A stretch of DNA of 64,000 nucleotides from Mucilaginibacter sp. OK283 (GTDB taxonomy: Bacteria; Bacteroidota; Bacteroidia; Sphingobacteriales; Sphingobacteriaceae): contig NZ_FODR01000003.1 of the NCBI RefSeq assembly GCF_900110415.1, positions 310,001 to 374,000 on the forward strand, given 5' to 3'. The notes beneath the pieces were generated by a model, which searched no databases, was not told the origin of the DNA, and was given only the letters and a program-made list of their open reading frames with translations. Position numbers and translations under genes: made by a program. Positions 1 through 64,000 of this stretch are shown one piece after another (position 1 is the first letter of the stretch; each line of letters starts with the position of its first letter).

Positions 1-73
1 TTGAGGTAAATATACGAGTTAACAGTTCTAAAAAATCCTTATTTTTAAGGCATCCAGCTTTAAAACATCACCC

Positions 74-1606
74 ATGATCAAAAAAAATCTGCTTTGGTTA
101 CTTTTATTTTTGTGCTGTGCAACAGGCACCGCCCAAACCTACAAACCCGCCACTTTCACCGATCCTGACAGGCTGAAGAAGATAGAAGCCACTTACCCGG
201 TTATAGACCAGATTTATAAAAAATATGCCGAAGATAATCATTGGCCAGGTGTTGCCTATGGTATTATTGTGGATGGTAAACTGGTGCATACCGTGGGCCT
301 GGGCTATACCGATGTGCCAAATAAAGTACCGGCTACGCCAAAATCAGCCTTCCGCATTGCATCCATGACCAAAAGCCTTACCGCTATGGCTATTTTAAAG
401 CTTCGCGATGAGGGTAGGCTCAAGCTGGATGATCCGGCTTACCTGTATATTCCCGAAATGAAGGGTACTAAATACCTTACTAAAGATGCTACGCCCATAA
501 TCATACGCCAGCTGCTTACCCATGCTGCCGGTTACCCGGAAGATAATCCCTGGGGCGACAGGCAGCTGGCAGTAAGCGATGCCGAACTGGTAGCCATTTA
601 TAAAAAAGGTGTTTCGTTTTCTAATAACCCCGGGCAGGGTTATGAGTACAGCAACCTGGGTTTTGCCACACTGGGTTACATCATCAAAAAAGTATCAGGA
701 AAAACCTATGAGACTTATATTACCGAAAATATCCTGAAACCACTGGGTATGACGCATACCTACTGGGAGTACACCAAAGTACCAAAAGAGCAACTGGCCC
801 TGGGCTACCGCTGGCTGGATGATAAATGGGTTGAGCAGCCCTTGCTGCACGATGGCGCTTACGGTGCCATGGGTGGCTTGATTACCACAATTGAGGATTT
901 TAGTATTTACATGGCCCTGCACCTGGATGCCTGGCCGCCAAGGGACGATGCCGAAACCGGCCCTGTTAAACGCAGCTCCATCCGCGAAATGCAGTATCCC
1001 TGGGATGTAAACTATTTAACAGCCAATGCCAAAACAACCACAGGCCGTCCTTGCCCCAATGTAAGCGCTTATGCTTATGGGCTGCGCTGGGCAAAGGATT
1101 GCGATAACCGGGTTTATATTGGCCATACCGGCGGTTTACCGGGCTTTGGCAGCCAATGGAACATTATGCCCGATTATGGTATCGGCGTAGTGTCGTTTGC
1201 CAATTTAACCTATGCGCGGGCCGGTTATCCCAATACGCAGGTGCTGGATACCATTATGGCCTTAACGGGTATAAAACCCCGCCAGCTGCCGGCATCATTA
1301 ATATTGGAGCAACGCAAAAACGACCTGTTAAAAGTTATTGCCGATTGGAGCAAAGCCAAAGAAAGCGGCATTTTTGCTGATAACTTTTTTATGGATTACT
1401 TTCCTGATAAATTAAAAGTTGCAGCCGCTGCCGCCTTTGCCAAAGCCGGTAAAACGGTAAGTGTTGGCGATGTAGTGCCGGAAAACCAGTTGCGCGGTTA
1501 TTTTATTATTAAAGGGGAGAACGCTAATATTAAAGTGAGCTTTACGCTGACGCCCGAAAACCCGCCGTTGATACAGGAGTATCATTTGGATGTGGTGACG
1601 CAGTAG
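74..1606 (+). CDS. Secreted serine hydrolase, class C beta-lactamase fold
   Basis: This 510-residue protein starts with a signal peptide (cleavage probably after TGTA-Q, about residue 21), so it should act in the periplasm or outside the cell. The penicillin-binding/class C signature is complete: S97-x-x-K100 (SMTK), Y192-S-N194 and H351-T-G-G. The family includes esterases, D-aminopeptidases and peptidoglycan hydrolases; nothing here points to a particular substrate or to antibiotic resistance. About 100 residues follow the HTGG motif, as in many Bacteroidota homologues. It appears monocistronic, facing a gene on the other strand across a repeat-filled spacer. The ATG at 74 leads directly into the signal peptide. 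Confidence 0.9.
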   Translation: MIKKNLLWLLLFLCCATGTAQTYKPATFTDPDRLKKIEATYPVIDQIYKKYAEDNHWPGVAYGIIVDGKLVHTVGLGYTDVPNKVPATPKSAFRIASMTKSLTAMAILKLRDEGRLKLDDPAYLYIPEMKGTKYLTKDATPIIIRQLLTHAAGYPEDNPWGDRQLAVSDAELVAIYKKGVSFSNNPGQGYEYSNLGFATLGYIIKKVSGKTYETYITENILKPLGMTHTYWEYTKVPKEQLALGYRWLDDKWVEQPLLHDGAYGAMGGLITTIEDFSIYMALHLDAWPPRDDAETGPVKRSSIREMQYPWDVNYLTANAKTTTGRPCPNVSAYAYGLRWAKDCDNRVYIGHTGGLPGFGSQWNIMPDYGIGVVSFANLTYARAGYPNTQVLDTIMALTGIKPRQLPASLILEQRKNDLLKVIADWSKAKESGIFADNFFMDYFPDKLKVAAAAAFAKAGKTVSVGDVVPENQLRGYFIIKGENANIKVSFTLTPENPPLIQEYHLDVVTQ

Positions 1607-1667
1607 TGTTAAGTCAAACAGTACTAAGTCGTAAGTCTAAAGTTGTTTTTTCTCTTTTGACTTAGAA
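1607..1667. repeat. Heptamer word array (AAGTCnn) with inverted copy
   Basis: Units such as AAGTCGT and AAGTCTA follow the stop codon, and the complementary word (TTGACTTAG) appears at 1656-1665. Further matching words lie at 1848-1870 beyond the palindromic element. The same word is used again at 63904-63966. The 1607-1917 spacer holds only this array and the palindrome. Confidence 0.6.
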
Positions 1668-1855
1668 GCTGTCTAAATTTGATTTATGAATGCTTTTATA
1701 CTTCTTATGAAGCACATATCCACGCGTCATTGCGAGGTACGAAGCAATCCCCTACTTACAGGGTAGCTTTGCAAGTCCGATCTGCATAGTCGGGGATTGC
1801 TTCGTACCTCGCAATGACGGTCTGTTTGTCTAATTTTAGACAGATTCTTAGAAAC
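1665..1855. mobile_element. MITE/REP-like palindromic element, family R1
   Basis: The core, 1725-1820, is a long inverted repeat whose arms begin CGTCATTGCGAGGTACGAAG and end with its reverse complement. Outer arms AGCTGTCTAAATT (about 1667) and AATTTTAGACAG (about 1832) look like terminal inverted repeats, giving an element of about 190 bp. No coding capacity is present. Related cores occur at 11525, 16441, 24341, 37414 and 49020. Confidence 0.75.
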
Positions 1856-1917
1856 TAAGACTTTGGGCTAAAGAATATCCGTCAATTTATCGTTGACACG
1901 ACAATGGCTTATCGGGA

Positions 1918-2478
1918 TCAGGACACGCCGTTTACTCTAAACCAAACTACGGTTCCGGTGGTTAGGTTTATCTTTAAGTTGAAGTAACAGCTTCCTCCGT
2001 CCATTATCCTGACAATATTTTTTCGCCAATAATTTTTGTCATTATCCGGGCGCCAGTCATCTAATTTACAAAAGCAATTTACCCAAACTTCTTTTTCGTC
2101 CTTTGCATTAGTCACAGCAACAATTTGTTTGTAGTAGGTGGATGGCGATTTGATCTTCGGGTCATAAGCAACCGAGCCTGGGTACTTTTTTGTATTTGCC
2201 AGGTTTTGCTTGTAAATTTTTTCGCTATCGATATTATATTGGGTAACCGCCTCGTTAATCAAAAGATTTACTTTTTCTATTTCATCCGGCGAAAGTCCGG
2301 CGGGCTTTGAACCTTCGTCAAAATAACTACTGACCAGGTTTTTTTCCAGGTTTAAAATAGCCAGCCTCGGGGTATCAGTCATCTGTTCATGTATGTGAAC
2401 CGAGGAAGCTAAAGCCCAATCATGTTTTGGTTTACCAACTGTAAACACAAATGCCAATAATAGGAGGTATGGATTCAT
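1918..2478 (-). CDS. Hypothetical secreted protein
   Basis: I do not recognise the family. The frame is open to 2607, but the ATG at 2478 is preferred because it leads straight into a hydrophobic segment (MNPYLLLLAFVF) resembling a short signal peptide; the upstream 43 codons look like non-coding sequence. The 186-residue product has a charged middle (residues 40-110) and a C-terminal part with two cysteines (NCFCKL) and a tail rich in aromatic residues and beta-strand-like stretches. It is transcribed towards the serine hydrolase gene and divergently from msrB. Function unknown. Confidence 0.6.
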   Translation of the reverse strand: MNPYLLLLAFVFTVGKPKHDWALASSVHIHEQMTDTPRLAILNLEKNLVSSYFDEGSKPAGLSPDEIEKVNLLINEAVTQYNIDSEKIYKQNLANTKKYPGSVAYDPKIKSPSTYYKQIVAVTNAKDEKEVWVNCFCKLDDWRPDNDKNYWRKNIVRIMDGGSCYFNLKINLTTGTVVWFRVNGVS

Positions 2479-2605
2479 GGTAGCAAGATAACCGTAATTT
2501 TTGGTATTTATTGTGCACGTCAACCCAATGTAAACATCACCCCAAAACATCCAATCCCCCTTAATTGTCGTATATTTATGTAGCAAAACGGTGATTTTCT
2601 CAATC

Positions 2606-2645
2606 ACTAATTCACTAATTCAATAATTCAGTCATTCAATAATTA
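2606..2645. repeat. Octamer word array upstream of msrB
   Basis: Five successive 8-bp units (ACTAATTC, ACTAATTC, AATAATTC, AGTCATTC, AATAATTA) run up to 2 bp before the msrB start codon, so they would be part of its leader or promoter. Confidence 0.65.
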
Positions 2646-2647
2646 AA

Positions 2648-3010
2648 ATGGAATACAATAAGTTAACACCCGAAGAAGAATATATTATACTGCATAAAGG
2701 TACCGAAAGGCCATTTACCGGCTCGTTATTAAACAATCATGCGCAAGGCCTGTACGTTTGTAAACGCTGTGATACACCGCTGTACACTTCAGAGTCGAAA
2801 TTTGAATCGCATTGCGGCTGGCCAAGTTTTGACGACGAGATTCCAGGTGCTGTAAAAAGGGTACCCGATGCAGATGGACGCCGGGTTGAGATTGTATGCG
2901 CCAATTGCGGTGCCCACCTGGGCCACGTTTTCGAAGGCGAATACCTCACCCCAAAAAACACCCGTCATTGCGTAAACTCGATGTCAATGAAATTTGTTCC
3001 TGCAGGTTGA
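2648..3010 (+). CDS. msrB: Peptide-methionine (R)-S-oxide reductase
   Basis: MsrB repairs oxidised proteins by reducing methionine-R-sulfoxide. The 120-residue protein has the usual stand-alone length and family signatures: two zinc-binding CxxC pairs (CKRC near residue 38, CANC near 86), the CGWPSF motif, and the catalytic cysteine in RHCVNS close to the C-terminus. There is no signal peptide, so it is cytoplasmic. No msrA is adjacent. The start at 2648 gives the normal N-terminus ([13 protein letters not shown]) and follows an octamer array. A possible terminator lies at 3039-3073. Confidence 0.95.
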
Positions 3011-3038
3011 GCGCAACAACTTTCTTAAAACTTTTAGG

Positions 3039-3073
3039 AATGCTCCGTTTGGTTTTATCCCGCGGGGCATTTT
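3039..3073 (+). terminator. Probable terminator of msrB
   Basis: AATGCTCCG (3039-3047) pairs with CGGGGCATT (3063-3071) through a 15-nt loop with one G-T wobble, followed by a short T run. It lies 29 bp after the msrB stop. Confidence 0.45.
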
Positions 3074-3317
3074 GTTTATCCACATTTGGTTTTTTGGGGC
3101 GCTTTTTCAGCCCGATTTAGAGATTGATACCAGCCTTTAGCAAAGGCGTTGTCTATTTTTCAATAACTGTCTGTGTTAAGTAAAGTAATTTGTAATGTTA
3201 AATTATTGGTTCGGCCCTGTTTTTACACTATGCAATTGCCAGGGTAATTTTAATTAGCTGTAATCAAGTCTATTAATTTTCTTTCAACAAAGCCCTGTTT
3301 AAAATAAATCGACAAAG

Positions 3318-3383
3318 TGTTAATAACTCGGGCCTTTGTTAAAAACTATCATTAACACGATACCAACTCAAACATTAACTTTG
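3318..3383 (+). promoter_or_regulatory. Candidate control region of nrdBA
   Basis: The 584-bp spacer 3011-3594 is AT-rich and holds no gene. Two direct repeats of TGTTAAWAACT (3318-3328 and 3337-3347, 19 bp apart) precede a TAACTTTG at 3376-3383 that matches the Bacteroidota -7 consensus. No well-placed -33 element was found. A perfect DnaA-box 9-mer (TTATCCACA) lies at 3076-3084. A regulatory role is inferred from position only. Confidence 0.35.
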
Positions 3384-3594
3384 TTCTACAAGGTAATAAA
3401 AAGGTATTCAACAGACAGTCGGATGTATTCATCATCCAGTAATGCAAACACTTAACTGTCAGGAATTTACATATTAAAAACTGTGATTGGTAAGCCATGT
3501 TGCAGCAAAATGAAAGCTTTATTTTTTAATAAGGCCGGTGTTGGTGTCTGATGTCACTAAGTAAACAATAAAACGAAAAAAAACAGGTACCCCT

Positions 3595-4566
3595 ATGATA
3601 CAGGAAGACGAAATATTACTGAAAGAGAACAAGGACAGGTTTGTGATACTGCCTATTAAGTATCCGGCTATTTGGGAAATGTATAAAAAGGCTGAAGCCA
3701 GTTTCTGGACAGCTGAGGAGATCGATCTTTCGGACGATATGAAGCATTGGGAAAACCTGAATTCGGGCGAGAAGCATTTTATTTCGCACATACTGGCTTT
3801 CTTTGCCGCCAGCGATGGTATTGTGAACGAAAACCTGGCCGTGAATTTCATGAGCGAGGTGCAGTTGCCAGAGGCCCGTTGTTTTTATGGTTTCCAGATC
3901 ATGATGGAAAACATCCACTCAGAAACCTATGCCCTGTTAATTGATACGTACATCAAAGACCCGGCCGAAAAAGACCGCCTGTTTCATGCTATTGATACCA
4001 TTCCGTGTGTAACTAAAAAAGCGGAGTGGGCATTGCGTTGGATAAACAACGGCAACTTTGCCGAGCGTTTGGTAGCTTTTGCTGCTGTTGAAGGTATTTT
4101 CTTCTCGGGCAGCTTTTGCTCAATCTTCTGGCTTAAAAAACGTGGCCTGATGCCGGGGTTGACTTTCAGTAACGAACTGATCTCCCGAGATGAAGGTTCA
4201 CATTGCGAATTTGCCTGCCTGCTGTACAAAATGCTGAACAAAAGGTTAAGCGCGGATGCTGTTTTAAAGATCATTACCGATGCGGTTGAAATAGAAAAAG
4301 AATTTGTTACCGATGCGCTGCCTGTTAACCTGATTGGCATGAACGCCAAAATGATGGGCCAATACATTGAGTTTGTTGCCGACAGATGGCTTGGCGAACT
4401 TGGTTACGAAAAACATTACGGCGCCAGCAATCCTTTCGACTTTATGGAAATGATATCGCTGCAGGGCAAAACCAACTTCTTCGAAAAACGGGTTGGCGAT
4501 TACCAAAAAAGCGGCGTATTAAACAATGCCGAAAGCAAAGCGTTTTCGCTTGACGAAGACTTCTAA
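3595..4566 (+). CDS. nrdB: Ribonucleoside-diphosphate reductase, small (beta) subunit
   Basis: Class Ia R2 subunit, carrying the diiron-tyrosyl radical used to reduce ribonucleotides to deoxyribonucleotides. It aligns closely by eye with eukaryotic-type R2: iron ligands D44, E105, H108, E166, E200 and H203, and the radical tyrosine Y112 in the HSETY motif. The C-terminus (FSLDEDF) is the conserved tail that docks on the large subunit. At 323 residues the length is normal. nrdA follows 182 bp downstream across a heptamer array, so the pair is probably co-transcribed or coordinately controlled. The long AT-rich leader upstream suggests regulated expression. Confidence 0.96.
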
Positions 4567-4570
4567 GAAT

Positions 4571-4737
4571 AGTATCAAGTAGTTAGTATCAAGTATCAAG
4601 ATACTAAGTCAGATACAAACAGAGGTTCGGTGGCCAACAAAGTTTGCGACGCCCGGTTAATAAAGAATAAGAGTTAATAATATATATACGTAAACGAGTT
4701 GGTTCAGGTCTTGCTACTTGCTACTAACTACTAAATA
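4571..4737. repeat. Heptamer arrays in inverted orientation between nrdB and nrdA
   Basis: Forward units AGTATCA, AGTAGTT, AGTATCA, AGTATCA, AGATACT, AAGTCAG occupy 4571-4612. The complementary series CTTGCTA, CTTGCTA, CTAACTA, CTAAATA occupies 4710-4737. RNA across the spacer could fold the two arrays together. The 97 bp between them is not repetitive. Confidence 0.7.
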
Positions 4738-4748
4738 CTGAAAAAAAA

Positions 4749-7121
4749 ATGCTGGTAGTAAAAAGAGACGGTAGAAAAGAGTCGGTAAAATTCGACAAGA
4801 TCACGGCACGGATTGAAAAACTGTGCTACGGGTTCAACCTGGTTGACCCAATTGATGTGGCAAAAAAGGTAATTGAAGGTTTGTTTGATGGGGTAACCAC
4901 ATCAGAACTTGATAACCTTGCTGCCGAGACTGCCGCATCACTAACGACGAAGCATCCTGATTATGCTTTGCTGGCATCGCGTATTGCAGTATCAAACCTG
5001 CACAAGAACACCATCAAGTCGTTCTCTGAAACTATGCGTATCCTGTACAACTACGTGGATAGCAAAACCGGCAAAAACGCATCATTAATAGCTGATGATG
5101 TTTGGGAAGTGATTGAGAAAAATGCCGAATTATTAGACAGCACCATCATTTACGACCGCGACTTTGGTTTTGATTATTTCGGTTTTAAAACCCTCGAAAA
5201 ATCGTACCTGTTAAAGGTAGATGGTAAAATTGTTGAACGCCCGCAGCACCTGTTTATGCGCGTATCTGTTGGTATCCATAAAGAGGATGTAGAGAGCGCC
5301 ATCAAAACTTATCACCTGATGAGCGAGCGTTGGTTTACACACGCTACACCTACTTTATTTAATGCCGGTACTCCAAAACCACAAATGTCGTCATGCTTCC
5401 TGTTAACCATGAAAGATGATAGCATTGATGGTATTTACGATACTTTAAAACAAACAGCAAAAATATCGCAAAGCGCAGGTGGCATAGGCCTAAGCATTCA
5501 CAATGTGCGTGCTACAGGGTCATACATCAGCGGTACAAACGGCACCAGCAACGGTATTATTCCAATGCTGCGCGTATTTAACGATACCGCCCGTTATGTT
5601 GACCAGGGCGGCGGCAAACGTAAAGGCGCTTTCGCTATTTACTTAGAGCCATGGCATGCAGACATCTTTGAATTTTTAGATCTGCGTAAAAACCACGGTA
5701 AAGAAGAAATGCGTGCCCGCGATTTGTTTTACGCTCTTTGGGTATCTGACTTATTTATGCAGCGCGTTGAGGCCAACGAAGAGTGGAGCTTGTTTTGCCC
5801 GCATGAAGCACCAGGCCTGGCCGATTGCTTTGGCGATGAGTTTGTTGCCCTTTATACCAAATACGAAAAAGAAGGCCGTGCACGCCGTACCATCAAAGCA
5901 CAGGAATTGTGGTTTGCCGTATTGGATGCCCAGGTTGAAACCGGTACACCATACCTGTTATATAAAGATGCTGCCAACAGCAAATCGAACCAGCAAAATT
6001 TAGGTACTATCAAAAGTTCAAACCTTTGTACCGAAATTATGGAGTATACCGATGCCAACGAAATTGCGGTTTGTAACCTGGCTTCATTAGCATTGCCACG
6101 CTACATTAACAATGGCACGTTTGATCATAACAAACTATATGATGTTACTTACCAGGCTACTTTAAATCTGAACAAGATCATCGATTATAACTACTACCCG
6201 GTTAAAGAAGCCGAATACTCAAACCTGCGTCACCGCCCTATCGGTTTAGGTGTACAAGGCTTGGCCGATACTTTCATCCAGCTGCGGATGCCGTTTGAAA
6301 GTGATGAAGCTAAACAGCTGAACAAAGAGATTTTTGAAACCATTTACTTTGCGGCCATGACGGCTTCAAAAGATTTGGCTATCAAAGATGGTCCTTACGA
6401 AACCTTCCAGGGTTCTCCGTTATCAAAAGGTAAATTCCAGTTTGATTTATGGAACGTAGCCCCTGCCAGCACCCGTTGGGATTGGGAAAACCTGCGCCTG
6501 GATGTAATGAACCATGGTGTGCGCAACTCATTGTTAGTAGCGCCGATGCCAACAGCATCAACATCACAAATATTGGGTAACAACGAGTGCTTTGAGCCAT
6601 ATACCTCAAACATTTACACCCGCCGTGTATTAAGTGGTGAGTTTATTGTGGTAAACAAATACCTGCTGCGCGATTTGGTTAACCTTGGCTTGTGGACACC
6701 GGCTATGAAAGATAAGATCATCACAGCAAACGGATCTGTTCAGGATATTGCCGAGATACCATCAGCTATTAAAGAACTGTACAAAACAGTTTGGGAAATT
6801 AAGATGCGTAACATCATTGATATGGCTGCCGATAGGGGTGCTTATGTTTGCCAGTCTCAATCATTAAACCTTTTCATCAATGCGCCAAACGCTTCAAAAC
6901 TAACTTCAATGCACTTCTACGCATGGAAAAAAGGCTTGAAAACAGGTATGTACTACCTGCGTACACAAGCCGCTTCGCAAGCTGTTAAATTTACAGTTGA
7001 AAACCAGGGCGGATCAAACATGGAGCCGGTTATCCCAGACCATGTAGACCAAATGGCCGACAACGTACCAGAAGGCCCAAGCTGCTCGATGGAAGAGGGT
7101 TGCGTTACTTGTTCGGCGTAA
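4749..7121 (+). CDS. nrdA: Ribonucleoside-diphosphate reductase, large (alpha) subunit
   Basis: Catalytic R1 subunit of class Ia ribonucleotide reductase, partner of the preceding nrdB. An N-terminal ATP-cone (about residues 1-90) provides dATP/ATP activity control. Active-site residues match the eukaryotic-type enzyme: C216 and C442 as the substrate-reducing pair, with N425, C427 (thiyl radical) and E429 in the NLCTE motif. The shuttle cysteines C785 and C788 sit in the tail (EEGCVTCSA). Length 790 is standard. The ATG at 4749 gives the normal ATP-cone start ([11 protein letters not shown]). Two hairpin terminators follow within 170 bp, interleaved with octamer arrays. Confidence 0.96.
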
Positions 7122-7167
7122 GTATTAGTCGGAAAGTCCGAAAGTCGGGAAGTCCGAAAGATAAAAG

Positions 7168-7203
7168 AAGACCGGAAGCGTATTAGCTTACCGGTCTTTT
7201 ACA
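7168..7203 (+). terminator. Terminator of nrdA
   Basis: AAGACCGG (7168-7175) pairs perfectly with CCGGTCTT (7191-7198), followed by a T-rich tail. It lies 47 bp after the nrdA stop. Confidence 0.7.
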
Positions 7204-7251
7204 TTATTAGTAGTCGGAAAGTCCGAAAGTCGAAAAAGTCCGAAAGATACA

Positions 7252-7289
7252 AAGACCGATAAGCTTCGTAGCTCATTGGTCTTTTATAT
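7252..7289 (+). terminator. Second, related terminator-like hairpin
   Basis: AAGACCGATAAGC pairs with GCTCATTGGTCTT with two mismatches and is followed by TTTATATTT. It resembles a diverged duplicate of the hairpin 80 bp upstream, including the octamer array that precedes each. Confidence 0.5.
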
Positions 7290-7435
7290 TTAGCCTACGG
7301 TTAGCTTCTGAACTTTCCGACTTCTTCTCTTTTACATTATAATGATCTGAAAAGCTTTTATTTGCTATCAAACTTGTCGACCTTTGACAAAACAACTTTC
7401 GGACTTCCGGACTTTCCCGACTTCCGGACTAAAAA

Positions 7436-7645
7436 ATGCACCCCAAACACGAAATCATCCGTTGCGAACGCTGTGAGGCGCCTTTTGAATGTAAAGCCAA
7501 TTCATTCACCAAGTGCCAGTGCAGTACCGTGCAGCTTACGCTGAATGAGGTGCAGTATGTGAGTGAGCAGTATGAGGGCTGTTTATGTGCCAACTGCCTG
7601 TTACTTGTTCAACAGGAGTATAGGGTAGGGATGGGTATCGAATAA
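7436..7645 (+). CDS. Cysteine-rich CWC family protein
   Basis: A 69-residue cytoplasmic protein with a cysteine pattern typical of the Cys_rich_CWC family: CERC, FECK, CQC and CLCANC. Eight cysteines in a protein this small suggest zinc or another metal; the molecular role is unknown. The ATG at 7436 begins 5 bp after an octamer array. It is separated from nrdA by terminators and is probably its own unit. Confidence 0.75.
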   Translation: MHPKHEIIRCERCEAPFECKANSFTKCQCSTVQLTLNEVQYVSEQYEGCLCANCLLLVQQEYRVGMGIE

Positions 7646-7729
7646 TAGCCCCATTAAAAATCATCAGGCCACTCAATAATTTAAAAACAATATCTTAGCG
7701 TCAACAGCATATATAATCTGCCGTTAACC

Positions 7730-8677
7730 ATGGCCGCTATCAGCACAAAACAAAAAACACACATACAACAGGTTGATTATATCCGGGCGATAGCTGCACT
7801 GGCCGTAACGTTATACCATTTGGGGGGCAAAACGTTGCCGGTGTTAAATTATGGTTGGCTGGGCGTTTACATGTTTTTCCTGTTATCGGGCTTTATCATT
7901 TGTTGGGCCATCCCCGAAAATTATAGCTGGAAGCTGAGTGGCCGCTTTATCCTAAAACGGGTTATCCGTATCGAGCCACCGTACATCATCTCGATAATGA
8001 TGGCCATCATTATGAACTTTTTTTGGGTGGCCCATTACCGGCCCGATTGGGTTAACGCGGTTTGTCACCTGGCCTATCTTAATAGTTTTTTGGGGCAGCC
8101 ATACTTAAGCCCCGTTTATTGGACTTTGGGCATCGAGTTTCAGTTTTACCTGTTTGTTGCGCTTTGCTTTCCATGGTTTACAGGCAGGTGGGGGGGCTGG
8201 CTGTTATTGTTGCTAAGTATTTTGCCGGTATTTTTAAAGGTGCCAGGCAACACTTTAATCAATAGCTTCCCGGTGTTTGCGCTGGGTATTTTGTATTATT
8301 TATACCGGGTAAAAGGAAAAACTTTGAAGGGAACGCTTGTATTTGGTGTTTTAATTGCCGTTTGCAGCGCGCATTCGGTTGGTTTGGCGCAAACCTGCGC
8401 GGCATTACTTGCCCTGGGTATATTGTTGTTGCCTTTAAAAAGTTACCCGGTTATCAGCTTTCTTTCTAAAATTTCATTTTCGCTATACCTCACCCATGAT
8501 ATCATTGGCAGTAACCTGGTTGTTTACCTGGGGATGCTGTTGCCAAAATCACTGTTTTTTAAAGGAGTAGAGTTTTTAACCGGCCTTGGCGTGAGCATTT
8601 TGTTTGCCTGGGGATTTTATTTACTGGTTGAGAAGCCTTGTTTGAAATTATCAAAGCAGGTGAATTATAACATATAG
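7730..8677 (+). CDS. Membrane acyltransferase (acyltransferase 3 family)
   Basis: A 315-residue integral membrane protein with about ten hydrophobic segments. The N-terminal signature VDYIRAIAALAVTLYH, with a catalytic-type histidine at about residue 31, and the following GVYMFFLLSGF identify the acyltransferase 3/OafA-like family, which O-acylates surface polysaccharides, lipids or glycans. R76 in the LKRVIRIEPPY segment is the usual conserved arginine. There is no C-terminal SGNH domain. A TATCTTAG at 7691-7698 is a weak -7 candidate. The acceptor is not predictable from context. Confidence 0.85.
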   Translation: MAAISTKQKTHIQQVDYIRAIAALAVTLYHLGGKTLPVLNYGWLGVYMFFLLSGFIICWAIPENYSWKLSGRFILKRVIRIEPPYIISIMMAIIMNFFWVAHYRPDWVNAVCHLAYLNSFLGQPYLSPVYWTLGIEFQFYLFVALCFPWFTGRWGGWLLLLLSILPVFLKVPGNTLINSFPVFALGILYYLYRVKGKTLKGTLVFGVLIAVCSAHSVGLAQTCAALLALGILLLPLKSYPVISFLSKISFSLYLTHDIIGSNLVVYLGMLLPKSLFFKGVEFLTGLGVSILFAWGFYLLVEKPCLKLSKQVNYNI

Positions 8678-8807
8678 TTTATTATCGTTTGCTGTTATCT
8701 CATCTTAGTGTAACATGTACATGACAATTAGCATTTTATCAAAAAAATAAAGGATTGGGGTGTAACATTTGAAGTATTTTCGCCTCCAATTACCAAAATC
8801 TTTATAA

Positions 8808-11354
8808 ATGAAACGTTTTTACTTTTTTATACTTCTATTCTGTTTTGCCGTTTCGGCTAAAGCTCAATTTGGGGTAGGTGGCGGCGGCCCCACAGTTGTT
8901 GGCCGCATATCTGGTACTGTTATTGATTCTGTTACCAAACAACCTATGGATTATACATCTGTAGGTCTGTATCGCAGTGGCGGTAAATCGCCCATAAATG
9001 GTGTTTTAACCGACTCGAAAGGTAATTTTAAGATAGACAATGTAAAGCCTGGGAGCTACAAACTCCTTATTTCTTTTCTTGGTTATCCATCAAAAACGAT
9101 AGATCCTGTGGTAACTACGGCTTCAAAACCCGATGCAAAACTGAATACGGTTTATTTGTCGCCGGGATCAAAAACACTGGCAACCGTTAATGTCGTTGGT
9201 CAGGCACCGCTGGTAGAAAACAAGATAGACAAAATTGTTTATAACGCCGAAAAAGACCTTACATCTGCAGGCGGTAACGCTACAGATGTGTTGCAAAAAG
9301 TACCTTTGGTAAACGTGGATATTAACGGTAACGTATCAATCCGCGGCGATCAGAATGTTAAAGTTTTGATTAACGGTAAACCATCCGGCGCCACATCGGC
9401 CAGCTTATCGGATGTTTTAAAAACCATCCCTGCCGATCAGATCAAGAGCATCGAGGTAGTAACATCTCCATCTGCAAAATATGATGCGGAAGGCTCTGGT
9501 GGTATCATCAACATCATTACCAAGCAAAAAAATGTATCAGGCATCAGCGGCTCGGTAAGCGGTGGTGTGGGTACACGCCAAAACAACGGTAACATTAACC
9601 TTAACTATAATAAAAACAGGTTTAGTTTGGGTATCAATGCCGGCGGTAACTTAACCTGGCCGCAAACATCAACAACCACGTTCGATCAGCAGTTTAAAGG
9701 TGCTGATGGAAGTATAACCCGCCATAACTTTAACAACTCGACAAGCCGTATTAAAAGGCATGGCGTCATAAGCTCAGTAACTATGGGGTACGAGGTTAAT
9801 GCGTTCAACAGCTTTAACAGTACCTTCAGACTTAATGATGGTGGTTTTAATATTGCCGGAAACGGTATTAATAATATACAAGCCGGGAGTATTTTAACCC
9901 AATACACAAGTACAACCCAATCGCACAATCATTTTGGTGGTTTTGACTGGAACCTTGATTATACGCACAAGTTTAAAAAAGAAGGAGAGGAGTTTACGCT
10001 TTCGGGCCAATGGAGCCATAGCATTATCAAAACAGACTACAACAGCTTGTTTACAGCAGTTAACCCAAGCCAAAAGGGAAATAACGATGGTAAAAACAAC
10101 GAATATACTTTCCAGGCCGATTATACTTTGCCTGTAAGCAAAGTAGTAAAAATTGAGGCCGGCGGTAAAACCATACAACGCCGCATAAACAGTAACTATG
10201 ATATATTTGATACAGATAACAGCGGCAACAACGCTATTCGCGATTCGTTGAACTCGAACCTGTATGATTATAACCAGAATGTGTACGCCGGTTATACTGT
10301 TTTAACCTTCACTTTACCAAAAAGCTATTCGTTACTGGTAGGTGGCCGGGTAGAAAATACCAGGATAAAAGGCGATCCGCAGAATCCTTACCAGGACCCG
10401 GCTAAAGTAGGCGACCTGTACCAGAACTTAAGCCCGTTTAGCACCAGCTATACAACTTATGTTCCGAGCCTGACCATACAGAAACAACTGGGCAGCCAAA
10501 CGCTTAAATTATCATACAGCAAACGTATACAACGGCCAAGCCTGCAGTTTTTAAATCCGTTTATTAACCGCAGTTCCATCCAAAGCCAAACGGTTGGTAA
10601 CGTAAACCTGGCACCCGAAGTATCGCAAACCATAGAACTGAACATTAACAAATTCGTTAAATCATCGGTGATCAACTTCTCGGTTTATTATAAAAACACC
10701 AACAACATGATTGAGGGTATCGCTGATACACTGACCGAAACCATCCATAACCAGGTAGTACATGCAACCCGTACCGCTTATCAAAACATTGGTAAAAATA
10801 ATTCGTTTGGCGCAAGTTTCTTTGGGTCGATAAACCCAATAAAACCTTTAACCATACGGGCAAGCATCAATGGTTATACCTATAACCCAACCATATTTGA
10901 TGCTTATAAAGATAAGGCTTCGGCAACGGGTGTTTATTTCCAATACTCGGCTTTCGGAAGTGCATCATACCAGTTTCCGCATAACTTTTTGGCCGAATTG
11001 TTTGGCTTTACCAACTCGGCCCGCCGTACCATACAAGGTACCAGCCCGGCATTCGGTATTTATGCCTTTGGTTTAAAGAAACAGTTTATGGATAAAAAAC
11101 TGGCTATCGGCTTTAACACCGTTCAGCCATTTGCCCGCGACAAACACTTCGACCAAAATATAAGCAGCGATGCGTTTTCGTTAAAAAGCTCAACCGCATT
11201 CCCTTTCCGTTCGTTCGGTATCACATTTAGCTACAGCTTTGGTAAACTAAGCTTCAGCAACCCGCAACAACAGAAAAAAGGCGTAAACAACGATGACCTT
11301 AAGCAAGGTGACCAGGGCGGTGGCCAGGGTGGCACACCATCAGGAGGAAGATAA
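8808..11354 (+). CDS. TonB-dependent receptor-like outer-membrane beta-barrel protein
   Basis: 848 residues with a signal peptide (cleavage after AKA, about residue 19). A carboxypeptidase-regulatory-like domain spans about 33-125 (ISGTVIDSVTKQPM, GSYKLLISFLGY). A plug domain follows (about 130-240; LQKVPLVNVDINGNVSIRG and GSGGIINIITK), then a long barrel in the style of the 'outer membrane protein beta-barrel family'. It should sit in the outer membrane, but no substrate is suggested because no SusD, siderophore or TonB genes are adjacent. The C-terminus is an unusual glycine-rich tail (GGGQGGTPSGGR) rather than a terminal aromatic strand. A strong terminator follows. Confidence 0.88.
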   Translation: MKRFYFFILLFCFAVSAKAQFGVGGGGPTVVGRISGTVIDSVTKQPMDYTSVGLYRSGGKSPINGVLTDSKGNFKIDNVKPGSYKLLISFLGYPSKTIDPVVTTASKPDAKLNTVYLSPGSKTLATVNVVGQAPLVENKIDKIVYNAEKDLTSAGGNATDVLQKVPLVNVDINGNVSIRGDQNVKVLINGKPSGATSASLSDVLKTIPADQIKSIEVVTSPSAKYDAEGSGGIINIITKQKNVSGISGSVSGGVGTRQNNGNINLNYNKNRFSLGINAGGNLTWPQTSTTTFDQQFKGADGSITRHNFNNSTSRIKRHGVISSVTMGYEVNAFNSFNSTFRLNDGGFNIAGNGINNIQAGSILTQYTSTTQSHNHFGGFDWNLDYTHKFKKEGEEFTLSGQWSHSIIKTDYNSLFTAVNPSQKGNNDGKNNEYTFQADYTLPVSKVVKIEAGGKTIQRRINSNYDIFDTDNSGNNAIRDSLNSNLYDYNQNVYAGYTVLTFTLPKSYSLLVGGRVENTRIKGDPQNPYQDPAKVGDLYQNLSPFSTSYTTYVPSLTIQKQLGSQTLKLSYSKRIQRPSLQFLNPFINRSSIQSQTVGNVNLAPEVSQTIELNINKFVKSSVINFSVYYKNTNNMIEGIADTLTETIHNQVVHATRTAYQNIGKNNSFGASFFGSINPIKPLTIRASINGYTYNPTIFDAYKDKASATGVYFQYSAFGSASYQFPHNFLAELFGFTNSARRTIQGTSPAFGIYAFGLKKQFMDKKLAIGFNTVQPFARDKHFDQNISSDAFSLKSSTAFPFRSFGITFSYSFGKLSFSNPQQQKKGVNNDDLKQGDQGGGQGGTPSGGR

Positions 11355-11360
11355 GATTTT

Positions 11361-11385
11361 AGAGTCAAGAGTCAAGAATCAAGAC
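11361..11385. repeat. Heptamer array AGAGTCA, inverted partner at 11961-11978
   Basis: Units AGAGTCA, AGAGTCA, AGAATCA, AGAC follow the receptor gene. The reverse complement of the same word series ends at 11961-11978, just inside the 3' end of the opposing gene. The inverted pair brackets 575 bp containing only a terminator and palindromic repeats. Confidence 0.65.
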
Positions 11386-11401
11386 TTTTTGAAAATAGCA
11401 G

Positions 11402-11433
11402 GGCCGGGAGAGTTGATCTTCCGGCCTTTTTTT
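11402..11433 (+). terminator. Terminator of the 8808-11354 gene
   Basis: GGCCGGGAGA pairs with TCTTCCGGCC (one G-T wobble, 5-nt loop) and is followed by seven T residues. Confidence 0.85.
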
Positions 11434-11524
11434 ACTTATAGTTACATTGATGCCATGTCGCTACTCCTTATAGTGAGGTGTTCGCAAAATGCTGATTGTC
11501 AGCGATATTTTTTTAATAATCTAT

Positions 11525-11607
11525 GTCATTGCGAGGAACGAAGCAATCGCGGACTATACAGGGCGGATCTGCACGGTTCGCGATTGCCACGCTGCGCTTA
11601 TAATGAC
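11525..11607. mobile_element. R1-family palindromic element
   Basis: Begins GTCATTGCGAGGAACGAAGC and ends with a diverged complementary arm (GCGCTTATAATGAC). An internal GCGATTGC/GCAATCGC pair keeps the hairpin. No coding capacity. Confidence 0.7.
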
Positions 11608-11644
11608 ATGATTATAATACGTTGATTATCAATTGTATTTTTTA

Positions 11645-11752
11645 TTCCCCTCTCGAGAGGGGGCGCGGTAGGAGGTGCGTTGGCAGGGATGTGTTTTTCC
11701 GCGTTTCATTGCGCGTGCATAACACCCCCCTCCGCCCCTCTCAAGAGGGGAA
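11645..11752. repeat. Inverted repeat with self-palindromic ends (R4)
   Basis: The ends TTCCCCTCTCGAGAGGGG and CCCCTCTCAAGAGGGGAA are complementary to each other and each is also palindromic. Inside are GGAGGTG/CACCCCCC-type arms. Together with R1 it fills the 622-bp spacer 11355-11976. It resembles dispersed non-coding repeats common in Bacteroidota. Confidence 0.6.
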
Positions 11753-11976
11753 TCGCACTTTTCCACCGCTTTTTAAAAGGAAGCGCAAGTCTGATGGTAC
11801 CCAGAATAACCCCATTTGCAACCATGTCATTACTGTTTTTTCCAGCCGAAGCTGATGGATACTCGCTATGATATGGTTGTTGTGAGGCTCTAAAGCAAAC
11901 GCGTCATCCCTATTTTTTTAGGATCATTCTGAAGTATATTCGCAATGCCGTTCCCGAGGCGTCTTGACTCTTGATT

Positions 11977-13785
11977 CTATTCCGCCTCTACATTGATTCC
12001 TATCTGCTTCAATAGCAGCGACGCGTTGAACGTTTTGCACTCGCCGTGTTTTATCTTATAGTCAAACAGCATTTCGCCGTCTTTTACCTGGATGTCGAAG
12101 TAGAAGTTGCGTACATAATCGGGATATTTATCTTCAAGCCGGGCTATCTGCAAATCGTGGGTGGCCACCATACCCACGGCATTTTTGCGGATCAGCTGTT
12201 CAATTACCGCTTTGGAGCCAAGGTATTTATCAACCGAGTTGGTGCCGCGCAGCATTTCATCTATCAGGAAAAATATCTTGGGCTCGTTTTCTACCGCGGC
12301 CAGCAACATTTGCAGGCGGTCGAGCTCGGCCTTAAAGGTTGATGTGCTTTCGTTAAGTGAATCTTTAATGCGCATGTAGCTAATGATGGTGATAACCGAT
12401 ACCCGCATGCTTTTAGCGCACACAGGAGCGCCGCAAAGCGCCAGTACGGTATTTATACCTATGGTGCGCAAAAAAGTGCTCTTGCCCGCCATATTTGAGC
12501 CTGTGATAATATCTATCTTATGGGTATCTTCCAGCTCATAATTATTTTCGATGCGTTTAGTGGCTTCAATAAGCGGGTGAGCAAGTGAGTGGGCGATGAG
12601 TGTGTAACCTGGCTTATCTTCAATTTGCGGGTAAGCCCAGTCGGGGTAATTAATGGTGAGGCTTGCCAGGCTGATAAGTGCTTCAAATTCGGCGATGACA
12701 TCAAAAGCGGCTTCCAGGCTATCGTTATTCCGGCGTTTCCAGTTTTCGATAGCTATTACCTGACGGATATCCCACAAAAAGAACAGGTTAAGCACAAAAC
12801 CGACAATCATGTTAAGGTGATAATTGAGTTTGTTGATCAGGTTGGCTAACTCTTTTATTTTGTTGGAAGTTTGGCTGGTTTTTAACAATCCGGCAAGCGA
12901 TGCATTATAGCTGGCCAGCCAGGGCTCATCCTCCGCCTGCTTAAATACATCGGCATATTTGGCCAGGGTATCGCCAATTTTACCGGCAATCATATCAGCT
13001 TTGCTAATGTACATGGCTTTAGAGAATACGATGCCCATGTTAGCAATACCTATTATAATAGCCGCCAGCCTGGCGTAAGGGATAAACCAGGCCAGTATTA
13101 AAACACCGGTAAACAAATATGGCGCTATTTTGGTATACATGGCAAGCCATTTTTCGCCGGGCATATCAAGCGGAAGGTGGAGGTATTTGAAAAGGTTTTT
13201 AAGCTGATTAACATCCTGCTGAATGGCAAATACCAATAAGGTTTGCACCGAAAGTTTCCAATCGTTTTTACCGGCTATTTCTTTAACCGCTTCCTGGCGC
13301 TGCAGAACGGTGGCTTTGGTTGCCGGCTTATCAAACCATTCGGCAAGCTTATTGTTGCCTGTAGATGTTGCTGTGCGGTTAACCAGTTGGTACAGGGAGG
13401 CGTTGCCGAAAATATCCAGGTCGGAGGTGTAAAAATGTTTCTCGTTGCCAAAGCGGGTGCCATCGTTATACATATTGGCATGGGTTTGGATGCTGGCAAT
13501 TTCGTTCAGGTTTACCTTTTGCAGGTCGTCGTAATACTGTTTAAGTTTTTCGAACCGGCTTTGGCGTGATACCAGCCACGCAAACGCAAAAACAAGTACC
13601 ACAAAAGCCACGGCCACAATGGTAAAATTATCCTGCTGCACGGCAATGCTGATGGCTACAACAATAAGCGCGAAGATGCTGAGCCTCAATAACGAATATG
13701 TATTGGCAAGCTTTTTATATTTAGCGGCTTCCTGCTGTGCAGCATTGGCGCGTTGTTCATAGTCTTTAATAATATCCTGTTGCAT
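11977..13785 (-). CDS. Membrane-anchored MutS-family ATPase
   Basis: 602 residues. The C-terminal half is a MutS domain V ATPase: Walker A GSNMAGKST (429-437), the STFKAEL signature (about 482) and Walker B FFLIDEM (505-511). Upstream lies a MutS core-type segment (SDLDIFGNASLYQLVNRT, 121-138). There is no N-terminal mismatch-recognition domain and no MutS2 Smr domain. Instead there are hydrophobic segments at about 33-48, 54-72, 222-252 and 326-338, implying membrane attachment. The family is widespread in Bacteroidota and annotated as a mismatch repair protein, but a role in repair is not established by the sequence. Divergent from rlmH across 66 bp. Confidence 0.85.
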   Translation of the reverse strand: MQQDIIKDYEQRANAAQQEAAKYKKLANTYSLLRLSIFALIVVAISIAVQQDNFTIVAVAFVVLVFAFAWLVSRQSRFEKLKQYYDDLQKVNLNEIASIQTHANMYNDGTRFGNEKHFYTSDLDIFGNASLYQLVNRTATSTGNNKLAEWFDKPATKATVLQRQEAVKEIAGKNDWKLSVQTLLVFAIQQDVNQLKNLFKYLHLPLDMPGEKWLAMYTKIAPYLFTGVLILAWFIPYARLAAIIIGIANMGIVFSKAMYISKADMIAGKIGDTLAKYADVFKQAEDEPWLASYNASLAGLLKTSQTSNKIKELANLINKLNYHLNMIVGFVLNLFFLWDIRQVIAIENWKRRNNDSLEAAFDVIAEFEALISLASLTINYPDWAYPQIEDKPGYTLIAHSLAHPLIEATKRIENNYELEDTHKIDIITGSNMAGKSTFLRTIGINTVLALCGAPVCAKSMRVSVITIISYMRIKDSLNESTSTFKAELDRLQMLLAAVENEPKIFFLIDEMLRGTNSVDKYLGSKAVIEQLIRKNAVGMVATHDLQIARLEDKYPDYVRNFYFDIQVKDGEMLFDYKIKHGECKTFNASLLLKQIGINVEAE

Positions 13786-13826
13786 ACCTGGTAAAAAAGT
13801 TGTGGCTAAATAAACACATATATTTT

Positions 13827-13842
13827 AAATAAACGTTTATTT
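13827..13842. promoter_or_regulatory. Perfect 16-bp palindrome between divergent genes
   Basis: AAATAAACGTTTATTT is its own reverse complement. It lies in the 66-bp gap between the MutS-like gene and rlmH, 9 bp before the rlmH start, so it could be a shared operator. No known regulator is assigned. Confidence 0.35.
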
Positions 13843-13851
13843 GTTTGAGAT

Positions 13852-14325
13852 ATGAAGATCACGTTTTTAACCGTTGGCAAAACCGAAGATGCCTATTTAA
13901 AAGAGGGCATAGATAAATATGTAAAACGCCTGAAGCATTACACCAAACTGGAACTGGTAGAGATTAACGAACTGAAAAATACCAAAGCCCTTACGGCAGA
14001 CCAGCAAAAAGCAAAAGAGGCAGAGCTTATCCTGAAAAAAATAAGCCCGCTTGATCATGTGATTTTGATGGATGAGAAGGGAAACGAATACACATCTACC
14101 CAGTTTGCGGCCTATATCAACAAAAAAGAGATTAGTTTATCGGCCAACTTGATATTTGTTATTGGCGGCCCCTATGGGTTCGACCAATCGGTATACCAAC
14201 GGGCCAACGATAAAATTTCACTGTCACGAATGACCTTCTCGCACCAGATGGTCCGCCTGTTTTTTGTCGAGCAGCTTTACCGCGCATACACGATTTTGAA
14301 GGGGGAGCCGTATCATCACGAGTAG
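13852..14325 (+). CDS. rlmH: 23S rRNA (pseudouridine-1915-N3)-methyltransferase
   Basis: A SPOUT-class methyltransferase that methylates pseudouridine 1915 in helix 69 of 23S rRNA using S-adenosylmethionine. At 157 residues the length is typical. The SAM-binding knot contains GGPYGF (105-110), and the family C-terminus is present (SLSRMTFSHQMVRLFFVEQL, then RAYTILKGEPYHHE). Cytoplasmic. The start gives the expected N-terminus MKITFLTVGKTED. A repeat-filled spacer separates it from the next gene. Confidence 0.97.
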   Translation: MKITFLTVGKTEDAYLKEGIDKYVKRLKHYTKLELVEINELKNTKALTADQQKAKEAELILKKISPLDHVILMDEKGNEYTSTQFAAYINKKEISLSANLIFVIGGPYGFDQSVYQRANDKISLSRMTFSHQMVRLFFVEQLYRAYTILKGEPYHHE

Positions 14326-14531
14326 ATGTGCAGATTTCAGATGTGCAGATGAGGAGGGATATGCAGATATGCAAATTTCAGATGTGCAGATGACTGGGAT
14401 AGATGTTAAATGATTTTAGCAGATATGTTTTTTTCATCTGCACATCTGAAACTTGCACATCCGAAGAGTATGAACTTCTGATTAAGATGGATAATCTGCA
14501 CATCTGAAATTTGAAATTTGCACATCTAAAA
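14325..14531. repeat. 7-8 bp word arrays (AGATGTGC/CAGATTT), forward then inverted
   Basis: Forward words (GATGTGCAGATTTCAG, ATATGCAG, ATTTCAG) run from the rlmH stop codon to about 14395. The inverted set (CATCTGCACATCTGAAA and TTGCACATC) occupies 14435-14466 and 14492-14531. The array ends immediately before the -7 element of the next gene. Confidence 0.75.
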
Positions 14532-14534
14532 CCC

Positions 14535-14542
14535 TACCTTTG
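14535..14542 (+). promoter_or_regulatory. -7 promoter element TACCTTTG
   Basis: Exact match to the Bacteroidota TAnnTTTG consensus, ending 4 nt before the ATG at 14547. Transcription would begin at or next to the start codon, implying a leaderless or near-leaderless mRNA. Confidence 0.6.
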
Positions 14543-14546
14543 CGCT

Positions 14547-15482
14547 ATGGGTCACGATCATTCACATTCTCACTCGCACGGCGGACATCATCACCATGAT
14601 CATGCGCCCAAGCTGGACCATTTGAATACAGCCTTTATTGTAGGCATCATCTTAAATTCGGCTTTTGTAATTATAGAAACCATAGCTGGTTTTATGACAC
14701 ATTCGCTGTCGTTGTTAACCGATGCAGGGCATAACCTGAGCGACGTGGCCTCTTTGGCTTTGGCGCTGCTGGCCTTTAAGCTTACTAAAGTAAGCGCCAA
14801 CAGTAAGTATACCTACGGCTATAAAAGATCGACCATCATCGTATCCTTTTTTAATGCCATGATCCTGTTTGTAGCTGTTGGCTTTATTGTTTACGAAGCC
14901 ATTATGCGTTTCCTGAATCCCGAAACGGTATCAGGTGGTACCATGGCCTGGGTAGCTTTTATTGGTATTGGTATCAATGCCCTTACTGCCTGGCTGTTTG
15001 TGAAAGATAAAGATACCGACCTGAATGTTAAAGGTGCTTACCTGCACATGGCGGTTGATGCCATTGTATCACTTGGCGTTGTTATATCGGGCGTTATCAT
15101 CTATTTTACCAGGCTGTATTGGATTGATAGTATTGTAAGTATAGTTATTGCCATTGTGATATTACGCGGAACCTGGGGGCTGTTAAAAGACAGCCTGCGC
15201 CTGGAGATGGACGGCGTACCTGCCGAAATGGATTTGGAAAAAATAAAAGCCGAACTGATGAAAGGCAAAGGCGTAGTAGATGTGCACCACATGCACGTAT
15301 GGGCACTTAGTACTACCGAGAATGCGCTAACCGCCCACCTGGTTATCAAACCAGAGAATATGACCGATTTTGATAGTATTAAACATGATCTTCGTCACCG
15401 GTTGGAACACATGGAAATAAACCACAGCACCTTTGAGCCCGAGTTTGCCGATGAAAAGTGCGGGCAACCGGAATGTGCGTAG
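14547..15482 (+). CDS. Cation diffusion facilitator, zinc-type exporter
   Basis: Exports Zn2+ or related divalent metals from the cytoplasm in exchange for protons. From the preferred start the protein has 311 residues. A histidine-rich N-terminus (residues 2-19) is followed by six hydrophobic segments and a C-terminal cytoplasmic domain. Transport-site residues fit the zinc-selective pattern: H62-x-x-x-D66 in TM2 (DAGHNLSD) and H167-x-x-x-D171 in TM5 (HMAVD). The frame is open to 14511, but ATG 14547 follows a TACCTTTG promoter element and starts the His-rich tail, while the extra 12 codons lie within a repeat array. A small hypothetical gene follows 10 bp later. Confidence 0.93.
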   Translation: MGHDHSHSHSHGGHHHHDHAPKLDHLNTAFIVGIILNSAFVIIETIAGFMTHSLSLLTDAGHNLSDVASLALALLAFKLTKVSANSKYTYGYKRSTIIVSFFNAMILFVAVGFIVYEAIMRFLNPETVSGGTMAWVAFIGIGINALTAWLFVKDKDTDLNVKGAYLHMAVDAIVSLGVVISGVIIYFTRLYWIDSIVSIVIAIVILRGTWGLLKDSLRLEMDGVPAEMDLEKIKAELMKGKGVVDVHHMHVWALSTTENALTAHLVIKPENMTDFDSIKHDLRHRLEHMEINHSTFEPEFADEKCGQPECA

Positions 15483-15492
15483 GGTAGATGCC

Positions 15493-15969
15493 ATGATAAA
15501 ATACCCTGTTAACTATAAAGATATTCAACCGGATATTGATTTTTATTCCGAGTTACCTGGGGTTTATAGAAAAGCTGAGAAGTACCTGCTTGATTTTAAA
15601 TGGTGTGCTGCGATAAATGATAGCTTTCTTTATTACAACCTTGGGGAAGTGTTTTGCATTTTCCTTTTCGAAATAGACAATACACAAAGCCAGGAGGATA
15701 ATTTCCTTTGGGTGATTGTCGGTGATATCCCTTCAATGTATTTAGATGTTTACGGGCCGGATTCTACTGTTGAAGTATTAGAAGATTATATCCACTTGGC
15801 TGAAGACTGGATTGCACATGTAAAATCAAAACAATCTGTAGATGAATGTTATCCTTTTAATGCCGAACCGACGATAGAACTGGCAGAACTTTTAGAAAAA
15901 AAAGTAAGTTTTATGAAAAATACTTTACTAAACGAAATGGAGGATATTTCGCTTAAACGATTTAAATAA
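15493..15969 (+). CDS. Hypothetical acidic cytoplasmic protein
   Basis: 158 residues, no signal peptide or membrane segment, family not recognised. The frame extends upstream to 15433 inside the CDF gene, but ATG 15493 fits better, with a 10-bp gap after the CDF stop suggesting co-transcription. The acidic alpha/beta sequence (FLWVIVGDIPSMYLD, then VEVLEDYIHLAEDW) resembles small immunity-type or unknown-function proteins of Bacteroidota in overall style, but no specific assignment is supported. Confidence 0.65.
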   Translation: MIKYPVNYKDIQPDIDFYSELPGVYRKAEKYLLDFKWCAAINDSFLYYNLGEVFCIFLFEIDNTQSQEDNFLWVIVGDIPSMYLDVYGPDSTVEVLEDYIHLAEDWIAHVKSKQSVDECYPFNAEPTIELAELLEKKVSFMKNTLLNEMEDISLKRFK

Positions 15970-16004
15970 TTCTTCCTAATTTAACGCTCAATATTAAACC
16001 TGCT

Positions 16005-16415
16005 ATGAGCACTACCAACAGACGAAAATTTATAACCACTACAGCCGCCCTGGCAGCAGGAACGGCAACAGCATCTGCAATGTCAATGATAGATCAAAAA
16101 GAAGAATGGCCTGTAATACATCATGTGTTTTTCTGGCTTAAAAACCCTGGTTCGGTTGAAGACAGGGATAAACTGGTTGCAGGCGTTAAAACCCTGTCGA
16201 AAATAGAAACCGTTAAAAAACTGCGTGTAGGCGTTGTGGCCAGTACCGAAAAGCGCGACGTGGTTGATAACAGCTGGGCTGTATCTGAACTGATGTTTTT
16301 TAGCGACCTTGCCGGGCAGGCAACTTATCAAACCCACCCCCTGCACCTGGAGTTTATCAAAAATTGCAGCCACCTTTGGGAAAAGGTGATTGTGTATGAC
16401 GCGGTGGAGGCGTAA
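16005..16415 (+). CDS. Tat-exported Dabb (stress-responsive alpha/beta barrel) protein
   Basis: A 136-residue protein with a twin-arginine leader (NRRKFITTTAALAAG, residues 5-19) for export of a folded product. The mature part is a single Dabb domain of dimeric ferredoxin-like fold: VIHHVFFWLKNPGSVEDRDKLVAGVKTL, with later WAVSELMFFSDLAG and YQTHPLHLEFI. In related proteins this fold serves small enzymes or stress proteins; the substrate is unknown. It is probably monocistronic, with a palindromic element just downstream. Confidence 0.82.
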   Translation: MSTTNRRKFITTTAALAAGTATASAMSMIDQKEEWPVIHHVFFWLKNPGSVEDRDKLVAGVKTLSKIETVKKLRVGVVASTEKRDVVDNSWAVSELMFFSDLAGQATYQTHPLHLEFIKNCSHLWEKVIVYDAVEA

Positions 16416-16440
16416 GGAATGAAATTCTAAATAGATCAAC

Positions 16441-16520
16441 CGTCATTGCGAGTAACGAAGCAATCCCCGACATGCTAAGTCCCACATTATTTGGGATTGC
16501 TTCGTTACTCGCAATGACGG
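16441..16520. mobile_element. R1-family palindromic element
   Basis: Arms CGTCATTGCGAGTAACGAAG and its reverse complement enclose a 30-bp centre. Both arms carry the same GAGTAACG variant where other copies have GAGGTACG or GAGGAACG, so pairing is kept within the element. Confidence 0.8.
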
Positions 16521-16658
16521 TAGTTTGCTACATATTTAATTATATTTCTTTCCACACCCACAACGATTTTTTGGAGGTTACCTAACGGGCCCTTACAACG
16601 GCGGCGAAAAAAATAGATTGATAGAAAAGCGGCGAAAAAAAGAGATTGATAGAAAAGC

Positions 16659-16682
16659 AAAAAGCCGATTACTCGGCTTTTT
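16659..16682 (-). terminator. Terminator overlapping the stop codon of the DUF5606 gene
   Basis: AAAAAGCCGA pairs perfectly with TCGGCTTTTT around a 4-nt loop. On the minus strand the stem covers the last codons of the gene and the loop contains the TAA stop (16669-16671). Confidence 0.75.
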
Positions 16683-17187
16683 TTGTGGCTTTTTTAGCTT
16701 TTGCTTTTGGGGCGGGAGTTGGCTCCGGTTCGGCGGCAACTACCTCGGCAACCGGTTCTTCAACTTCGGCTGTTGTAGTCTCTGGGGCCGGTGCCTGGGT
16801 TGGATCCACTTCGTTAAACAACGGTAAATCTTTAAGGATATGGAACCAGGTAAGGATCTTTTTCATATCTGAGGCATATACTTTCTCCTCGTCATGATCC
16901 GGTGCCACTTCGTAAAAGAATGTGCGCATTTTTTTACCATCAGCTTTAGCGTCGGGTACGTTTGCGGCGGCTTTCATCTGCTCAAAAACATCGGTAAGCC
17001 TGATATCATCCTCAATACCAAAAATAGTTATTTCGGTAAGGGCAGCCAGTTTAGCTGTTGACAGGTTGGCTACCAGTTTTGTTTTTTGTGCATCCAGGCT
17101 CTCCAGTACATAACCGGTTTTGTTTTGAGCCAATGCCCGCCATAATCCCGGTTTGCCAGATACGGCTACAATTCCTTGTAAATTCAT
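16669..17187 (-). CDS. DUF5606 domain protein
   Basis: 172 residues matching by eye the Bacteroidota DUF5606 family. The N-terminal domain (LQGIVAVSGKPGLWRALAQN, about 3-45) resembles a small SH3/KOW-like beta domain, and a helical part follows to about 130 (DDIRLTDVFEQMK, KKILTWFHILKDLPLF). The last 40 residues are a low-complexity Pro/Ala/Glu linker ending in a basic tail (KAKAKKATKKAE) that might bind nucleic acid. Cytoplasmic, function unknown. Upstream is a nonamer array, then cyclophilin on the same strand. Confidence 0.85.
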   Translation of the reverse strand: MNLQGIVAVSGKPGLWRALAQNKTGYVLESLDAQKTKLVANLSTAKLAALTEITIFGIEDDIRLTDVFEQMKAAANVPDAKADGKKMRTFFYEVAPDHDEEKVYASDMKKILTWFHILKDLPLFNEVDPTQAPAPETTTAEVEEPVAEVVAAEPEPTPAPKAKAKKATKKAE

Positions 17188-17191
17188 TTGT

Positions 17192-17300
17192 TTGGTTGAT
17201 TGGGTTGATTAGGTTGAATAAGTTGATTGAGTTGACTGGGTTGACCAGGTTTAACCCCAATCAACTTATTCAACTCAATCAACCATTAACTTATTCAACT
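17192..17300. repeat. Nonamer array (nnRGTTGAY), forward then inverted
   Basis: Seven 9-bp units from TTGGTTGAT at 17192 to CAGGTTTAA ending at 17254 are followed by the complementary words (CAATCAACTTATTCAACTC) from 17255. The two halves could pair as a long imperfect hairpin just upstream of the DUF5606 start codon. Confidence 0.75.
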
Positions 17301-17305
17301 ATTCA

Positions 17306-17743
17306 CTATTCTTCTATTACTTCGATGCTTAAAATTTTATCGCCCTGGCGAATAGCGTCAACAACGTCAACGTTTTCAATCACTTTACCAAATACGGTGT
17401 GGTTACGATCTAAGTGAGCGGTATTTGTACGGTTATGGCAGATGAAAAATTGTGAGCTACCTGTGTTACGGCCGGCATGTGCCATTGAAAGCACACCACG
17501 ATCATGGTATTGGTTATCGCCTGTCAATTCGCAATCAATTTTGTAGCCTGCGCCTCCAGCACCGGTACCGGTTGGGTCGCCGCCCTGTACCATAAAGTTA
17601 GGAATAACGCGGTGGAAGATAACACCATCGTAAAAGTTTGATTTTGCTAATTTTTTAAAGTTAGCTACAGTATTTGGGGCATCCTGATCGTAAAACTCTA
17701 CGGTCATGTCGCCTTTTTCAGTTTTGATTATTGCTTTGCTCAT
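17306..17743 (-). CDS. Cyclophilin-type peptidyl-prolyl cis-trans isomerase
   Basis: 145 residues, cytoplasmic (no signal peptide). This is the short cyclophilin form that catalyses proline isomerisation in protein folding. Family motifs present: NTVANFKKL, FYDGVIFHRVIPNFMVQGGD (residues 37-56, with the catalytic arginine in FHR), GTGAGGAGY, LSMAHAGRNTGSSQFFI and LDRNHTVFGKV. The start at 17743 gives a complete first strand (AIIKTEKGDMTVEFY). Confidence 0.93.
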   Translation of the reverse strand: MSKAIIKTEKGDMTVEFYDQDAPNTVANFKKLAKSNFYDGVIFHRVIPNFMVQGGDPTGTGAGGAGYKIDCELTGDNQYHDRGVLSMAHAGRNTGSSQFFICHNRTNTAHLDRNHTVFGKVIENVDVVDAIRQGDKILSIEVIEE

Positions 17744-17785
17744 TTCTTTGTTTTTTTGAAAACAGTTGGCAAAGGTAATGATTTG

Positions 17786-17816
17786 AGGTGAAAGGGAAAA
17801 GGTTAAAGGCGAAAGG
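17786..17816. repeat. Heptamer array (AAAGGnn), inverted partner at 18541
   Basis: On the minus strand the units read CCTTTCG, CCTTTAA, CCTTTTC, CCTTTCA. Together with 18541-18575 they form an inverted pair bracketing the secreted-protein gene 17834-18361. Confidence 0.65.
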
Positions 17817-17833
17817 TTTTTACAGGCTGAGAG

Positions 17834-18361
17834 TTACCATGGGACAAAGGTTAGTGTATAATTTTTTTCTTTGGGTGAATATTTAAATTCACCTTTTCGA
17901 TTATAGTTAAAAGCTTTCTCATTTGAATACGGTTTGTCACTCGCCTTATTTATTTCAGCAATCGCAACAGAATACCATTCCCAGCCATTTGGCCCTCCTA
18001 ATGTGGAGCAAAACCATTGTATCCTTTGTAGTTCCGCGTCATTGGTCGCATTATCGCCACTGGGTATGAAAATCCATTTGGCCAGCACCAATTCGTCCGT
18101 TTTTCCGATTAATTGAATATTACTGCCTCTTGAATTGACTGCAACGAAATTTGGTAAGCCGATGCTGTCTTTTTTTTGTTTGAAAACCAAGGTTGGGTCA
18201 AATTCAATTATCTTACTAATCAATTCGTCGCGATTAATTTCTAACCCAGGTTTGAAGGCTGGCGGACCGTTTTCATTTTGGGCACTTACTGACAAGCATA
18301 ATAGAATTACGAACTGGCTGCTTAAAGCGATTTTAACGATAAAAGAAAGTGGTGATTTCAT
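17834..18361 (-). CDS. Hypothetical secreted protein
   Basis: 175 residues with a signal peptide (FVILLCLSVSAQ, cleavage about residue 27). I do not recognise the family. The mature part has aromatic, beta-rich stretches (LAKWIFIP, GWEWYSVAIAEI) and one cysteine (WFCSTL). The gene is bracketed by an inverted pair of heptamer arrays (17786-17816 and 18541-18575). Confidence 0.65.
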   Translation of the reverse strand: MKSPLSFIVKIALSSQFVILLCLSVSAQNENGPPAFKPGLEINRDELISKIIEFDPTLVFKQKKDSIGLPNFVAVNSRGSNIQLIGKTDELVLAKWIFIPSGDNATNDAELQRIQWFCSTLGGPNGWEWYSVAIAEINKASDKPYSNEKAFNYNRKGEFKYSPKEKNYTLTFVPW

Positions 18362-18493
18362 TATTGGTTAGGTTGATTCAAAATATTAAGCTAAAATAAT
18401 ATTAAACAATCAGGTTTCAGTAAATACCAGTAATACTGCGATAGTTTATTCGTTACATTTGATAATCAATATCATCTAAAATAATTCCGAATA

Positions 18494-19786
18494 GTGATTA
18501 GCCAACAGCATAAATACGTTTCATCTTTCAGCATAAAATACCTTTTACCTTTCGCCTTTTGCCTTTTACCTCTTTTGACAAAAGCTGCCTCTATCCTCAT
18601 CCCTATGGACGATGAGCAAAAAGATCACCTGAAATCTTACGGCATAGCTTTCCTGGCTTTAAAAAATGGCGAGGAAGTTGACTGGCTGCTAAACTATCGC
18701 GGCGGCAGCTTTATGATGAAGTATAACCAGAAGATGGAGGAGGAGTGCAAAATACGCGGGGTGAGCTACCAGGTGCTGGCCGATGCCAAGGTGAGCGAGA
18801 TTATTACCGAGGTAAGCGACCCATCGGTAAATATGGATGTGGTTAAGTTGGAGAAAGCACCCAAGATGGCCGTTTACTCGCCAAAAAATAAACTGCCCTG
18901 GGATGATGCAGTAACGTTGGTGTTGAAATATGCCGAAATACCTTATGATGTAGTTTATGATGAGGAAGTTGTTAGAGGCGACTTGCCCAAATACGATTGG
19001 CTGCACCTGCACCACGAGGATTTTACCGGGCAGTACAGCAAGTTTTACGGCGCTTTTAGGTTTGCACAATGGTACAACGATGATGTAAAAGGACAGGAGG
19101 CGCTTGCTCATAAGCTTGGTTTTAAAAAGGTATCTCAAATGAAGCTGGCAGTCGCCAAAAACATTCGCGATTTTTGCGCCGGCGGCGGTTTTTTGTTTGC
19201 CATGTGCTCGGGTACCGATACGTTTGATATTGCCCTGGCCTCATCCAATACCGATATTTGCGAGCGGATGTTTGATGGAGATGGGGCCGACCCCGACGCG
19301 CAATCGAAACTGGATTTTACACAAACTTTCGCTTTCCAGAATTTTACGCTGGATATGAACCCGATGTCGCACCAGTTTAGCAACATTGATGTAACTACTA
19401 CCCGGCAGGTGGAGCGCCAGCGCGACTTTTTTACGCTGTTTGATTTTTCGGCCAAATGGGATGTAGTGCCCAGCATGCTTACCCAGGATCATGACAAAGT
19501 GATAAAAGGCTTCATGGGGCTTACAACTGCCTATAATAAAAGCATGCTAAAGCCCGGCGTAACCATCATGGGCGAAATGAAAACTGCCAATGAAGCCCGC
19601 TATATCCACGGCGAATATGGCAAAGGCCAGTGGACATTTTACGGCGGCCACGATCCAGAAGATTACCAACACGCGGTGGGCGATCCGCCAACAGATTTAA
19701 AGCTTCACCCCAATTCGGCAGGGTATCGCTTGATTTTGAACAATGTATTATTCCCGGCGGCAAAGAAGAAGAAGCAGAAAACGTAA
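18494..19786 (+). CDS. Secreted protein of the family often labelled 'asparagine synthetase B'
   Basis: 430 residues from a GTG start. The mature sequence from about residue 33 (ASILIPMDDEQKDHLKSYGI) matches a well-conserved Bacteroidota family carrying that label in databases. I see no glutamine amidotransferase or asparagine synthetase motifs, so the name is doubtful. The middle (GGGFLFAMCSGTDTFDIALA, about 237-256) resembles a ThuA/class I amidotransferase-like nucleophile-elbow region, a hint only. Homologues keep the mature start, so a signal peptide is expected; here its core is encoded by a heptamer array. No ATG lies close upstream of that core, which makes the GTG start provisional. 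The C-terminus is lysine-rich. Confidence 0.75.
   Translation: MISQQHKYVSSFSIKYLLPFAFCLLPLLTKAASILIPMDDEQKDHLKSYGIAFLALKNGEEVDWLLNYRGGSFMMKYNQKMEEECKIRGVSYQVLADAKVSEIITEVSDPSVNMDVVKLEKAPKMAVYSPKNKLPWDDAVTLVLKYAEIPYDVVYDEEVVRGDLPKYDWLHLHHEDFTGQYSKFYGAFRFAQWYNDDVKGQEALAHKLGFKKVSQMKLAVAKNIRDFCAGGGFLFAMCSGTDTFDIALASSNTDICERMFDGDGADPDAQSKLDFTQTFAFQNFTLDMNPMSHQFSNIDVTTTRQVERQRDFFTLFDFSAKWDVVPSMLTQDHDKVIKGFMGLTTAYNKSMLKPGVTIMGEMKTANEARYIHGEYGKGQWTFYGGHDPEDYQHAVGDPPTDLKLHPNSAGYRLILNNVLFPAAKKKKQKT
18541..18575. repeat. Heptamer array encoding a signal-peptide core
   Basis: Units CCTTTTA, CCTTTCG, CCTTTTG, CCTTTTA, CCTCTTT are read in frame as the hydrophobic core LLPFAFCLLPLL of the protein starting at 18494. 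The same word in the opposite orientation is non-coding at 17786-17816. Confidence 0.7.
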
Positions 19787-19793
19787 AGAATTA

Positions 19794-19910
19794 ATTTGAA
19801 GATTTGAGAATTTGAAGATTTGAAAATTGTCTCGTATTAATTCTGTTAACATTTTGATCTGATTCTGACAAAATTCTGTTAATTCTTAAATTCTGAGAAT
19901 TTTGATTCAG
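19794..19910. repeat. Octamer array (ATTTGARR), then inverted words
   Basis: ATTTGAAG, ATTTGAGA, ATTTGAAG, ATTTGAAA occupy 19794-19825. The AAATTCT-type complementary words follow at about 19838-19910. The spacer 19787-20092 holds this array, the R3 repeat and a heptamer array, and no gene. Confidence 0.65.
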
Positions 19911-19915
19911 ACAAA

Positions 19916-20002
19916 CGCGTAAGGGATAAAAGCGGATACCGGCCCTGTGAATAAGGCCTGTGCAGTATGAGCGATTAGCCCGGCCCGCAGGGATACGCCC
20001 AA
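19916..20002 (-). repeat. Dispersed repeat R3 (minus orientation)
   Basis: Read on the minus strand it begins TTGGGCGTATCCCTGCGGGC and continues GGCCGGGCTAATCGCTCATA, ending in GGGCCGGTATCCGC. Related copies on the plus strand lie at 42084-42170 and, degraded, at 44256-44326. No coding capacity. Confidence 0.65.
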
Positions 20003-20017
20003 GATAATATATGCAGG

Positions 20018-20090
20018 CTGCTTACTGTCAAACTGCTTACCGCACTCTGCTAATTACTGCCAACTACAAACCGCCCACTGCAGACTGAAC
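20018..20090. repeat. Degenerate heptamer array (CYGCnnA)
   Basis: Units CTGCTTA, CTGCTTA, CCGCACT, CTGCCAA, CTACAAA, CCGCCCA, CTGCAGA and CTGAACC run up to the 3' end of the putative porin gene, with two longer irregular units between. Confidence 0.5.
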
Positions 20091-20092
20091 CG

Positions 20093-22189
20093 CTAATTAT
20101 AAAACGTCCAGCTAACACCAAACTTCAGCAAATGATCTTGCATAGGGTAGCGGTTTACGGTGTAGAAACCTTTGCTTTGCAAGCCCTGGTTGGCATAATC
20201 ATACATCAGGAACAGGTTGGTGCGTTGCAGGGTGGCTTTAAAATAAACCGATGCTACGGGATACGATGTAAAGGTAACGTCGGGCCCGTTGTAAAACTGC
20301 CCAATCCCTACTGCGTATGACGGTGCCACATACGGTGTATTATACCTTACGCTTACGCCAAAGTTTGATTTAAGTACGTTGAAAAGTGTTTTGCTGAAAT
20401 ACAGGTTACTATAAGTGTAAACTTCGGGGGTGCGCAGGGTTGATTGATAATCTGTTTTTTGGTAAACCACGTAGTTATCAAAATGCAGGCTGTGGTAGCT
20501 TAAATTTTTACCCACACTTATCTTAAGCAGGTTGATATCATTACTCAGCTGGGCAGGATGGGCGTCGATACCGCCATCCTGGGCCGTAAAATACATGTAC
20601 CCGGCAATTAAAAAGTATTCGGCCTTGATATCAAGCTGCAAGGGGTTGTTGATATAGCTAAACGATGCGCTGGTTGTTTTTTGGTTTTGGAAACTGTTGT
20701 GGAAAATATAGTGGTTGCTTATCCAGTTGGTATAAATGAGCGGCGGTGAGCTGTTTTGCGAATACGCTTCCAAAATAATTTTGCCTGCTTTATCATTACC
20801 TGCAACATTAAGTTTTGCACCGTAAAAGTAATCGCCAAAGTCGCGGCCCTGAACAATCTGTCTAAAGTCGCCTTCAAGACCGAGCCGGTCGCTAAAACGG
20901 TAGCTGAATTTGGCTTTCAGGGTAATGTCCTGGAAGGTATTGTTCTGCATTTTATTTTGATGGATGTACTTATATCCATACTGGTTTAGTACGGTGTCAC
21001 TTACGTATTGCGCGTAGTTATAAAGGTCATGTACCAGGCCCAGATCGAGCTTTACCTCGTTTTTAACAAACTTTACCGATTTACTCCGGAGATAGAAACT
21101 ATACGAGAATTCGTTTTGAATATGCGTTACCGACAGCGAATCTCTTGACCGGTTATAGCTGTAATAATAATCGGGGAATACATTATAAGTATCGGGCTGG
21201 TTTGTTTGCAGGTAATTATAACTGCTGTTTTGAACAAATAAGGTGTGCGCTACACGCTGGGTAGGCAAAATTTTGGAGTTATCCTTGCCTTTGTTCAAAC
21301 TATCAATACGGCCCAGGTAATAAAACTGCTTTATATACAGGCTTTTATCTGTCCATTGCTGATAGCTGTTTTGAAGCCGCACGGGGGCCGAGTTTTTAAA
21401 GAACAGGGAATTGCTTTTGCCTGTGAAAATGGTATCGTTAAGGATTGAACCCGTTTCTGGCGCTTTTAAATTATTGTAAATGATGTTGGCCAGTAAATTA
21501 TAACGCTTGCCGGGCGATTGATACCAGGTAAAAAAAGCAGCATTTACATCGCTCACATTTTGCTGCAACACGCTGCTGGTGCTATAAAATCCGCGCGATC
21601 CGTTAAAGTTAAGGTTAAAACCCACATTCCAGTTTGGTTTTACATTTTGGGTGTGGATGATTTTAAAAACCTGCTCGGCCGAACTGCCAAAACCGTTAAA
21701 CAACGTGAGGTTGGAGTACGCCACCCTGGCGTTATAATATTTAATATCCTGCGGTTTTATGGCATACACATCCAGCGAGTGCAGGCCGGTGTTGAAACCA
21801 ATGGTTTGGTCGGGCTCAAACAGCATACTTCGTTGTGATACGCCGTTGTAGCCAAGGCTGATGCGCGGATGGCGGGGATCGGTAAGCGGACTGTAATTTT
21901 CAAAGTTATAGATGCCGGTATCCAGCGCGAAAGTTTGTGTGCTGTCGCTCAGGAAACGCTCCATCGTCACGCGGATAAATTTGGCGCTGAAAATTACAGA
22001 GTCTTTTTTATTGTCCTCTTTTTTGCGCAGGCTATCCAGCAGTTCATCGTCACTAACCTTCCGTTGAGTTTTTACCGTATCGCGCGTTGATAGCGGCCTT
22101 GCCCGGTTTACCTGGCCATATTGTGCAAAAGCCGCCTGTATGCCAAAGCACAACAGGAACAATAAAATATATTTGAGCTTATGATGCAT
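20093..22189 (-). CDS. Putative outer-membrane porin (Porin_10-like)
   Basis: 698 residues with a clear signal peptide (LLFLLCFGIQAAFAQ, cleavage about residue 22). A charged, low-complexity stretch of about 60 residues (VSDDELLDSLRKKEDNKKD) precedes a long beta-strand-rich region typical of the Bacteroidota 'putative porin' family, ending in FGVSWTFYN with the terminal aromatic strand of an outer-membrane barrel. Substrate unknown. The 3-gene group porin, PNP and lpxK is on one strand: the porin starts 8 bp after the PNP stop, so the three are probably co-transcribed from upstream of lpxK. Confidence 0.85.
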   Translation of the reverse strand: MHHKLKYILLFLLCFGIQAAFAQYGQVNRARPLSTRDTVKTQRKVSDDELLDSLRKKEDNKKDSVIFSAKFIRVTMERFLSDSTQTFALDTGIYNFENYSPLTDPRHPRISLGYNGVSQRSMLFEPDQTIGFNTGLHSLDVYAIKPQDIKYYNARVAYSNLTLFNGFGSSAEQVFKIIHTQNVKPNWNVGFNLNFNGSRGFYSTSSVLQQNVSDVNAAFFTWYQSPGKRYNLLANIIYNNLKAPETGSILNDTIFTGKSNSLFFKNSAPVRLQNSYQQWTDKSLYIKQFYYLGRIDSLNKGKDNSKILPTQRVAHTLFVQNSSYNYLQTNQPDTYNVFPDYYYSYNRSRDSLSVTHIQNEFSYSFYLRSKSVKFVKNEVKLDLGLVHDLYNYAQYVSDTVLNQYGYKYIHQNKMQNNTFQDITLKAKFSYRFSDRLGLEGDFRQIVQGRDFGDYFYGAKLNVAGNDKAGKIILEAYSQNSSPPLIYTNWISNHYIFHNSFQNQKTTSASFSYINNPLQLDIKAEYFLIAGYMYFTAQDGGIDAHPAQLSNDINLLKISVGKNLSYHSLHFDNYVVYQKTDYQSTLRTPEVYTYSNLYFSKTLFNVLKSNFGVSVRYNTPYVAPSYAVGIGQFYNGPDVTFTSYPVASVYFKATLQRTNLFLMYDYANQGLQSKGFYTVNRYPMQDHLLKFGVSWTFYN

Positions 22190-22197
22190 TAATTACA

Positions 22198-23013
22198 CTA
22201 ATTACCGGCTATCAGATTTTTGAGGATCAGGGTCAGTTTTGGCTCGGCTTCCTCGGCTACCCTTATAATTTCTTCTAATGATACCGGTTCCAGCACATCA
22301 GTAAAGCCTTCGTCTGTTAATACCGATATAGCAAATACGGGTATGCCCATATGATTTGCCACAATAACCTCGGGTACGGTGCTCATGCCTACTGCGTCGC
22401 CGCCAATGATCCTTAAATAAGTGTACTCGGCCTTGGTTTCTAAATTGGGGCCGGTTACAGCAACATAAACTCCTTTATGGCAGGTAATATTGTTTGTCGC
22501 GGCAATACTTAAAGCTTTATCAATTAAGGTGCGCTGGTAAGGCTGGCTCATATCCGGAAAACGGGGGCCAAGCTCTTCATAATTTCTGCCAATAAGGGGG
22601 TTTTGCGGTTGCAGGTTAATATGATCGGCAATAACCATCAGGTCGCCTTTTTTAAAGGCGGGGTTAAGGGCTCCACTGGCATTTGATACGTAAAGGGTTT
22701 TAATGCCCAGGTATTTCATCACCCTAACCGGGAAGGTGATTTGCTGCATGTTGTAGCCTTCATAATAGTGCAATCGCCCCTGCATAGCTACCACTTTTAC
22801 ACCGCCAAGTGTGCCAAATATCAACTTACCCGAATGAAACTCCAATGTCGAGATTGGGAAATCGGGGATGTTGGAGTACATCAATTGTTTTTCTACAACG
22901 ATATCCTTAACCAGGCCACCCAGGCCTGTGCCTAAAATTATACCTACCTCGGGTTCAAAATCGCCTATACGGTTTTTAATGTACCGGGCGGTGCTTTCAA
23001 TATTGTCTAACAT
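22198..23013 (-). CDS. punA: Purine-nucleoside phosphorylase
   Basis: Phosphorolytic cleavage of purine nucleosides to base and (deoxy)ribose-1-phosphate in purine salvage. The 271-residue length and motifs fit the trimeric PNP/MTAP family: phosphate-binding GTGLGG (28-33), then HYYEGY, SNASGALNP and GPNLETKAEY. The base-site stretch GGDAVGMSTVPEVIVANHMG is also present. Cytoplasmic. The gene overlaps the 3' end of lpxK by 17 bp and precedes the porin by 8 bp, consistent with one operon. Confidence 0.95.
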   Translation of the reverse strand: MLDNIESTARYIKNRIGDFEPEVGIILGTGLGGLVKDIVVEKQLMYSNIPDFPISTLEFHSGKLIFGTLGGVKVVAMQGRLHYYEGYNMQQITFPVRVMKYLGIKTLYVSNASGALNPAFKKGDLMVIADHINLQPQNPLIGRNYEELGPRFPDMSQPYQRTLIDKALSIAATNNITCHKGVYVAVTGPNLETKAEYTYLRIIGGDAVGMSTVPEVIVANHMGIPVFAISVLTDEGFTDVLEPVSLEEIIRVAEEAEPKLTLILKNLIAGN

Positions 23014-24037
23014 ATTTGGTTACTAAATTATCAAACTGCTGTTTGCCGTTATTTAAAAAACTAATACCTATTGGCAATACCAAAACAGGTAGTTTTTTAA
23101 TGGCCGGCTGCAATTCCTGTTCCCCTAAACGCTGCGCATCCTTTTCTGTTGTGATGATTAACTTTTTTTGTGATGTACAGGCAAAAAAATCATCGGCAAG
23201 TTTACTGATATTTTTTAAGGTAAATTGGTGATGGTCGGGATATTTATGGTGATTGATGATAGATGTATGGTTTTTTAAATGCGATAACAAAGGCATCGGA
23301 TTGGCAATACCCGTAAGCAAAAACACGGCGGTTTGCTCATCAATGTTTTGATACACCGTGGCCCCATTCACGTTTTGCAGCGCCAGGTAGTTTATGCAGG
23401 CAAAAAATAACTGTTGGTTGGGCAGGGGCTTAATGTGCTTTTTTATGATAGCCATTTCTGCATCTGCCAATGTTGGCGGGCATTTGCTAATGACAATAAC
23501 ATCGGCCCTCTCGCGGCCACTAAACGGCTCGCGTAGGTTACCCGTAGGTAATACCAGTCGCGGTTGGTTAAGGCGGTTATAATCAAACAACAAAATGCTA
23601 AAGCCGGGTTTAAGCGCCCGGTGCTGGTAGGCGTCATCTAAAATTACCAGGCTGTATTTATCTTTTAACTGCTGTATACCCGCTACCCGTTTTTCGCAAA
23701 CCGCAACGGTAACCTTCGGGAATTTATGTTTAAACTGGGCAGGCTCATCGCCTATTACCGATGCCTGCGGGTTATCGCCCGCCAGCAAAAAGCCTTTAGT
23801 TTTACGGCCGTACCCTCGGCTAAGTATTGTTGGTTTTTCATCCTGGAATAACCGGATCAGGTACTCGGTCATGGGGCTTTTGCCGGCGCCGCCTACATCA
23901 AGGTTTCCCACCACAATAACCGGGCGGTTAAAACCGGTACTTTTAAATACCCCCGCATCATAGCACCAGTTACGAATGGTAACAACCAGGCCGTAAATGA
24001 GCGAAAAGGGGAGCAGAAGCCAGCGGAGGAGTTTCAT
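22997..24037 (-). CDS. lpxK: Tetraacyldisaccharide 4'-kinase
   Basis: Phosphorylates the 4' position of the lipid A disaccharide precursor at the inner face of the cytoplasmic membrane. 346 residues. An N-terminal hydrophobic anchor (LLRWLLLPFSLIYGLVVTI, 3-21) is followed by a P-loop, VGNLDVGGAGKSP (43-55), and the family motifs ILSRGYGRK, VILDDAYQHR and LLTGIANP. Translationally overlapped with the purine phosphorylase gene downstream. The 5' flank is filled by palindromic repeats, with no other lipid A genes nearby. Confidence 0.95.
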   Translation of the reverse strand: MKLLRWLLLPFSLIYGLVVTIRNWCYDAGVFKSTGFNRPVIVVGNLDVGGAGKSPMTEYLIRLFQDEKPTILSRGYGRKTKGFLLAGDNPQASVIGDEPAQFKHKFPKVTVAVCEKRVAGIQQLKDKYSLVILDDAYQHRALKPGFSILLFDYNRLNQPRLVLPTGNLREPFSGRERADVIVISKCPPTLADAEMAIIKKHIKPLPNQQLFFACINYLALQNVNGATVYQNIDEQTAVFLLTGIANPMPLLSHLKNHTSIINHHKYPDHHQFTLKNISKLADDFFACTSQKKLIITTEKDAQRLGEQELQPAIKKLPVLVLPIGISFLNNGKQQFDNLVTKYVRQY

Positions 24038-24130
24038 ATGGGGTAAATAGTATTAGGCCTCATTTGTTTAGTAGTAGTGAAATTTCGTGAAACTCTGAAG
24101 GCAAAATAGGGCGCGCATGGCGACGAAGAC

Positions 24131-24293
24131 TCACCCGGCGAGGCTGCGCCCGCCACCCTCTCTTCACCTGCGGTGGAAAGAGGGGCTTGAATTGTAAATA
24201 ACGCGGTATTAAAAAAACTAAAATAATGAAATTTCAAACCCCTCTTTGCGGCGAAGCCGGAGAGAGGGTGGCGGGCGTAGCCTCGCCGGGTGA
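24131..24293. mobile_element. Non-autonomous inverted-repeat element (R2)
   Basis: Arms of about 55 bp, TCACCCGGCGAGGCTGCGCC at the left and its complement ending GCCTCGCCGGGTGA at the right, flank about 50 bp of AT-rich centre. It is followed by a degenerate R1 copy, and together they fill most of the 488-bp spacer 24038-24525. A reading frame across it is an artefact of the repeat. Confidence 0.75.
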
Positions 24294-24340
24294 ATATTAG
24301 CCTGCGTTCAAAGCCGGTGTTTGTATCGCTATCCAACATA

Positions 24341-24424
24341 TCATGAGTAGCGTACCGTGGCAATCGCAAACTGTGCGGGCTTGTAGTACTTTGCCCACAA
24401 ATGCTTTGTTCCTCGCAATAACAT
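24341..24424. mobile_element. Degenerate R1-family palindrome
   Basis: Recognisable by GCAATCGC near the left end and CTTTGTTCCTCGCAATAACA at the right end. The left arm has lost its CGTCATTGCGAGG sequence. It lies about 100 bp downstream of the orphan DUF433 gene. Confidence 0.55.
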
Positions 24425-24525
24425 GGAATCAATGGTTTATTCATTTATGCTTTAAAGAAGGAACAAATCTAAAAATTTAAAGGCTATTTGTCGCAGCGTT
24501 GCATTTAGATGTTAGGCGAAACCGC

Positions 24526-24732
24526 TTACAGGAAATTTAATTGCTGTTCTTTATTAACCAAAAACATTGCCTGTTCTTTTTTAACCGAGGGGAATTCGTC
24601 TAAAAACTCCTCAATCGAAATTCCAGCTTTTAAATGATCAAAAAGCGACTCGACTGGCACGCGCGTACCGGCGAATACCGGTGTCCCGCTTAAAATATCC
24701 TGATCTGTATTGACAACCTGTTGAATATCCAT
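24526..24732 (-). CDS. DUF433 antitoxin-like protein, no toxin partner adjacent
   Basis: A 68-residue DUF433 protein: GTPVFAGTRVPVESLFDHLKAG (about 16-37) and the winged-helix-like IEEFLDEFPSVKKEQAM segment. DUF433 proteins are usually encoded next to a DUF5615 PIN-like nuclease and are regarded as VapB-type antitoxins. No such gene lies downstream, where only 90 bp separate the stop from an R1/R2 repeat cluster, or upstream, where a divergent hydrolase gene starts 60 bp away. It is either a solitary regulator or the remnant of a toxin-antitoxin pair. Confidence 0.85.
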   Translation of the reverse strand: MDIQQVVNTDQDILSGTPVFAGTRVPVESLFDHLKAGISIEEFLDEFPSVKKEQAMFLVNKEQQLNFL

Positions 24733-24792
24733 ATCATAAAGATACGATTATTGATTTTACTGAGTATTTTGCATCTGATAAACAATTCACTC

Positions 24793-25701
24793 ATGAAACT
24801 CAAACTTCTCACCCTCTTTTTACTCCTCACCACCGCCACCTTCGCCCAAACCGATAAAAAACTAACTGCGCAGTTACAGGATGCCGTTAAAGGTTTTCAT
24901 GGCCAGGCAGGTATTTATGTACAAAACCTTAAAACGGGTAAAACCGCTGCTATTAATGCCGATACGCTGTTCCCTACAGCCAGTATGATTAAGGTGAGCA
25001 TTCAGTGCGGACTGATGGACAAGATAGAGAAGGGCGAGCTGCATTATAACCAAAAGCTGGTTTACCGCGACTCGCTTTTATATGCCGGAGAGGATCTTTT
25101 AGGCTCGTTCAAAGATAAGGATACCGTGCAGCTTAGTAAAGTGGCCATGCTAATGATAACCATGAGCGATAATACCGCAAGCCTGTGGCTGCAAAAACTG
25201 GTTGGCGGCAATTATATTAACAACTGGCTGCAACAAAATGGTTTTAAAGCAATGCGTGTAAACTCGCGTGTGGCCGGCCGCGAGGCTATCCGCAAAATTT
25301 ATGGCTGGGGCGTTAGCACACCCTATGAAATGTGCCGCATGTTTACCATGATCAGAAAAGGCGAAGCTGTAAGTCCCGCCGCCAGCGAAAGGATGTACCG
25401 TAACATGGGAAGGATTTACTGGGACGAGCACGCCCTGTCGCAAATTCCACCGTATGTGCACACCATATCTAAGCAGGGCGCGGTTGATGAGTCGCGGTCA
25501 GAAACTGTGCTGGTAAACGCGCCTCATGGCGATTACGTATTCTCGATTATCACCAACCATAATACCGATCAAAGCTGGGGAACAAGTAACGAAGCCGGCC
25601 TGCTCATCAAAAAAATATCGGCCCTGCTATGGCATTACTACGAACCCGCCAGCAACTGGAAACCCGCCGAAGGTGTAGATAAATTTATGCTGAATGAATA
25701 G
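24793..25701 (+). CDS. Class A beta-lactamase-fold serine hydrolase
   Basis: 302 residues with a signal peptide (LLTLFLLLTTATFAQ, residues 5-19). The acyl-serine motifs of the class A/PBP superfamily are present: S64-M-I-K67, S125-D-N127 and K227-Q-G229. The omega-loop before STP175-177 does not contain the usual ExxLN deacylation motif (only E164 in GREA), so beta-lactam hydrolysis is uncertain. The frame is open to 24721, but ATG 24793 starts at the signal peptide. The function may be peptidoglycan-related. Confidence 0.85.
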   Translation: MKLKLLTLFLLLTTATFAQTDKKLTAQLQDAVKGFHGQAGIYVQNLKTGKTAAINADTLFPTASMIKVSIQCGLMDKIEKGELHYNQKLVYRDSLLYAGEDLLGSFKDKDTVQLSKVAMLMITMSDNTASLWLQKLVGGNYINNWLQQNGFKAMRVNSRVAGREAIRKIYGWGVSTPYEMCRMFTMIRKGEAVSPAASERMYRNMGRIYWDEHALSQIPPYVHTISKQGAVDESRSETVLVNAPHGDYVFSIITNHNTDQSWGTSNEAGLLIKKISALLWHYYEPASNWKPAEGVDKFMLNE

Positions 25702-26006
25702 CTGCGCAGTCATTGTCGCTGCGCAGTCATTGTCGCTGCGCTTGTCATTGGTCATTGGTCATTGGTCATTGGTCATTGGTCATTGGTCATTGGTCATTGG
25801 TCATTGGTCATTGGTCATTGGTCATTGGTCATTGGTCATTGGAAAAGGCACAGCCTTTTCCAATCCACCGTCTGGTGATTTTTTACCATCTTGTTTTTTA
25901 ATAGAAAAGCCCAATGACCAATGACAGCGCAGCCCAATGACAAATGACAGCGCAGCGAAATGACCAATGACAAGCGCAGCGACAATGACCAATGACAGCG
26001 CAGGGA
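25701..26006. repeat. TTGGTCA heptamer array with GCTGCGC boxes and inverted copy
   Basis: Two 17-bp units (GCTGCGCAGTCATTGTC) lead into 14 identical heptamers TCATTGG at 25745-25842. The complementary words, alternating with GCGCAGC boxes, fill about 25911-26006. The array accounts for most of the 426-bp spacer 25702-26127; the rest holds two hairpins and an AT-rich promoter-like stretch. Confidence 0.85.
25841..25885 (+). terminator. Tandem hairpins inside the heptamer locus
   Basis: GGAAAAGGC and GCCTTTTCC form a perfect 9-bp stem with a 3-nt loop (25841-25861). A second small stem, CACC/GGTG, is followed by six T residues. Together they are a plausible terminator for the hydrolase gene. 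Confidence 0.5.
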
Positions 26007-26127
26007 TATGAACCAATAATAATTAAGTAAAATTTCTGTTTGCTTTGCAGTTAAATGGATGCCGTTTGTTATAATTGGCAATTATATCAATGTGTTAAAA
26101 ATACACATACCAGTTACAACCAATTAA

Positions 26128-28488
26128 ATGAAAAAAACACTTACTTTATTTGTATTGCTTATACTTAGTATTATAGTAAAAGCACAAACTATTGCCAACT
26201 TATCGGGCACTATAACCGACGAAAAAAGCCAGGGAATTGCCGGCGCTACTGTTTATCTGCTGAATACCAATTACCGTACTGTTGCCGATAAGGACGGGAA
26301 ATTCTCATTAAAAGATATTGCATCCGGGAGCTATATCCTGCGCATCAGTGCCGTTGGTTATGCTGCAAAAAGCCAATCGATTGTTTTAAGCGGCACTATG
26401 CGCCCAATAAGTATTCAATTGAAAGATGCCAGTAACCAACTGGATGAAGTTACCGTAACGGCTCAAAAATACGAGGAGGATGCCCAAAAAGTGCCTTTCA
26501 GTGTTACAACCTTATCGGCCAGGCAAATAAAAGATTACCGGCTTTGGGATTTGAAAGATTTGACAGCTATTGCCCCTAACTTAAACTCGGCCAGTTCCGG
26601 CGATGGCCGCAATGTCAGTGGTATTAGGGGTATAGTTACCACATCCTATGATCCTGCTGTAGCTACTTATGTTGATGGCGTAAACCAATACGGCCTGGAT
26701 ACTTACATCCCACAGTTGCTTGATGTAGATAGGATAGAGGTGCTGCGCGGTCCGCAGGGCACACTATACGGCCGTAATGCTACAGGCGGTGTTATCAATA
26801 TCATTACCAAACAACCATCAAACACCGTAAGTGGTTTTGCCGGGCTCGATTTTGGCAACTACGGCCAGCAGCGTTTTACCCTGGGTATAAAAGCACCGTT
26901 GATAAAAGATAAATTATTTTTAGGAGTGGCCGGTGTTTACTCGGGCTTTAATGGCTTTTATACCAATACGTTTGATAACAGCCACTTTGATAAGCAACAC
27001 TTCTTTTTAGGTAATTACTACCTTAAATTCCTGGCTACATCAAAACTGGCTTTAACGCTTAATGTTAAAAACTTTAACAACCGCAATAACGGTGCCTTTA
27101 CGTTGGCCGGTTCGCCGGATGATGCTTTGAGTAAGCCTTACCAGGTAGATCAAAACGCCACTACCAAAATGATTGATAATACCTTCCACGCTTCATTAGC
27201 CATCAATTATTCGGGCAGCGATTTTAACTTTACCTCGCAGTCATCCTACCAGGTAAATAACCGTTATTATACCAAACCTATTGATGGTGATTTTTCGCCT
27301 ATCGACGCGGTATCCGTTGTAAATAATTACGGTGGCGACTGGAATAAAGTACGTACAGGTATCCAGGAGTTTAGGTTTACTTCACCTGCATCCTCAACCT
27401 CTAAATTAAAATGGACCGCGGGCGCTTATGGTTTTTATCATTACGCCCCAAACAAGCAGGGAACCTATTTTGGTGCCGACGCGGCAGCGGTTGGCTCGCC
27501 AATAACCAACTTTACCAGTATCAATACCAATATCGACAGAAATTTTGGCGTGGCAGTTTATGGCCAGGTAACCTATGTTGTTAGTCCGCAATTTGATATT
27601 ACAGCAGGTTTGCGTTATGATCATGAACATAAAAAAGAAAGTGTAAAAGGCGAGTTTCAGCCCGATGGCGGCGATGCCATGGTTACAAGGTCGGATACTT
27701 CTTCCTCGGCCAATTTTAAAGCCTTTTCACCAAAACTTAACCTGGCTTACCATCTTTCGGCCAATAATAATCTGTATGCAACTTATAGTCGTGGTTTTAG
27801 GGCCGGTGGTATCACCGAACTGGGATCAGACCCGTCATCGCCACCACTATACACTTTTAAGCCCGAGTACAGTAACAACTATGAGGTTGGATCAAAAAAT
27901 AACTTTTTTGATAATAAATTGCGTGCCAACGTGGCTTTGTTTTACACCCGCGTTACCGATGCACAGGTGCCAACTTTAATATTGCCCGATGCTATTACCG
28001 TAACCAAAAACGCGGGCAAGCTGAGCAGTAAAGGTGTTGAAGTGGAGCTGAGCACTACACCAATAAAAGGCCTGGAAATTGAAAATAACTTTGGCTATAC
28101 CCATGCCCGCTATACCGACCTGGCGGTTGGCAGCAACGGAGAAATAGTCGATTTAAAAGGCAACAAGCAAATTTATACGCCTAAATTTACCAATATGCTG
28201 GCCCTGCAATACGGTTACGCACTGGGCGGCCCTCAAAAAGTGAGATTAATAGCCCGCGGCGAGTGGCGCTACCTTGGCGACCAGTATTTTGACCTTGCTA
28301 ACACCATTGAGCAAAAAGGCTACAGTAAATTCAATGCCAAAATTGGCATCGATACCAAAAACTATAGCCTGTTTTTATGGGAGAGCAATATAGGCAACAA
28401 AAAAGCTATAGACTATGCCTATGACTTTGGTGCAACCCACTTAGGAAACCCAAGGGTTTACGGGATATCGGTAACCGCTAATTTTTAG
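26128..28488 (+). CDS. TonB-dependent receptor
   Basis: 786 residues. Signal peptide (LLILSIIVKAQ, cleavage about residue 20), carboxypeptidase-regulatory-like domain (about 24-107), TonB-box-like DEVTVTAQK, then a plug domain (about 120-230, with DRIEVLRGPQGTLYGRNATGGVINIITK signature elements) and a 22-strand-type barrel ending in the aromatic strand RVYGISVTANF. The layout resembles siderophore or vitamin receptors rather than SusC, and no SusD follows. The ligand is unknown. A gene on the other strand overlaps its last 11 bp. Confidence 0.92.
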   Translation: MKKTLTLFVLLILSIIVKAQTIANLSGTITDEKSQGIAGATVYLLNTNYRTVADKDGKFSLKDIASGSYILRISAVGYAAKSQSIVLSGTMRPISIQLKDASNQLDEVTVTAQKYEEDAQKVPFSVTTLSARQIKDYRLWDLKDLTAIAPNLNSASSGDGRNVSGIRGIVTTSYDPAVATYVDGVNQYGLDTYIPQLLDVDRIEVLRGPQGTLYGRNATGGVINIITKQPSNTVSGFAGLDFGNYGQQRFTLGIKAPLIKDKLFLGVAGVYSGFNGFYTNTFDNSHFDKQHFFLGNYYLKFLATSKLALTLNVKNFNNRNNGAFTLAGSPDDALSKPYQVDQNATTKMIDNTFHASLAINYSGSDFNFTSQSSYQVNNRYYTKPIDGDFSPIDAVSVVNNYGGDWNKVRTGIQEFRFTSPASSTSKLKWTAGAYGFYHYAPNKQGTYFGADAAAVGSPITNFTSINTNIDRNFGVAVYGQVTYVVSPQFDITAGLRYDHEHKKESVKGEFQPDGGDAMVTRSDTSSSANFKAFSPKLNLAYHLSANNNLYATYSRGFRAGGITELGSDPSSPPLYTFKPEYSNNYEVGSKNNFFDNKLRANVALFYTRVTDAQVPTLILPDAITVTKNAGKLSSKGVEVELSTTPIKGLEIENNFGYTHARYTDLAVGSNGEIVDLKGNKQIYTPKFTNMLALQYGYALGGPQKVRLIARGEWRYLGDQYFDLANTIEQKGYSKFNAKIGIDTKNYSLFLWESNIGNKKAIDYAYDFGATHLGNPRVYGISVTANF

Positions 28489-28810
28489 TGTACACCTCGC
28501 CTTTATAAGGATGAATGGTTGAATAAAAGGTATAGCCTGCAACATGCATCAGGTAGTAGGTCATGATATCGCACCAACAAATTTCATCATGAAACATCGG
28601 GACCGCCGGGAACTTACCTTCCTGGCGGCTTTCGTTTTTATTGTAATCGTAATCGCCGCCGTGTTGCTTTATCCAGTCTTTAAACATGTCCATTTCTGCG
28701 GGATCTGAAAAAACTATTTTAAAAAAAGTTTCCTCTTTAACCGACTTAAGATCGTCGTTAATATAATGGTGGAATTTATGCCGATGGCGGATTATTTTGG
28801 CGGTTATCAT
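28478..28810 (-). CDS. Hypothetical protein
   Basis: 110 residues from ATG 28810 (the frame is open to 28843). Family not recognised. No signal peptide. The sequence is rich in His and aromatic residues (RHRHKFHHYIN, ICWCDIMTYYLMHVAGYTFY) and includes a Cys pair spaced CWC. The gene converges on and overlaps the receptor's stop by 11 bp. Confidence 0.55.
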   Translation of the reverse strand: MITAKIIRHRHKFHHYINDDLKSVKEETFFKIVFSDPAEMDMFKDWIKQHGGDYDYNKNESRQEGKFPAVPMFHDEICWCDIMTYYLMHVAGYTFYSTIHPYKGEVYTKN

Positions 28811-28938
28811 ACTGTATATGCTTGTGGTGCAGTAGGGTAACACTAAATGGTAACTAACGTTTTAATTATTATTTTATGGTAGTTAAATAAATGTTAGCTA
28901 TGTATCTTTAGCCTGTTATAACATTGTATTTTTTACCT

Positions 28939-29601
28939 ATGAAAAAACTTATCGCAATTATAGTAGTTTCTGCGCTATTCGTGAGTATCAACATTAAAGC
29001 TGTGGCACAGGCAAATACCACGGCCAAATCGCTAAAAGTATGGTTGCTGGCTGGGGTAAACTTGAAAAGCAATCCCGACGACAAGAGCAAAACCATTGCA
29101 ACCATTCCTTACGGAACCATTGTAAAGCCTGTTAAATCAGCGGGAGAAGCTAAGGCCTTAACGGTCGATTTTAACACCGCAGCTTTAAAAGAACCCTACC
29201 AACTGAATGGTAAGTGGATAAAGGCGGAGTTTAACGGTAAAAAAGGGTTCCTGTTTAATGGCTATCTGTCTGCTATGCCTGCGTTAGAAATGGATGATCA
29301 CGGCTTTGTAGAAACGGAAGATGCATACCTTAAGCGTAACTACGGGGTTTTAAAAATTGCGAAAAGGATACCCAAAAAAGGAACCAAAGAAACAAGTATT
29401 TATTACAAAAACGGGGCCGTGACTACCGAGACCTATTTTGACGGCTGTGCCGACCACAAACTGCTTTTAAAGAACATTAGCCTGGATGAAGCGATGCTTT
29501 TTGAAAAGGTGTTACATAAAAATGCAGATGCTGCGCAAAACATTAAAGTTGAACAGCAGCAAGCAGGTGTGATAAAAATATCATCGTACGATTGTGACTG
29601 A
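28939..29601 (+). CDS. Secreted SH3-like domain protein
   Basis: 220 residues from ATG 28939, where the signal peptide MKKLIAIIVVSALFVSINIKAVAQ begins (the frame is open to 28924). The mature protein starts with a bacterial SH3-like domain (LAGVNLKSNPDDKSKTIATIPYGT, then GKWIKAEFNGKKGFLFNGYL). The C-terminal half is unassigned and has two cysteines that could form a disulfide (DGCADHK and the terminal YDCD). Periplasmic or surface location is inferred. TATCTTTA at 28903 is a near-consensus -7 element. A second small secreted gene follows 51 bp later. Confidence 0.7.
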   Translation: MKKLIAIIVVSALFVSINIKAVAQANTTAKSLKVWLLAGVNLKSNPDDKSKTIATIPYGTIVKPVKSAGEAKALTVDFNTAALKEPYQLNGKWIKAEFNGKKGFLFNGYLSAMPALEMDDHGFVETEDAYLKRNYGVLKIAKRIPKKGTKETSIYYKNGAVTTETYFDGCADHKLLLKNISLDEAMLFEKVLHKNADAAQNIKVEQQQAGVIKISSYDCD

Positions 29602-29652
29602 TATTGTTTAAATTCGATTTTATTTAAACCTGTCTAACCATATCTCCTGTTC

Positions 29653-30183
29653 ATGAAAAAATTAACCGTTCTAACCCTGTTTTTAACTATAGGTTTGCTG
29701 CAGTTTACTACTGCACAGGTTGTAACCAAATATGGCGATAACGTGAGTACCCTTGACGGTATCATGAAAGCCTATTATGATGTAGTAACGGTAAAAAAAG
29801 GGGAGGAGGTAAGCTACGAGCGCGATAGCCTGCTGCATATTGCCAATGCCCACGTAGGCTCGGGATATATTGATAAGCAAGGCAAACAAAAATTTGGTTA
29901 TATGACGTTGAAAGAATATCACCGCCGGTCGGATGATATGCTTTCGCGCGATGGTTTTGACGAAAGGGAGATTTCTCGTAAGGTAGAACATTTCGGCAGC
30001 GTTTATCATGTATTTAGTACTTACGAATCGCGCAATGTCGCAGGTGGCCCCGTGATTGAGCGAGGTATTAACAGCATCGAATTGTTTAACGATGGTACCC
30101 GTTTCTGGATACTGGCCTGGTTTTTTGACGGAGAACGAAAAGACAATCCGATACCAAAGGAGTATTTAAATAATATCAAGTAG
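29653..30183 (+). CDS. Hypothetical secreted protein, possibly NTF2-like
   Basis: 176 residues with a signal peptide (LTLFLTIGLLQFTTAQ, cleavage about residue 21). The mature part, with LDGIMKAYYDVVTVKKGEE, SLLHIANAHVG and a C-terminal beta-rich GINSIELFNDGTRFWILAWFFDGER, has the look of a SnoaL/NTF2-like cone fold used by small enzymes and binding proteins. That assignment is by eye and moderate at best. Start codon clear. Confidence 0.65.
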   Translation: MKKLTVLTLFLTIGLLQFTTAQVVTKYGDNVSTLDGIMKAYYDVVTVKKGEEVSYERDSLLHIANAHVGSGYIDKQGKQKFGYMTLKEYHRRSDDMLSRDGFDEREISRKVEHFGSVYHVFSTYESRNVAGGPVIERGINSIELFNDGTRFWILAWFFDGERKDNPIPKEYLNNIK

Positions 30184-30382
30184 TCAGTATCAGGATTGGA
30201 GAGCTGATGGTTGGATACCCCCCGTCATTGGTACCAAGCAATGACTGACTTTTTTACGGGTAATCAATACTTTATCCGTTTGTGCCCCGGTTGTTTTTAA
30301 GGATGGATAACAAATTCCAAATTGAAATTTCCAACCCCGAAATTCAAATAATAGTATTATATTTCATCCTCTGATTAATTAT

Positions 30383-32260
30383 ATGATTTTTAAACGATTG
30401 ATTGCGTACGCCTGCTGTATGCTGTTTACCCTGGGGGCGTTTGCTTTAGAAGGCGATTCGCTGGTAACTATAACCGCCTTAAAAAATGAGTACCAGTTTA
30501 AATGGAACGGCCAGGCCAATCGTGTAGAAATTAAGGAGAAACTGAGTAATACCTACGTGAGCAATAGTTACGGCGTAAGCTACCCGGTATCTGAATTTTA
30601 TAACGATAACACCAGTATTGATGCCGTAACTTGCAAGGTTGATGGCCATAACTTGCGGTCGTTTAAGCCAACCTATACCTACTACAGCCAGGACGATGTT
30701 TTTTACTCGGATGCAAAAATTTGCTACTTCCCGATGGATATGCCCAAAAAAGGAAGCATCGGCACGGTTACTTTTGAAGAAACCCTGAATGACCCCAGGT
30801 ATTTTACCTCCATCTATTTTTCGGATGCGGCAATAGTACAGCAGGGCGAGGTAAGCCTTAAAATTCCGCGCTGGATGAAGATAGGTATTAAAGAAATGAA
30901 CTTTAACTCCTTCGGGATAAAAAAAACCACCGAATACATCTCTGGCGAAGATGCCGATGTTATCACCTATTCGTTTACAAATATTCCGGCCATGAAACGC
31001 GAGGCCAACAGCCCCGGCCCAACCTATATTTACCCGCACCTGTTGGTGTTGTGTAAATCGGCGGCGCCGGGCGGCAAGCAGATCACCTATTTCGGCTCCC
31101 TTGCCGATCAGTATGCCTGGTATCGCGAACTGGTTAAAAACGTGGCGGGCGATCAAGCCGTAATCAGCGCGAAGGCAAAGGAATTAACTGCCGGCCTTAC
31201 TGCCGATATGGACAAGATAAAAGCCATATTTTATTATGTACAGGATAACATCAGGTATATTGCCTTTGAAGATGGCATGGCGGGCTTTAAGCCCGAGAAG
31301 GCCGACGAAGTGCTGCGCAAAAAATATGGCGATTGCAAAGGAATGGCCAATTTAACCAAGGCGCTGCTGGTATCGCAGGGTTATGATGCCCGGCTGTGCT
31401 GGCTGGGTACCAAACACATTGCCTATGATTACCAAACCCCATCAATGGCAGTTGATAACCACATGATATGTGCCTTAAATTACAAAGGGAAAATATATTA
31501 CCTTGATGCAACCGAAAGCTACCTTAGCCTTAACGAGTATGCCGAGCGCATACAAGGCCGGCAGGTTTTAATGGAAGACGGCGATAAATACGTCCTGAAT
31601 AAAATACCTTATGCCTCGCCTTTACAAAACTCAACCAACCAACTGAGCAAGCTGAGTGTAAGCGGTACCAGCCTTGTAGGCAAGGTAAATTATACATGGA
31701 AGGGCGAGGATAAGGAAAGTATTTTAAGCGGCTTAAACAGCATTAAACACGAAAATACGGATAAGGCTATGGTGAAATACCTGGCCGATGATAATAACGA
31801 TTATACCATCAACAACCTGAAGCTAAGCAGCACTGCCAACCCTGATAAGGACTTGACAGCCGCGTTTGACCTGGAGCATAAAAACGCTGTAAACGTTTTT
31901 AGCAAGGATTATTACATCAATATCGACAGCCAGAAGGAACTGGCCGATTTTACTTTTAAACCTGCCGTGCGCAAGCTTGATTATTGGTTTGCCTATAAAA
32001 TGAACATCAACAGCCAAACCGAGCTGGATATTCCTGCCAACTATAAAGCCGCAACAGTACCTGCCGATTTGAACATTGTGAACCCCGATTATGAGTTTCA
32101 CATCAGCTACACCCAACTGACCAACAAACTGGTGTACAAAAAAAGCCTGCTTATTAAAAATACCAGCTTGCCCAAAACCCGGTTTGAGCAATGGAACCAC
32201 GATGTGGAACTGCTGGGCAAGGCTTACAACGATACCCTGATCCTAAAACCTACAAACTGA
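30383..32260 (+). CDS. DUF3857/transglutaminase-like secreted protein, triad intact
   Basis: 625 residues with a signal peptide (AYACCMLFTLGAFA). The DUF3857 region occupies about 45-235. A transglutaminase-like (papain-fold) domain follows with a complete Cys-His-Asp triad: C318 (KYGDCKGMANL), H360 (DNHMICAL) and D375 (YLDATESY). A beta-rich C-terminal domain completes it. Periplasmic or cell-surface amidase, peptidase or cross-linking activity is possible; substrates are unknown. It is followed after 8 bp by a paralogue lacking the triad, so the pair is almost certainly one operon and may act as a complex. Confidence 0.88.
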   Translation: MIFKRLIAYACCMLFTLGAFALEGDSLVTITALKNEYQFKWNGQANRVEIKEKLSNTYVSNSYGVSYPVSEFYNDNTSIDAVTCKVDGHNLRSFKPTYTYYSQDDVFYSDAKICYFPMDMPKKGSIGTVTFEETLNDPRYFTSIYFSDAAIVQQGEVSLKIPRWMKIGIKEMNFNSFGIKKTTEYISGEDADVITYSFTNIPAMKREANSPGPTYIYPHLLVLCKSAAPGGKQITYFGSLADQYAWYRELVKNVAGDQAVISAKAKELTAGLTADMDKIKAIFYYVQDNIRYIAFEDGMAGFKPEKADEVLRKKYGDCKGMANLTKALLVSQGYDARLCWLGTKHIAYDYQTPSMAVDNHMICALNYKGKIYYLDATESYLSLNEYAERIQGRQVLMEDGDKYVLNKIPYASPLQNSTNQLSKLSVSGTSLVGKVNYTWKGEDKESILSGLNSIKHENTDKAMVKYLADDNNDYTINNLKLSSTANPDKDLTAAFDLEHKNAVNVFSKDYYINIDSQKELADFTFKPAVRKLDYWFAYKMNINSQTELDIPANYKAATVPADLNIVNPDYEFHISYTQLTNKLVYKKSLLIKNTSLPKTRFEQWNHDVELLGKAYNDTLILKPTN

Positions 32261-32268
32261 TATATTAA

Positions 32269-34455
32269 ATGAAACCACTTTACCTTTCGCTATTTTTTTT
32301 ATTCATTACTACTTTAACCTTTGCACAGGACAATGTGCCTTATGCCGAAAAGGCCGCCCAATTACAAAAAGAAATCTGGGGTACCACCGTGCCCGAGTTT
32401 AAAGTTACCAAAGTGCCCGATAGCCTGAATAAAGAGAGCGCTGTTGTGCTGGCACGCTCGTTTAGCCTTAACCGTACGTCAAACACCAAAATAAAATTTT
32501 TAATTATTACCGCCGCTGCAAGCCTGCGCACTGTTAAACTCAAAACCTTTCACGAGCGTGTAAAAATTAACGATAAAGTATCGCTGGAAGATTACTCAAC
32601 CCTGGAGTATCAAAAAAAGCTGGATAAAACCGTGTCCTTCTTCCTTACCAAATTTGTAAGTACCAATAATACATTTATCGGTGCAAAAATTGTTAAGCCA
32701 AACGGTAGCGAGATAATTGTTAATACCGGCGAAGAGGTTTTAACTAAAAACGAAACCAAAGACCAAAAGGGCAAACTGGCCATCCCCGGTTTGCAGGTGG
32801 GCGATATTTTAGATTATTATGTGAGTACCGTTGATGTTGATGAAAACAGCAAAAACGCATCCTATAAAAATAACGACGATATTTTTGTACTGGCCGATGA
32901 GTACCCTGTTTTGTATTACAGCCTCGATTTTCAGTACAATAAAAAAACAGACGTAAAATATATTTATGCCAATGGCGCCCCGCATTTTGATGGCGGCCGC
33001 AATGCCGATGGCGACCTGGTGCTGAGCCTTAAGCTGCACAATATGCCTAAATACCAAAGTAACATATGGGTATCGGCCCTGCGCCAGTATCCTTATATCG
33101 AAATTGGCAGTACATTTAACAACGGCGCCGATGCATCATATGATACACGTGCGGAGGCCATTAAAAAAGCGTTTAAATATTCGTTTGAGGAGTACTCTGG
33201 CTTTAATGAAGCCGAAAAGCGCACCAAAGATTATTTTAACACCGGCAAACCATTTAAAAATAACGCTGCGGATAGCGTACTCAAGGTGTTGTATGATATA
33301 TGGAAATTCCAGGTTTTTTGCAACTACGACGGTGATGAGCTTGAAAATATCGACGGGATGAATTACCGTAGTGCCCGCAGTGTGCCGGCTGCCATAGGCA
33401 TGAGTATGATGCTTACCCAATTGGGTATTAGCCATGCTGTGTTGATGGTATCGTCGCGCATGAGCAATACGCTTGATAACATGTTTACTTTTAACGATTT
33501 TGATGCTATCATCCGCATAAAAAGAGACAAAACCTATTTTATGAGTTTTGATAATGTGGTTACTCATTTTGGTGAAGTGCCGGAGCGCTTTGAAGGCGAA
33601 AAAGTAATTGCCCTGTATCCCGACCGCATTACTAACAAGTACTACACCTTTATCGAAAAGGACGATTCGTTATCAGTTGCAACAAGCGATAAAAATTTTA
33701 TTGACGAACAGCTACTGGTAAACCTGCTGCCAACAGATATGCAAAAGCTAAAAATTAGCCGGCAGGTAAGCGAAAGCGGTTTCATGCGTCTTGAAGACCA
33801 AAAATCCCTGTTGCCGGCCGGCGATATTGACAAAGGTTTACAAACCCTGATAAAAGGCGAAGAACTATCAAAAAGGATAAAGGGCAAACACAAAGCCGAC
33901 GAGTACTCAAATGCCTTTGAACAACAACGTAAAGACCAGTTAAAAGCCTTTACCGCCGAAATTAAGGGTAAATACGACCAGGAACCAACCGAAGTAAAGG
34001 ATTGCAGGATCGTCGACCCGGCGATTGAAAACACTAACCCGGCGTTTAAATACAGCTCGTCATTTGTGCTCAACAACCTGGTTAAAAAGGCCGGCAACAA
34101 TTACCTGGTTGACGTTGGCAAACTCACCGGCGGTTTTTACAAGCTTGACGACACCGAACGCAAGCGCACTATTGACGTTTACATGCCCTGCGCCCGCAGT
34201 TTTAAATATACCATGTCGCTGGCTATCCCGCAGGGCTATACAGCTAAAGGTATAGAAGAGCTGAACATTAAAAAAGAGAACAAAACAGGCTCATTTTCAT
34301 CAACCGCAACTGTAAATGGCAACACATTAAATATTGTAGTAACCCGTGCCTACGCCCACAACTTCGAAAAAGCCGCCGACTGGCCCGCGCTGGTCGAAAT
34401 GATTGATGCGGCCGCCGCTTATAACGCTAAGAAGATTTTGCTGGAGAAGAAGTAG
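32269..34455 (+). CDS. DUF3857 protein with degenerate transglutaminase domain
   Basis: 728 residues, signal peptide LSLFFLFITTLTFAQ. It has the same architecture as the upstream gene (DUF3857, transglutaminase-like fold, beta-rich C-terminus). The segment aligning with the catalytic cysteine reads NYRSARSVPAAIGMSMML with no Cys, and the histidine position falls in FTFNDFDAIIRI without His. It is therefore probably a catalytically inactive partner or a binding protein. The 8-bp gap implies translational coupling with the active paralogue. Confidence 0.85.
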   Translation: MKPLYLSLFFLFITTLTFAQDNVPYAEKAAQLQKEIWGTTVPEFKVTKVPDSLNKESAVVLARSFSLNRTSNTKIKFLIITAAASLRTVKLKTFHERVKINDKVSLEDYSTLEYQKKLDKTVSFFLTKFVSTNNTFIGAKIVKPNGSEIIVNTGEEVLTKNETKDQKGKLAIPGLQVGDILDYYVSTVDVDENSKNASYKNNDDIFVLADEYPVLYYSLDFQYNKKTDVKYIYANGAPHFDGGRNADGDLVLSLKLHNMPKYQSNIWVSALRQYPYIEIGSTFNNGADASYDTRAEAIKKAFKYSFEEYSGFNEAEKRTKDYFNTGKPFKNNAADSVLKVLYDIWKFQVFCNYDGDELENIDGMNYRSARSVPAAIGMSMMLTQLGISHAVLMVSSRMSNTLDNMFTFNDFDAIIRIKRDKTYFMSFDNVVTHFGEVPERFEGEKVIALYPDRITNKYYTFIEKDDSLSVATSDKNFIDEQLLVNLLPTDMQKLKISRQVSESGFMRLEDQKSLLPAGDIDKGLQTLIKGEELSKRIKGKHKADEYSNAFEQQRKDQLKAFTAEIKGKYDQEPTEVKDCRIVDPAIENTNPAFKYSSSFVLNNLVKKAGNNYLVDVGKLTGGFYKLDDTERKRTIDVYMPCARSFKYTMSLAIPQGYTAKGIEELNIKKENKTGSFSSTATVNGNTLNIVVTRAYAHNFEKAADWPALVEMIDAAAAYNAKKILLEKK

Positions 34456-34460
34456 TTGTT

Positions 34461-34598
34461 AGTCGGGAAGTCCGAAAGTCAGAAAAGTAACTGGAGTTGT
34501 TAGTCCGGAAGTCGGGAACTCCGAAAAGTCGTCGTCTGGAGTTAACCCTTCCCAACTTCCGGACTTTTCTGACTTTCGGACTTTCCCACTTTCGGACT
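34461..34598. repeat. Octamer arrays (AGTCSGRA), forward then inverted
   Basis: Forward units (AGTCGGGA, AGTCCGAA, AGTCCGGA) fill 34461-34536. The complementary series follows at 34548-34598. Same word as at 7127-7430. The whole spacer between the DUF3857 pair and alaS could fold as a long hairpin, and the alaS promoter element begins 6 bp after it. Confidence 0.8.
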
Positions 34599-34604
34599 AA
34601 TAAC

Positions 34605-34612
34605 TACATTTG
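34605..34612 (+). promoter_or_regulatory. -7 promoter element TACATTTG of alaS
   Basis: Exact TAnnTTTG match ending 6 nt before the preferred alaS ATG (34619), implying a very short or absent leader. Confidence 0.6.
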
Positions 34613-34618
34613 CACACT

Positions 34619-37381
34619 ATGACAGCTACCGAAATACGCCAGGCTTTTCTTGATTTTTTTGTTTCAAAGGGACACGTTATCGTTCCTTCGGCACCAATTG
34701 TAATTAAAAACGACCCAACCCTGATGTTCACCAATGCGGGGATGAACCAGTTTAAAGATATATTTTTGGGCGAAGCAGCAGCCAAGGCAACCCGTGTAGC
34801 CGATACTCAACGCTGCCTGCGTGTAAGCGGCAAACATAACGATTTGGAAGAAGTAGGTATTGATACCTACCACCACACCATGTTTGAAATGTTGGGCAAC
34901 TGGAGCTTTGGTGACTACTTTAAAAAAGAAGCCATAGCCTGGAGTTGGGAATTGTTGACCGAAGTTTATAAACTACCCAAAGACCGCCTGTACGTTACCT
35001 ATTTTGAAGGCGACGAAAAGGAAGGCCTTGAAAAAGATACCGAAACCTACAACCTGTGGAAGCAGTTTGTAGATGAAGCCCACATATTGCCCGGCAACAA
35101 AAAGGATAACTTTTGGGAAATGGGCGAAACTGGTCCATGTGGCCCGTGCTCCGAAATTCATTACGATAGCCGCCCGGATAATGAGCGTGCCGAGGTAAAC
35201 GGTGCGAAGCTGGTTAATGCCGACCACGACCAGGTGATAGAGATATGGAATAACGTGTTCATGCAGTTTAATCGCTTAAAAGGCGGCGCATTACAGCCAT
35301 TGCCGGCCAAACATGTAGATACAGGTATGGGCTTTGAGCGTTTGGTGCGTGTGCTGCAAGGCAAAACATCCAACTACGATACGGATGTATTCCAGCCGAT
35401 GATCCAGTTTATTGCGGAGAAAAGCGGTAAAAAATACAATAGCGCCGCCAAACCCGGCGATGCCGATTGGAACGAAGCCGTGGCCATGCGTGTACTGGCC
35501 GACCATATCCGCGCTATCAGTTTTGCCATTGCCGATGGGCAGTTACCTGCAAGTAATAAAGCCGGTTACGTAATCCGCAGGATCCTGCGCCGTGCTGTGC
35601 GTTACAGCTACCAGACTTTAGGTTTTAAAGAACCTTTCTTTAACCAGCTGGTGCCTTTACTGGCCGGGCAGTTTAGAGGTGTGTTTGATAACCTTTACAG
35701 TCAGAAAGATTTTGTGCAGAAGGTGATTATGGAAGAGGAGGTTTCTTTCTTGAGGACTTTAGAAAAGGGAATAAACAGATTTAATGAATACCTTTTTACT
35801 ATAGTAGATGACGATATAAAAAGTGAGATTTATAATAAATATAATTTAGGCGACTTTCAGAATAAACCGGTATATCAGACCATATTTGACACAGAAAGTT
35901 ATAAGATTGAACTTTTTAATAGTGTGTCTGGGAAAACTTTGCCGGGAGAATTTGCTTTTGAGTTATCGGATACATTTGGATTTCCATTAGATTTAACGGA
36001 ATTGATGGCTCGTGAAAGAGGGATGTCTGTTGATATTTTAGGATATGAAAAATCTCTTGCTGATCAAAAAACTCGCTCCCGCTCCGCTGGCGCCATTGAT
36101 ACCGGCGACTGGGTCACGCTAAAAGACGACGAAACATCCATCTTCACCGGTTACGATGAAACCGAAACCATTGCCCATGTGGTAAAATACCGCAAGGTAA
36201 CGGCCAAAGGTAAAGAGCAATACCAGATTGTATTGGATAAAACACCTTTCTATGCCGAAAGCGGTGGCCAGGTAGGTGATAAGGGCGAGCTGGTTTTCCC
36301 GGATGGTACCATCATTTTGGTAACCGATACCAAAAAAGAAAACGGTTTAACTGTTCACTATGTAGATAACCTGCCCGAGGATATTGAGGATGCTTTAACT
36401 GCCATTGTTGACCCTGCTTTGCGCGGGCAAACCAATGCCAACCACTCGGCCACGCACCTGTTGCATGCCGCCATGAAACAGGTATTGGGTAGCCACGTAA
36501 ACCAAAAAGGATCATTGGTAAACAGCGATTACCTGAGGTTCGATTTTTCGCATTTTGCCAAAGTTACCGATGAGGAACTGGCGCAAATTGAAGCTATCGT
36601 AAACCAAAAAGTACGCCAGAACATCCCGCTGAAAGAAGAGCGCAGCGTACTTTATGCCGAAGCCATCACCAGCGGCGTAACCGCCCTGTTTGGCGAAAAA
36701 TATGGCGAGTATGTACGCGTCATCACTTTCGAAGATGAGTTTAGTAAGGAGCTTTGCGGTGGCACCCACGTACAGGCTACCGGGCAGATTGGCTTCTTTA
36801 AAATAATTGCCGAAAGCGCCGTAGCCGCCGGCGTGCGCCGCATTGAAGCCATAACCGGCGTTGCTGCCGAGGTGTACATCACCAACCAAAGCCGTATGGT
36901 CGACCAGCTTAAAGATTTGCTTAAAAACCCTAAGGACCTGCCAAAAAGCATAGAAAGTCTGCTGGACGAAAATAGCAAACTGAAAAAAGAAATTGAAAAA
37001 GCCATCCTCGAAAAATCGTCAGGCTTAAAAAACGAACTGGCACAAAAAGCCGAGGCTATTAATGGCATCAACTTTATTGCCCAAAAAGTAGCCCTGCCCA
37101 ATGCCGAAGCCATTAAAAACCTGGCCTACCAGTTAAAAGATATTGTACCCAACCTGTTCCTGGTCCTTGCAGCCGATTTTGACGGCAAACCCAGCCTGAC
37201 AGTGATGATAGCCGAAAACCTGGTAAAAGAAAAAGGCCTGCACGCCGGCAACATCGTAAAAGAACTTGCCAAAGAAGTAAAAGGCGGCGGCGGCGGCCAG
37301 CCATTTTTTGCAACCGCCGGCGGCAGCGATGTGACTGGGCTGGATAATGCGTTGGCCAAGGCGAGGAGTTTTGTGGGGTAA
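34619..37381 (+). CDS. alaS: Alanine-tRNA ligase
   Basis: Charges tRNA-Ala with alanine and edits mischarged Ser/Gly. From ATG 34619 (preferred over 34610 because of the promoter spacing and the canonical MTATEIRQAFLDFF start) it has 920 residues. Class II catalytic core about 1-440, with MFTNAGMNQF and RVADTQRCLR. The editing domain carries the metal motif HSATHLLH and CGGTH. The C-terminal Ala-rich coiled coil and DHHA1-type domain end in GGGGGQPFFATAGG. Residues about 365-480 are unusual: about 45 extra residues (IVDDDIKSEIYNKYNLGDF and following) encoded by AT-rich DNA unlike the rest of the gene. Confidence 0.96.
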   Translation: MTATEIRQAFLDFFVSKGHVIVPSAPIVIKNDPTLMFTNAGMNQFKDIFLGEAAAKATRVADTQRCLRVSGKHNDLEEVGIDTYHHTMFEMLGNWSFGDYFKKEAIAWSWELLTEVYKLPKDRLYVTYFEGDEKEGLEKDTETYNLWKQFVDEAHILPGNKKDNFWEMGETGPCGPCSEIHYDSRPDNERAEVNGAKLVNADHDQVIEIWNNVFMQFNRLKGGALQPLPAKHVDTGMGFERLVRVLQGKTSNYDTDVFQPMIQFIAEKSGKKYNSAAKPGDADWNEAVAMRVLADHIRAISFAIADGQLPASNKAGYVIRRILRRAVRYSYQTLGFKEPFFNQLVPLLAGQFRGVFDNLYSQKDFVQKVIMEEEVSFLRTLEKGINRFNEYLFTIVDDDIKSEIYNKYNLGDFQNKPVYQTIFDTESYKIELFNSVSGKTLPGEFAFELSDTFGFPLDLTELMARERGMSVDILGYEKSLADQKTRSRSAGAIDTGDWVTLKDDETSIFTGYDETETIAHVVKYRKVTAKGKEQYQIVLDKTPFYAESGGQVGDKGELVFPDGTIILVTDTKKENGLTVHYVDNLPEDIEDALTAIVDPALRGQTNANHSATHLLHAAMKQVLGSHVNQKGSLVNSDYLRFDFSHFAKVTDEELAQIEAIVNQKVRQNIPLKEERSVLYAEAITSGVTALFGEKYGEYVRVITFEDEFSKELCGGTHVQATGQIGFFKIIAESAVAAGVRRIEAITGVAAEVYITNQSRMVDQLKDLLKNPKDLPKSIESLLDENSKLKKEIEKAILEKSSGLKNELAQKAEAINGINFIAQKVALPNAEAIKNLAYQLKDIVPNLFLVLAADFDGKPSLTVMIAENLVKEKGLHAGNIVKELAKEVKGGGGGQPFFATAGGSDVTGLDNALAKARSFVG
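35700..36070 (+). other. AT-rich mosaic segment within alaS
   Basis: Hand count: 94 G/C in 300 bases (31%) at 35761-36060, against 36 of 60 at both 35461-35520 and 36061-36120. Codon choice shifts to A/T-ending codons and AGA arginine. The reading frame is unbroken. Edges are approximate. Confidence 0.65.
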
Positions 37382-37413
37382 TATAAATTTACGCCATGCC
37401 AATTATAACCCCC

Positions 37414-37502
37414 ATGTCATTATAAGGCACGAAGCAATCGCCAACTATACATAGTGGACATGTACAGTTCGCGATTGCCGCGCCATCACTCGCGATGACA
37501 TG
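37414..37502. mobile_element. R1-family palindromic element
   Basis: Begins ATGTCATTATAAGGCACGAA and ends ACTCGCGATGACAT. The inner arms GCAATCGC and GCGATTGC are intact. Only this element and a terminator occupy the spacer after alaS. Confidence 0.7.
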
Positions 37503-37540
37503 GTTGTTTGAATCCTAAAACTCAACGCGTTATTAAACAA

Positions 37541-37569
37541 AAAAAGACCACGCAATAGGCAGTCTTTTT
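37541..37569. terminator. Bidirectional terminator between alaS and the opposing gene
   Basis: AAAAAGAC and GTCTTTTT form a perfect 8-bp stem with A- and T-rich flanks, 15 bp from the stop of the minus-strand gene. Confidence 0.75.
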
Positions 37570-37584
37570 ATTATGTGTATATGC

Positions 37585-38166
37585 TTAGTGTTTATCGTGT
37601 CCTTTATGCTGACCATTATTAGCCGGGTGGTTTACAACACGGGCATGTTGTGCTTTGGCGTGTACAACCCTTGGCCTTGCGTGTACAACACGGGTATGGT
37701 TTACAACCCTTGTACGAGTAATTACTCTTGGTTTGGTATGCACAACACGGGTGCGGTTTACCACCCTGGTACGGTTTATTACCCTGGTGCGGTAATGATC
37801 GCGTACAATTACGTTGCGCACGCCCCTGTAACGTGCATAGCGGGTACGGTCTACATTGTAATAAGTGTATGCCCTGGGCCTGTTAACAGCTACTTTATAG
37901 CCGCTGCGAATATCATAACTGGCATAACGGGGTGGTAAAGCAGGCCTGAATACCCATTGGCCGCCATCAAGGTAAACATATTGGTGCGTTGGTACATAAT
38001 AATAGCTTTCTACATCGGGCAGGTAGTAATAGTTTACTCCTGTATATTCTGGTGGTGGGTTCCATGCCCCGATTTGTACGCTTAAGTTAACCTGTGCTTT
38101 TGTTTCGGTTGTTGATGCTGCAATGGTAATAATACCTGCAAGTAGTCCTAAAATTATTTTTTTCAT
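37585..38166 (-). CDS. Secreted basic repeat protein (TRVV repeats)
   Basis: 193 residues from ATG 38166, where the signal peptide begins (MKKIILGLLAGIITIAAS); the frame is open to 38190. After a tyrosine/proline-rich region (PPPEYTGVNYYYLPDVESYY, about 37-56) the C-terminal 80 residues consist of short tandem repeats of the type RTRVVNRTRVVH, very rich in Arg, Val and His and ending HKGHDKH. Strongly basic and probably exported. The repeats also show at DNA level. Function unknown; polyanion or metal binding is only a guess. Upstream lies the longest heptamer array of the window. Confidence 0.75.
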   Translation of the reverse strand: MKKIILGLLAGIITIAASTTETKAQVNLSVQIGAWNPPPEYTGVNYYYLPDVESYYYVPTHQYVYLDGGQWVFRPALPPRYASYDIRSGYKVAVNRPRAYTYYNVDRTRYARYRGVRNVIVRDHYRTRVINRTRVVNRTRVVHTKPRVITRTRVVNHTRVVHARPRVVHAKAQHARVVNHPANNGQHKGHDKH

Positions 38167-38246
38167 AGTACCTTCTAAATTATACAACACTATCCAATTA
38201 TCGTGCCGTGTTACAGGTAGACCCCAGCTGGCACTAAAGGTTTAAT

Positions 38247-38456
38247 GATATAGTAGATAGTCCATAGTCGATGGTCCATAGCGCCTAGTTCATGTTCCAT
38301 AGTCCATAGTGCATGGTTCATGTTCCATAGTCGATGAGCCATAGTTCATAGTTCATAGTCGATGGTCCATAGCGCATAGTTCATGTTCCATAGTCCATAA
38401 TTGATGGTCCATAGTGCATGGTTCATGTTCCATAGTCGATGGTCCATCGTCCATGG
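38247..38456. repeat. Array of about 30 heptamers (TYCATRG)
   Basis: 28 contiguous 7-bp units from 38261 to 38456 (TCCATAG, TCGATGG, TTCATGT, TGCATGG and similar), preceded by GATATAG and TAGATAG. A higher-order block (TTCATGT-TCCATAG-TCCATAR and neighbours) recurs. It occupies half of the 416-bp spacer 38167-38582; the remainder holds only the gatB promoter. Confidence 0.9.
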
Positions 38457-38537
38457 ACTTAAGACTACCAATCACACCTGCTTTATATTTTTTAGCTCCT
38501 ATTAACCCAAAACGCAACTATACTGTATTAACTTTTA

Positions 38538-38545
38538 TATATTTG
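38538..38545 (+). promoter_or_regulatory. -7 promoter element TATATTTG of gatB
   Basis: Exact TAnnTTTG match 37 nt upstream of the gatB start codon. No clear -33 element was seen. Confidence 0.5.
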
Positions 38546-38582
38546 ACCTTACAATCAGCAAATCACAGCTGAATTTATTTTT

Positions 38583-40049
38583 ATGACAGTTCTCGCAAAC
38601 GGGATAGGTGAAAAGTACGAATTGGTTGTAGGCCTTGAGGTACATGCCCAGCTATCCACTTTAAGTAAGGTTTTTTCGGCCGATTCTGCCGCTTTTGGTG
38701 CCGGGCCTAATCAGCACGTGAGTGCCATATCTTTGGGGCACCCCGGTACTTTGCCTTTTTTAAATAAACGCGCGGTGGAGTATGCCGTTAAAATGGGCCT
38801 GGCCTGTAACTGCACTATCAACCTGAATAACAGTTTCGCCCGTAAAAATTATTTCTACGCCGATTTGCCCAAAGGTTACCAGATAACGCAGGATCATGCC
38901 CCTATATGCCTGGGTGGTTATGTGCCTGTAAAACTGGCCGATGGCACCGAGAAAAACTTAGCCATCCACCACATCCACATGGAAGAGGATGCCGGCAAAA
39001 GTATGCACGACCAGCACCATGCTGATTCGCTTATCGACCTTAACCGTGCCGGTGTGCCCCTGCTGGAAATTGTTACCCAGCCCGATATGCGCAGCGCCGA
39101 AGAGGCTGGCCAGTTTTTGACCGAAACCCGTAAAATACTGCGTTACCTTGATATTTGTGATGGTAACATGGAAGAGGGCAGCATGCGTTGCGATGCCAAT
39201 ATATCCGTTCGCCTGCGTGGCGCTACCGAATATGGTAACCGTTGTGAGGTAAAAAACCTCAACTCTATCCGTAATGTGCAGCGTGCCATTGAGCACGAGT
39301 TTGCCCGCCAGGTAGCCGTGATTGAAGCCGGCGGCCATATTGACCAAAACACGCTTAACTTTAATGCCGATACCGGCGAAACATCGGTATTGCGCAGCAA
39401 GGAGATGGCTAATGATTACCGCTATTTCCCCGAGCCGGATTTAATGCCGTTGGCGCTTACCGAGCAATATGTTGATAGCATACGCAAAAGTTTGCCCGCA
39501 TTGCCCAACCAGCTTTATCATAAATACCTGGAACTGGGTCTGTCGGCCTATGATGCATCGGTTATTACTGCCGATAAGGATGTGGCCCATTATTTTGAAG
39601 AACTGATAAAAGCCACCGACCATTATAAAGCAGCTGCCAACTGGGTAATGGGCGCTGTAAAATCGTACCTGAATGATCATGACGTGGTCATTGGTAACTT
39701 TGCTGTTACCCCGGCAAACCTTGCCAGCCTCATTAAACTAATTGACGCGGGCGTGATAAATAATTCTGTAGCTTCGCACAAGTTATTCCCCGCCATGATT
39801 AAAGAACCTGGCAAAAATGCCGATGAACTGGCTAAGGAGCTTAACTTGTTAATCAGCGCGGATAATGACGATGTAAACCAGTTTATAAAGGCCGCCATTG
39901 CCAAGTTTCCGGATAAGGTAAAAGAGTACCAAAAAGGAAAAAAGGGTGTGTTGGGCTTGTTTATGGGTGAGATTATGAAGCTATCGAAAGGTAAAATAGA
40001 TCCGCAGAAAACAAACCAGTTATTGATCAAAGAATTAGAAGTAAAATAG
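38583..40049 (+). CDS. gatB: Aspartyl/glutamyl-tRNA amidotransferase subunit B
   Basis: Subunit of the GatCAB enzyme that converts Glu-tRNA-Gln and/or Asp-tRNA-Asn to the amidated form. 488 residues, normal length. The kinase-like catalytic domain starts with YELVVGLEVHAQLST and includes SLGHPGTLPFLN, RKNYFYADLPKGYQITQ and DLNRAGVPLLEIVT. The C-terminal GatB/YqeY helical domain (from about residue 335) binds tRNA. gatA and gatC are not in the window, so the genes are dispersed. The lipoprotein gene starts 2 bp after the stop. Confidence 0.96.
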   Translation: MTVLANGIGEKYELVVGLEVHAQLSTLSKVFSADSAAFGAGPNQHVSAISLGHPGTLPFLNKRAVEYAVKMGLACNCTINLNNSFARKNYFYADLPKGYQITQDHAPICLGGYVPVKLADGTEKNLAIHHIHMEEDAGKSMHDQHHADSLIDLNRAGVPLLEIVTQPDMRSAEEAGQFLTETRKILRYLDICDGNMEEGSMRCDANISVRLRGATEYGNRCEVKNLNSIRNVQRAIEHEFARQVAVIEAGGHIDQNTLNFNADTGETSVLRSKEMANDYRYFPEPDLMPLALTEQYVDSIRKSLPALPNQLYHKYLELGLSAYDASVITADKDVAHYFEELIKATDHYKAAANWVMGAVKSYLNDHDVVIGNFAVTPANLASLIKLIDAGVINNSVASHKLFPAMIKEPGKNADELAKELNLLISADNDDVNQFIKAAIAKFPDKVKEYQKGKKGVLGLFMGEIMKLSKGKIDPQKTNQLLIKELEVK

Positions 40050-40051
40050 TA

Positions 40052-41203
40052 ATGAAATTAAAAAATCTGGCAGTTTACAGTTTACTGTTTTTAACTGCAT
40101 TTGTTTATTCATGTAAAGATAATTCGCAGTTTACCATTAACGGTACCATTAAAAAACCCGGCAGTTTAAAGCTGGTTTATTTAATTGAAGCCGATAGCAG
40201 CCAGCTTAAAGTGGTAGACTCGACCACGTTGAGCGAAGATGGCAAATTTCAATTCAAACACGTAGCGCCTTATGCCAATTTATACAAGCTGCGGATAGGT
40301 GGCGCGGGGGGGGGCGATCAATCGGCGGCAGCAAACAACGTTTACGACCTGATTGCGAAAAACGGCGATGATATTGATTTTGAAACCGACAGTAAAGATG
40401 CCACGCATACGTATATCATCAAAGGCTCTGATGATTCGGACAAGATAAAAGAGTTTAACAAGATCAGTAATTTTTACGGCGAGAAAAATTCAAAGCTTGT
40501 GGCCGAGTACCAGGAGAAATCACAGGCCCTGGGCAAACAATCAGATTCATTGCTGAAAGTTTACATGCCTACCTTCCAAAAAAATGTGGCCGATTATGGC
40601 GCTGCCGTTTTAAAGTTTGTTAACGACAACAAATCATCGCTGGCGGCTTTTTATGGCGCAACATCTTTAGATGTGTATAAGTTTGAGCCGCAGCTGGTGG
40701 CCTATGCCGATGATATTAAAGATAATTTTAAAGATAATCCCGCGGTGCAATCGTTCGTCAAACAGATGAATAAAATTAAGCCGGTATCTATAGGCCATAA
40801 AGCACCCGATTTTACAACCACCGGTATAGATGGTAAACAGGTAAGCCTGGCCGACTATAAAGGTAAATATGTAATGATTGATTTTTGGGCATCATGGTGT
40901 GCGCCTTGCCGCCAGGAAAACCCTAACGTGGTTAAACAATATGCCGCGTTTCATTCAAAAGGCTTTAATATTTTAGGTGTATCGTTAGATAAAGACAAAG
41001 CTGCATGGCAAAAAGCCATTAACGATGATAAGCTGGAATGGGCTCACGGATCGGATTTAAATAGCTTTGAAGGGCCAACTGAAAGGTTGTACAATATTGA
41101 GGCTATCCCGTCAAATTTCATCGTCGACCCGGCCGGAAACATCGTTGCCAAAAATATTACCGGCGCCGATTTGGAAGCTTTTTTAACCAAAACGTTCAAA
41201 TAG
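40052..41203 (+). CDS. TlpA-family thiol-disulfide lipoprotein with DUF4369 domain
   Basis: 383 residues. An N-terminal export signal ends in a lipobox-like FVYSC21, suggesting a lipoprotein facing the periplasm. The DUF4369 domain covers about 27-130, followed by a helical linker. A thioredoxin-fold domain (about 245-383) has the redox motif W-C283-A-P-C286. It probably reduces periplasmic disulfides or takes part in cytochrome maturation. It begins 2 bp after gatB, so translation is coupled although the functions are unrelated. Confidence 0.9.
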   Translation: MKLKNLAVYSLLFLTAFVYSCKDNSQFTINGTIKKPGSLKLVYLIEADSSQLKVVDSTTLSEDGKFQFKHVAPYANLYKLRIGGAGGGDQSAAANNVYDLIAKNGDDIDFETDSKDATHTYIIKGSDDSDKIKEFNKISNFYGEKNSKLVAEYQEKSQALGKQSDSLLKVYMPTFQKNVADYGAAVLKFVNDNKSSLAAFYGATSLDVYKFEPQLVAYADDIKDNFKDNPAVQSFVKQMNKIKPVSIGHKAPDFTTTGIDGKQVSLADYKGKYVMIDFWASWCAPCRQENPNVVKQYAAFHSKGFNILGVSLDKDKAAWQKAINDDKLEWAHGSDLNSFEGPTERLYNIEAIPSNFIVDPAGNIVAKNITGADLEAFLTKTFK

Positions 41204-41256
41204 GTTCAATTTATCGTTAAGAAAAGGTAACCATTAACAATTTGTTAATATTTGGG

Positions 41257-41264
41257 TAACTTTG
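41257..41264 (+). promoter_or_regulatory. -7 promoter element TAACTTTG of the response regulator gene
   Basis: Exact TAnnTTTG match 45 nt upstream of the start codon at 41310, within the 106-bp gap after the TlpA gene. Confidence 0.45.
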
Positions 41265-41309
41265 TGGTGTTGTAAAGTGTATACTTTTATACAAAAAAAT
41301 TAACGCATC

Positions 41310-41999
41310 ATGAGCAGCTCTCCAAAACAGAAAATTCTTATTGTTGATGATGAACCGGATATTTTAGAGTTGATAGAATACAACCTTAAAAAAGAAGGCT
41401 ACCAGGTGTTTTTGGCCCGCAATGGCCAGGAAGCCGTAGCCGAGGCCAAGAAATCACTACCTGATCTTATTGTACTTGACATTATGATGCCTAAAATGGA
41501 TGGCATCGAGGCTTGCCGCATTATGCGTACCATGCCCGAATTTAAAAATACCTTTATGGTGTTTTTAACCGCCCGCAGCGAAGAATACTCAGAAATTGCA
41601 GGCTTTAACGTAGGCGCCGATGATTATATAGCTAAACCGATAAAGCCCCGTGCCCTGGTAAGCCGTATAAACGCCATTTTGCGCCGCAACTCGCCAACCG
41701 AAGAAACACCCGACAACAAGCTTGAAATTGGCGACCTGGTTATCGACCGCGAAGCTTACCTGGTTTACCAAAAAGGTGTAAAAGTGGTTTTGGCCAAAAA
41801 AGAGTTTGAACTGCTATACCTGCTGGCCTCAAAGCCCGGCAAAGTATACACCCGCGAGGTAATCCTGAAAAACATCTGGGAAGACTCGGTAGTGGTAACC
41901 AACCGCACCATCGACGTTCACATTCGCAAACTGCGCGAAAAACTTGGTGATGAGGTAGTTGCAACCGTTAAAGGTGTAGGGTATAAGTTTGAATCGTAA
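41310..41999 (+). CDS. OmpR/PhoB-family response regulator
   Basis: 229 residues: a receiver domain (9-125) with acidic pocket DDE (13-15), phosphoacceptor D57 (LIVLDIMMP) and the KP switch (DDYIAKPIKP), then an OmpR-type winged helix (about 135-229; VLAKKEFELLYLLASKPGKV, NRTIDVHIRKLREKLG). It is a DNA-binding regulator controlled by an unidentified kinase. No histidine kinase is adjacent: a terminator follows directly. It resembles PhoB-like regulators of Bacteroidota, but no phosphate genes are present to support that. Confidence 0.94.
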   Translation: MSSSPKQKILIVDDEPDILELIEYNLKKEGYQVFLARNGQEAVAEAKKSLPDLIVLDIMMPKMDGIEACRIMRTMPEFKNTFMVFLTARSEEYSEIAGFNVGADDYIAKPIKPRALVSRINAILRRNSPTEETPDNKLEIGDLVIDREAYLVYQKGVKVVLAKKEFELLYLLASKPGKVYTREVILKNIWEDSVVVTNRTIDVHIRKLREKLGDEVVATVKGVGYKFES

Positions 42000-42008
42000 G
42001 CCCCCTAA

Positions 42009-42028
42009 CCCCCTGAAGGGGGAATTTT
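42009..42028 (+). terminator. Terminator of the response regulator gene
   Basis: CCCCC-TGAA-GGGGG stem-loop (42009-42022) followed by AATTTTT, 10 bp after the stop codon. Confidence 0.8.
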
Positions 42029-42043
42029 TGATTAGCATATTTG

Positions 42044-42086
42044 AAGCTTTGATTTTCTTAAAGAAAATCGAAGCTTTGTTTTTTTG
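42044..42086 (+). terminator. Long hairpin with T tail
   Basis: AAGCTTTGATTTTCTT (42044-42059) pairs with AAGAAAATCGAAGCTT, with mismatches near the outer end, and is followed by TTGTTTTTTT. It is a second terminator or palindrome directly after the first. Confidence 0.6.
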
Positions 42087-42170
42087 GGCGTTGCCTGCGG
42101 CCGGGCCATCCGTTCATACGCGCACAGGGGCATTAGGCGCGGGCCGGTATCCACTTTTGTCACTAACGCA
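42084..42170 (+). repeat. Dispersed repeat R3
   Basis: TTGGGCGTTGCCTGCGGCC, then CGGGCCATCCGTTCATACG and GGGCCGGTATCCACTTTTG match the copy read on the minus strand at 19916-20002. The 42000-42520 spacer contains no gene, only terminators, R3 and the nonamer array. Confidence 0.65.
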
Positions 42171-42181
42171 ATTGTCTAAAC

Positions 42182-42445
42182 TCGGATTAAGCAGATTTTT
42201 TGGATTATTTGGATTTGATTTGCGTGCGGTCATTTTGGATTAGTAAATGTCTTTATCAATCCATGCAATGAAATCCAAATAATCTGGCTAATCTGCAATC
42301 CCGGTTCAGAAATAGAGCGATGAAAGTCAACGTTCAGCTAAAACGGCGTATGCCGCAAAAATTGCCCAGCAATCAATTCATCGCCCTGCAAATCAAATCC
42401 AAAAAATCTGATAAATCCGACGAATCCCGGTTCAGAAAAATAGCG
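42182..42445. repeat. Nonamer arrays (nAATCYnnn), inverted and duplicated
   Basis: AAATCCAAA, TAATCTGGC, TAATCTGCA at 42271-42297 and AAATCCAAA, AAATCTGAT, AAATCCGAC, GAATCCCGG at 42395-42430 are each followed by TTCAGAAA and a TAG/GCG tail. The opposite orientation (GGATTATTTGGATTTG) lies at about 42182-42242. Confidence 0.65.
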
Positions 42446-42520
42446 TTACAAGCCAACCGCCAAATCAAAATAAAACTAAATCGCCCGAAAGTTGTATATC
42501 AGTTAATAAAATTTCTCCCG

Positions 42521-42877
42521 ATGAAAAAAATAGCCTGCATAACCATAGCATTTGTGCTAATACTTAGCGTTTGTTTCGCTGCAATAAACAGCCTTACAGG
42601 CAAATGGGCAGGGCCGGTTACATTGCCTGGGAACAAGCCCTTTCAGCTCGGGTACAATTTTAAAGTGGATAGCGGCAAACTTACCGGCACCGCACTAACC
42701 CCGGCCGGTGAGGTAAATATTACCGATGGCATGATAAACGGCGACGATTTTTCGTTTAACGTGCCTGTGCCTAATGGCAACGCCCCGCATACCGGAAAAC
42801 TGTATGCCGATAGCATTGCCCTGCATTTTGTGTACGAGGGGCAGCATTTGGCGGCTACTTTAAAAAGGGTTAACTAA
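42521..42877 (+). CDS. Small secreted protein of a lipocalin-like hypothetical family
   Basis: 118 residues from ATG 42521, the start of a clear signal peptide (MKKIACITIAFVLILSVCFAA). The frame is open to 42320, but those 67 codons run through the nonamer repeat. The mature part (LTGKWAGPV, LGYNFKVDSGKLTGTALTPA, EVNITDGMINGDDFSF) matches small secreted Bacteroidota proteins sometimes annotated as glycoside hydrolases, although it is far too short for one. Probably a beta-barrel binding protein. Function unknown. Confidence 0.75.
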   Translation: MKKIACITIAFVLILSVCFAAINSLTGKWAGPVTLPGNKPFQLGYNFKVDSGKLTGTALTPAGEVNITDGMINGDDFSFNVPVPNGNAPHTGKLYADSIALHFVYEGQHLAATLKRVN

Positions 42878-42878
42878 A

Positions 42879-42906
42879 AAGGCCCGCAAGTTACCCCGCG
42901 GACCTT
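42879..42906. terminator. Hairpin between convergent genes
   Basis: AAGGCCCGC pairs with GCGGACCTT with one mismatch. An A-run on the left makes it a plausible terminator for the minus-strand gene ending at 42931. Confidence 0.55.
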
Positions 42907-42930
42907 CACCCCCCTCTGATCAAAAAAAAA

Positions 42931-43491
42931 CTATTGTTGTACTACCTGTGCTTTTAAGCTCACAATAATTTTGCCCAGTGAGCCTATTAAGTTTGATGGC
43001 AGTTTATTTTTATTAGCGCCTTTAACAACATCGTCAACAAAGGCGTCAAAATCGGCAGCAGTGGCTTTGCCGTTCATACGTGGATTTTTTGCCGGGTCGT
43101 GGGCATCAACCATATTGTCGCCTGTGTAAGTGAAGTTTTTTGCGCCTGTGGCAACAGCTACAAAAGTAGTCAGGTTGCCGCTCAATTCGGTAAAGCCCGA
43201 TAGGTTGCCTTTGGTTACTTCGGATAGCAGCACGGTAAAATGGCCGTTTATCCTGCTATCGCCGGCAATAACAAATATGGTGCTATCTATAACCGAGCGG
43301 ATACCTAAGCGCCCTTTTTCGATGGTGGTACCTGGTTTTGCCGGATCGGATACCATTACCGATCCGCCTAACGAATCATATAAAGTAGCTTTTACCGGTG
43401 TTACCGACGAATTACTGCTGCAAGCCTGCAGAGCGAACATAGCGCTAACGGATAGCGCGATTAACGTTGAAGTGTTTAGTAGTTTTTTCAT
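42931..43491 (-). CDS. Exported globin-like lipoprotein
   Basis: 186 residues. The signal ends in a lipobox (MFALQAC23SSN), so the protein is probably lipid-anchored. The mature part begins LYDSLGG, as truncated (group 1) haemoglobins do. It continues with RSVIDSTIFVIAGDSRINGHF, a conserved FTELSGNLTTFVAVATGA and MVDAHDPAKNPRMNGKATAADFDAFVDDVV, consistent with the globin E-F-G region; H in VDAH could be a haem ligand. The globin assignment is by pattern and moderate. Just 12 bp downstream of 43504-43929 on the same strand, it is probably co-transcribed with it. Confidence 0.7.
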   Translation of the reverse strand: MKKLLNTSTLIALSVSAMFALQACSSNSSVTPVKATLYDSLGGSVMVSDPAKPGTTIEKGRLGIRSVIDSTIFVIAGDSRINGHFTVLLSEVTKGNLSGFTELSGNLTTFVAVATGAKNFTYTGDNMVDAHDPAKNPRMNGKATAADFDAFVDDVVKGANKNKLPSNLIGSLGKIIVSLKAQVVQQ

Positions 43492-43503
43492 GTTTTTTAA
43501 AGA

Positions 43504-43929
43504 TTAGATTACCTGGGTTATTAGCTTGTAAATTTTATAGGTGTATGATGATTTGGCAACCGGGCAGCCGCTTTTTAAGCTTTGGGCATCGGGCATGTAG
43601 CGATCGGCTTTTAGGTCAAGTGCTTTTTTAAGGTTATCAACTACCTGTGTGCCACTGGTTTTAACCGGGAAAAAAGTAAAGATAACGGTGTTCGATTCGG
43701 GGTTAACCATTACATGGTCAATTCCCTTTTGCTTGTACATCCAGGCGGCAATGTTATTGGCATCCCTGGTTGTTATGGGCTGCTTAATATCAATGCGGGC
43801 CATTACTTTGGTATAGGCATCGGGTGCCGGCCGATAAACAAAATAAATGTGAATGGCCAATACAAAAAACAAGAACACGAAAGTTGATAAACCATAAAGG
43901 ACGATTTTTTTTACTGTACTTTTTTTCAT
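43504..43929 (-). CDS. Membrane-anchored small protein with ferredoxin-like domain
   Basis: 141 residues with one N-terminal transmembrane helix (KIVLYGLSTFVFLFFVLAIHIYFV, about 8-31) and a soluble domain. Its alternating pattern (ARIDIKQPI, DANNIAAWMYKQKGI, HVMVNPESNTVIFTFFP, VVDNLKKAL) suggests a beta-alpha-beta-beta-alpha-beta fold like heavy-metal-associated domains, but without their CxxC. A single Cys (KSGCPVA) follows. No known family is assigned. It lies immediately upstream of the globin-like lipoprotein gene, suggesting a shared role. Confidence 0.65.
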   Translation of the reverse strand: MKKSTVKKIVLYGLSTFVFLFFVLAIHIYFVYRPAPDAYTKVMARIDIKQPITTRDANNIAAWMYKQKGIDHVMVNPESNTVIFTFFPVKTSGTQVVDNLKKALDLKADRYMPDAQSLKSGCPVAKSSYTYKIYKLITQVI

Positions 43930-44255
43930 GAGGATAGGCTTTTGATTTTAATATCTTAATTATGTTTGTTGCGAAATTTTACATTTCTATTATGAAATAC
44001 GGTGCTTTAATTCTCCCGGTTTTTACATGTCGATAAATAACCTACTTTAAATTAGAGTACTCCTAATGGGTGTAAAAAGATGTTGGGAAAGTGGCTTAAA
44101 AAGGGAGAATGGTAGCTGCGTATTTTTACAGGGGCCAATTAGGTAGCTGTGAAGATTAGTTTTTAGCAATAAATTTATTAATCGCTTCTATAATGAAGGT
44201 GAAATAAAGTGCAGAAACACCTTAATTCCAAGCTGCTGATCTGCCGCTGATAATT

Positions 44256-44326
44256 GCCTTTGGCCGGGCCATTTGTTCATAGGTGCTTAAGCGCGGCCAA
44301 TAACCAATTTGTTCTTAATGCGCTTG
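44256..44326 (+). repeat. Degraded R3 repeat in a gene-free spacer
   Basis: TTGCCTTTGGCCGGGCCATT and GTTCATA, then GCGCGGCCAATAACC, recall the copy at 42084. The spacer 43930-44384 is otherwise AT-rich, with no gene seen; its right-hand part presumably holds the promoter for the minus-strand pair at 43504-43929. Confidence 0.5.
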
Positions 44327-44384
44327 TTTGAGGTGGTGTTTGTTTTCTTAAGTTAATAACGGACTTAACGGCCCGCTAATACGA

Positions 44385-44840
44385 TCAATGGATTATTTTT
44401 CGTAATCTTATTTTTGCATTATCCGTTACCGTCAACATTTTATTAGTGTTGCTCATATCCAGGTTGTTGCAGCCTAAACAAAAGGTTATGAAACCCGTTA
44501 TTACATGTTTCTCATTAAATATAACTACGCCAAATTCTGATGCAAAGCAATCTTCAAAGCGGGTCTTTTGATAGGAGTGCTTGCTCAGCAAAATTTCCGT
44601 CAGCGTATTTATGTCGGCAACGCTTAGTTTTTTGATCTTATGAAAACAGGAATCAACCTTATTGTTGGCAATAATTGGTGGGCTTTTTGAATCGAGGCAA
44701 TCATGCGTATTGCGCTGCATTTTATATAAATCAATAAACCTGGCTTGTTTTAAGGTGTTTTCGGCCTTTGTACCCAATTGCTGGCCAGCACAAAAGTTGG
44801 CAAAAGAGGAGACGAAGAATATCGCTAATAGATATTTCAT
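44385..44840 (-). CDS. Hypothetical secreted protein
   Basis: 151 residues with a signal peptide (YLLAIFFVSSFANFCAG, residues 3-19). No family recognised. The mature protein has six cysteines (HDCLDS, DSCFHK, EDCFAS and FCLGC among them), so disulfides are likely after export. It ends in a beta-rich part (VVIFNEKHVITGFITFCLGC). A second secreted or membrane gene lies upstream on the same strand, 46 bp away. Confidence 0.65.
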   Translation of the reverse strand: MKYLLAIFFVSSFANFCAGQQLGTKAENTLKQARFIDLYKMQRNTHDCLDSKSPPIIANNKVDSCFHKIKKLSVADINTLTEILLSKHSYQKTRFEDCFASEFGVVIFNEKHVITGFITFCLGCNNLDMSNTNKMLTVTDNAKIRLRKIIH

Positions 44841-44886
44841 TAAACTTTAATGGTTAAGATCGTTGGTTCTTATACGTTAAGGTAGT

Positions 44887-45456
44887 TTATTTCCTTACGG
44901 TCAGCGATGTTAAAATCGCCCTCATTTCTACCGAATCGGCGCTACTGCAGGCTACTTTTGACAGGTGTACATTTACAAACAGATCTTTACCTAACATGGC
45001 ATAGCCATACATATTTTTTTGTGCAAAGTTGGCACCATCCATCACCACATTATTTTGCCGGTACATGAAATCGTCGGTTGGGGCACCCCAGTCCTCATTA
45101 TTGCGCTCCATGGGTTTTAGTTTGGAGTAGTTTGAAAAATAAGCAAATGGATAGGCCGGGCTGATATCGGGGCCGCTAATGGCCACTTTTAGCGCATCAA
45201 CCAGTTGCAATTTTTCATCGTCATTAAGTTTGTAATATAAAACAGAACAAATAAAACCGTCCTGTTCTGCGTAATAGTAGTAATCGGTACCACGCCATTC
45301 TTTTTTGAATTTTTTAAACCGGCTGCTTGTCAGTGTAAACGTGGTGCCGTTTCTTTTGGGGTAAGCAAATTCAAACAGGGTACTGTCGGCTATTTTAAAA
45401 GCAAGTAACCCGATAATAAGAGCGGTTGCTAAATAAAAAGTATTTTTTTGTTTCAT
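44887..45456 (-). CDS. Hypothetical membrane-anchored or secreted protein
   Basis: 189 residues with an N-terminal hydrophobic segment (FYLATALIIGLLAFKIA, 6-22) acting as signal or anchor. The rest has a conserved-looking WGAPTDDFMYRQNNVVMDGANFAQKN stretch (about 115-140) and two cysteines (FICSV, VACSS). Family not recognised. Together with the next minus-strand gene it may form a two-gene unit. Confidence 0.65.
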   Translation of the reverse strand: MKQKNTFYLATALIIGLLAFKIADSTLFEFAYPKRNGTTFTLTSSRFKKFKKEWRGTDYYYYAEQDGFICSVLYYKLNDDEKLQLVDALKVAISGPDISPAYPFAYFSNYSKLKPMERNNEDWGAPTDDFMYRQNNVVMDGANFAQKNMYGYAMLGKDLFVNVHLSKVACSSADSVEMRAILTSLTVRK

Positions 45457-45614
45457 GGTGTTAAGGCTATAAGTACAGTGCTGCAGCCAAATATAGGTTT
45501 TATGTTGGATTATGAAATATAGTTTATGCGGGGAACCAAAGGTTAATGCTGTATTTTTTTAACTTTAATCGCCAGGGAATTTATAGCCCCGCAACTATCG
45601 CATCACCAGATAAT

Positions 45615-45899
45615 ATGAAAGAAAGCAGGATACAAACCTTACACCCCGATAAGGATAAACAAAACAAAATTATCTCGGCCGAAAAGTATGAAGTGATCAA
45701 AGCAGCCATCCTGCAAATTTTGCAGGAGCAAAGCCTCACCCATACCCAGCTGATGCAGGCCCTTCATGATAAGGTGCATGTCACCTTCGCCGGCAATGCC
45801 CACTGGTACGGCGAAACCGTGAAGCTGGATCTTGAAGCACGCGATATCATAAAACGAAATACGGCCAAGCCCCCGGTTTATAGTATTAATAAACATTGA
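45615..45899 (+). CDS. DUF6958-like small protein
   Basis: 94 residues from ATG 45615 (the frame is open to 45546, but the extra 23 codons look non-coding). The sequence (RIQTLHPDKDKQNKIISAEKY at the start, then VIKAAILQILQE and WYGETVKLDLEARDIIKR) resembles the DUF6958 family, small cytoplasmic proteins that look like a winged helix-turn-helix. DNA binding is possible but unproven. Monocistronic. Confidence 0.7.
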   Translation: MKESRIQTLHPDKDKQNKIISAEKYEVIKAAILQILQEQSLTHTQLMQALHDKVHVTFAGNAHWYGETVKLDLEARDIIKRNTAKPPVYSINKH

Positions 45900-46091
45900 A
45901 CCCTGCGCCGCGCTGCAAATTAATATGTTAACTTTAAGCATTTTGCTTTTAGCTTCTCCCTATCGATACTATTTTACCAAAATGTGCTCAGATAATTTCA
46001 TCGGAGCTTTTTTTTTAGATAGCTGTGTTTTTAACATTTATTTTTAGGGGCATATTATAAACCGAATTCAAAAAGTGCTTATCCAAAATAT

Positions 46092-48944
46092 ATGAAAACG
46101 TTGCGCCTTTTGCTGTTGCTATCTGTTTGCCCTTTAGTCGTATCAGCACAAACAGCTGGCAGCGACCAGAAATCAAGGGCGCATATTTGTATAGATACCG
46201 GTTGGCGGTTTGCCTATGGGCATCCGTTTGATGCCGCTAAGGATTTTAACAACGGCACCGGCTATTTCTCTTATTTTGCCAAAGCTGGCTATGGCGATGG
46301 TGCCGCCGCCGCTGATTTTGACGACAGGCCCTGGCGCAAGCTCGATTTGCCGCACGATTGGGCGGCCGAACTTGGCTTTAGCGAAAAGGCAAGTTTTAGC
46401 CATGGTTTTAAAGCCCTGGGCCGCAATTTTCCGGAAAGCAGCGTAGGCTGGTACCGCAAAAAGTTTACTATGCCACAGCAGGATTTTGGCCGCCATATCA
46501 CCATTGCATTTGATGGTGTTTTTCGCAACTCCACCATTTGGGTAAACGGGCATTACCTGGGTACCGAGTTAAGCGGCTACAACGGTTTTGAATATGATAT
46601 TACCCAGCTTTTAAACTACGGCGGCGATAATACCATCGCCGTAAGGGTAGATGCCACTATGGAAGAGGGCTGGTTTTATGAAGGGGCCGGCATTTACAGG
46701 CATGTATGGCTCAATAAAACGTCGCCGCTGCATATTGCCGCCAACGGTACATTTGTGAGCAGCACTGTTGGTAACGGCAAGGCGCAAATAACCGTTAAAA
46801 CTAATATAAGCAATTACGATACCGGGGCAGACAATTTTGCCATCGTACAAAAAGTTTATGACCGTCAAGGCCGTTTGCTGACTACCAAACAAACTGACGG
46901 CAATAGCCTGCAACCTTTTAAAACGGGAGAGTATAGCAGCCAGTTGGAGATAGCACACCCTAAATTATGGTCGGTTGATACGCCGTACCTGCACCGTTTG
47001 GTTACCACCATTTTGGTAAATAATGTGCCCGTTGATGAATATGTAACACGCTTTGGCATACGTACCCTGCGTTTTGACGCCAACAGCGGCTTTTACCTGA
47101 ACGGTAAACGGCTGGAAATAAAAGGCACCAATAACCACCAGGAGCATGCGGGAGTGGGTACAGCCATACCCGACGAACTGCAGTACTATAGAATTGCCCG
47201 TTTAAAAGAAATGGGTAGTAACGCTTATCGCTGTTCGCACAACCCGCCTACGCCCCAATTGCTGGATGCCTGCGATAGCTTGGGTATGCTGGTGATTGAC
47301 GAAAATCGCTTGATGGGTATAGATGAGTACCACCTGGGTAACCTGAAAAAAATGATTGACCGCGATCGCAACCATCCAAGCGTGATCAGTTGGTCGGTGG
47401 GTAACGAGGAGTGGGGGATAGAAAACTCGGAGACAGGTGCACGCATTGCAACCACCATGCAGGCCTTTGTAAAAAGCCTGGATACCACCCGTGCGGTTAC
47501 CGCGGCGTTTAGCGGCGGCTGGGGGCAGGGCTTATCTGGTGTGATGGATTTAATAGGTTTTAACTACATAGCACAGGAAAACCCAGATGCGCAGCACCAG
47601 AAATTCCCGCAGCAAAAAGGTTGGGGCACCGAGGAAGGATCGACCTTTGCCACCCGCGGGATTTACTTCACCAATGATTCGCTTCATTATAAATCTGCTT
47701 ACGATGCCAAGCCAAGGCCGAATGCCTACAGCATTGAAGAGGGCTGGCAATACTATGCCAAACGGCCATTTTTAGCAGGTATGTTTATCTGGACGGGATT
47801 TGATTACCGGGGCGAGCCTACACCCTATGGATGGCCATCTATCGGGTCGTACTTTGGGATGCTCGATCAGTGCGGTTTTGCTAAGGATGATGCCTGGTAC
47901 CTGCAGGCCTGGTGGGACAGCAAGCCGGTGCTGCACCTGTTGCCGCACTGGAACTGGAAAGGCAAAGAAAACCAGTCCATAAACGTTTGGGCCTATAGCA
48001 ATTGCGACGAAGTGGAACTGTTTTTAAACGGTAAAACCCAGGGCAAAAAAGCCATGGCCAAAAACGGGCACCTGGAATGGGCGGTTCCTTACAGCCCCGG
48101 GATACTGAAGGCTATTGGCTATACCGGCGGCAAACAGGTATTAACCGAAACCGTGCAAACTACCGGCTCCCCGCAAGCCATCGCCCTTGAAGCGCATAAA
48201 AATACCCTGAAAGCCGATGCGCAGGATGTAGCCGTAATTAAGGTTAGCCTGCTTGACAAAAAAGGACTGGCGGTACCCGATGCCAATAATGAAATAAGTT
48301 TTAAAATTGAAGGGCCGGGCAGAATTATAGGAGTAGGCAATGGCAACCCGACCTCGCTTGAGCCCGATAAGTACCTGGAAACGATAGTAAATATGCCCAT
48401 CGAGGCCTTGAAAGAATTGCCGGTACCCGATACCATCCGCAAAAGCGAAACAGTCGAAACCTTTGATGATAGCGGCTGGAAAAAGGCATTTACCAATATA
48501 AGTGATACCAGCGTAAAAGCCTGGGTTTATCGCGGCAGTATTAATTTAACCGATGATTTAACGCGACAGCCGCTCAGCTTTTTTTATAAAAGTATAGGCC
48601 GCAAGCAATCGGTATATTTTAATGGCCATTTGCTGGCTGCCAATGTCGATTATCATAAAGACCAGGATGTGTTTAACATCAGCAAAGCCTTTTTAAAGCC
48701 AGGGAAAAACAGCATAGTTATTGTTGCCTTACCTATCAAAAAACTGCACCCCTGGGATAACCCTAACCAGGATCCCGGCGTAATTCAGTTTAAGGCACCT
48801 GCCGCTGCCTGGAAAAGAAAGCTGTTCAATGGCCTGGCCCAGGTTATTATCCAATCAGACGGAAGCCATGCTGGGCCAATCACTTTAACCGCTAATTCGG
48901 CAGGGTTAAAAGAAAAGAAAATAGTTATTAATGCGGATAAGTAG
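46092..48944 (+). CDS. Glycoside hydrolase family 2, beta-galactosidase type
   Basis: 950 residues, signal peptide LLLLLSVCPLVVSAQ (cleavage about residue 20). N-terminal sugar-binding jelly roll (GWYRKKFTMP, ITIAFDGVFRNSTIWVNG, GWFYEGAGIYRHVWL), an immunoglobulin-like domain, then the TIM barrel with CSHNPPTPQLLDACD, acid/base E439 in WSVGNEEWG and the likely nucleophile E514 in WGTEEGST. C-terminal DUF4982-like and Ig-like domains follow. It removes terminal beta-linked sugars, probably galactose, from periplasmic or extracellular glycans. No SusCD pair or other CAZyme is adjacent, so it is not part of a visible polysaccharide utilisation locus. Confidence 0.93.
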   Translation: MKTLRLLLLLSVCPLVVSAQTAGSDQKSRAHICIDTGWRFAYGHPFDAAKDFNNGTGYFSYFAKAGYGDGAAAADFDDRPWRKLDLPHDWAAELGFSEKASFSHGFKALGRNFPESSVGWYRKKFTMPQQDFGRHITIAFDGVFRNSTIWVNGHYLGTELSGYNGFEYDITQLLNYGGDNTIAVRVDATMEEGWFYEGAGIYRHVWLNKTSPLHIAANGTFVSSTVGNGKAQITVKTNISNYDTGADNFAIVQKVYDRQGRLLTTKQTDGNSLQPFKTGEYSSQLEIAHPKLWSVDTPYLHRLVTTILVNNVPVDEYVTRFGIRTLRFDANSGFYLNGKRLEIKGTNNHQEHAGVGTAIPDELQYYRIARLKEMGSNAYRCSHNPPTPQLLDACDSLGMLVIDENRLMGIDEYHLGNLKKMIDRDRNHPSVISWSVGNEEWGIENSETGARIATTMQAFVKSLDTTRAVTAAFSGGWGQGLSGVMDLIGFNYIAQENPDAQHQKFPQQKGWGTEEGSTFATRGIYFTNDSLHYKSAYDAKPRPNAYSIEEGWQYYAKRPFLAGMFIWTGFDYRGEPTPYGWPSIGSYFGMLDQCGFAKDDAWYLQAWWDSKPVLHLLPHWNWKGKENQSINVWAYSNCDEVELFLNGKTQGKKAMAKNGHLEWAVPYSPGILKAIGYTGGKQVLTETVQTTGSPQAIALEAHKNTLKADAQDVAVIKVSLLDKKGLAVPDANNEISFKIEGPGRIIGVGNGNPTSLEPDKYLETIVNMPIEALKELPVPDTIRKSETVETFDDSGWKKAFTNISDTSVKAWVYRGSINLTDDLTRQPLSFFYKSIGRKQSVYFNGHLLAANVDYHKDQDVFNISKAFLKPGKNSIVIVALPIKKLHPWDNPNQDPGVIQFKAPAAAWKRKLFNGLAQVIIQSDGSHAGPITLTANSAGLKEKKIVINADK

Positions 48945-48950
48945 AAAGAT

Positions 48951-48980
48951 AGTCTTGAGTTGGGAGTCTTAAGTTCTGAG
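48951..48980. repeat. Heptamer array (AGTCTTR/AGTTSNG)
   Basis: AGTCTTG, AGTTGGG, AGTCTTA, AGTTCTG follow the GH2 stop codon. No inverted partner is visible here. Confidence 0.55.
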
Positions 48981-49019
48981 GAGCTGTTTGCAAGTTTCTG
49001 ATTACCGATATCGAATATC

Positions 49020-49098
49020 CGTCATTGCGAGGTACGAAGCAATCTCGAAGTATGTGGGACTTAGCATGTAGGGGATTGCTTCGTGCCTCGCAATGACG
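49020..49098. mobile_element. R1-family palindromic element
   Basis: Starts CGTCATTGCGAGGTACGAAG and ends GCTTCGTGCCTCGCAATGACG. GAGCTGTTTGCAAG at about 48980 may be its outer terminal repeat. A fragment of another copy (CTCGCGATGACG) follows at about 49158. Confidence 0.75.
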
Positions 49099-49190
49099 GT
49101 AGGTTAGAACATTGGTTTAACTCAAATGCTCTTCATAACGATTTCACCTGATGGGGCACTCGCGATGACGCTCTCGCAGGGCTGTGTTAC

Positions 49191-49742
49191 TTAAATAATG
49201 CTTTGCTCGGTCGGGTGCTCCTGGTAAAATTGTTCCAGTTGCTTCAGTACTTCAACCTGGCTTTTACGGGGGTTAATAAAGGTGCGCACTTTTTTTACCA
49301 TCGCAAGGGCATCGTTAAAAGTTAAACCTGTTTTAAGCAAATAGGCAATAGTCATGGTTGGGCCGCGGCCAAGGCCCTGGCGGCAATGGATGTATACCTT
49401 GCCCCCGTTTTTTATTGCAGCATCGGCAAAGTTGGCTCCTTCTTTTAACACATCAAGCGGCGGTGGGGTATTATCGGGCGTGGGCAAATGCAGGTAACGA
49501 AAACCCTTATATTGTGCGCCGGTATAGATGGAATGCATCCGCATATTTATAATTGCTGTAACACCTAAAGATTTCAGTTTGCGCAAACCCACCAAATTAT
49601 ATTGGCTGCCTAAGTACAGGTTAGCAGTTATCTGGCATCGCTTAAGCTGGGGCAGCCCGGTTATTATGCGGTAAGCATTATCATAAGCCATTTGGGCCGA
49701 TAAATAAACTACCTTTAAAATACTTTTAATTTTTGCAAGCAT
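49191..49742 (-). CDS. Dual-specificity protein phosphatase
   Basis: 183 residues. The cysteine-based phosphatase signature H-C120-x5-R126 (VYIHCRQGLGRGPT) is intact, and D90 in LPTPDN is a candidate general acid. The N-terminal 35 residues are moderately hydrophobic and could contact the membrane. Substrate could be a phosphoprotein, phospholipid or nucleotide. It lies 15 bp downstream of a lipid kinase gene on the same strand, so a lipid-phosphate substrate deserves consideration, by analogy with PTPMT1-like enzymes. Confidence 0.85.
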   Translation of the reverse strand: MLAKIKSILKVVYLSAQMAYDNAYRIITGLPQLKRCQITANLYLGSQYNLVGLRKLKSLGVTAIINMRMHSIYTGAQYKGFRYLHLPTPDNTPPPLDVLKEGANFADAAIKNGGKVYIHCRQGLGRGPTMTIAYLLKTGLTFNDALAMVKKVRTFINPRKSQVEVLKQLEQFYQEHPTEQSII

Positions 49743-49757
49743 ATTGTTTTGCTGTTT

Positions 49758-50633
49758 TTAACGCGGCACTAATATATTGATAGCTGCCGGAACAACTTTA
49801 ATGGCTAACTTTTTTGCCTTTTGTTCGCAATCATCACGGATAAATGCCTGTTCGGCATCCATTTGTATAACTATATTTTTGCACCGCCAATGCTTTAAAG
49901 CTTCGGTTTGGTTTTGCAGCAAGGTGTTGCCGGCAATTTTTAACACAGATGTTAAATCGTTATCGCCCATCAGTATTACATCCAGCAAGCCATCTGTTAT
50001 ACTGATGCCGGGCAGCATATCTAAACCGGCAAAGCCAATATTGCCCGAATTGGTTATCGTGAGCGAAACGGCCGTTTCTTCTATCTCCTTACTATCTATC
50101 TTTAGTTTGTATTTTACCGGCGTGGCATTTACCATGGTTTTAATAGCAGTATAACCGTAAGCCAGCTGGCCAATGGTATCTTTTAGCCCGCGGCCGGCCT
50201 GTAAAATCATATCGGCCATAATACCCAGGTTAACCCGTAATAAAAAAGGATGGCCGTTTACCAGTCCCATATCAACGGCTTTTAATTTGTGGTGGCTTTT
50301 TATGAGTTCAAGAGCAGAAATGCTATCGAGGGGAATTTGCAGCTGTTTTGCCATAACGTTGGCCGTGCCGCCAGGAATGATGGCCATTGGTGTAGCCGTT
50401 CCGTGTAAGGCGCCGGCCGTATCTGTTACAGACCCATCGCCGCCATATACCACAATTAAATCAGTTTTGCCGATAAGTTTTTTTGCAATATCACCGGGGT
50501 TTTTGTGGCGCTGAGTAACAGATACATCCCATTTGATGGCGCTGTTGTCAAAAACCTGGTTAATGTAGGTGAGTATAGGCTCTTCCTTACCTGATGCCGG
50601 GTTGATAATAAAATGGATATGTTTAAATTTCAT
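49758..50633 (-). CDS. Diacylglycerol kinase-family lipid kinase
   Basis: 291 residues. The DAGK catalytic domain has the nucleotide-binding motif VYGGDGSVTDTAGAL (about 60-74), PGGTANVMAKQL and a beta-rich C-terminal domain (FLLRVNLGIMADMI, ISITDGLLDVILMGDNDL). Members phosphorylate diacylglycerol, sphingoid or related lipids in the cytoplasm or at the membrane. Unlike DgkA it is soluble. Probably co-transcribed with the downstream phosphatase. Confidence 0.9.
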   Translation of the reverse strand: MKFKHIHFIINPASGKEEPILTYINQVFDNSAIKWDVSVTQRHKNPGDIAKKLIGKTDLIVVYGGDGSVTDTAGALHGTATPMAIIPGGTANVMAKQLQIPLDSISALELIKSHHKLKAVDMGLVNGHPFLLRVNLGIMADMILQAGRGLKDTIGQLAYGYTAIKTMVNATPVKYKLKIDSKEIEETAVSLTITNSGNIGFAGLDMLPGISITDGLLDVILMGDNDLTSVLKIAGNTLLQNQTEALKHWRCKNIVIQMDAEQAFIRDDCEQKAKKLAIKVVPAAINILVPR

Positions 50634-50715
50634 TGCTTAACCTTCGGCTTTTCAACACGGAAGATAGGTAATAGTTTGATTTATTTGGGCGGCGATAAAG
50701 CTTTTGTGTACAGCC

Positions 50716-51663
50716 CTAAATCCTAAACAGCTCCGACTTAAGTTTTGTCATTTGGCCTAATAACGTGGTAACCGGCACTTTAGTGCTGCCAGACAGCTGC
50801 GCTACTTTGGCTACTGCAAAATTTAATGTTTCAATCTCTGTTTCCCGTTTGTTGAGGATATCCTGGTAGGTAGATATCTTTTGCCCGTCGGACATTTTAC
50901 TTATCATCAGCACGTTTTCTAATACATCGTGCTCTGTTAACTGGATGTTGTTCTGGTTGGCTATCGCAACGCATTCAGCAATTACCGTTTTGGCTATTTG
51001 TAAGGCTGCTTCATTACGGTGAAATACTCCATTATCAATCTCGAGCAACGGGCATATCGAATTAAATACGCAATTGCTGATTGCTTTTTTCCAGATCACC
51101 GTTTGGATGTTCGCCTCGGCCCTAAATGAAAATACATCGGTATTCAGTTCATCAACAATACTATCCAGGTTATCAAATGAGCTTTTAATAACCCCTATGG
51201 GTGATGATGCAACCGGCCTGAACCTTACTTTATTGGTTGAAACCGATTGACTGGTTACAAATAGTACACACCGGTATAATTCGGTAAAGCCCGCGTCGAT
51301 AAAACTATCTTCAATATGAAGTCCGTTTTGAAGGAATACGATGGGCGAGTGTTTTGCTTTAAATTTGAGTTTTTCTGCTAGTTCCTGGTTGCCGAATGAT
51401 TTGTTGGTTAACAAGATAAGCCCATCAAGCTGCGTATAATTATTTAGGGTGCTGATGGTTACTTCGGCCTGCAGTGTATTGTTTTCCGTTTCTATCTCCA
51501 GCAACTCGCGGCTGGCGGGCTTATCATCTACGCTGCCGCGCAGTATGATAACCTTTTTGCCTTTTAGGGTTAGGGCTACTGCCAAAGCCTTGGCAACAAC
51601 GCCATTACCTATAATGTATATGTTTGTATCAACCTTTATAGTTTGCTCAGATACTGATTCCAT
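50716..51663 (-). CDS. PanE/ApbA-like 2-dehydropantoate 2-reductase family protein
   Basis: 315 residues: N-terminal Rossmann fold with NAD(P) motif IIGNGVVAKALAVAL (about 17-31) and an ApbA-type C-terminal helical domain containing WKKAISNCVFNSICPLLEI (with the catalytic-type lysine and asparagine). It could reduce ketopantoate in coenzyme A synthesis or another 2-oxoacid; other pan genes are not nearby. The glycine motif is GxGxVA rather than the usual GxGxxG. It lies downstream of the MarR-GNAT gene on the same strand with a 39-bp gap, so the two could form an operon. Confidence 0.8.
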   Translation of the reverse strand: MESVSEQTIKVDTNIYIIGNGVVAKALAVALTLKGKKVIILRGSVDDKPASRELLEIETENNTLQAEVTISTLNNYTQLDGLILLTNKSFGNQELAEKLKFKAKHSPIVFLQNGLHIEDSFIDAGFTELYRCVLFVTSQSVSTNKVRFRPVASSPIGVIKSSFDNLDSIVDELNTDVFSFRAEANIQTVIWKKAISNCVFNSICPLLEIDNGVFHRNEAALQIAKTVIAECVAIANQNNIQLTEHDVLENVLMISKMSDGQKISTYQDILNKRETEIETLNFAVAKVAQLSGSTKVPVTTLLGQMTKLKSELFRI

Positions 51664-51702
51664 AACGTTTTAATTTGTATAGTTTTAACAGACCACCCAC
51701 AT

Positions 51703-52662
51703 TTAGTTATTTAGCTGCAATTCCATCTGGATGTTGCAACGCTCGTAAGGCGTAAACCGGCCAACCACTTTTTTAAATCCTAATTTTTGATACAGGCTGA
51801 TGGCTTGTTTAAGCATGGTATTGCTTTCAAGATAAAGTGTGTTGCCACCCCGGGCTTTGGCGCGTTCGGCAATGGCCTTGCCCAACAGCCAACCTATGCC
51901 TTTGCCATGTGCTTTGGGCGAAACCGCCATTTTTGCCAATTCATAATCATATTCGGGATCGTCCATTTTAAGCAATGCACATACGCCAACAGGTTCGCCT
52001 TTGTACAGGGCAACCAATATTTCGCCGCCCTTGTTTAAAATGTATTCCTGCGGATGGTCGAGCGATTGGTAGTCTTTTTCTTCCATTTTAAAGTAGGTGC
52101 TTATCCACTCCACGTTAAGTTCGCGGAATGCCTTACTATATTGCTCTTCAAAAGGTACAATCGTAACGTCGCGGCCCTCTCTTAATTTTTTCTCGTCCTG
52201 AACCCGCTTTAACAGCGATTTTTGTTCGAGCATAAATTCCCACTCGCCGATGGCCTCCCACAGGTTGTGCCGCGTATTATCCAAAATGCCTTCTACCGCG
52301 TTTTTAACATCAACCAACTGGTACTGCAGTTTTTCATTAACTTGTTTCCCCTTGCCAGATAGCGAGAGTACATTCCTGCGGCCGTCATTGGCGTCTTTAC
52401 CTTCGGTTACCAGTCCCTTCTTCACCATCTCGGATACAATTTTGCTAACAGAAGGGTGGGAGTGCCCAATATGCTGCGCAATTTCAGTTATGGTAAAGTT
52501 GCCTTGTGATAAAGTATAAAAAACGGGAAACCACTTAGGCTGCATGTCAATTCCAAACATCCGGTAAATGTTTGCAGCGTCGTCCGTAATCTTTTCCTGG
52601 AGCATTCGCAGCCTGCTGCCAATGCCCGCTTTTCCAACTGAATTAAAAAATGAATTTTCCAT
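51703..52662 (-). CDS. MarR-family regulator fused to GNAT acetyltransferase
   Basis: 319 residues. Residues about 25-150 form a MarR winged helix (ITEIAQHIGHSHPSVSKIVSEMVKKGLVTEGKDANDGRRNVLSLS pattern, with the DxxDxR wing). Residues about 165-319 form a GNAT domain with the acetyl-CoA loop KAHGKGIG and VSPKAHG/ALYQKLGFKK motifs. Such fusions are known in several bacterial phyla, and the acetylation substrate is unknown. A double TTACGTAA palindrome 7 bp upstream of the start suggests autoregulation, probably together with the PanE-like gene. Confidence 0.9.
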   Translation of the reverse strand: MENSFFNSVGKAGIGSRLRMLQEKITDDAANIYRMFGIDMQPKWFPVFYTLSQGNFTITEIAQHIGHSHPSVSKIVSEMVKKGLVTEGKDANDGRRNVLSLSGKGKQVNEKLQYQLVDVKNAVEGILDNTRHNLWEAIGEWEFMLEQKSLLKRVQDEKKLREGRDVTIVPFEEQYSKAFRELNVEWISTYFKMEEKDYQSLDHPQEYILNKGGEILVALYKGEPVGVCALLKMDDPEYDYELAKMAVSPKAHGKGIGWLLGKAIAERAKARGGNTLYLESNTMLKQAISLYQKLGFKKVVGRFTPYERCNIQMELQLNN

Positions 52663-52668
52663 TTAAAC

Positions 52669-52694
52669 AAATTACGTAATTAGTTACGTAATTT
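52669..52694. promoter_or_regulatory. Probable MarR-type operator
   Basis: A nearly perfect palindrome made of two TTACGTAA sites (52672-52679 and 52684-52691), 12 bp centre to centre, directly in front of the MarR-GNAT start codon at 52662. Confidence 0.65.
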
Positions 52695-52799
52695 GCAAAC
52701 GGTATTTGGACGCTTAAATCACTGTTATCAAATAATGGTTTTAAAATAGAGATAGAAGCAGTAAAACCGGGCAATACATCACCTTATTGGAGTTTACCG

Positions 52800-55700
52800 T
52801 TAGCTGGTTATTTCCTTCTCTAACAAGCCAATAATCAGCCTAATTTCTTCCTCAATTTCGTTTACAAGGGTTTGTGTGTTTTCCAGTATAAAAACAGGCA
52901 TATGCTCCAGTTCCCTGGCCAGTTTGGCCAGGTGGTTTAAGCCGGCAGTTACCGCGGTGCCGTACAGTTTATGTCCATGTAAATTTAATTTCTTCAAATC
53001 ACCGGCCTTCAAGTCTAATTGTAACATTGAAATTGACTCTGTTAACTCAACTTTTGTCAGGCTAAGTAATTCTTTTAAAATCTCATCGTCATCACCAAAA
53101 TAGCTCCTTACATGTTGTACGTCAAAGTGTACAGGTGTGCTAACCGGTAAATCCGGACCTGGTTCGGGCGCTTCGGAGGAGCCGAAGGAATGCAACCATT
53201 TTTGAAATACAGTCAATATGGTTTCTTCAACTACTGGCTTAACAACAAAATCGTCCATCCCTGCTTCCAGGCATTTTTCCCTTTCGCTTTTTACGTTGCC
53301 AGCCGTTAAGGCAATAATAGGTATTTGGCGGCCATGCTGTATTGCACGGATTTGCCGGGTGGCTTCGTACCCATTCATCTCCGGCATCTGGACATCCATT
53401 AAAATCAAATCGGGCCGGTGTAACCGGCAACAGGCAAGGGCTTCCAAACCATTCCCGGCTTCCAGTACCAAGGCATTCGGGGCAATCCGGCGGATGATGG
53501 TTTTGGCAAGCAACATATTCACAGCGTTATCCTCGGCAACCAGGATGGTTAGGTTGCCGGTTAATTCAGCAACAGTTGCAGCGGGTTCATCAGGCTTAGT
53601 TTCGATGGTAGTTTTCTGATGCAAACGGGATAAGGCGTTATATATATCCTCGGTTTTGATGGGTTTCACCATCCGGTGGTTCACCTTCAATTCTTCGCAT
53701 GACCTGATCATCTTTTCATCGTCAGATGAACTGTGTAATAAAATAATAGGCTGGCCGGTTGGCGAATCGCTAAAGCTTTCGCGAATTTTTTTGATAGTTT
53801 CCAGCCCATCCATATAGGGCATATGGTAATCCATCACAATTACATCATAACACTCGCCGGCCGCCAGTAGCTGTAAGGCTTCGAAGCCATTTTTTGCCTC
53901 TGTGGTTAAAATTTGCCGCAACAACAGCATTTGTTTGATGATTAGCCGGTTGTTGTCGTTGTCATCAACAACAAGTACTTTTTTAATCAGACCAATGTTT
54001 TCCCAGCTAACGGGCTCGCCCTGTTCGGTTTGTACATGGATATCAAAATAAAAAGTGCTGCCTTTACCCGGTAAACTTTCCAGCTGCAGTTTGCTGTTCA
54101 TTAACCCCAGGAGTTTATTAGAAATTGTGAGGCCTAAACCTGTGCCGCCATATTTTTTGGTGGTCGACCCATCTTCCTGTGAAAAGGCTTCAAATATTTT
54201 TTCCTGTTTTTCGGGTTTTATCCCAATACCGGTATCCCTTACACTAAAGCGTAACGTAGTACCGGGTACCGGTGTTGCTGGTGCTACTTCCTCTATCTTT
54301 AACTCAATCTCGCCCGTTGCTGTAAACTTCGCGGCATTGCTGAGCAGGTTAATCAGGATTTGTTTCAGCCGCACCGAATCTACCCACATAAATCTGGGGA
54401 GGTTATAAGATATGTTCAGGAGCATTTCCAACCCCTTTTTTTGAACCTGGTAGGTAATAATATCTGTTGATTGCGAACCGATATCGTACAAGTCGCATTT
54501 TTCGATGTCCAATTCCAGTTTCCCTGCTTCGATTTTTGAAAAATCCAGGATATCATTAATAATGCTTAATAAGGCATTGGCCGATTGGTTGACAATGGAA
54601 AGATACTGGTGCTGGGTTTCGTTCAGCTGCGTTTTTAAAACAAGATCGGTAAATCCAATAACACCATTTAACGGCGTCCGGATTTCATGGCTCATATTGG
54701 CCAGGAATTCCGATTTGGCAATACTGGCCTCATCTGCCAGTTGTTTGGCTTCCTTCAGTTCATCCCTTTGCTTCACAATGGAGGTGATAATCTCGGACGA
54801 GGTCATGATGCCGCCTATTGCCCCATCAAACCGGTACCAGGGCCGCATTTCAATGTTAAGGTATTGTTCTTCCGGCATCCCGGGCAATTTAACCCGCACT
54901 TCCTCGCGCCTTATTACCTCGCCGTTTAAAACCCTTTGGTGTGTTGCCCGGTTTGTTTCGCTGGCAGGGCCAAATACTTCATAGGGTGTTAAGCCGATAA
55001 TGTTACGGTTTCCTAAGCCATAATCCTGCAAATATTGCCTGCTCACGGCTATAAACCGCATATTTGTATCGGCCATAGCAATAGGCGAAGGCGAATGTTC
55101 AACAAAGGCCGATAAAATGGCTTTTTCGTTCAGCAATTCCGATTCGGCCTTTTTTTGCTGTTCAATATCCTGTATGGTACCAAATAGGCGTTGGCAAATG
55201 CCATTTGCTAATTCGGCCTGGCCCAAACTCCTTACCCACAGTTCTTCGCCGCCGGGAGTAACAATTTGTATCTCCAGGTCCCAGGGGGGGCCATCGGTCA
55301 TGGCAAGGTTAGCAGCGGCCGAAATTTTATCCCGGCTTTCGCCTGCTTTATAAAAATTGATGATGCCGTTCAAATCAGGTTCATAATCTGCAGGCACACC
55401 ATATATCTGTTTGGTAACTGTTGTCCATTCAATTTTTTGCCGCTGCACATTATATTCCCAGCCACCTATCCGGGCTACCTTGCCGGTTTCTTCCAGCATT
55501 TGCCGGGTGCGTTCCAGGTTTCTTTCCAGGAAGTGTTTTTCGGTAATATCAATGGCATTACCTATTACGTATGGCTGGTTTCCCTGTTGTTCAAGTATGT
55601 TGCTAAACATCCAGATCCGGGGGCTGCCATCCTTGTGCCGGGTAACCATCTGGCCCCTGGCGCCCCCTTTTTCCTTTATCTCTTTTAAGTACGCGGTTAA

Positions 55701-56741
55701 CTGTGGATGCCGATTAGCTGGTACAATATCAAACAAACTTAAAGTTAAAATTTCGGCAAGCGTATAACCCAAAAGCGAAGCCCCGGCCATATTTACCGAC
55801 AGGAAACGGCCAGACAGGTCATGGGTGCACATGAGCCCCTGCGAGTTTTCAAAAAAAACGCGCAGCCTTTCCTCGCTGATGGCCAGTTGCTGCTCTTTAA
55901 ATTCTTCGTCGGTTACATCGCGCCCTATGCAAAATAGGTTGCCGGTATTGGGGTCGGGCGTGGTTTCCCAGCGGATGGATTTGTATATTCCGGATTTAGT
56001 CCTGGTACGGTAGGTTACCTGTCGTACTTTTTTATCCGATATCATCCCGGTCACATCTTCTTCCGCGGCTTTCAGGTCGTCCGGGTGGATCAAATCCAGG
56101 TAGGGGGTAGCTAAAATATAGGCATCGTCCCATCCAAAAGTTGATTCAAAAGCGGGGTTAATCCTTTTAAAATATCCATCTGTCCCGGCGATGCAAATCA
56201 GGTCGACCGATAAATTAAACAACTTTTCAAAACTTTGAAGCTCTTGTTTTTTCCGGCGTTCTGTTACTAACGTGGTTGCCTCTTGCGCCAACAGGCGTAA
56301 TGATTCCTGTTGTATCTCCGAAAGCTGTTTCGGTTCGTATGCTAACAGACTTAAGGCACCCAGGATATTGCCCTCGGGACTGATCAAAGGCTGCGCTGCG
56401 AAAAACCTGATTGGGTGGCTGCCGTTTGCCAGCGCGTTTGATTTAAAACATTCATCGTGCTGGGTATCCAGAACTTCAAACAGTGACTGCTCCTTTAAGA
56501 TATGGTTGCAAAAGGCCAAGTAACCCAGGCGCTCAGGTGATTCGGGGAATGTTTTGGCATGTGTCCAATCGTTGTTTTCGTCGAGCAGAGAAACCAGCGC
56601 TATTGGCGTTCCGCACGTGATGGAAGCCAGGCGGGCGATAGATTCAAATCCCGGTTCGCTAAAAGAACGGAACAGCTGATCATGGGCCGGGCTGTTCAAT
56701 TGTTCTTTTTTTAGTTCGGGATTCGGCATGCCGGTTATCAA
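52800..56741 (-). CDS. Hybrid sensor histidine kinase (GAF-PAS4-HK-REC2-HPt)
   Basis: 1313 residues without transmembrane segments, so probably a cytoplasmic sensor. Order: GAF (about 28-165), four PAS domains (about 170-280, 290-405, 412-530, 542-655), HisKA with H685 (ANMSHEIRTPLNG), HATPase (N-box SNAAKF near 801, GTGLGL 866-871), receiver 1 (D971), receiver 2 (D1116) and a C-terminal HPt domain (H1257 in GHKLYGTA, where the usual lysine is Tyr). The chain supports an internal His-Asp-His phosphorelay. No response regulator with an output domain is adjacent. Alternative start 56729 is possible. Confidence 0.93.
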   Translation of the reverse strand: MITGMPNPELKKEQLNSPAHDQLFRSFSEPGFESIARLASITCGTPIALVSLLDENNDWTHAKTFPESPERLGYLAFCNHILKEQSLFEVLDTQHDECFKSNALANGSHPIRFFAAQPLISPEGNILGALSLLAYEPKQLSEIQQESLRLLAQEATTLVTERRKKQELQSFEKLFNLSVDLICIAGTDGYFKRINPAFESTFGWDDAYILATPYLDLIHPDDLKAAEEDVTGMISDKKVRQVTYRTRTKSGIYKSIRWETTPDPNTGNLFCIGRDVTDEEFKEQQLAISEERLRVFFENSQGLMCTHDLSGRFLSVNMAGASLLGYTLAEILTLSLFDIVPANRHPQLTAYLKEIKEKGGARGQMVTRHKDGSPRIWMFSNILEQQGNQPYVIGNAIDITEKHFLERNLERTRQMLEETGKVARIGGWEYNVQRQKIEWTTVTKQIYGVPADYEPDLNGIINFYKAGESRDKISAAANLAMTDGPPWDLEIQIVTPGGEELWVRSLGQAELANGICQRLFGTIQDIEQQKKAESELLNEKAILSAFVEHSPSPIAMADTNMRFIAVSRQYLQDYGLGNRNIIGLTPYEVFGPASETNRATHQRVLNGEVIRREEVRVKLPGMPEEQYLNIEMRPWYRFDGAIGGIMTSSEIITSIVKQRDELKEAKQLADEASIAKSEFLANMSHEIRTPLNGVIGFTDLVLKTQLNETQHQYLSIVNQSANALLSIINDILDFSKIEAGKLELDIEKCDLYDIGSQSTDIITYQVQKKGLEMLLNISYNLPRFMWVDSVRLKQILINLLSNAAKFTATGEIELKIEEVAPATPVPGTTLRFSVRDTGIGIKPEKQEKIFEAFSQEDGSTTKKYGGTGLGLTISNKLLGLMNSKLQLESLPGKGSTFYFDIHVQTEQGEPVSWENIGLIKKVLVVDDNDNNRLIIKQMLLLRQILTTEAKNGFEALQLLAAGECYDVIVMDYHMPYMDGLETIKKIRESFSDSPTGQPIILLHSSSDDEKMIRSCEELKVNHRMVKPIKTEDIYNALSRLHQKTTIETKPDEPAATVAELTGNLTILVAEDNAVNMLLAKTIIRRIAPNALVLEAGNGLEALACCRLHRPDLILMDVQMPEMNGYEATRQIRAIQHGRQIPIIALTAGNVKSEREKCLEAGMDDFVVKPVVEETILTVFQKWLHSFGSSEAPEPGPDLPVSTPVHFDVQHVRSYFGDDDEILKELLSLTKVELTESISMLQLDLKAGDLKKLNLHGHKLYGTAVTAGLNHLAKLARELEHMPVFILENTQTLVNEIEEEIRLIIGLLEKEITS

Positions 56742-56966
56742 GTTTAGTAGTTTTCGTCCAATAAATCTATGACAAAAATACTAAATTTAGCAGTAGGTCA
56801 TTTGTTTAAATTTGAAGCCGAGCCGACTGCGGGTTAATTAAATAAATGAAAATCTGTAGTAATTTCTCTGTTTAGTAATACCCAAGTCGATACCCATCAA
56901 CCCGGGGGCTATCAGAAAAAAAAGCTCGGGCTACAGATAGAAACCCGACCTGGACCGGATGTTTTT

Positions 56967-57581
56967 TTATTTACCTGCAATGTTATTAAATACCAGGTTT
57001 AATGACACCACAATTTCGTCGGCAATCATTTTATCTTTAACGGCCGAGAAAAAGTCCCATGCTTTGGGTTCGGGTTGAAGGTCGATATTCCACTTTAGCC
57101 GGTGTATTTCAAGGTCGGCTTTTGCAATAACAGTATTCCCTTTTTTCCGGATAGCTGCCACAAACTCAATGGGGTTGGTAATGCCTTTTATGGTAAGGCT
57201 GCCAGATACTTTATAAATGCCGGCCTTACCGGTAGCGTTAACTTGCCTGACGTTCATGATAGCGCCGGGATGTTTTTCTATATCAAAAAACCCCGGTTTT
57301 CTTAACTCCTTATCTACTTTTTGGTTTTCGGCGGCAACTGCATGGTCAACGCTGCGTATGCTGTTCATATCCATATTGAAGGAGCCGTCCGTCGGTTCGC
57401 CCGTGGGCGAATAATTGAGGTTGCCGGTATTAAAAAGCAGGTAGCCGTTGTGGCCGCCCATGGTATTACGGGTATTCCATAAAATTTTACTTTTCTTAGC
57501 GTCCAACTGGTAAGTTTGCTGCGCGTAAGCAGCAAGGTGAAACATAGTCAGGAACAGAATAATTGCGGGTTTATTGATCAT
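56967..57581 (-). CDS. YceI-family periplasmic lipid-binding protein
   Basis: 204 residues from ATG 57581 (the frame is open to 57605); signal peptide IILFLTMFHLAAYAQ. The mature protein is a YceI beta-barrel: YQLDAKKSKILWNTRNTMGGHNG, DGSFNMDMNSIRS, FFDIEKHPGAIMNVRQV and GSLTIKGITNPIEF. YceI proteins bind isoprenoid or amphiphilic molecules and are often stress-induced. Divergent from a ToxR-like regulator with a 99-bp gap that probably holds both promoters, which suggests a regulatory link. Confidence 0.9.
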   Translation of the reverse strand: MINKPAIILFLTMFHLAAYAQQTYQLDAKKSKILWNTRNTMGGHNGYLLFNTGNLNYSPTGEPTDGSFNMDMNSIRSVDHAVAAENQKVDKELRKPGFFDIEKHPGAIMNVRQVNATGKAGIYKVSGSLTIKGITNPIEFVAAIRKKGNTVIAKADLEIHRLKWNIDLQPEPKAWDFFSAVKDKMIADEIVVSLNLVFNNIAGK

Positions 57582-57680
57582 AGCATTATAAATTTGATGC
57601 TGCAAACCTATTCACGTACAGTAAGTTTATGATTATAAACATTGTAAATAAAAGCGTAAACTTTGTAAATTCAACCGTTT

Positions 57681-58583
57681 ATGGATATGGCCGGTTATAA
57701 AACAAGCTTGAATATGAAAACCAGGTATCTTTTGGGGTTTACGGTACTATTATTTACAACCGCTATTTGTGCGGCTTTTAGTTTAACCGGTAATGACGAT
57801 TTTGATTTGGCCAGGCAGCAGGTAATGCTCCGCAAGATAGGGCATGAGGTACTTTTGCATTCGGGCGATAGCACGTCACGGGTGTTGCCTGTTAAAAAAA
57901 TAGCCGAAAACGAATACCAGGTAAGGTTTGAAAACGAGTTTGCCTTTGAGCCCGATTCGCTTGTAAAAATAATAAGCCGCTCGCTGGCAAAAGATAAGCT
58001 GGCACATAACTACATTGTGACTGTATTAAAATGTACCGGAAAGGATGTCATATTTGGCTATATGATATCTGGTAACCGGCAGGATAATATTGTGCCCTGC
58101 CTGGGCCGCAGGCAACCCAAAAGCTGTTACCTTATTAACCTGAAATTTGAGGGCCGGCGTATTACAGCCGCACAAAAAGCTTATTTATTAGGCGGTCTGC
58201 CTTTCCTGGCCTTTATAGGGCTGATATTTTCGCAATCGTTTAAAACCCGGAAAAATAAAGTTACCACAACGTTTGCCGGTGTTGATAGTTTTAAACTTGG
58301 CAATTCCATTTTTGACCCCGGTAACCGGCAAATTATAGCTGCCGGAGTTACAACCGCACTCACCGTAAAAGAAAATAAGCTGCTGCTGATCTTCGCCCGA
58401 TCGCCAAATATAATTATTGAAAGAGGCCGGCTTCAAAAAGAAATTTGGGAAGACGAGGGCGTAATTGTAGGCAGAAGCCTGGATATGTTTATTTCAAAGC
58501 TAAGAAAGAAATTGGAAAATGATTCTTCAATCCAGCTGACAAATATCCACGGCAGGGGGTATAAACTGGAAATTGGTGAGTAA
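57681..58583 (+). CDS. Membrane-bound ToxR-like winged-helix regulator
   Basis: 300 residues. An N-terminal hydrophobic segment (YLLGFTVLLFTTAICAAF, about 16-33) is followed by a roughly 130-residue domain with three cysteines (VLKCTG, and PC plus SC ten residues apart), a second hydrophobic segment (AYLLGGLPFLAFIGLIF, about 173-189) and a C-terminal OmpR-type DNA-binding domain (KENKLLLIFARSPN, GRSLDMFISKLRKKLENDS). This is a periplasmic sensor joined to a cytoplasmic effector in one chain, topologically a mirror image of ToxR. ATG 57714 is an alternative start. Divergent from yceI. Confidence 0.85.
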   Translation: MDMAGYKTSLNMKTRYLLGFTVLLFTTAICAAFSLTGNDDFDLARQQVMLRKIGHEVLLHSGDSTSRVLPVKKIAENEYQVRFENEFAFEPDSLVKIISRSLAKDKLAHNYIVTVLKCTGKDVIFGYMISGNRQDNIVPCLGRRQPKSCYLINLKFEGRRITAAQKAYLLGGLPFLAFIGLIFSQSFKTRKNKVTTTFAGVDSFKLGNSIFDPGNRQIIAAGVTTALTVKENKLLLIFARSPNIIIERGRLQKEIWEDEGVIVGRSLDMFISKLRKKLENDSSIQLTNIHGRGYKLEIGE

Positions 58584-58920
58584 TTACATACTGCGGCTCC
58601 TTTCATTTTTCCCAGGTATTTATATTGAATAAAACTGCAAATTTACGCTGTGGCGGCTATTGTTTTGCCACGGCCGTCAGGAGCGCGGCGTTTTTCCGTT
58701 ACCTGCCATCTCTCTTGGCGGCGACATTTATAAGCTATTTATCTGCAACCAAATAGTGCCAATGGCAACTAATTAATAAATTTAAATTATATATTTATAA
58801 CTTAAAAGTCATTTAATCGTAAAAACCTAATAAGCAACTGTCTAAATAAGATAATGGTGCTTGTAATACCGCTTAAAATGGCTTTGCTGCATAACCCTGA
58901 TTATATTTTTTTTTGATTGA
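58584..58920. other. Gene-free 337-bp spacer
   Basis: A GC-richer part (58640-58720, with short inverted words GTGGCGG/TTGCCACGG) grades into an AT-rich stretch. AACTGTCTAAATAAG at about 58842 resembles one terminal arm of the R1 element at 1665 without its core. The promoter of the TPR kinase gene is presumably at the right end; no clear TAnnTTTG was found. Confidence 0.4.
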
Positions 58921-61140
58921 ATGAATACCAAAATATGGCTTAGTATTTTGTCGCTTTTTTTGTGCAATTTTTGCCAGGCCTATCGTCATAAAGCAAAACC
59001 GGATAGCCTGCGTAACGAATTACTCAAATCTATCGCGGCCAAAAAGCAGGTAAATGATACGGCTCTTATAAACTATTTGAATGAACTGGCTGTCGTTTAT
59101 ACCTCATACTATCCCGATAGTACCATTTATTACGGGCAAAAGGCAACCCAAATTTCGCGTCGTATAAACTATAGCACCGGCATTGCCGATGGGCTGCTGG
59201 CTGTTACTGCAGTATACATCAGTCAATCAAAATACAAAACGGTAATAAAAAACCTTGAGGAGAGTATGGCCCTTTATACCAGGGTTAATAACCAGTTGGG
59301 CATTAGTAACTGTTACCGGCTTTACGGCGATTTGTATTACCAGTTAAGCGATTATCAAAAGGCGTTAACTTATTACAAAAAGGCACTTCCAATTAAACTT
59401 GCTGCCAATGATTTACCCGGCTTATCGCGCTTATATTTAAGCATGGGCAATAATTATGATAACCTTGGGCACCCGTCTACCGCGCTTGATTATTATTTTA
59501 AGGCCCTTAATATCGATACAAAGCTTCACAATAAAAAGAAAATATCGGCCGATTATAATAACATCGGTGTTATCCTGCAAAGTATGGAGATATACCCGCA
59601 GGCCTTATCCTATTTTACCGAGGCGCTGAAGACGTGGACACAAATGAAATCAGACGGCGGGATTGCCGTAGCCAAACAAAACATTGGCGAAGTATTAATG
59701 GCCCAGGGAAAGTATGACAAGGCTATTCAATACCTTACAGATGCCCTTGCTATTAATCAAAAGCAGGATGATAAAGATGGTATAAGTACATGTTATAGTG
59801 ATTTGGCGGTATGTTATATTTATAAAAAGCAAAACCCAAAGGCTTTAAGTTACCTGCAGCAAGCTTTAAAAGTAGCTACAGATAATCAAATGGATTACGA
59901 TAAAACTATCGCTTTAATTAATACTGCCCTGTTTTACAATGTAAACCATGATTACTCCAAAGCATACGGTTTTGCGTTGCAGGCCAAAACGCTTGCCGAC
60001 CGTTTTGGCAGCGTTTTGCTGCGTACAAACGCCGCTGTTCAATTGATTGAAACGCTTGGCGGCTTAAAATTATACAAGGAAGCATTTGTTGCCCAAAAGG
60101 ATTTCGACAAAATGAAGCGCACCTTCCGGAAGGATGAAAGCGTTCAAAAATTTACCCTGTATATTACCCAATATAACTATGCCGAAAAGCAGCGGCAACA
60201 AATGCTGCAGCAAAAAGCAAGCGCCTTACTGTATCAGCAAAAGCTGCACGATAAGGACTTGTTAAACCTCATATTTTTTATCATTATAGCCGCAGTATTG
60301 TTAATAGCATACCAGTATTACCGGCAAAAGCAGCAGCAGTTAAAAATAAATACCCAGCTTAAACACAAAAACCAGGAAGTTGTAGAGCAAAAAGTTAGTA
60401 TAGATGAACAGGCCGAAAAGCTGAATGACCTTAATAAATTAAAAGACAAGCTGATATCCATATTGGCGCATGACCTTCGGTCGCCACTAAGCACGTTGCG
60501 CGGCCTGTTCGATCTGCTGTCAGACGAATCTATAAGCCACGAGGAAATGCTCCGGATGATCCCCTCTGTAATACAAAAGCTTGAATATACATCCGATTTT
60601 CTGGATACGCTCCTGTTCTGGATCAACAGCCAGCTGGAAAACTTCAACACCTCGGGCCAAAGTTTTTTAATTTACGATATTGTAAAATCAGAATCTGAAA
60701 ACCATACCGAACAGGCTTCAAGAAAGGGTATTACCATGGTTTGCAGCGGCAATAAAGAACTATTGGCCCTTGCCGATCCTAACTCGGTAAGGATAGTTGT
60801 AAGGAATTTAATTACCAATGCTATTAAGTTTTCGGGCGGGGGGGATGTTATCGAAGTATCGGCCGTTAAGGATGGCGACAACGTACTGGTAACCGTAAGC
60901 GACACAGGTATGGGCATGCCGCCTGCGCGGGTAAACCAACTTTTTAAAAGCCAGATGACCAGTAAAACCGGTACGCTCAATGAATCGGGCACAGGCATGG
61001 GCCTGCTATTTTGTAAAGACCTGGTAGAGAAATGTAACGGCCGCATCTGGGTAGCCAGCGAAGAAGGCGTTGGCACTAAATTCTTTTTTGTTATCCCGCT
61101 GCAACCGGCGGCTACCCTTGAAACAACCGAGGCCGGTTAG
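58921..61140 (+). CDS. TPR-containing sensor histidine kinase
   Basis: 739 residues. Signal peptide-like N-terminus (IWLSILSLFLCNFCQA), about seven tetratricopeptide repeats (about 60-400), one transmembrane helix (448-466), a coiled coil (about 468-508), HisKA with H517 (ILAHDLRSPLST) and an HATPase domain (GTGMGLLFCKDLVEK near the end). The layout places the TPR sensor in the periplasm. No receiver domain or response regulator is adjacent, but two AraC-type regulators follow. Typical of Bacteroidota starvation or envelope sensors; the signal is unknown. Confidence 0.92.
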   Translation: MNTKIWLSILSLFLCNFCQAYRHKAKPDSLRNELLKSIAAKKQVNDTALINYLNELAVVYTSYYPDSTIYYGQKATQISRRINYSTGIADGLLAVTAVYISQSKYKTVIKNLEESMALYTRVNNQLGISNCYRLYGDLYYQLSDYQKALTYYKKALPIKLAANDLPGLSRLYLSMGNNYDNLGHPSTALDYYFKALNIDTKLHNKKKISADYNNIGVILQSMEIYPQALSYFTEALKTWTQMKSDGGIAVAKQNIGEVLMAQGKYDKAIQYLTDALAINQKQDDKDGISTCYSDLAVCYIYKKQNPKALSYLQQALKVATDNQMDYDKTIALINTALFYNVNHDYSKAYGFALQAKTLADRFGSVLLRTNAAVQLIETLGGLKLYKEAFVAQKDFDKMKRTFRKDESVQKFTLYITQYNYAEKQRQQMLQQKASALLYQQKLHDKDLLNLIFFIIIAAVLLIAYQYYRQKQQQLKINTQLKHKNQEVVEQKVSIDEQAEKLNDLNKLKDKLISILAHDLRSPLSTLRGLFDLLSDESISHEEMLRMIPSVIQKLEYTSDFLDTLLFWINSQLENFNTSGQSFLIYDIVKSESENHTEQASRKGITMVCSGNKELLALADPNSVRIVVRNLITNAIKFSGGGDVIEVSAVKDGDNVLVTVSDTGMGMPPARVNQLFKSQMTSKTGTLNESGTGMGLLFCKDLVEKCNGRIWVASEEGVGTKFFFVIPLQPAATLETTEAG

Positions 61141-61209
61141 CAAATTTCACACTTGCCCGGCACTACAAGCTATAGCTCTTACCTGGATCTATTTTCCTCA
61201 AAATGTAAT

Positions 61210-61217
61210 TACATTTG
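61210..61217 (+). promoter_or_regulatory. -7 promoter element TACATTTG
   Basis: Exact TAnnTTTG match 34 nt upstream of the AraC gene at 61252. Confidence 0.5.
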
Positions 61218-61251
61218 TTAAATAGCATCCCTTCGCATTGGTATCATCAAA

Positions 61252-62109
61252 ATGGACAGAATTCCGGTAAGACAAATCAGTACCACACAAAAAAAATCCG
61301 GTACTCCCGCTTTATTCAATGTATGGGAGCTTGATAATTTGCTTGCCGGCACAGATATGATACAAGAACTTCACCGGCATGATTTTTTTTACGTTCTTGC
61401 TCTAAAAAATGGAAGTGGCCAGCATTATATTGATTTTACCGATTATGAAATCTGCGACAAATCCGTTTTTTTTATGCGGCCGGGGCAGGTGCATAAACTG
61501 GTTTTAAAGGCCGGCAGCACGGGGTACCTAATGCAATTCAGCGGCGAGTTTTACTTCGCGAATGGTAAGGCAGCTGACCTTATGTTGCAAAGCGCCGGCA
61601 GTATATACCATTATCAACCCGGCGACAAAGGTTTTCAAAAATTGTACAATAGCCTGGGTTGCATTCTGCAGGAGTATACCGATAAACAGCCGCGCTACCA
61701 GGAGGCAATCCGCGCCAACATGGATATCTTTTTTATACAATTGGTAAGGCAGCAGCCAGCCGATGCTGCCAGTGGTGCCAGCTTGTACACGCAGCAACAG
61801 CTTGAAAAATTATTAGCGCTTTTAGATACCCATGTTTTTACCCACAAACAGGTAGCCTATTATGCTGATTTACTCAATTTATCCGCCTATCAGCTTAACA
61901 CCATTACCACAATTACATTGGGTAAAACCTGTTCGCAAGTAATTAATGAACACATCGTGCTCGAGGCTAAGCGGTACCTGTTGGCCACTGCCAACCAGGT
62001 AAATCAAATAGCCGGCCTGCTTGGATATGATGATGTTTCCTATTTTATCAGGTTTTTTAAAAAACATACCGGGCAATCGCCCGAGGCTTTCAGGTGTAAT
62101 TTTAGTTAA
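61252..62109 (+). CDS. AraC-family transcriptional regulator
   Basis: 285 residues. The N-terminal cupin-like sensing domain (HRHDFFYVLALKNGSGQHYIDF pattern, about 42-63; FMRPGQVHKLVL about 78-89) is followed by a C-terminal double helix-turn-helix (LLNLSAYQLNTITTITLGKT; QIAGLLGYDDVSYFIRFFKKHTGQSPEAFR). It resembles regulators that bind a small metabolite, which is not identified here. Own promoter at 61210. Confidence 0.92.
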   Translation: MDRIPVRQISTTQKKSGTPALFNVWELDNLLAGTDMIQELHRHDFFYVLALKNGSGQHYIDFTDYEICDKSVFFMRPGQVHKLVLKAGSTGYLMQFSGEFYFANGKAADLMLQSAGSIYHYQPGDKGFQKLYNSLGCILQEYTDKQPRYQEAIRANMDIFFIQLVRQQPADAASGASLYTQQQLEKLLALLDTHVFTHKQVAYYADLLNLSAYQLNTITTITLGKTCSQVINEHIVLEAKRYLLATANQVNQIAGLLGYDDVSYFIRFFKKHTGQSPEAFRCNFS

Positions 62110-62158
62110 GTACCGCATAACTGAGTTTTTGTCCTATCTCTTCCGCTATCGCACAAAT

Positions 62159-62166
62159 TATATTTG
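62159..62166 (+). promoter_or_regulatory. -7 promoter element TATATTTG
   Basis: Exact TAnnTTTG match 40 nt upstream of the methyltransferase start at 62207. A TTTTTG lies further upstream, but at 27 bp it is too far for a standard -33 element. Confidence 0.5.
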
Positions 62167-62206
62167 TACTGCGCAATAAAATAATTGGATAACAAAATAA
62201 AAAACG

Positions 62207-62854
62207 ATGGAACCAACCTGGGACGAACAATACAAACAACTATGGGACGACCGCTATAAAAAAGAAGAGTATGCTTACGGAAAAGCACCCGATGCTTTTT
62301 TTGAGCAATGGCTTAAAAAATTTGAACCCGGGCTGATACTCATGCCTGCCGATGGCGAAGGCCGAAACGGGGTTTTTGCTGCTACCCTGAACTGGCAGGT
62401 AACTGCCTTTGACCTGAGTGCCGAAGGCAAAGCCAAGGCCCTACAATTGGCACAGCAACGCGGTGTAAGCCTGGTCTACCTTGTGGGCGATTTGGAGCAA
62501 TTAGCCTTTGATGAGCAATGTTTTGATGCCATCGGGTTAATATTTGCGCACTTTGCTGCCGAAAAAAAATCGCAGTTTCACCAAAAACTGGATAGATGCC
62601 TAAAACCCGGCGGGGTAGTTATATTTGAGGCTTTTAGCAAAAATCACCTTCAACTTACGTTAAACAATCCCCATATTGGCGGCCCAAAGGACATCAATAT
62701 GCTGTTTTCAAAAGAAGATCTTATAGCCGATTTTAAAGATTACGAGATACTGTTACTGGAAGAAGAAGAGTATATTTTAAACGAAAGTATTTACCACAAC
62801 GGCAAAGGATTAGTGATAAGATTTGTCGGCCGGAAGCCTTTAACGTCAAAATAG
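62207..62854 (+). CDS. Class I SAM-dependent methyltransferase (TehB-like)
   Basis: 215 residues, cytoplasmic. Motif I is LMPADGEGRNGVFAA (about 45-59), followed by AFDLSAEGKAKALQLAQQ, LEQLAFDEQCFDAIGLIFAHF and LKPGGVVIFEAFS. The order fits small-molecule methyltransferases of the TehB/tellurite-thiopurine type; the acceptor is unknown. Flanked by two AraC regulator genes that might control it. Confidence 0.88.
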   Translation: MEPTWDEQYKQLWDDRYKKEEYAYGKAPDAFFEQWLKKFEPGLILMPADGEGRNGVFAATLNWQVTAFDLSAEGKAKALQLAQQRGVSLVYLVGDLEQLAFDEQCFDAIGLIFAHFAAEKKSQFHQKLDRCLKPGGVVIFEAFSKNHLQLTLNNPHIGGPKDINMLFSKEDLIADFKDYEILLLEEEEYILNESIYHNGKGLVIRFVGRKPLTSK

Positions 62855-63015
62855 TAAAGCCAACTTATCAAACAGCAGATTAACCTGTTTGGCCAGGGCG
62901 TCTGTTTTGTTAAGGTAAACACCCATGGGCTTTTATCATTCCTTTGTTACAATTAATCAAAAAAGTAAAAAAGATAAATTTCAAAATGTAGCTTAGTAAA
63001 AACTAATGTGTACCG

Positions 63016-63867
63016 ATGATACAAATCCCTAAAGACCTGCTTGATCATCATGCGCATATCAAGCTTCGATTGTCTGATATGTACGGAATTATCATTGATA
63101 AAAAGCGCCCTTTCAGATGCGATGATACCCTGCAAACTGCGCATTGCCTGGAGGTAATTTTAACGGGTACCATTGATGTTAGGTATGGCAGCTATGTACA
63201 GCACTTAATGGCCGGCGATATCCAGTTTAGGCGGCGGGGCAATTACCAGCTGTTCCCATCTGATGATTATACCAGCCTGCTTATTTTTATGGAAAATGAG
63301 TTTGTTGATTACTTTTTAGAAAGCCATGTGCCCGAATTTAAACAGGAAAAATTGAGTGCCGATTTGCCGCCGTTTACCTTTAAAACTTCCGATTTTATAA
63401 AGGCAAATGTAGCCCAGGTTATGCAGCATATTGTACAACCACAAAACTACTCCAGGTGCATTGTTAAGTTTGCGGCCCACCAGGTGCTGTTGCAAATCCT
63501 GTCGGGCGATCAATCAAAAACCTTTGCCTCGTTTTTGAAAGACCTGGTAAGTAATAAAAAGGTTGATCTGGCTTACTTTATGGAAACCAACTTTAACAGG
63601 CAACTATCCATAGCCGATATGGCCAAACTCACCGGCAGGAGTGTAAGCGCGTTTAAAAAAGAGTTTACCGATCGTTTTAATACCACGCCCGTAAAATGGC
63701 AGTTTAACCGCCGGCTGGAGTATGCCGAGTACCAGTTAAAACACTCTAACGATCCGGTATCGCTGGTAGCTTATAGCAGCGGGTTCGAAAATATCTCGCA
63801 TTTTTCAAAGGTTTATAAGCAAAAATTCGGCGCTTCGCCTAAAAGTGCGCGTAACGAACTGGTGTAG
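63016..63867 (+). CDS. AraC-family transcriptional regulator (ExsA-like)
   Basis: 283 residues. The N-terminal cupin-like part (LEVILTGTIDVRYGSYVQHLMAGDIQFRRRGNYQLF pattern, about 45-80) is followed by a helical region and an AraC double helix-turn-helix (QLSIADMAKLTGRSVSAFKKEF; PVSLVAYSSGFENISHFSKVYKQKFGASP). The layout matches the ExsA-type group common in Sphingobacteriaceae. Target genes unknown. A heptamer array follows. Confidence 0.92.
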   Translation: MIQIPKDLLDHHAHIKLRLSDMYGIIIDKKRPFRCDDTLQTAHCLEVILTGTIDVRYGSYVQHLMAGDIQFRRRGNYQLFPSDDYTSLLIFMENEFVDYFLESHVPEFKQEKLSADLPPFTFKTSDFIKANVAQVMQHIVQPQNYSRCIVKFAAHQVLLQILSGDQSKTFASFLKDLVSNKKVDLAYFMETNFNRQLSIADMAKLTGRSVSAFKKEFTDRFNTTPVKWQFNRRLEYAEYQLKHSNDPVSLVAYSSGFENISHFSKVYKQKFGASPKSARNELV

Positions 63868-63903
63868 TGTTATCCATAAATTTAACTGATAGTTTTTAGC
63901 CCA

Positions 63904-63966
63904 AAGTCTTAAGTTCTAAGTCAAAAAAATAACTTCAGACTTACGACTTTGTACTTTAGACTTAAC
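63904..63966. repeat. Heptamer array (AAAGTCT/TAAGTTC), forward then inverted
   Basis: AAAGTCT, TAAGTTC, TAAGTCA at 63904-63925, then ACTTCAG, ACTTACG, ACTTTGT, ACTTTAG, ACTTAAC at about 63931-63966. Same word as at 1607-1870, more than 62 kb away. Confidence 0.7.
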
Positions 63967-64000
63967 CGGCCTTATAAAAACAAACAAATAAAGCCTCACA

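Follow-up and report, generated by a model that had tools for sequence, protein, structure and literature searches.

ORF 18494-19786 (plus strand) is expected to begin with an export signal, and at that very place its DNA consists of CCTTTYR heptamers, a repeat that also occurs outside genes. This raises the question whether an array of the intergenic type can be the coding DNA of a signal peptide, or whether a signal peptide only resembles such an array. The locus lies in a 64,000-nucleotide stretch of Mucilaginibacter DNA, the whole of which is called the window in the following.

The leader and its heptamers

The ORF opens with a GTG codon (18494..18496, plus strand) that is, as the initial annotation had stated, the sole in-frame ATG, GTG or TTG 5' of the ATG at 18605. 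Close relatives also have GTG at this place, and the start codons of 112 orthologues, all in frame, are ATG in 84 cases and GTG in 28. A downstream start had been envisaged at 18602, but this is a proline codon and the in-frame ATG is the one at 18605, from which translation is unlikely to start in view of the conservation of the ILIPMD strand and of the RAAS/KAAS c-region immediately 5' of it. Upstream of the GTG, the TAnnTTTG box TACATTTG (18454..18461, plus strand) is a candidate Bacteroidota -7 promoter element, and by raw count such a box lies within 400 nt upstream in 101 of the 112 orthologues.

The leader MISQQHKYVSSFSIKYLLPFAFCLLPLLTKAAS (18494..18592, plus strand) has the predicted layout of a Sec signal peptide, with a charged n-region, a hydrophobic core (h-region), small residues at -3 and -1, and a putative cleavage site; its c-region RAAS/KAAS is kept across orthologues, among which a conserved pattern K/R...LLPFAF.LLP..RAAS can be read by eye. 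The heptamers that the initial annotation had seen here are present as four in-register units encoding the h-region (18541..18568, plus strand; CCTTTTA CCTTTCG CCTTTTG CCTTTTA), followed by a degenerate fifth unit CCTCTTT (18569..18575, plus strand), and in the frame of GTG 18494 they translate as YLLPFAFCLLPLL. Two decayed heptamers, CGTTTCA TCTTTCA, are found in the n-region (18517..18530, plus strand), where in a relative (L136) the same AGCATAAATA is followed by intact CCTTTCACCTTTCA, and an imperfect 24-bp duplication detected by TRF (18506-18553) encloses them. The mature domain, beginning ILIPMDDEQ (18593..19786, plus strand), is that of a conserved protein present in 115 of 120 relatives, which is predicted to be secreted and to be cleaved from its leader. 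It has no assigned fold: Pfam and NCBIfam hold no family for the ORF's protein, its predicted structure has a mean pLDDT of 55 and found no match at E<=0.001 in a PDB fold search, and a sequence search of solved structures gave just two matches, with E 0.65 or worse.

CCTTTYR arrays in the window and in other genomes

The non-coding copy of the heptamer word that had been reported nearby was confirmed at 17789..17816 (minus strand), 5' of the peptidyl-prolyl isomerase gene 17306-17743(-) and between this gene and ORF 17834-18361(-). With up to two mismatches, CCTTTTRCCTTTTR matches the window 13 times, against a mean of 5.1 in shuffled sequence and with none of 100 shuffles reaching 13. In the own genome, a strict triple CCTTTYR pattern has 25 matches and the same pattern read backwards has none, while a looser pattern marks 31 distinct places against one match of its reversed control. 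Three of these 31 places are sense-strand signal peptides (those of ORF 18494-19786, a lipoprotein and a NIPSNAP protein), one is in the ispG gene, a few are on the antisense strand of genes, and the remainder is found where there is no clear gene. CCTTTYR is a dispersed family of heptamer arrays, with tandem in-register units at many places, mainly intergenic. Strict triple matches per genome range from 0 to 127 in the genus, with zero control matches in all 73 genomes, and several other genera of the same family are also array-rich. A gap-tolerant array scan (864 kb, threshold 20), with 13 and 16 matches against 10 and 5 in reversed controls, was too noisy, and exact patterns were therefore used.

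The leader is a hotspot of such arrays. In the 73 genus genomes, 22 distinct places match the 27-base pattern CTTTTRCCTTTYRCCTTTTRCCTTTTR; ten of these are the leader of this gene in ORF 18494-19786 orthologues, and one belongs to a second copy of the gene in G015, as its leader. Strict triple arrays lie within the leader in 15 of 70 genomes. A search with a made-up repeat peptide returned mostly non-coding arrays; among the matches listed, open frames of more than 400 aa belonged mainly to the gene of this leader, and two other long frames were found (L320, where a perfect array lies 5' of a membrane-protein gene, and one in G005).

Other repeats occur beside this family, as the own genome houses several families of short tandem arrays. 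The window contains a perfect 14-copy GTCATTG heptamer array (25744-25842) with related CCAATGA/AATGACC repeats at 25908-26017, and octamer and longer repeat families (AGTCCGAA, ACTTCCGG and CCATAGT-like) at 7126-7290, 7395-7430, 34502-34598 and 38257-38456. The second gene copy in G015 (L262, contig C5) has its own heptamer leader and, directly 5' of it, a GACCAGT-type heptamer array. In two genomes of the genus, an ispG-like gene has heptamer arrays within its coding sequence (own genome, C12:349232-349257, L031 and L360; G030, L240:5486-5540), and those of the own genome include a purine-pyrimidine inverted pair. Several intergenic arrays are also found as inverted pairs, the purine strand followed by the pyrimidine strand, which could form hairpins (L048, L050, L396, L388, L256). 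ORF 17834-18361(-), encoding a secreted-looking protein of 175 aa between the isomerase gene and ORF 18494-19786, may be an insertion flanked by two arrays, since the matches flanking its site are only about 115-170 bp apart in G041 and G021.

Heptamer excess beyond the amino-acid demand

As 7 is not a multiple of 3, the CCTTTYR sense strand reads through all frames in one cycle: it has no stop in any of them and its translation is hydrophobic in each, as had been noted for the heptamers before, always giving PF[AT]F[CYRH]L[LS]. The leader might then be an ordinary signal peptide in which selection for L, F, A and P in T-rich codons mimics heptamers by convergence, and the amino acids of the h-region alone do lift the heptamer score, the mean of synonymous shuffles being 14.7 for these leaders and 8.2 for those of other families. 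For scoring, at most 40 codons immediately preceding the body were compared with the heptamer profile and with such shuffles, in 70 of the 73 genus genomes (those with an intact N-terminus), in 35 fetched out of 42 matching genomes of other families, in five of the paralogues, and, from other genera within the family, in 20 of the orthologues that matched. Codon-usage shuffles were exceeded at p<=0.01 by 54 of the 70 genus leaders, by 3 of the 35 from other families and by none of the five paralogues, and permutations of the leader's own synonymous codons were exceeded by 39 of 70 against 0 of 35. Two of the 20 leaders from other genera of the same family were heptameric at p<=0.01, with a top score of 15.8. 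Among the sampled genomes the heptameric leader is a feature of the genus, and in other genera the signal peptides of the orthologues come from unrelated, non-heptameric DNA. Within the genus, significance is not reached by 16 of the 70 leaders, and a number of leaders are clearly ordinary (e.g. L066, L071, L073, L078 and L081).

A second set, overlapping the first, was used for the tests of phase, score 20 and LL codons, start codons, lag and boundary: from 151 loci, 116 distinct ones were kept, and 112 of these have at least 78% body identity. A score of at least 20 is reached by 78 of the 112 orthologue leaders and by none of 192 other signal-peptide-like N-termini, drawn from the 715 ORFs of 864 kb in two genomes of the genus, whose mean score of 6.7 is about that of their shuffles (6.6). 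The residue pair LL is written as CTTTTR in 162 of 332 cases in these leaders, in 2 of 138 in their bodies, and in 13 of 176 in other signal peptides. Also without any consensus, the self-match at lag 7 is 0.40 in these leaders against 0.30 after shuffling, compared with 0.26 against 0.25 in other genera, and it peaks at lags 7 and 14. In the leader of ORF 18494-19786, the array character exceeds the demand of the amino acids, and the DNA is not that of an ordinary signal peptide. Convergence is very unlikely as an explanation, as the scores lie far above those of synonymous shuffles, the self-match peaks at lag 7 and not at lag 6 or 9, and neither the other signal peptides nor the NIPSNAP leaders of the same genus have such an excess.

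Codon phase and a second gene

Successive CCTTTYR units step through the three codon phases, and depending on the phase a C for T at unit position 6 is silent, gives R or H in place of C or Y, or gives S in place of L. In the h-regions of the 112 leaders, the ratio of C to T is 13:12 where the phase is silent and 1:69 where it is not, whereas in phase 1 of the n-region it is 19:1; the n/h boundary was chosen by the analyst and the Fisher tests treat units as independent, which they are not, but when each 80%-identity cluster is represented by a single leader, the ratios in the h-region are 6:7 (silent) and 1:38 (non-silent), and the contrast is kept at every n/h cut from 12 to 22 residues in this gene and in the lipoprotein gene described below. 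Non-coding arrays have C at 24 of 59 units and no register bias. As C in the h-region is almost only silent, and C in the n-region gives R, H or S, the leader array reads as a tuned export signal; the phase-dependent letters argue that leader arrays are filtered as signal peptides, with charged or polar residues before the core and hydrophobic ones in it.

The same letters bear on the possibility that a DNA or RNA element is conserved here (a regulator site, a translation element or a hairpin partner) and that the peptide is its by-product. Arrays do lie 5' of the start codons of non-secreted genes (L270, L273, L389), and heptamer arrays upstream of starts in Beggiatoaceae have been proposed to be translational regulators (PMC4679880). 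A dependence of position 6 on codon phase and signal-peptide region would not be expected for an untranslated function, and this explanation is therefore rather improbable.

The lipoprotein gene (own body C16:9253-9690) is present in 68 of the 73 genus genomes and repeats the finding. Of its 68 matches 30 were fetched, followed by 27 more loci (8 from the genus, 19 from other genera), and the leader is heptamer-coded in 33 of 38 genus cases (29 of 30 and 4 of 8) and in none of the 19 from other genera; the phase test agrees with that of the ORF 18494-19786 orthologues. The NIPSNAP gene was rejected as a third case and served as a same-genus control: the own and same-species copies have heptamer-like leaders, but the family is ordinary, with 1 of 30 leaders heptameric by the CCTTTYR score and 4 of 30 by a looser score.

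History and turnover of the leader array

On a tree of 115 bodies, a minimum of 20 changes is needed for the state of scoring at least 20, compared with 30.5 when the labels are shuffled, so that the heptamer state is partly inherited and often altered. The core KYLLPFAF.LLPF..RAAS is found across the genus, and array length has changed repeatedly. Compared with the same-species genome G120, the own h-region is identical, and the n-region of G120 has extra CCTTTCR units; in other close pairs the leader is mostly little changed, and turnover is thus not fast everywhere. The suggestion that an array was co-opted as, or replaced, an export signal stands as far as the array nature of the leader DNA is concerned, but a single recent replacement does not fit the genus-wide core, the repeated length changes and the like behaviour of the second gene. 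Across genomes, the leader score rises with the number of arrays outside the leader (rank correlation rs=0.60, n=70, without correction for descent), and of the 30 genomes in which no other strict triple array occurs, 14 still have a leader score of at least 20. In genera outside Mucilaginibacter that are rich in arrays, the leader of the ORF 18494-19786 orthologue is ordinary, and arrays alone are therefore insufficient; array capture by the leader looks like a lineage event and not like an automatic result of the presence of arrays.

Tandem 7-nt units close to a start codon could also form a phase-variable switch, in which one unit gained or lost shifts the frame and turns the gene off, and in Haemophilus influenzae tracts of heptanucleotides are among the candidates for phase variation (PMC2651432). 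It is hardly likely that this is their role here, as all 112 orthologues have an in-frame ATG or GTG and the units are few and degenerate; off alleles differing in unit number were not seen in the 112 leaders, with one sequence per genome.

A repeat as a possible source of export signals

It is probable that 18541-18575 is a member of the dispersed CCTTTYR array family that serves as the coding DNA of a Sec-type signal peptide. An early Mucilaginibacter ancestor may have acquired array DNA in the leader, by insertion or by growth in place, so that the direction would be from array to leader, and a later gain and decay of units, most marked in the n-region, would have followed, with slippage or recombination as the possible mechanism of growth. 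Units ending in TTTTR would supply the hydrophobic core and TTTCR units in a non-silent phase R, H or S, and selection would keep T-type units wherever hydrophobic residues are needed. The array would be translated as the signal peptide, with the RAAS/KAAS c-region and the body as ordinary conserved sequence. Because the reading is stop-free and hydrophobic, growth, decay and register shifts can be tolerated provided that the body stays in frame.

More tentatively, it is quite possible that such a frame-proof hydrophobic repeat is a ready-made source of export signals, in that its growth at a 5' end makes a signal peptide in any frame, T or C at position 6 sets hydrophobicity against charge, and repeat turnover feeds the evolution of the secretome of the genus. 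An intergenic repeat that would pass for junk is tied here, through a clear sequence logic, to a conserved protein function, genus-wide and in two unrelated genes predicted to be secreted. This offers a testable route by which signal peptides may arise from, or be rewritten by, simple repeats, and it accounts for the tolerance of coding DNA to CCTTTYR where other heptamer families bring stops. A search of the open-access literature found no report of signal peptides built from tandem or heptamer repeats.

Comparison with known systems

Like ordinary Sec signal peptides, the leader has an n-region with K or R, a hydrophobic core and a c-region resembling A-x-A/S; unlike them, it is encoded by a repeat array whose length turns over. 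Rickettsia palindromic elements are longer, palindromic mobile elements that are inserted in frame into proteins. As in their case, a conserved protein owes part of its sequence to a repeat dispersed in the genome, but CCTTTYR is a tandem unit of 7 nt and makes up a leader that would be cleaved from the protein, and direct 7-nt repeats, but no long palindromic element, were found in the leader of ORF 18494-19786. Simple-sequence contingency loci, as described for H. influenzae (PMC2651432), share the short tandem units near a start codon, and the leader array differs from them by its degenerate units, by frame-off alleles not being seen and by the amino-acid selection on its letters. Heptamer arrays as such are known from bacteria, mostly between genes (PMC4692102, PMC4679880), with GGGNATC arrays in Xanthomonas and Nostoc (PMC4692102) and TAACTGA arrays in Beggiatoaceae, Cyanobacteria and some Bacteroidetes (PMC4679880), and like these CCTTTYR consists of tandem 7-nt units that are dispersed in the genome and mostly intergenic. 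TAACTGA reads into stop codons and is therefore limited to the ends of genes in the account given of it (PMC4679880), whereas the sense strand of CCTTTYR is free of stops, hydrophobic, and found within coding sequence as a predicted signal peptide.
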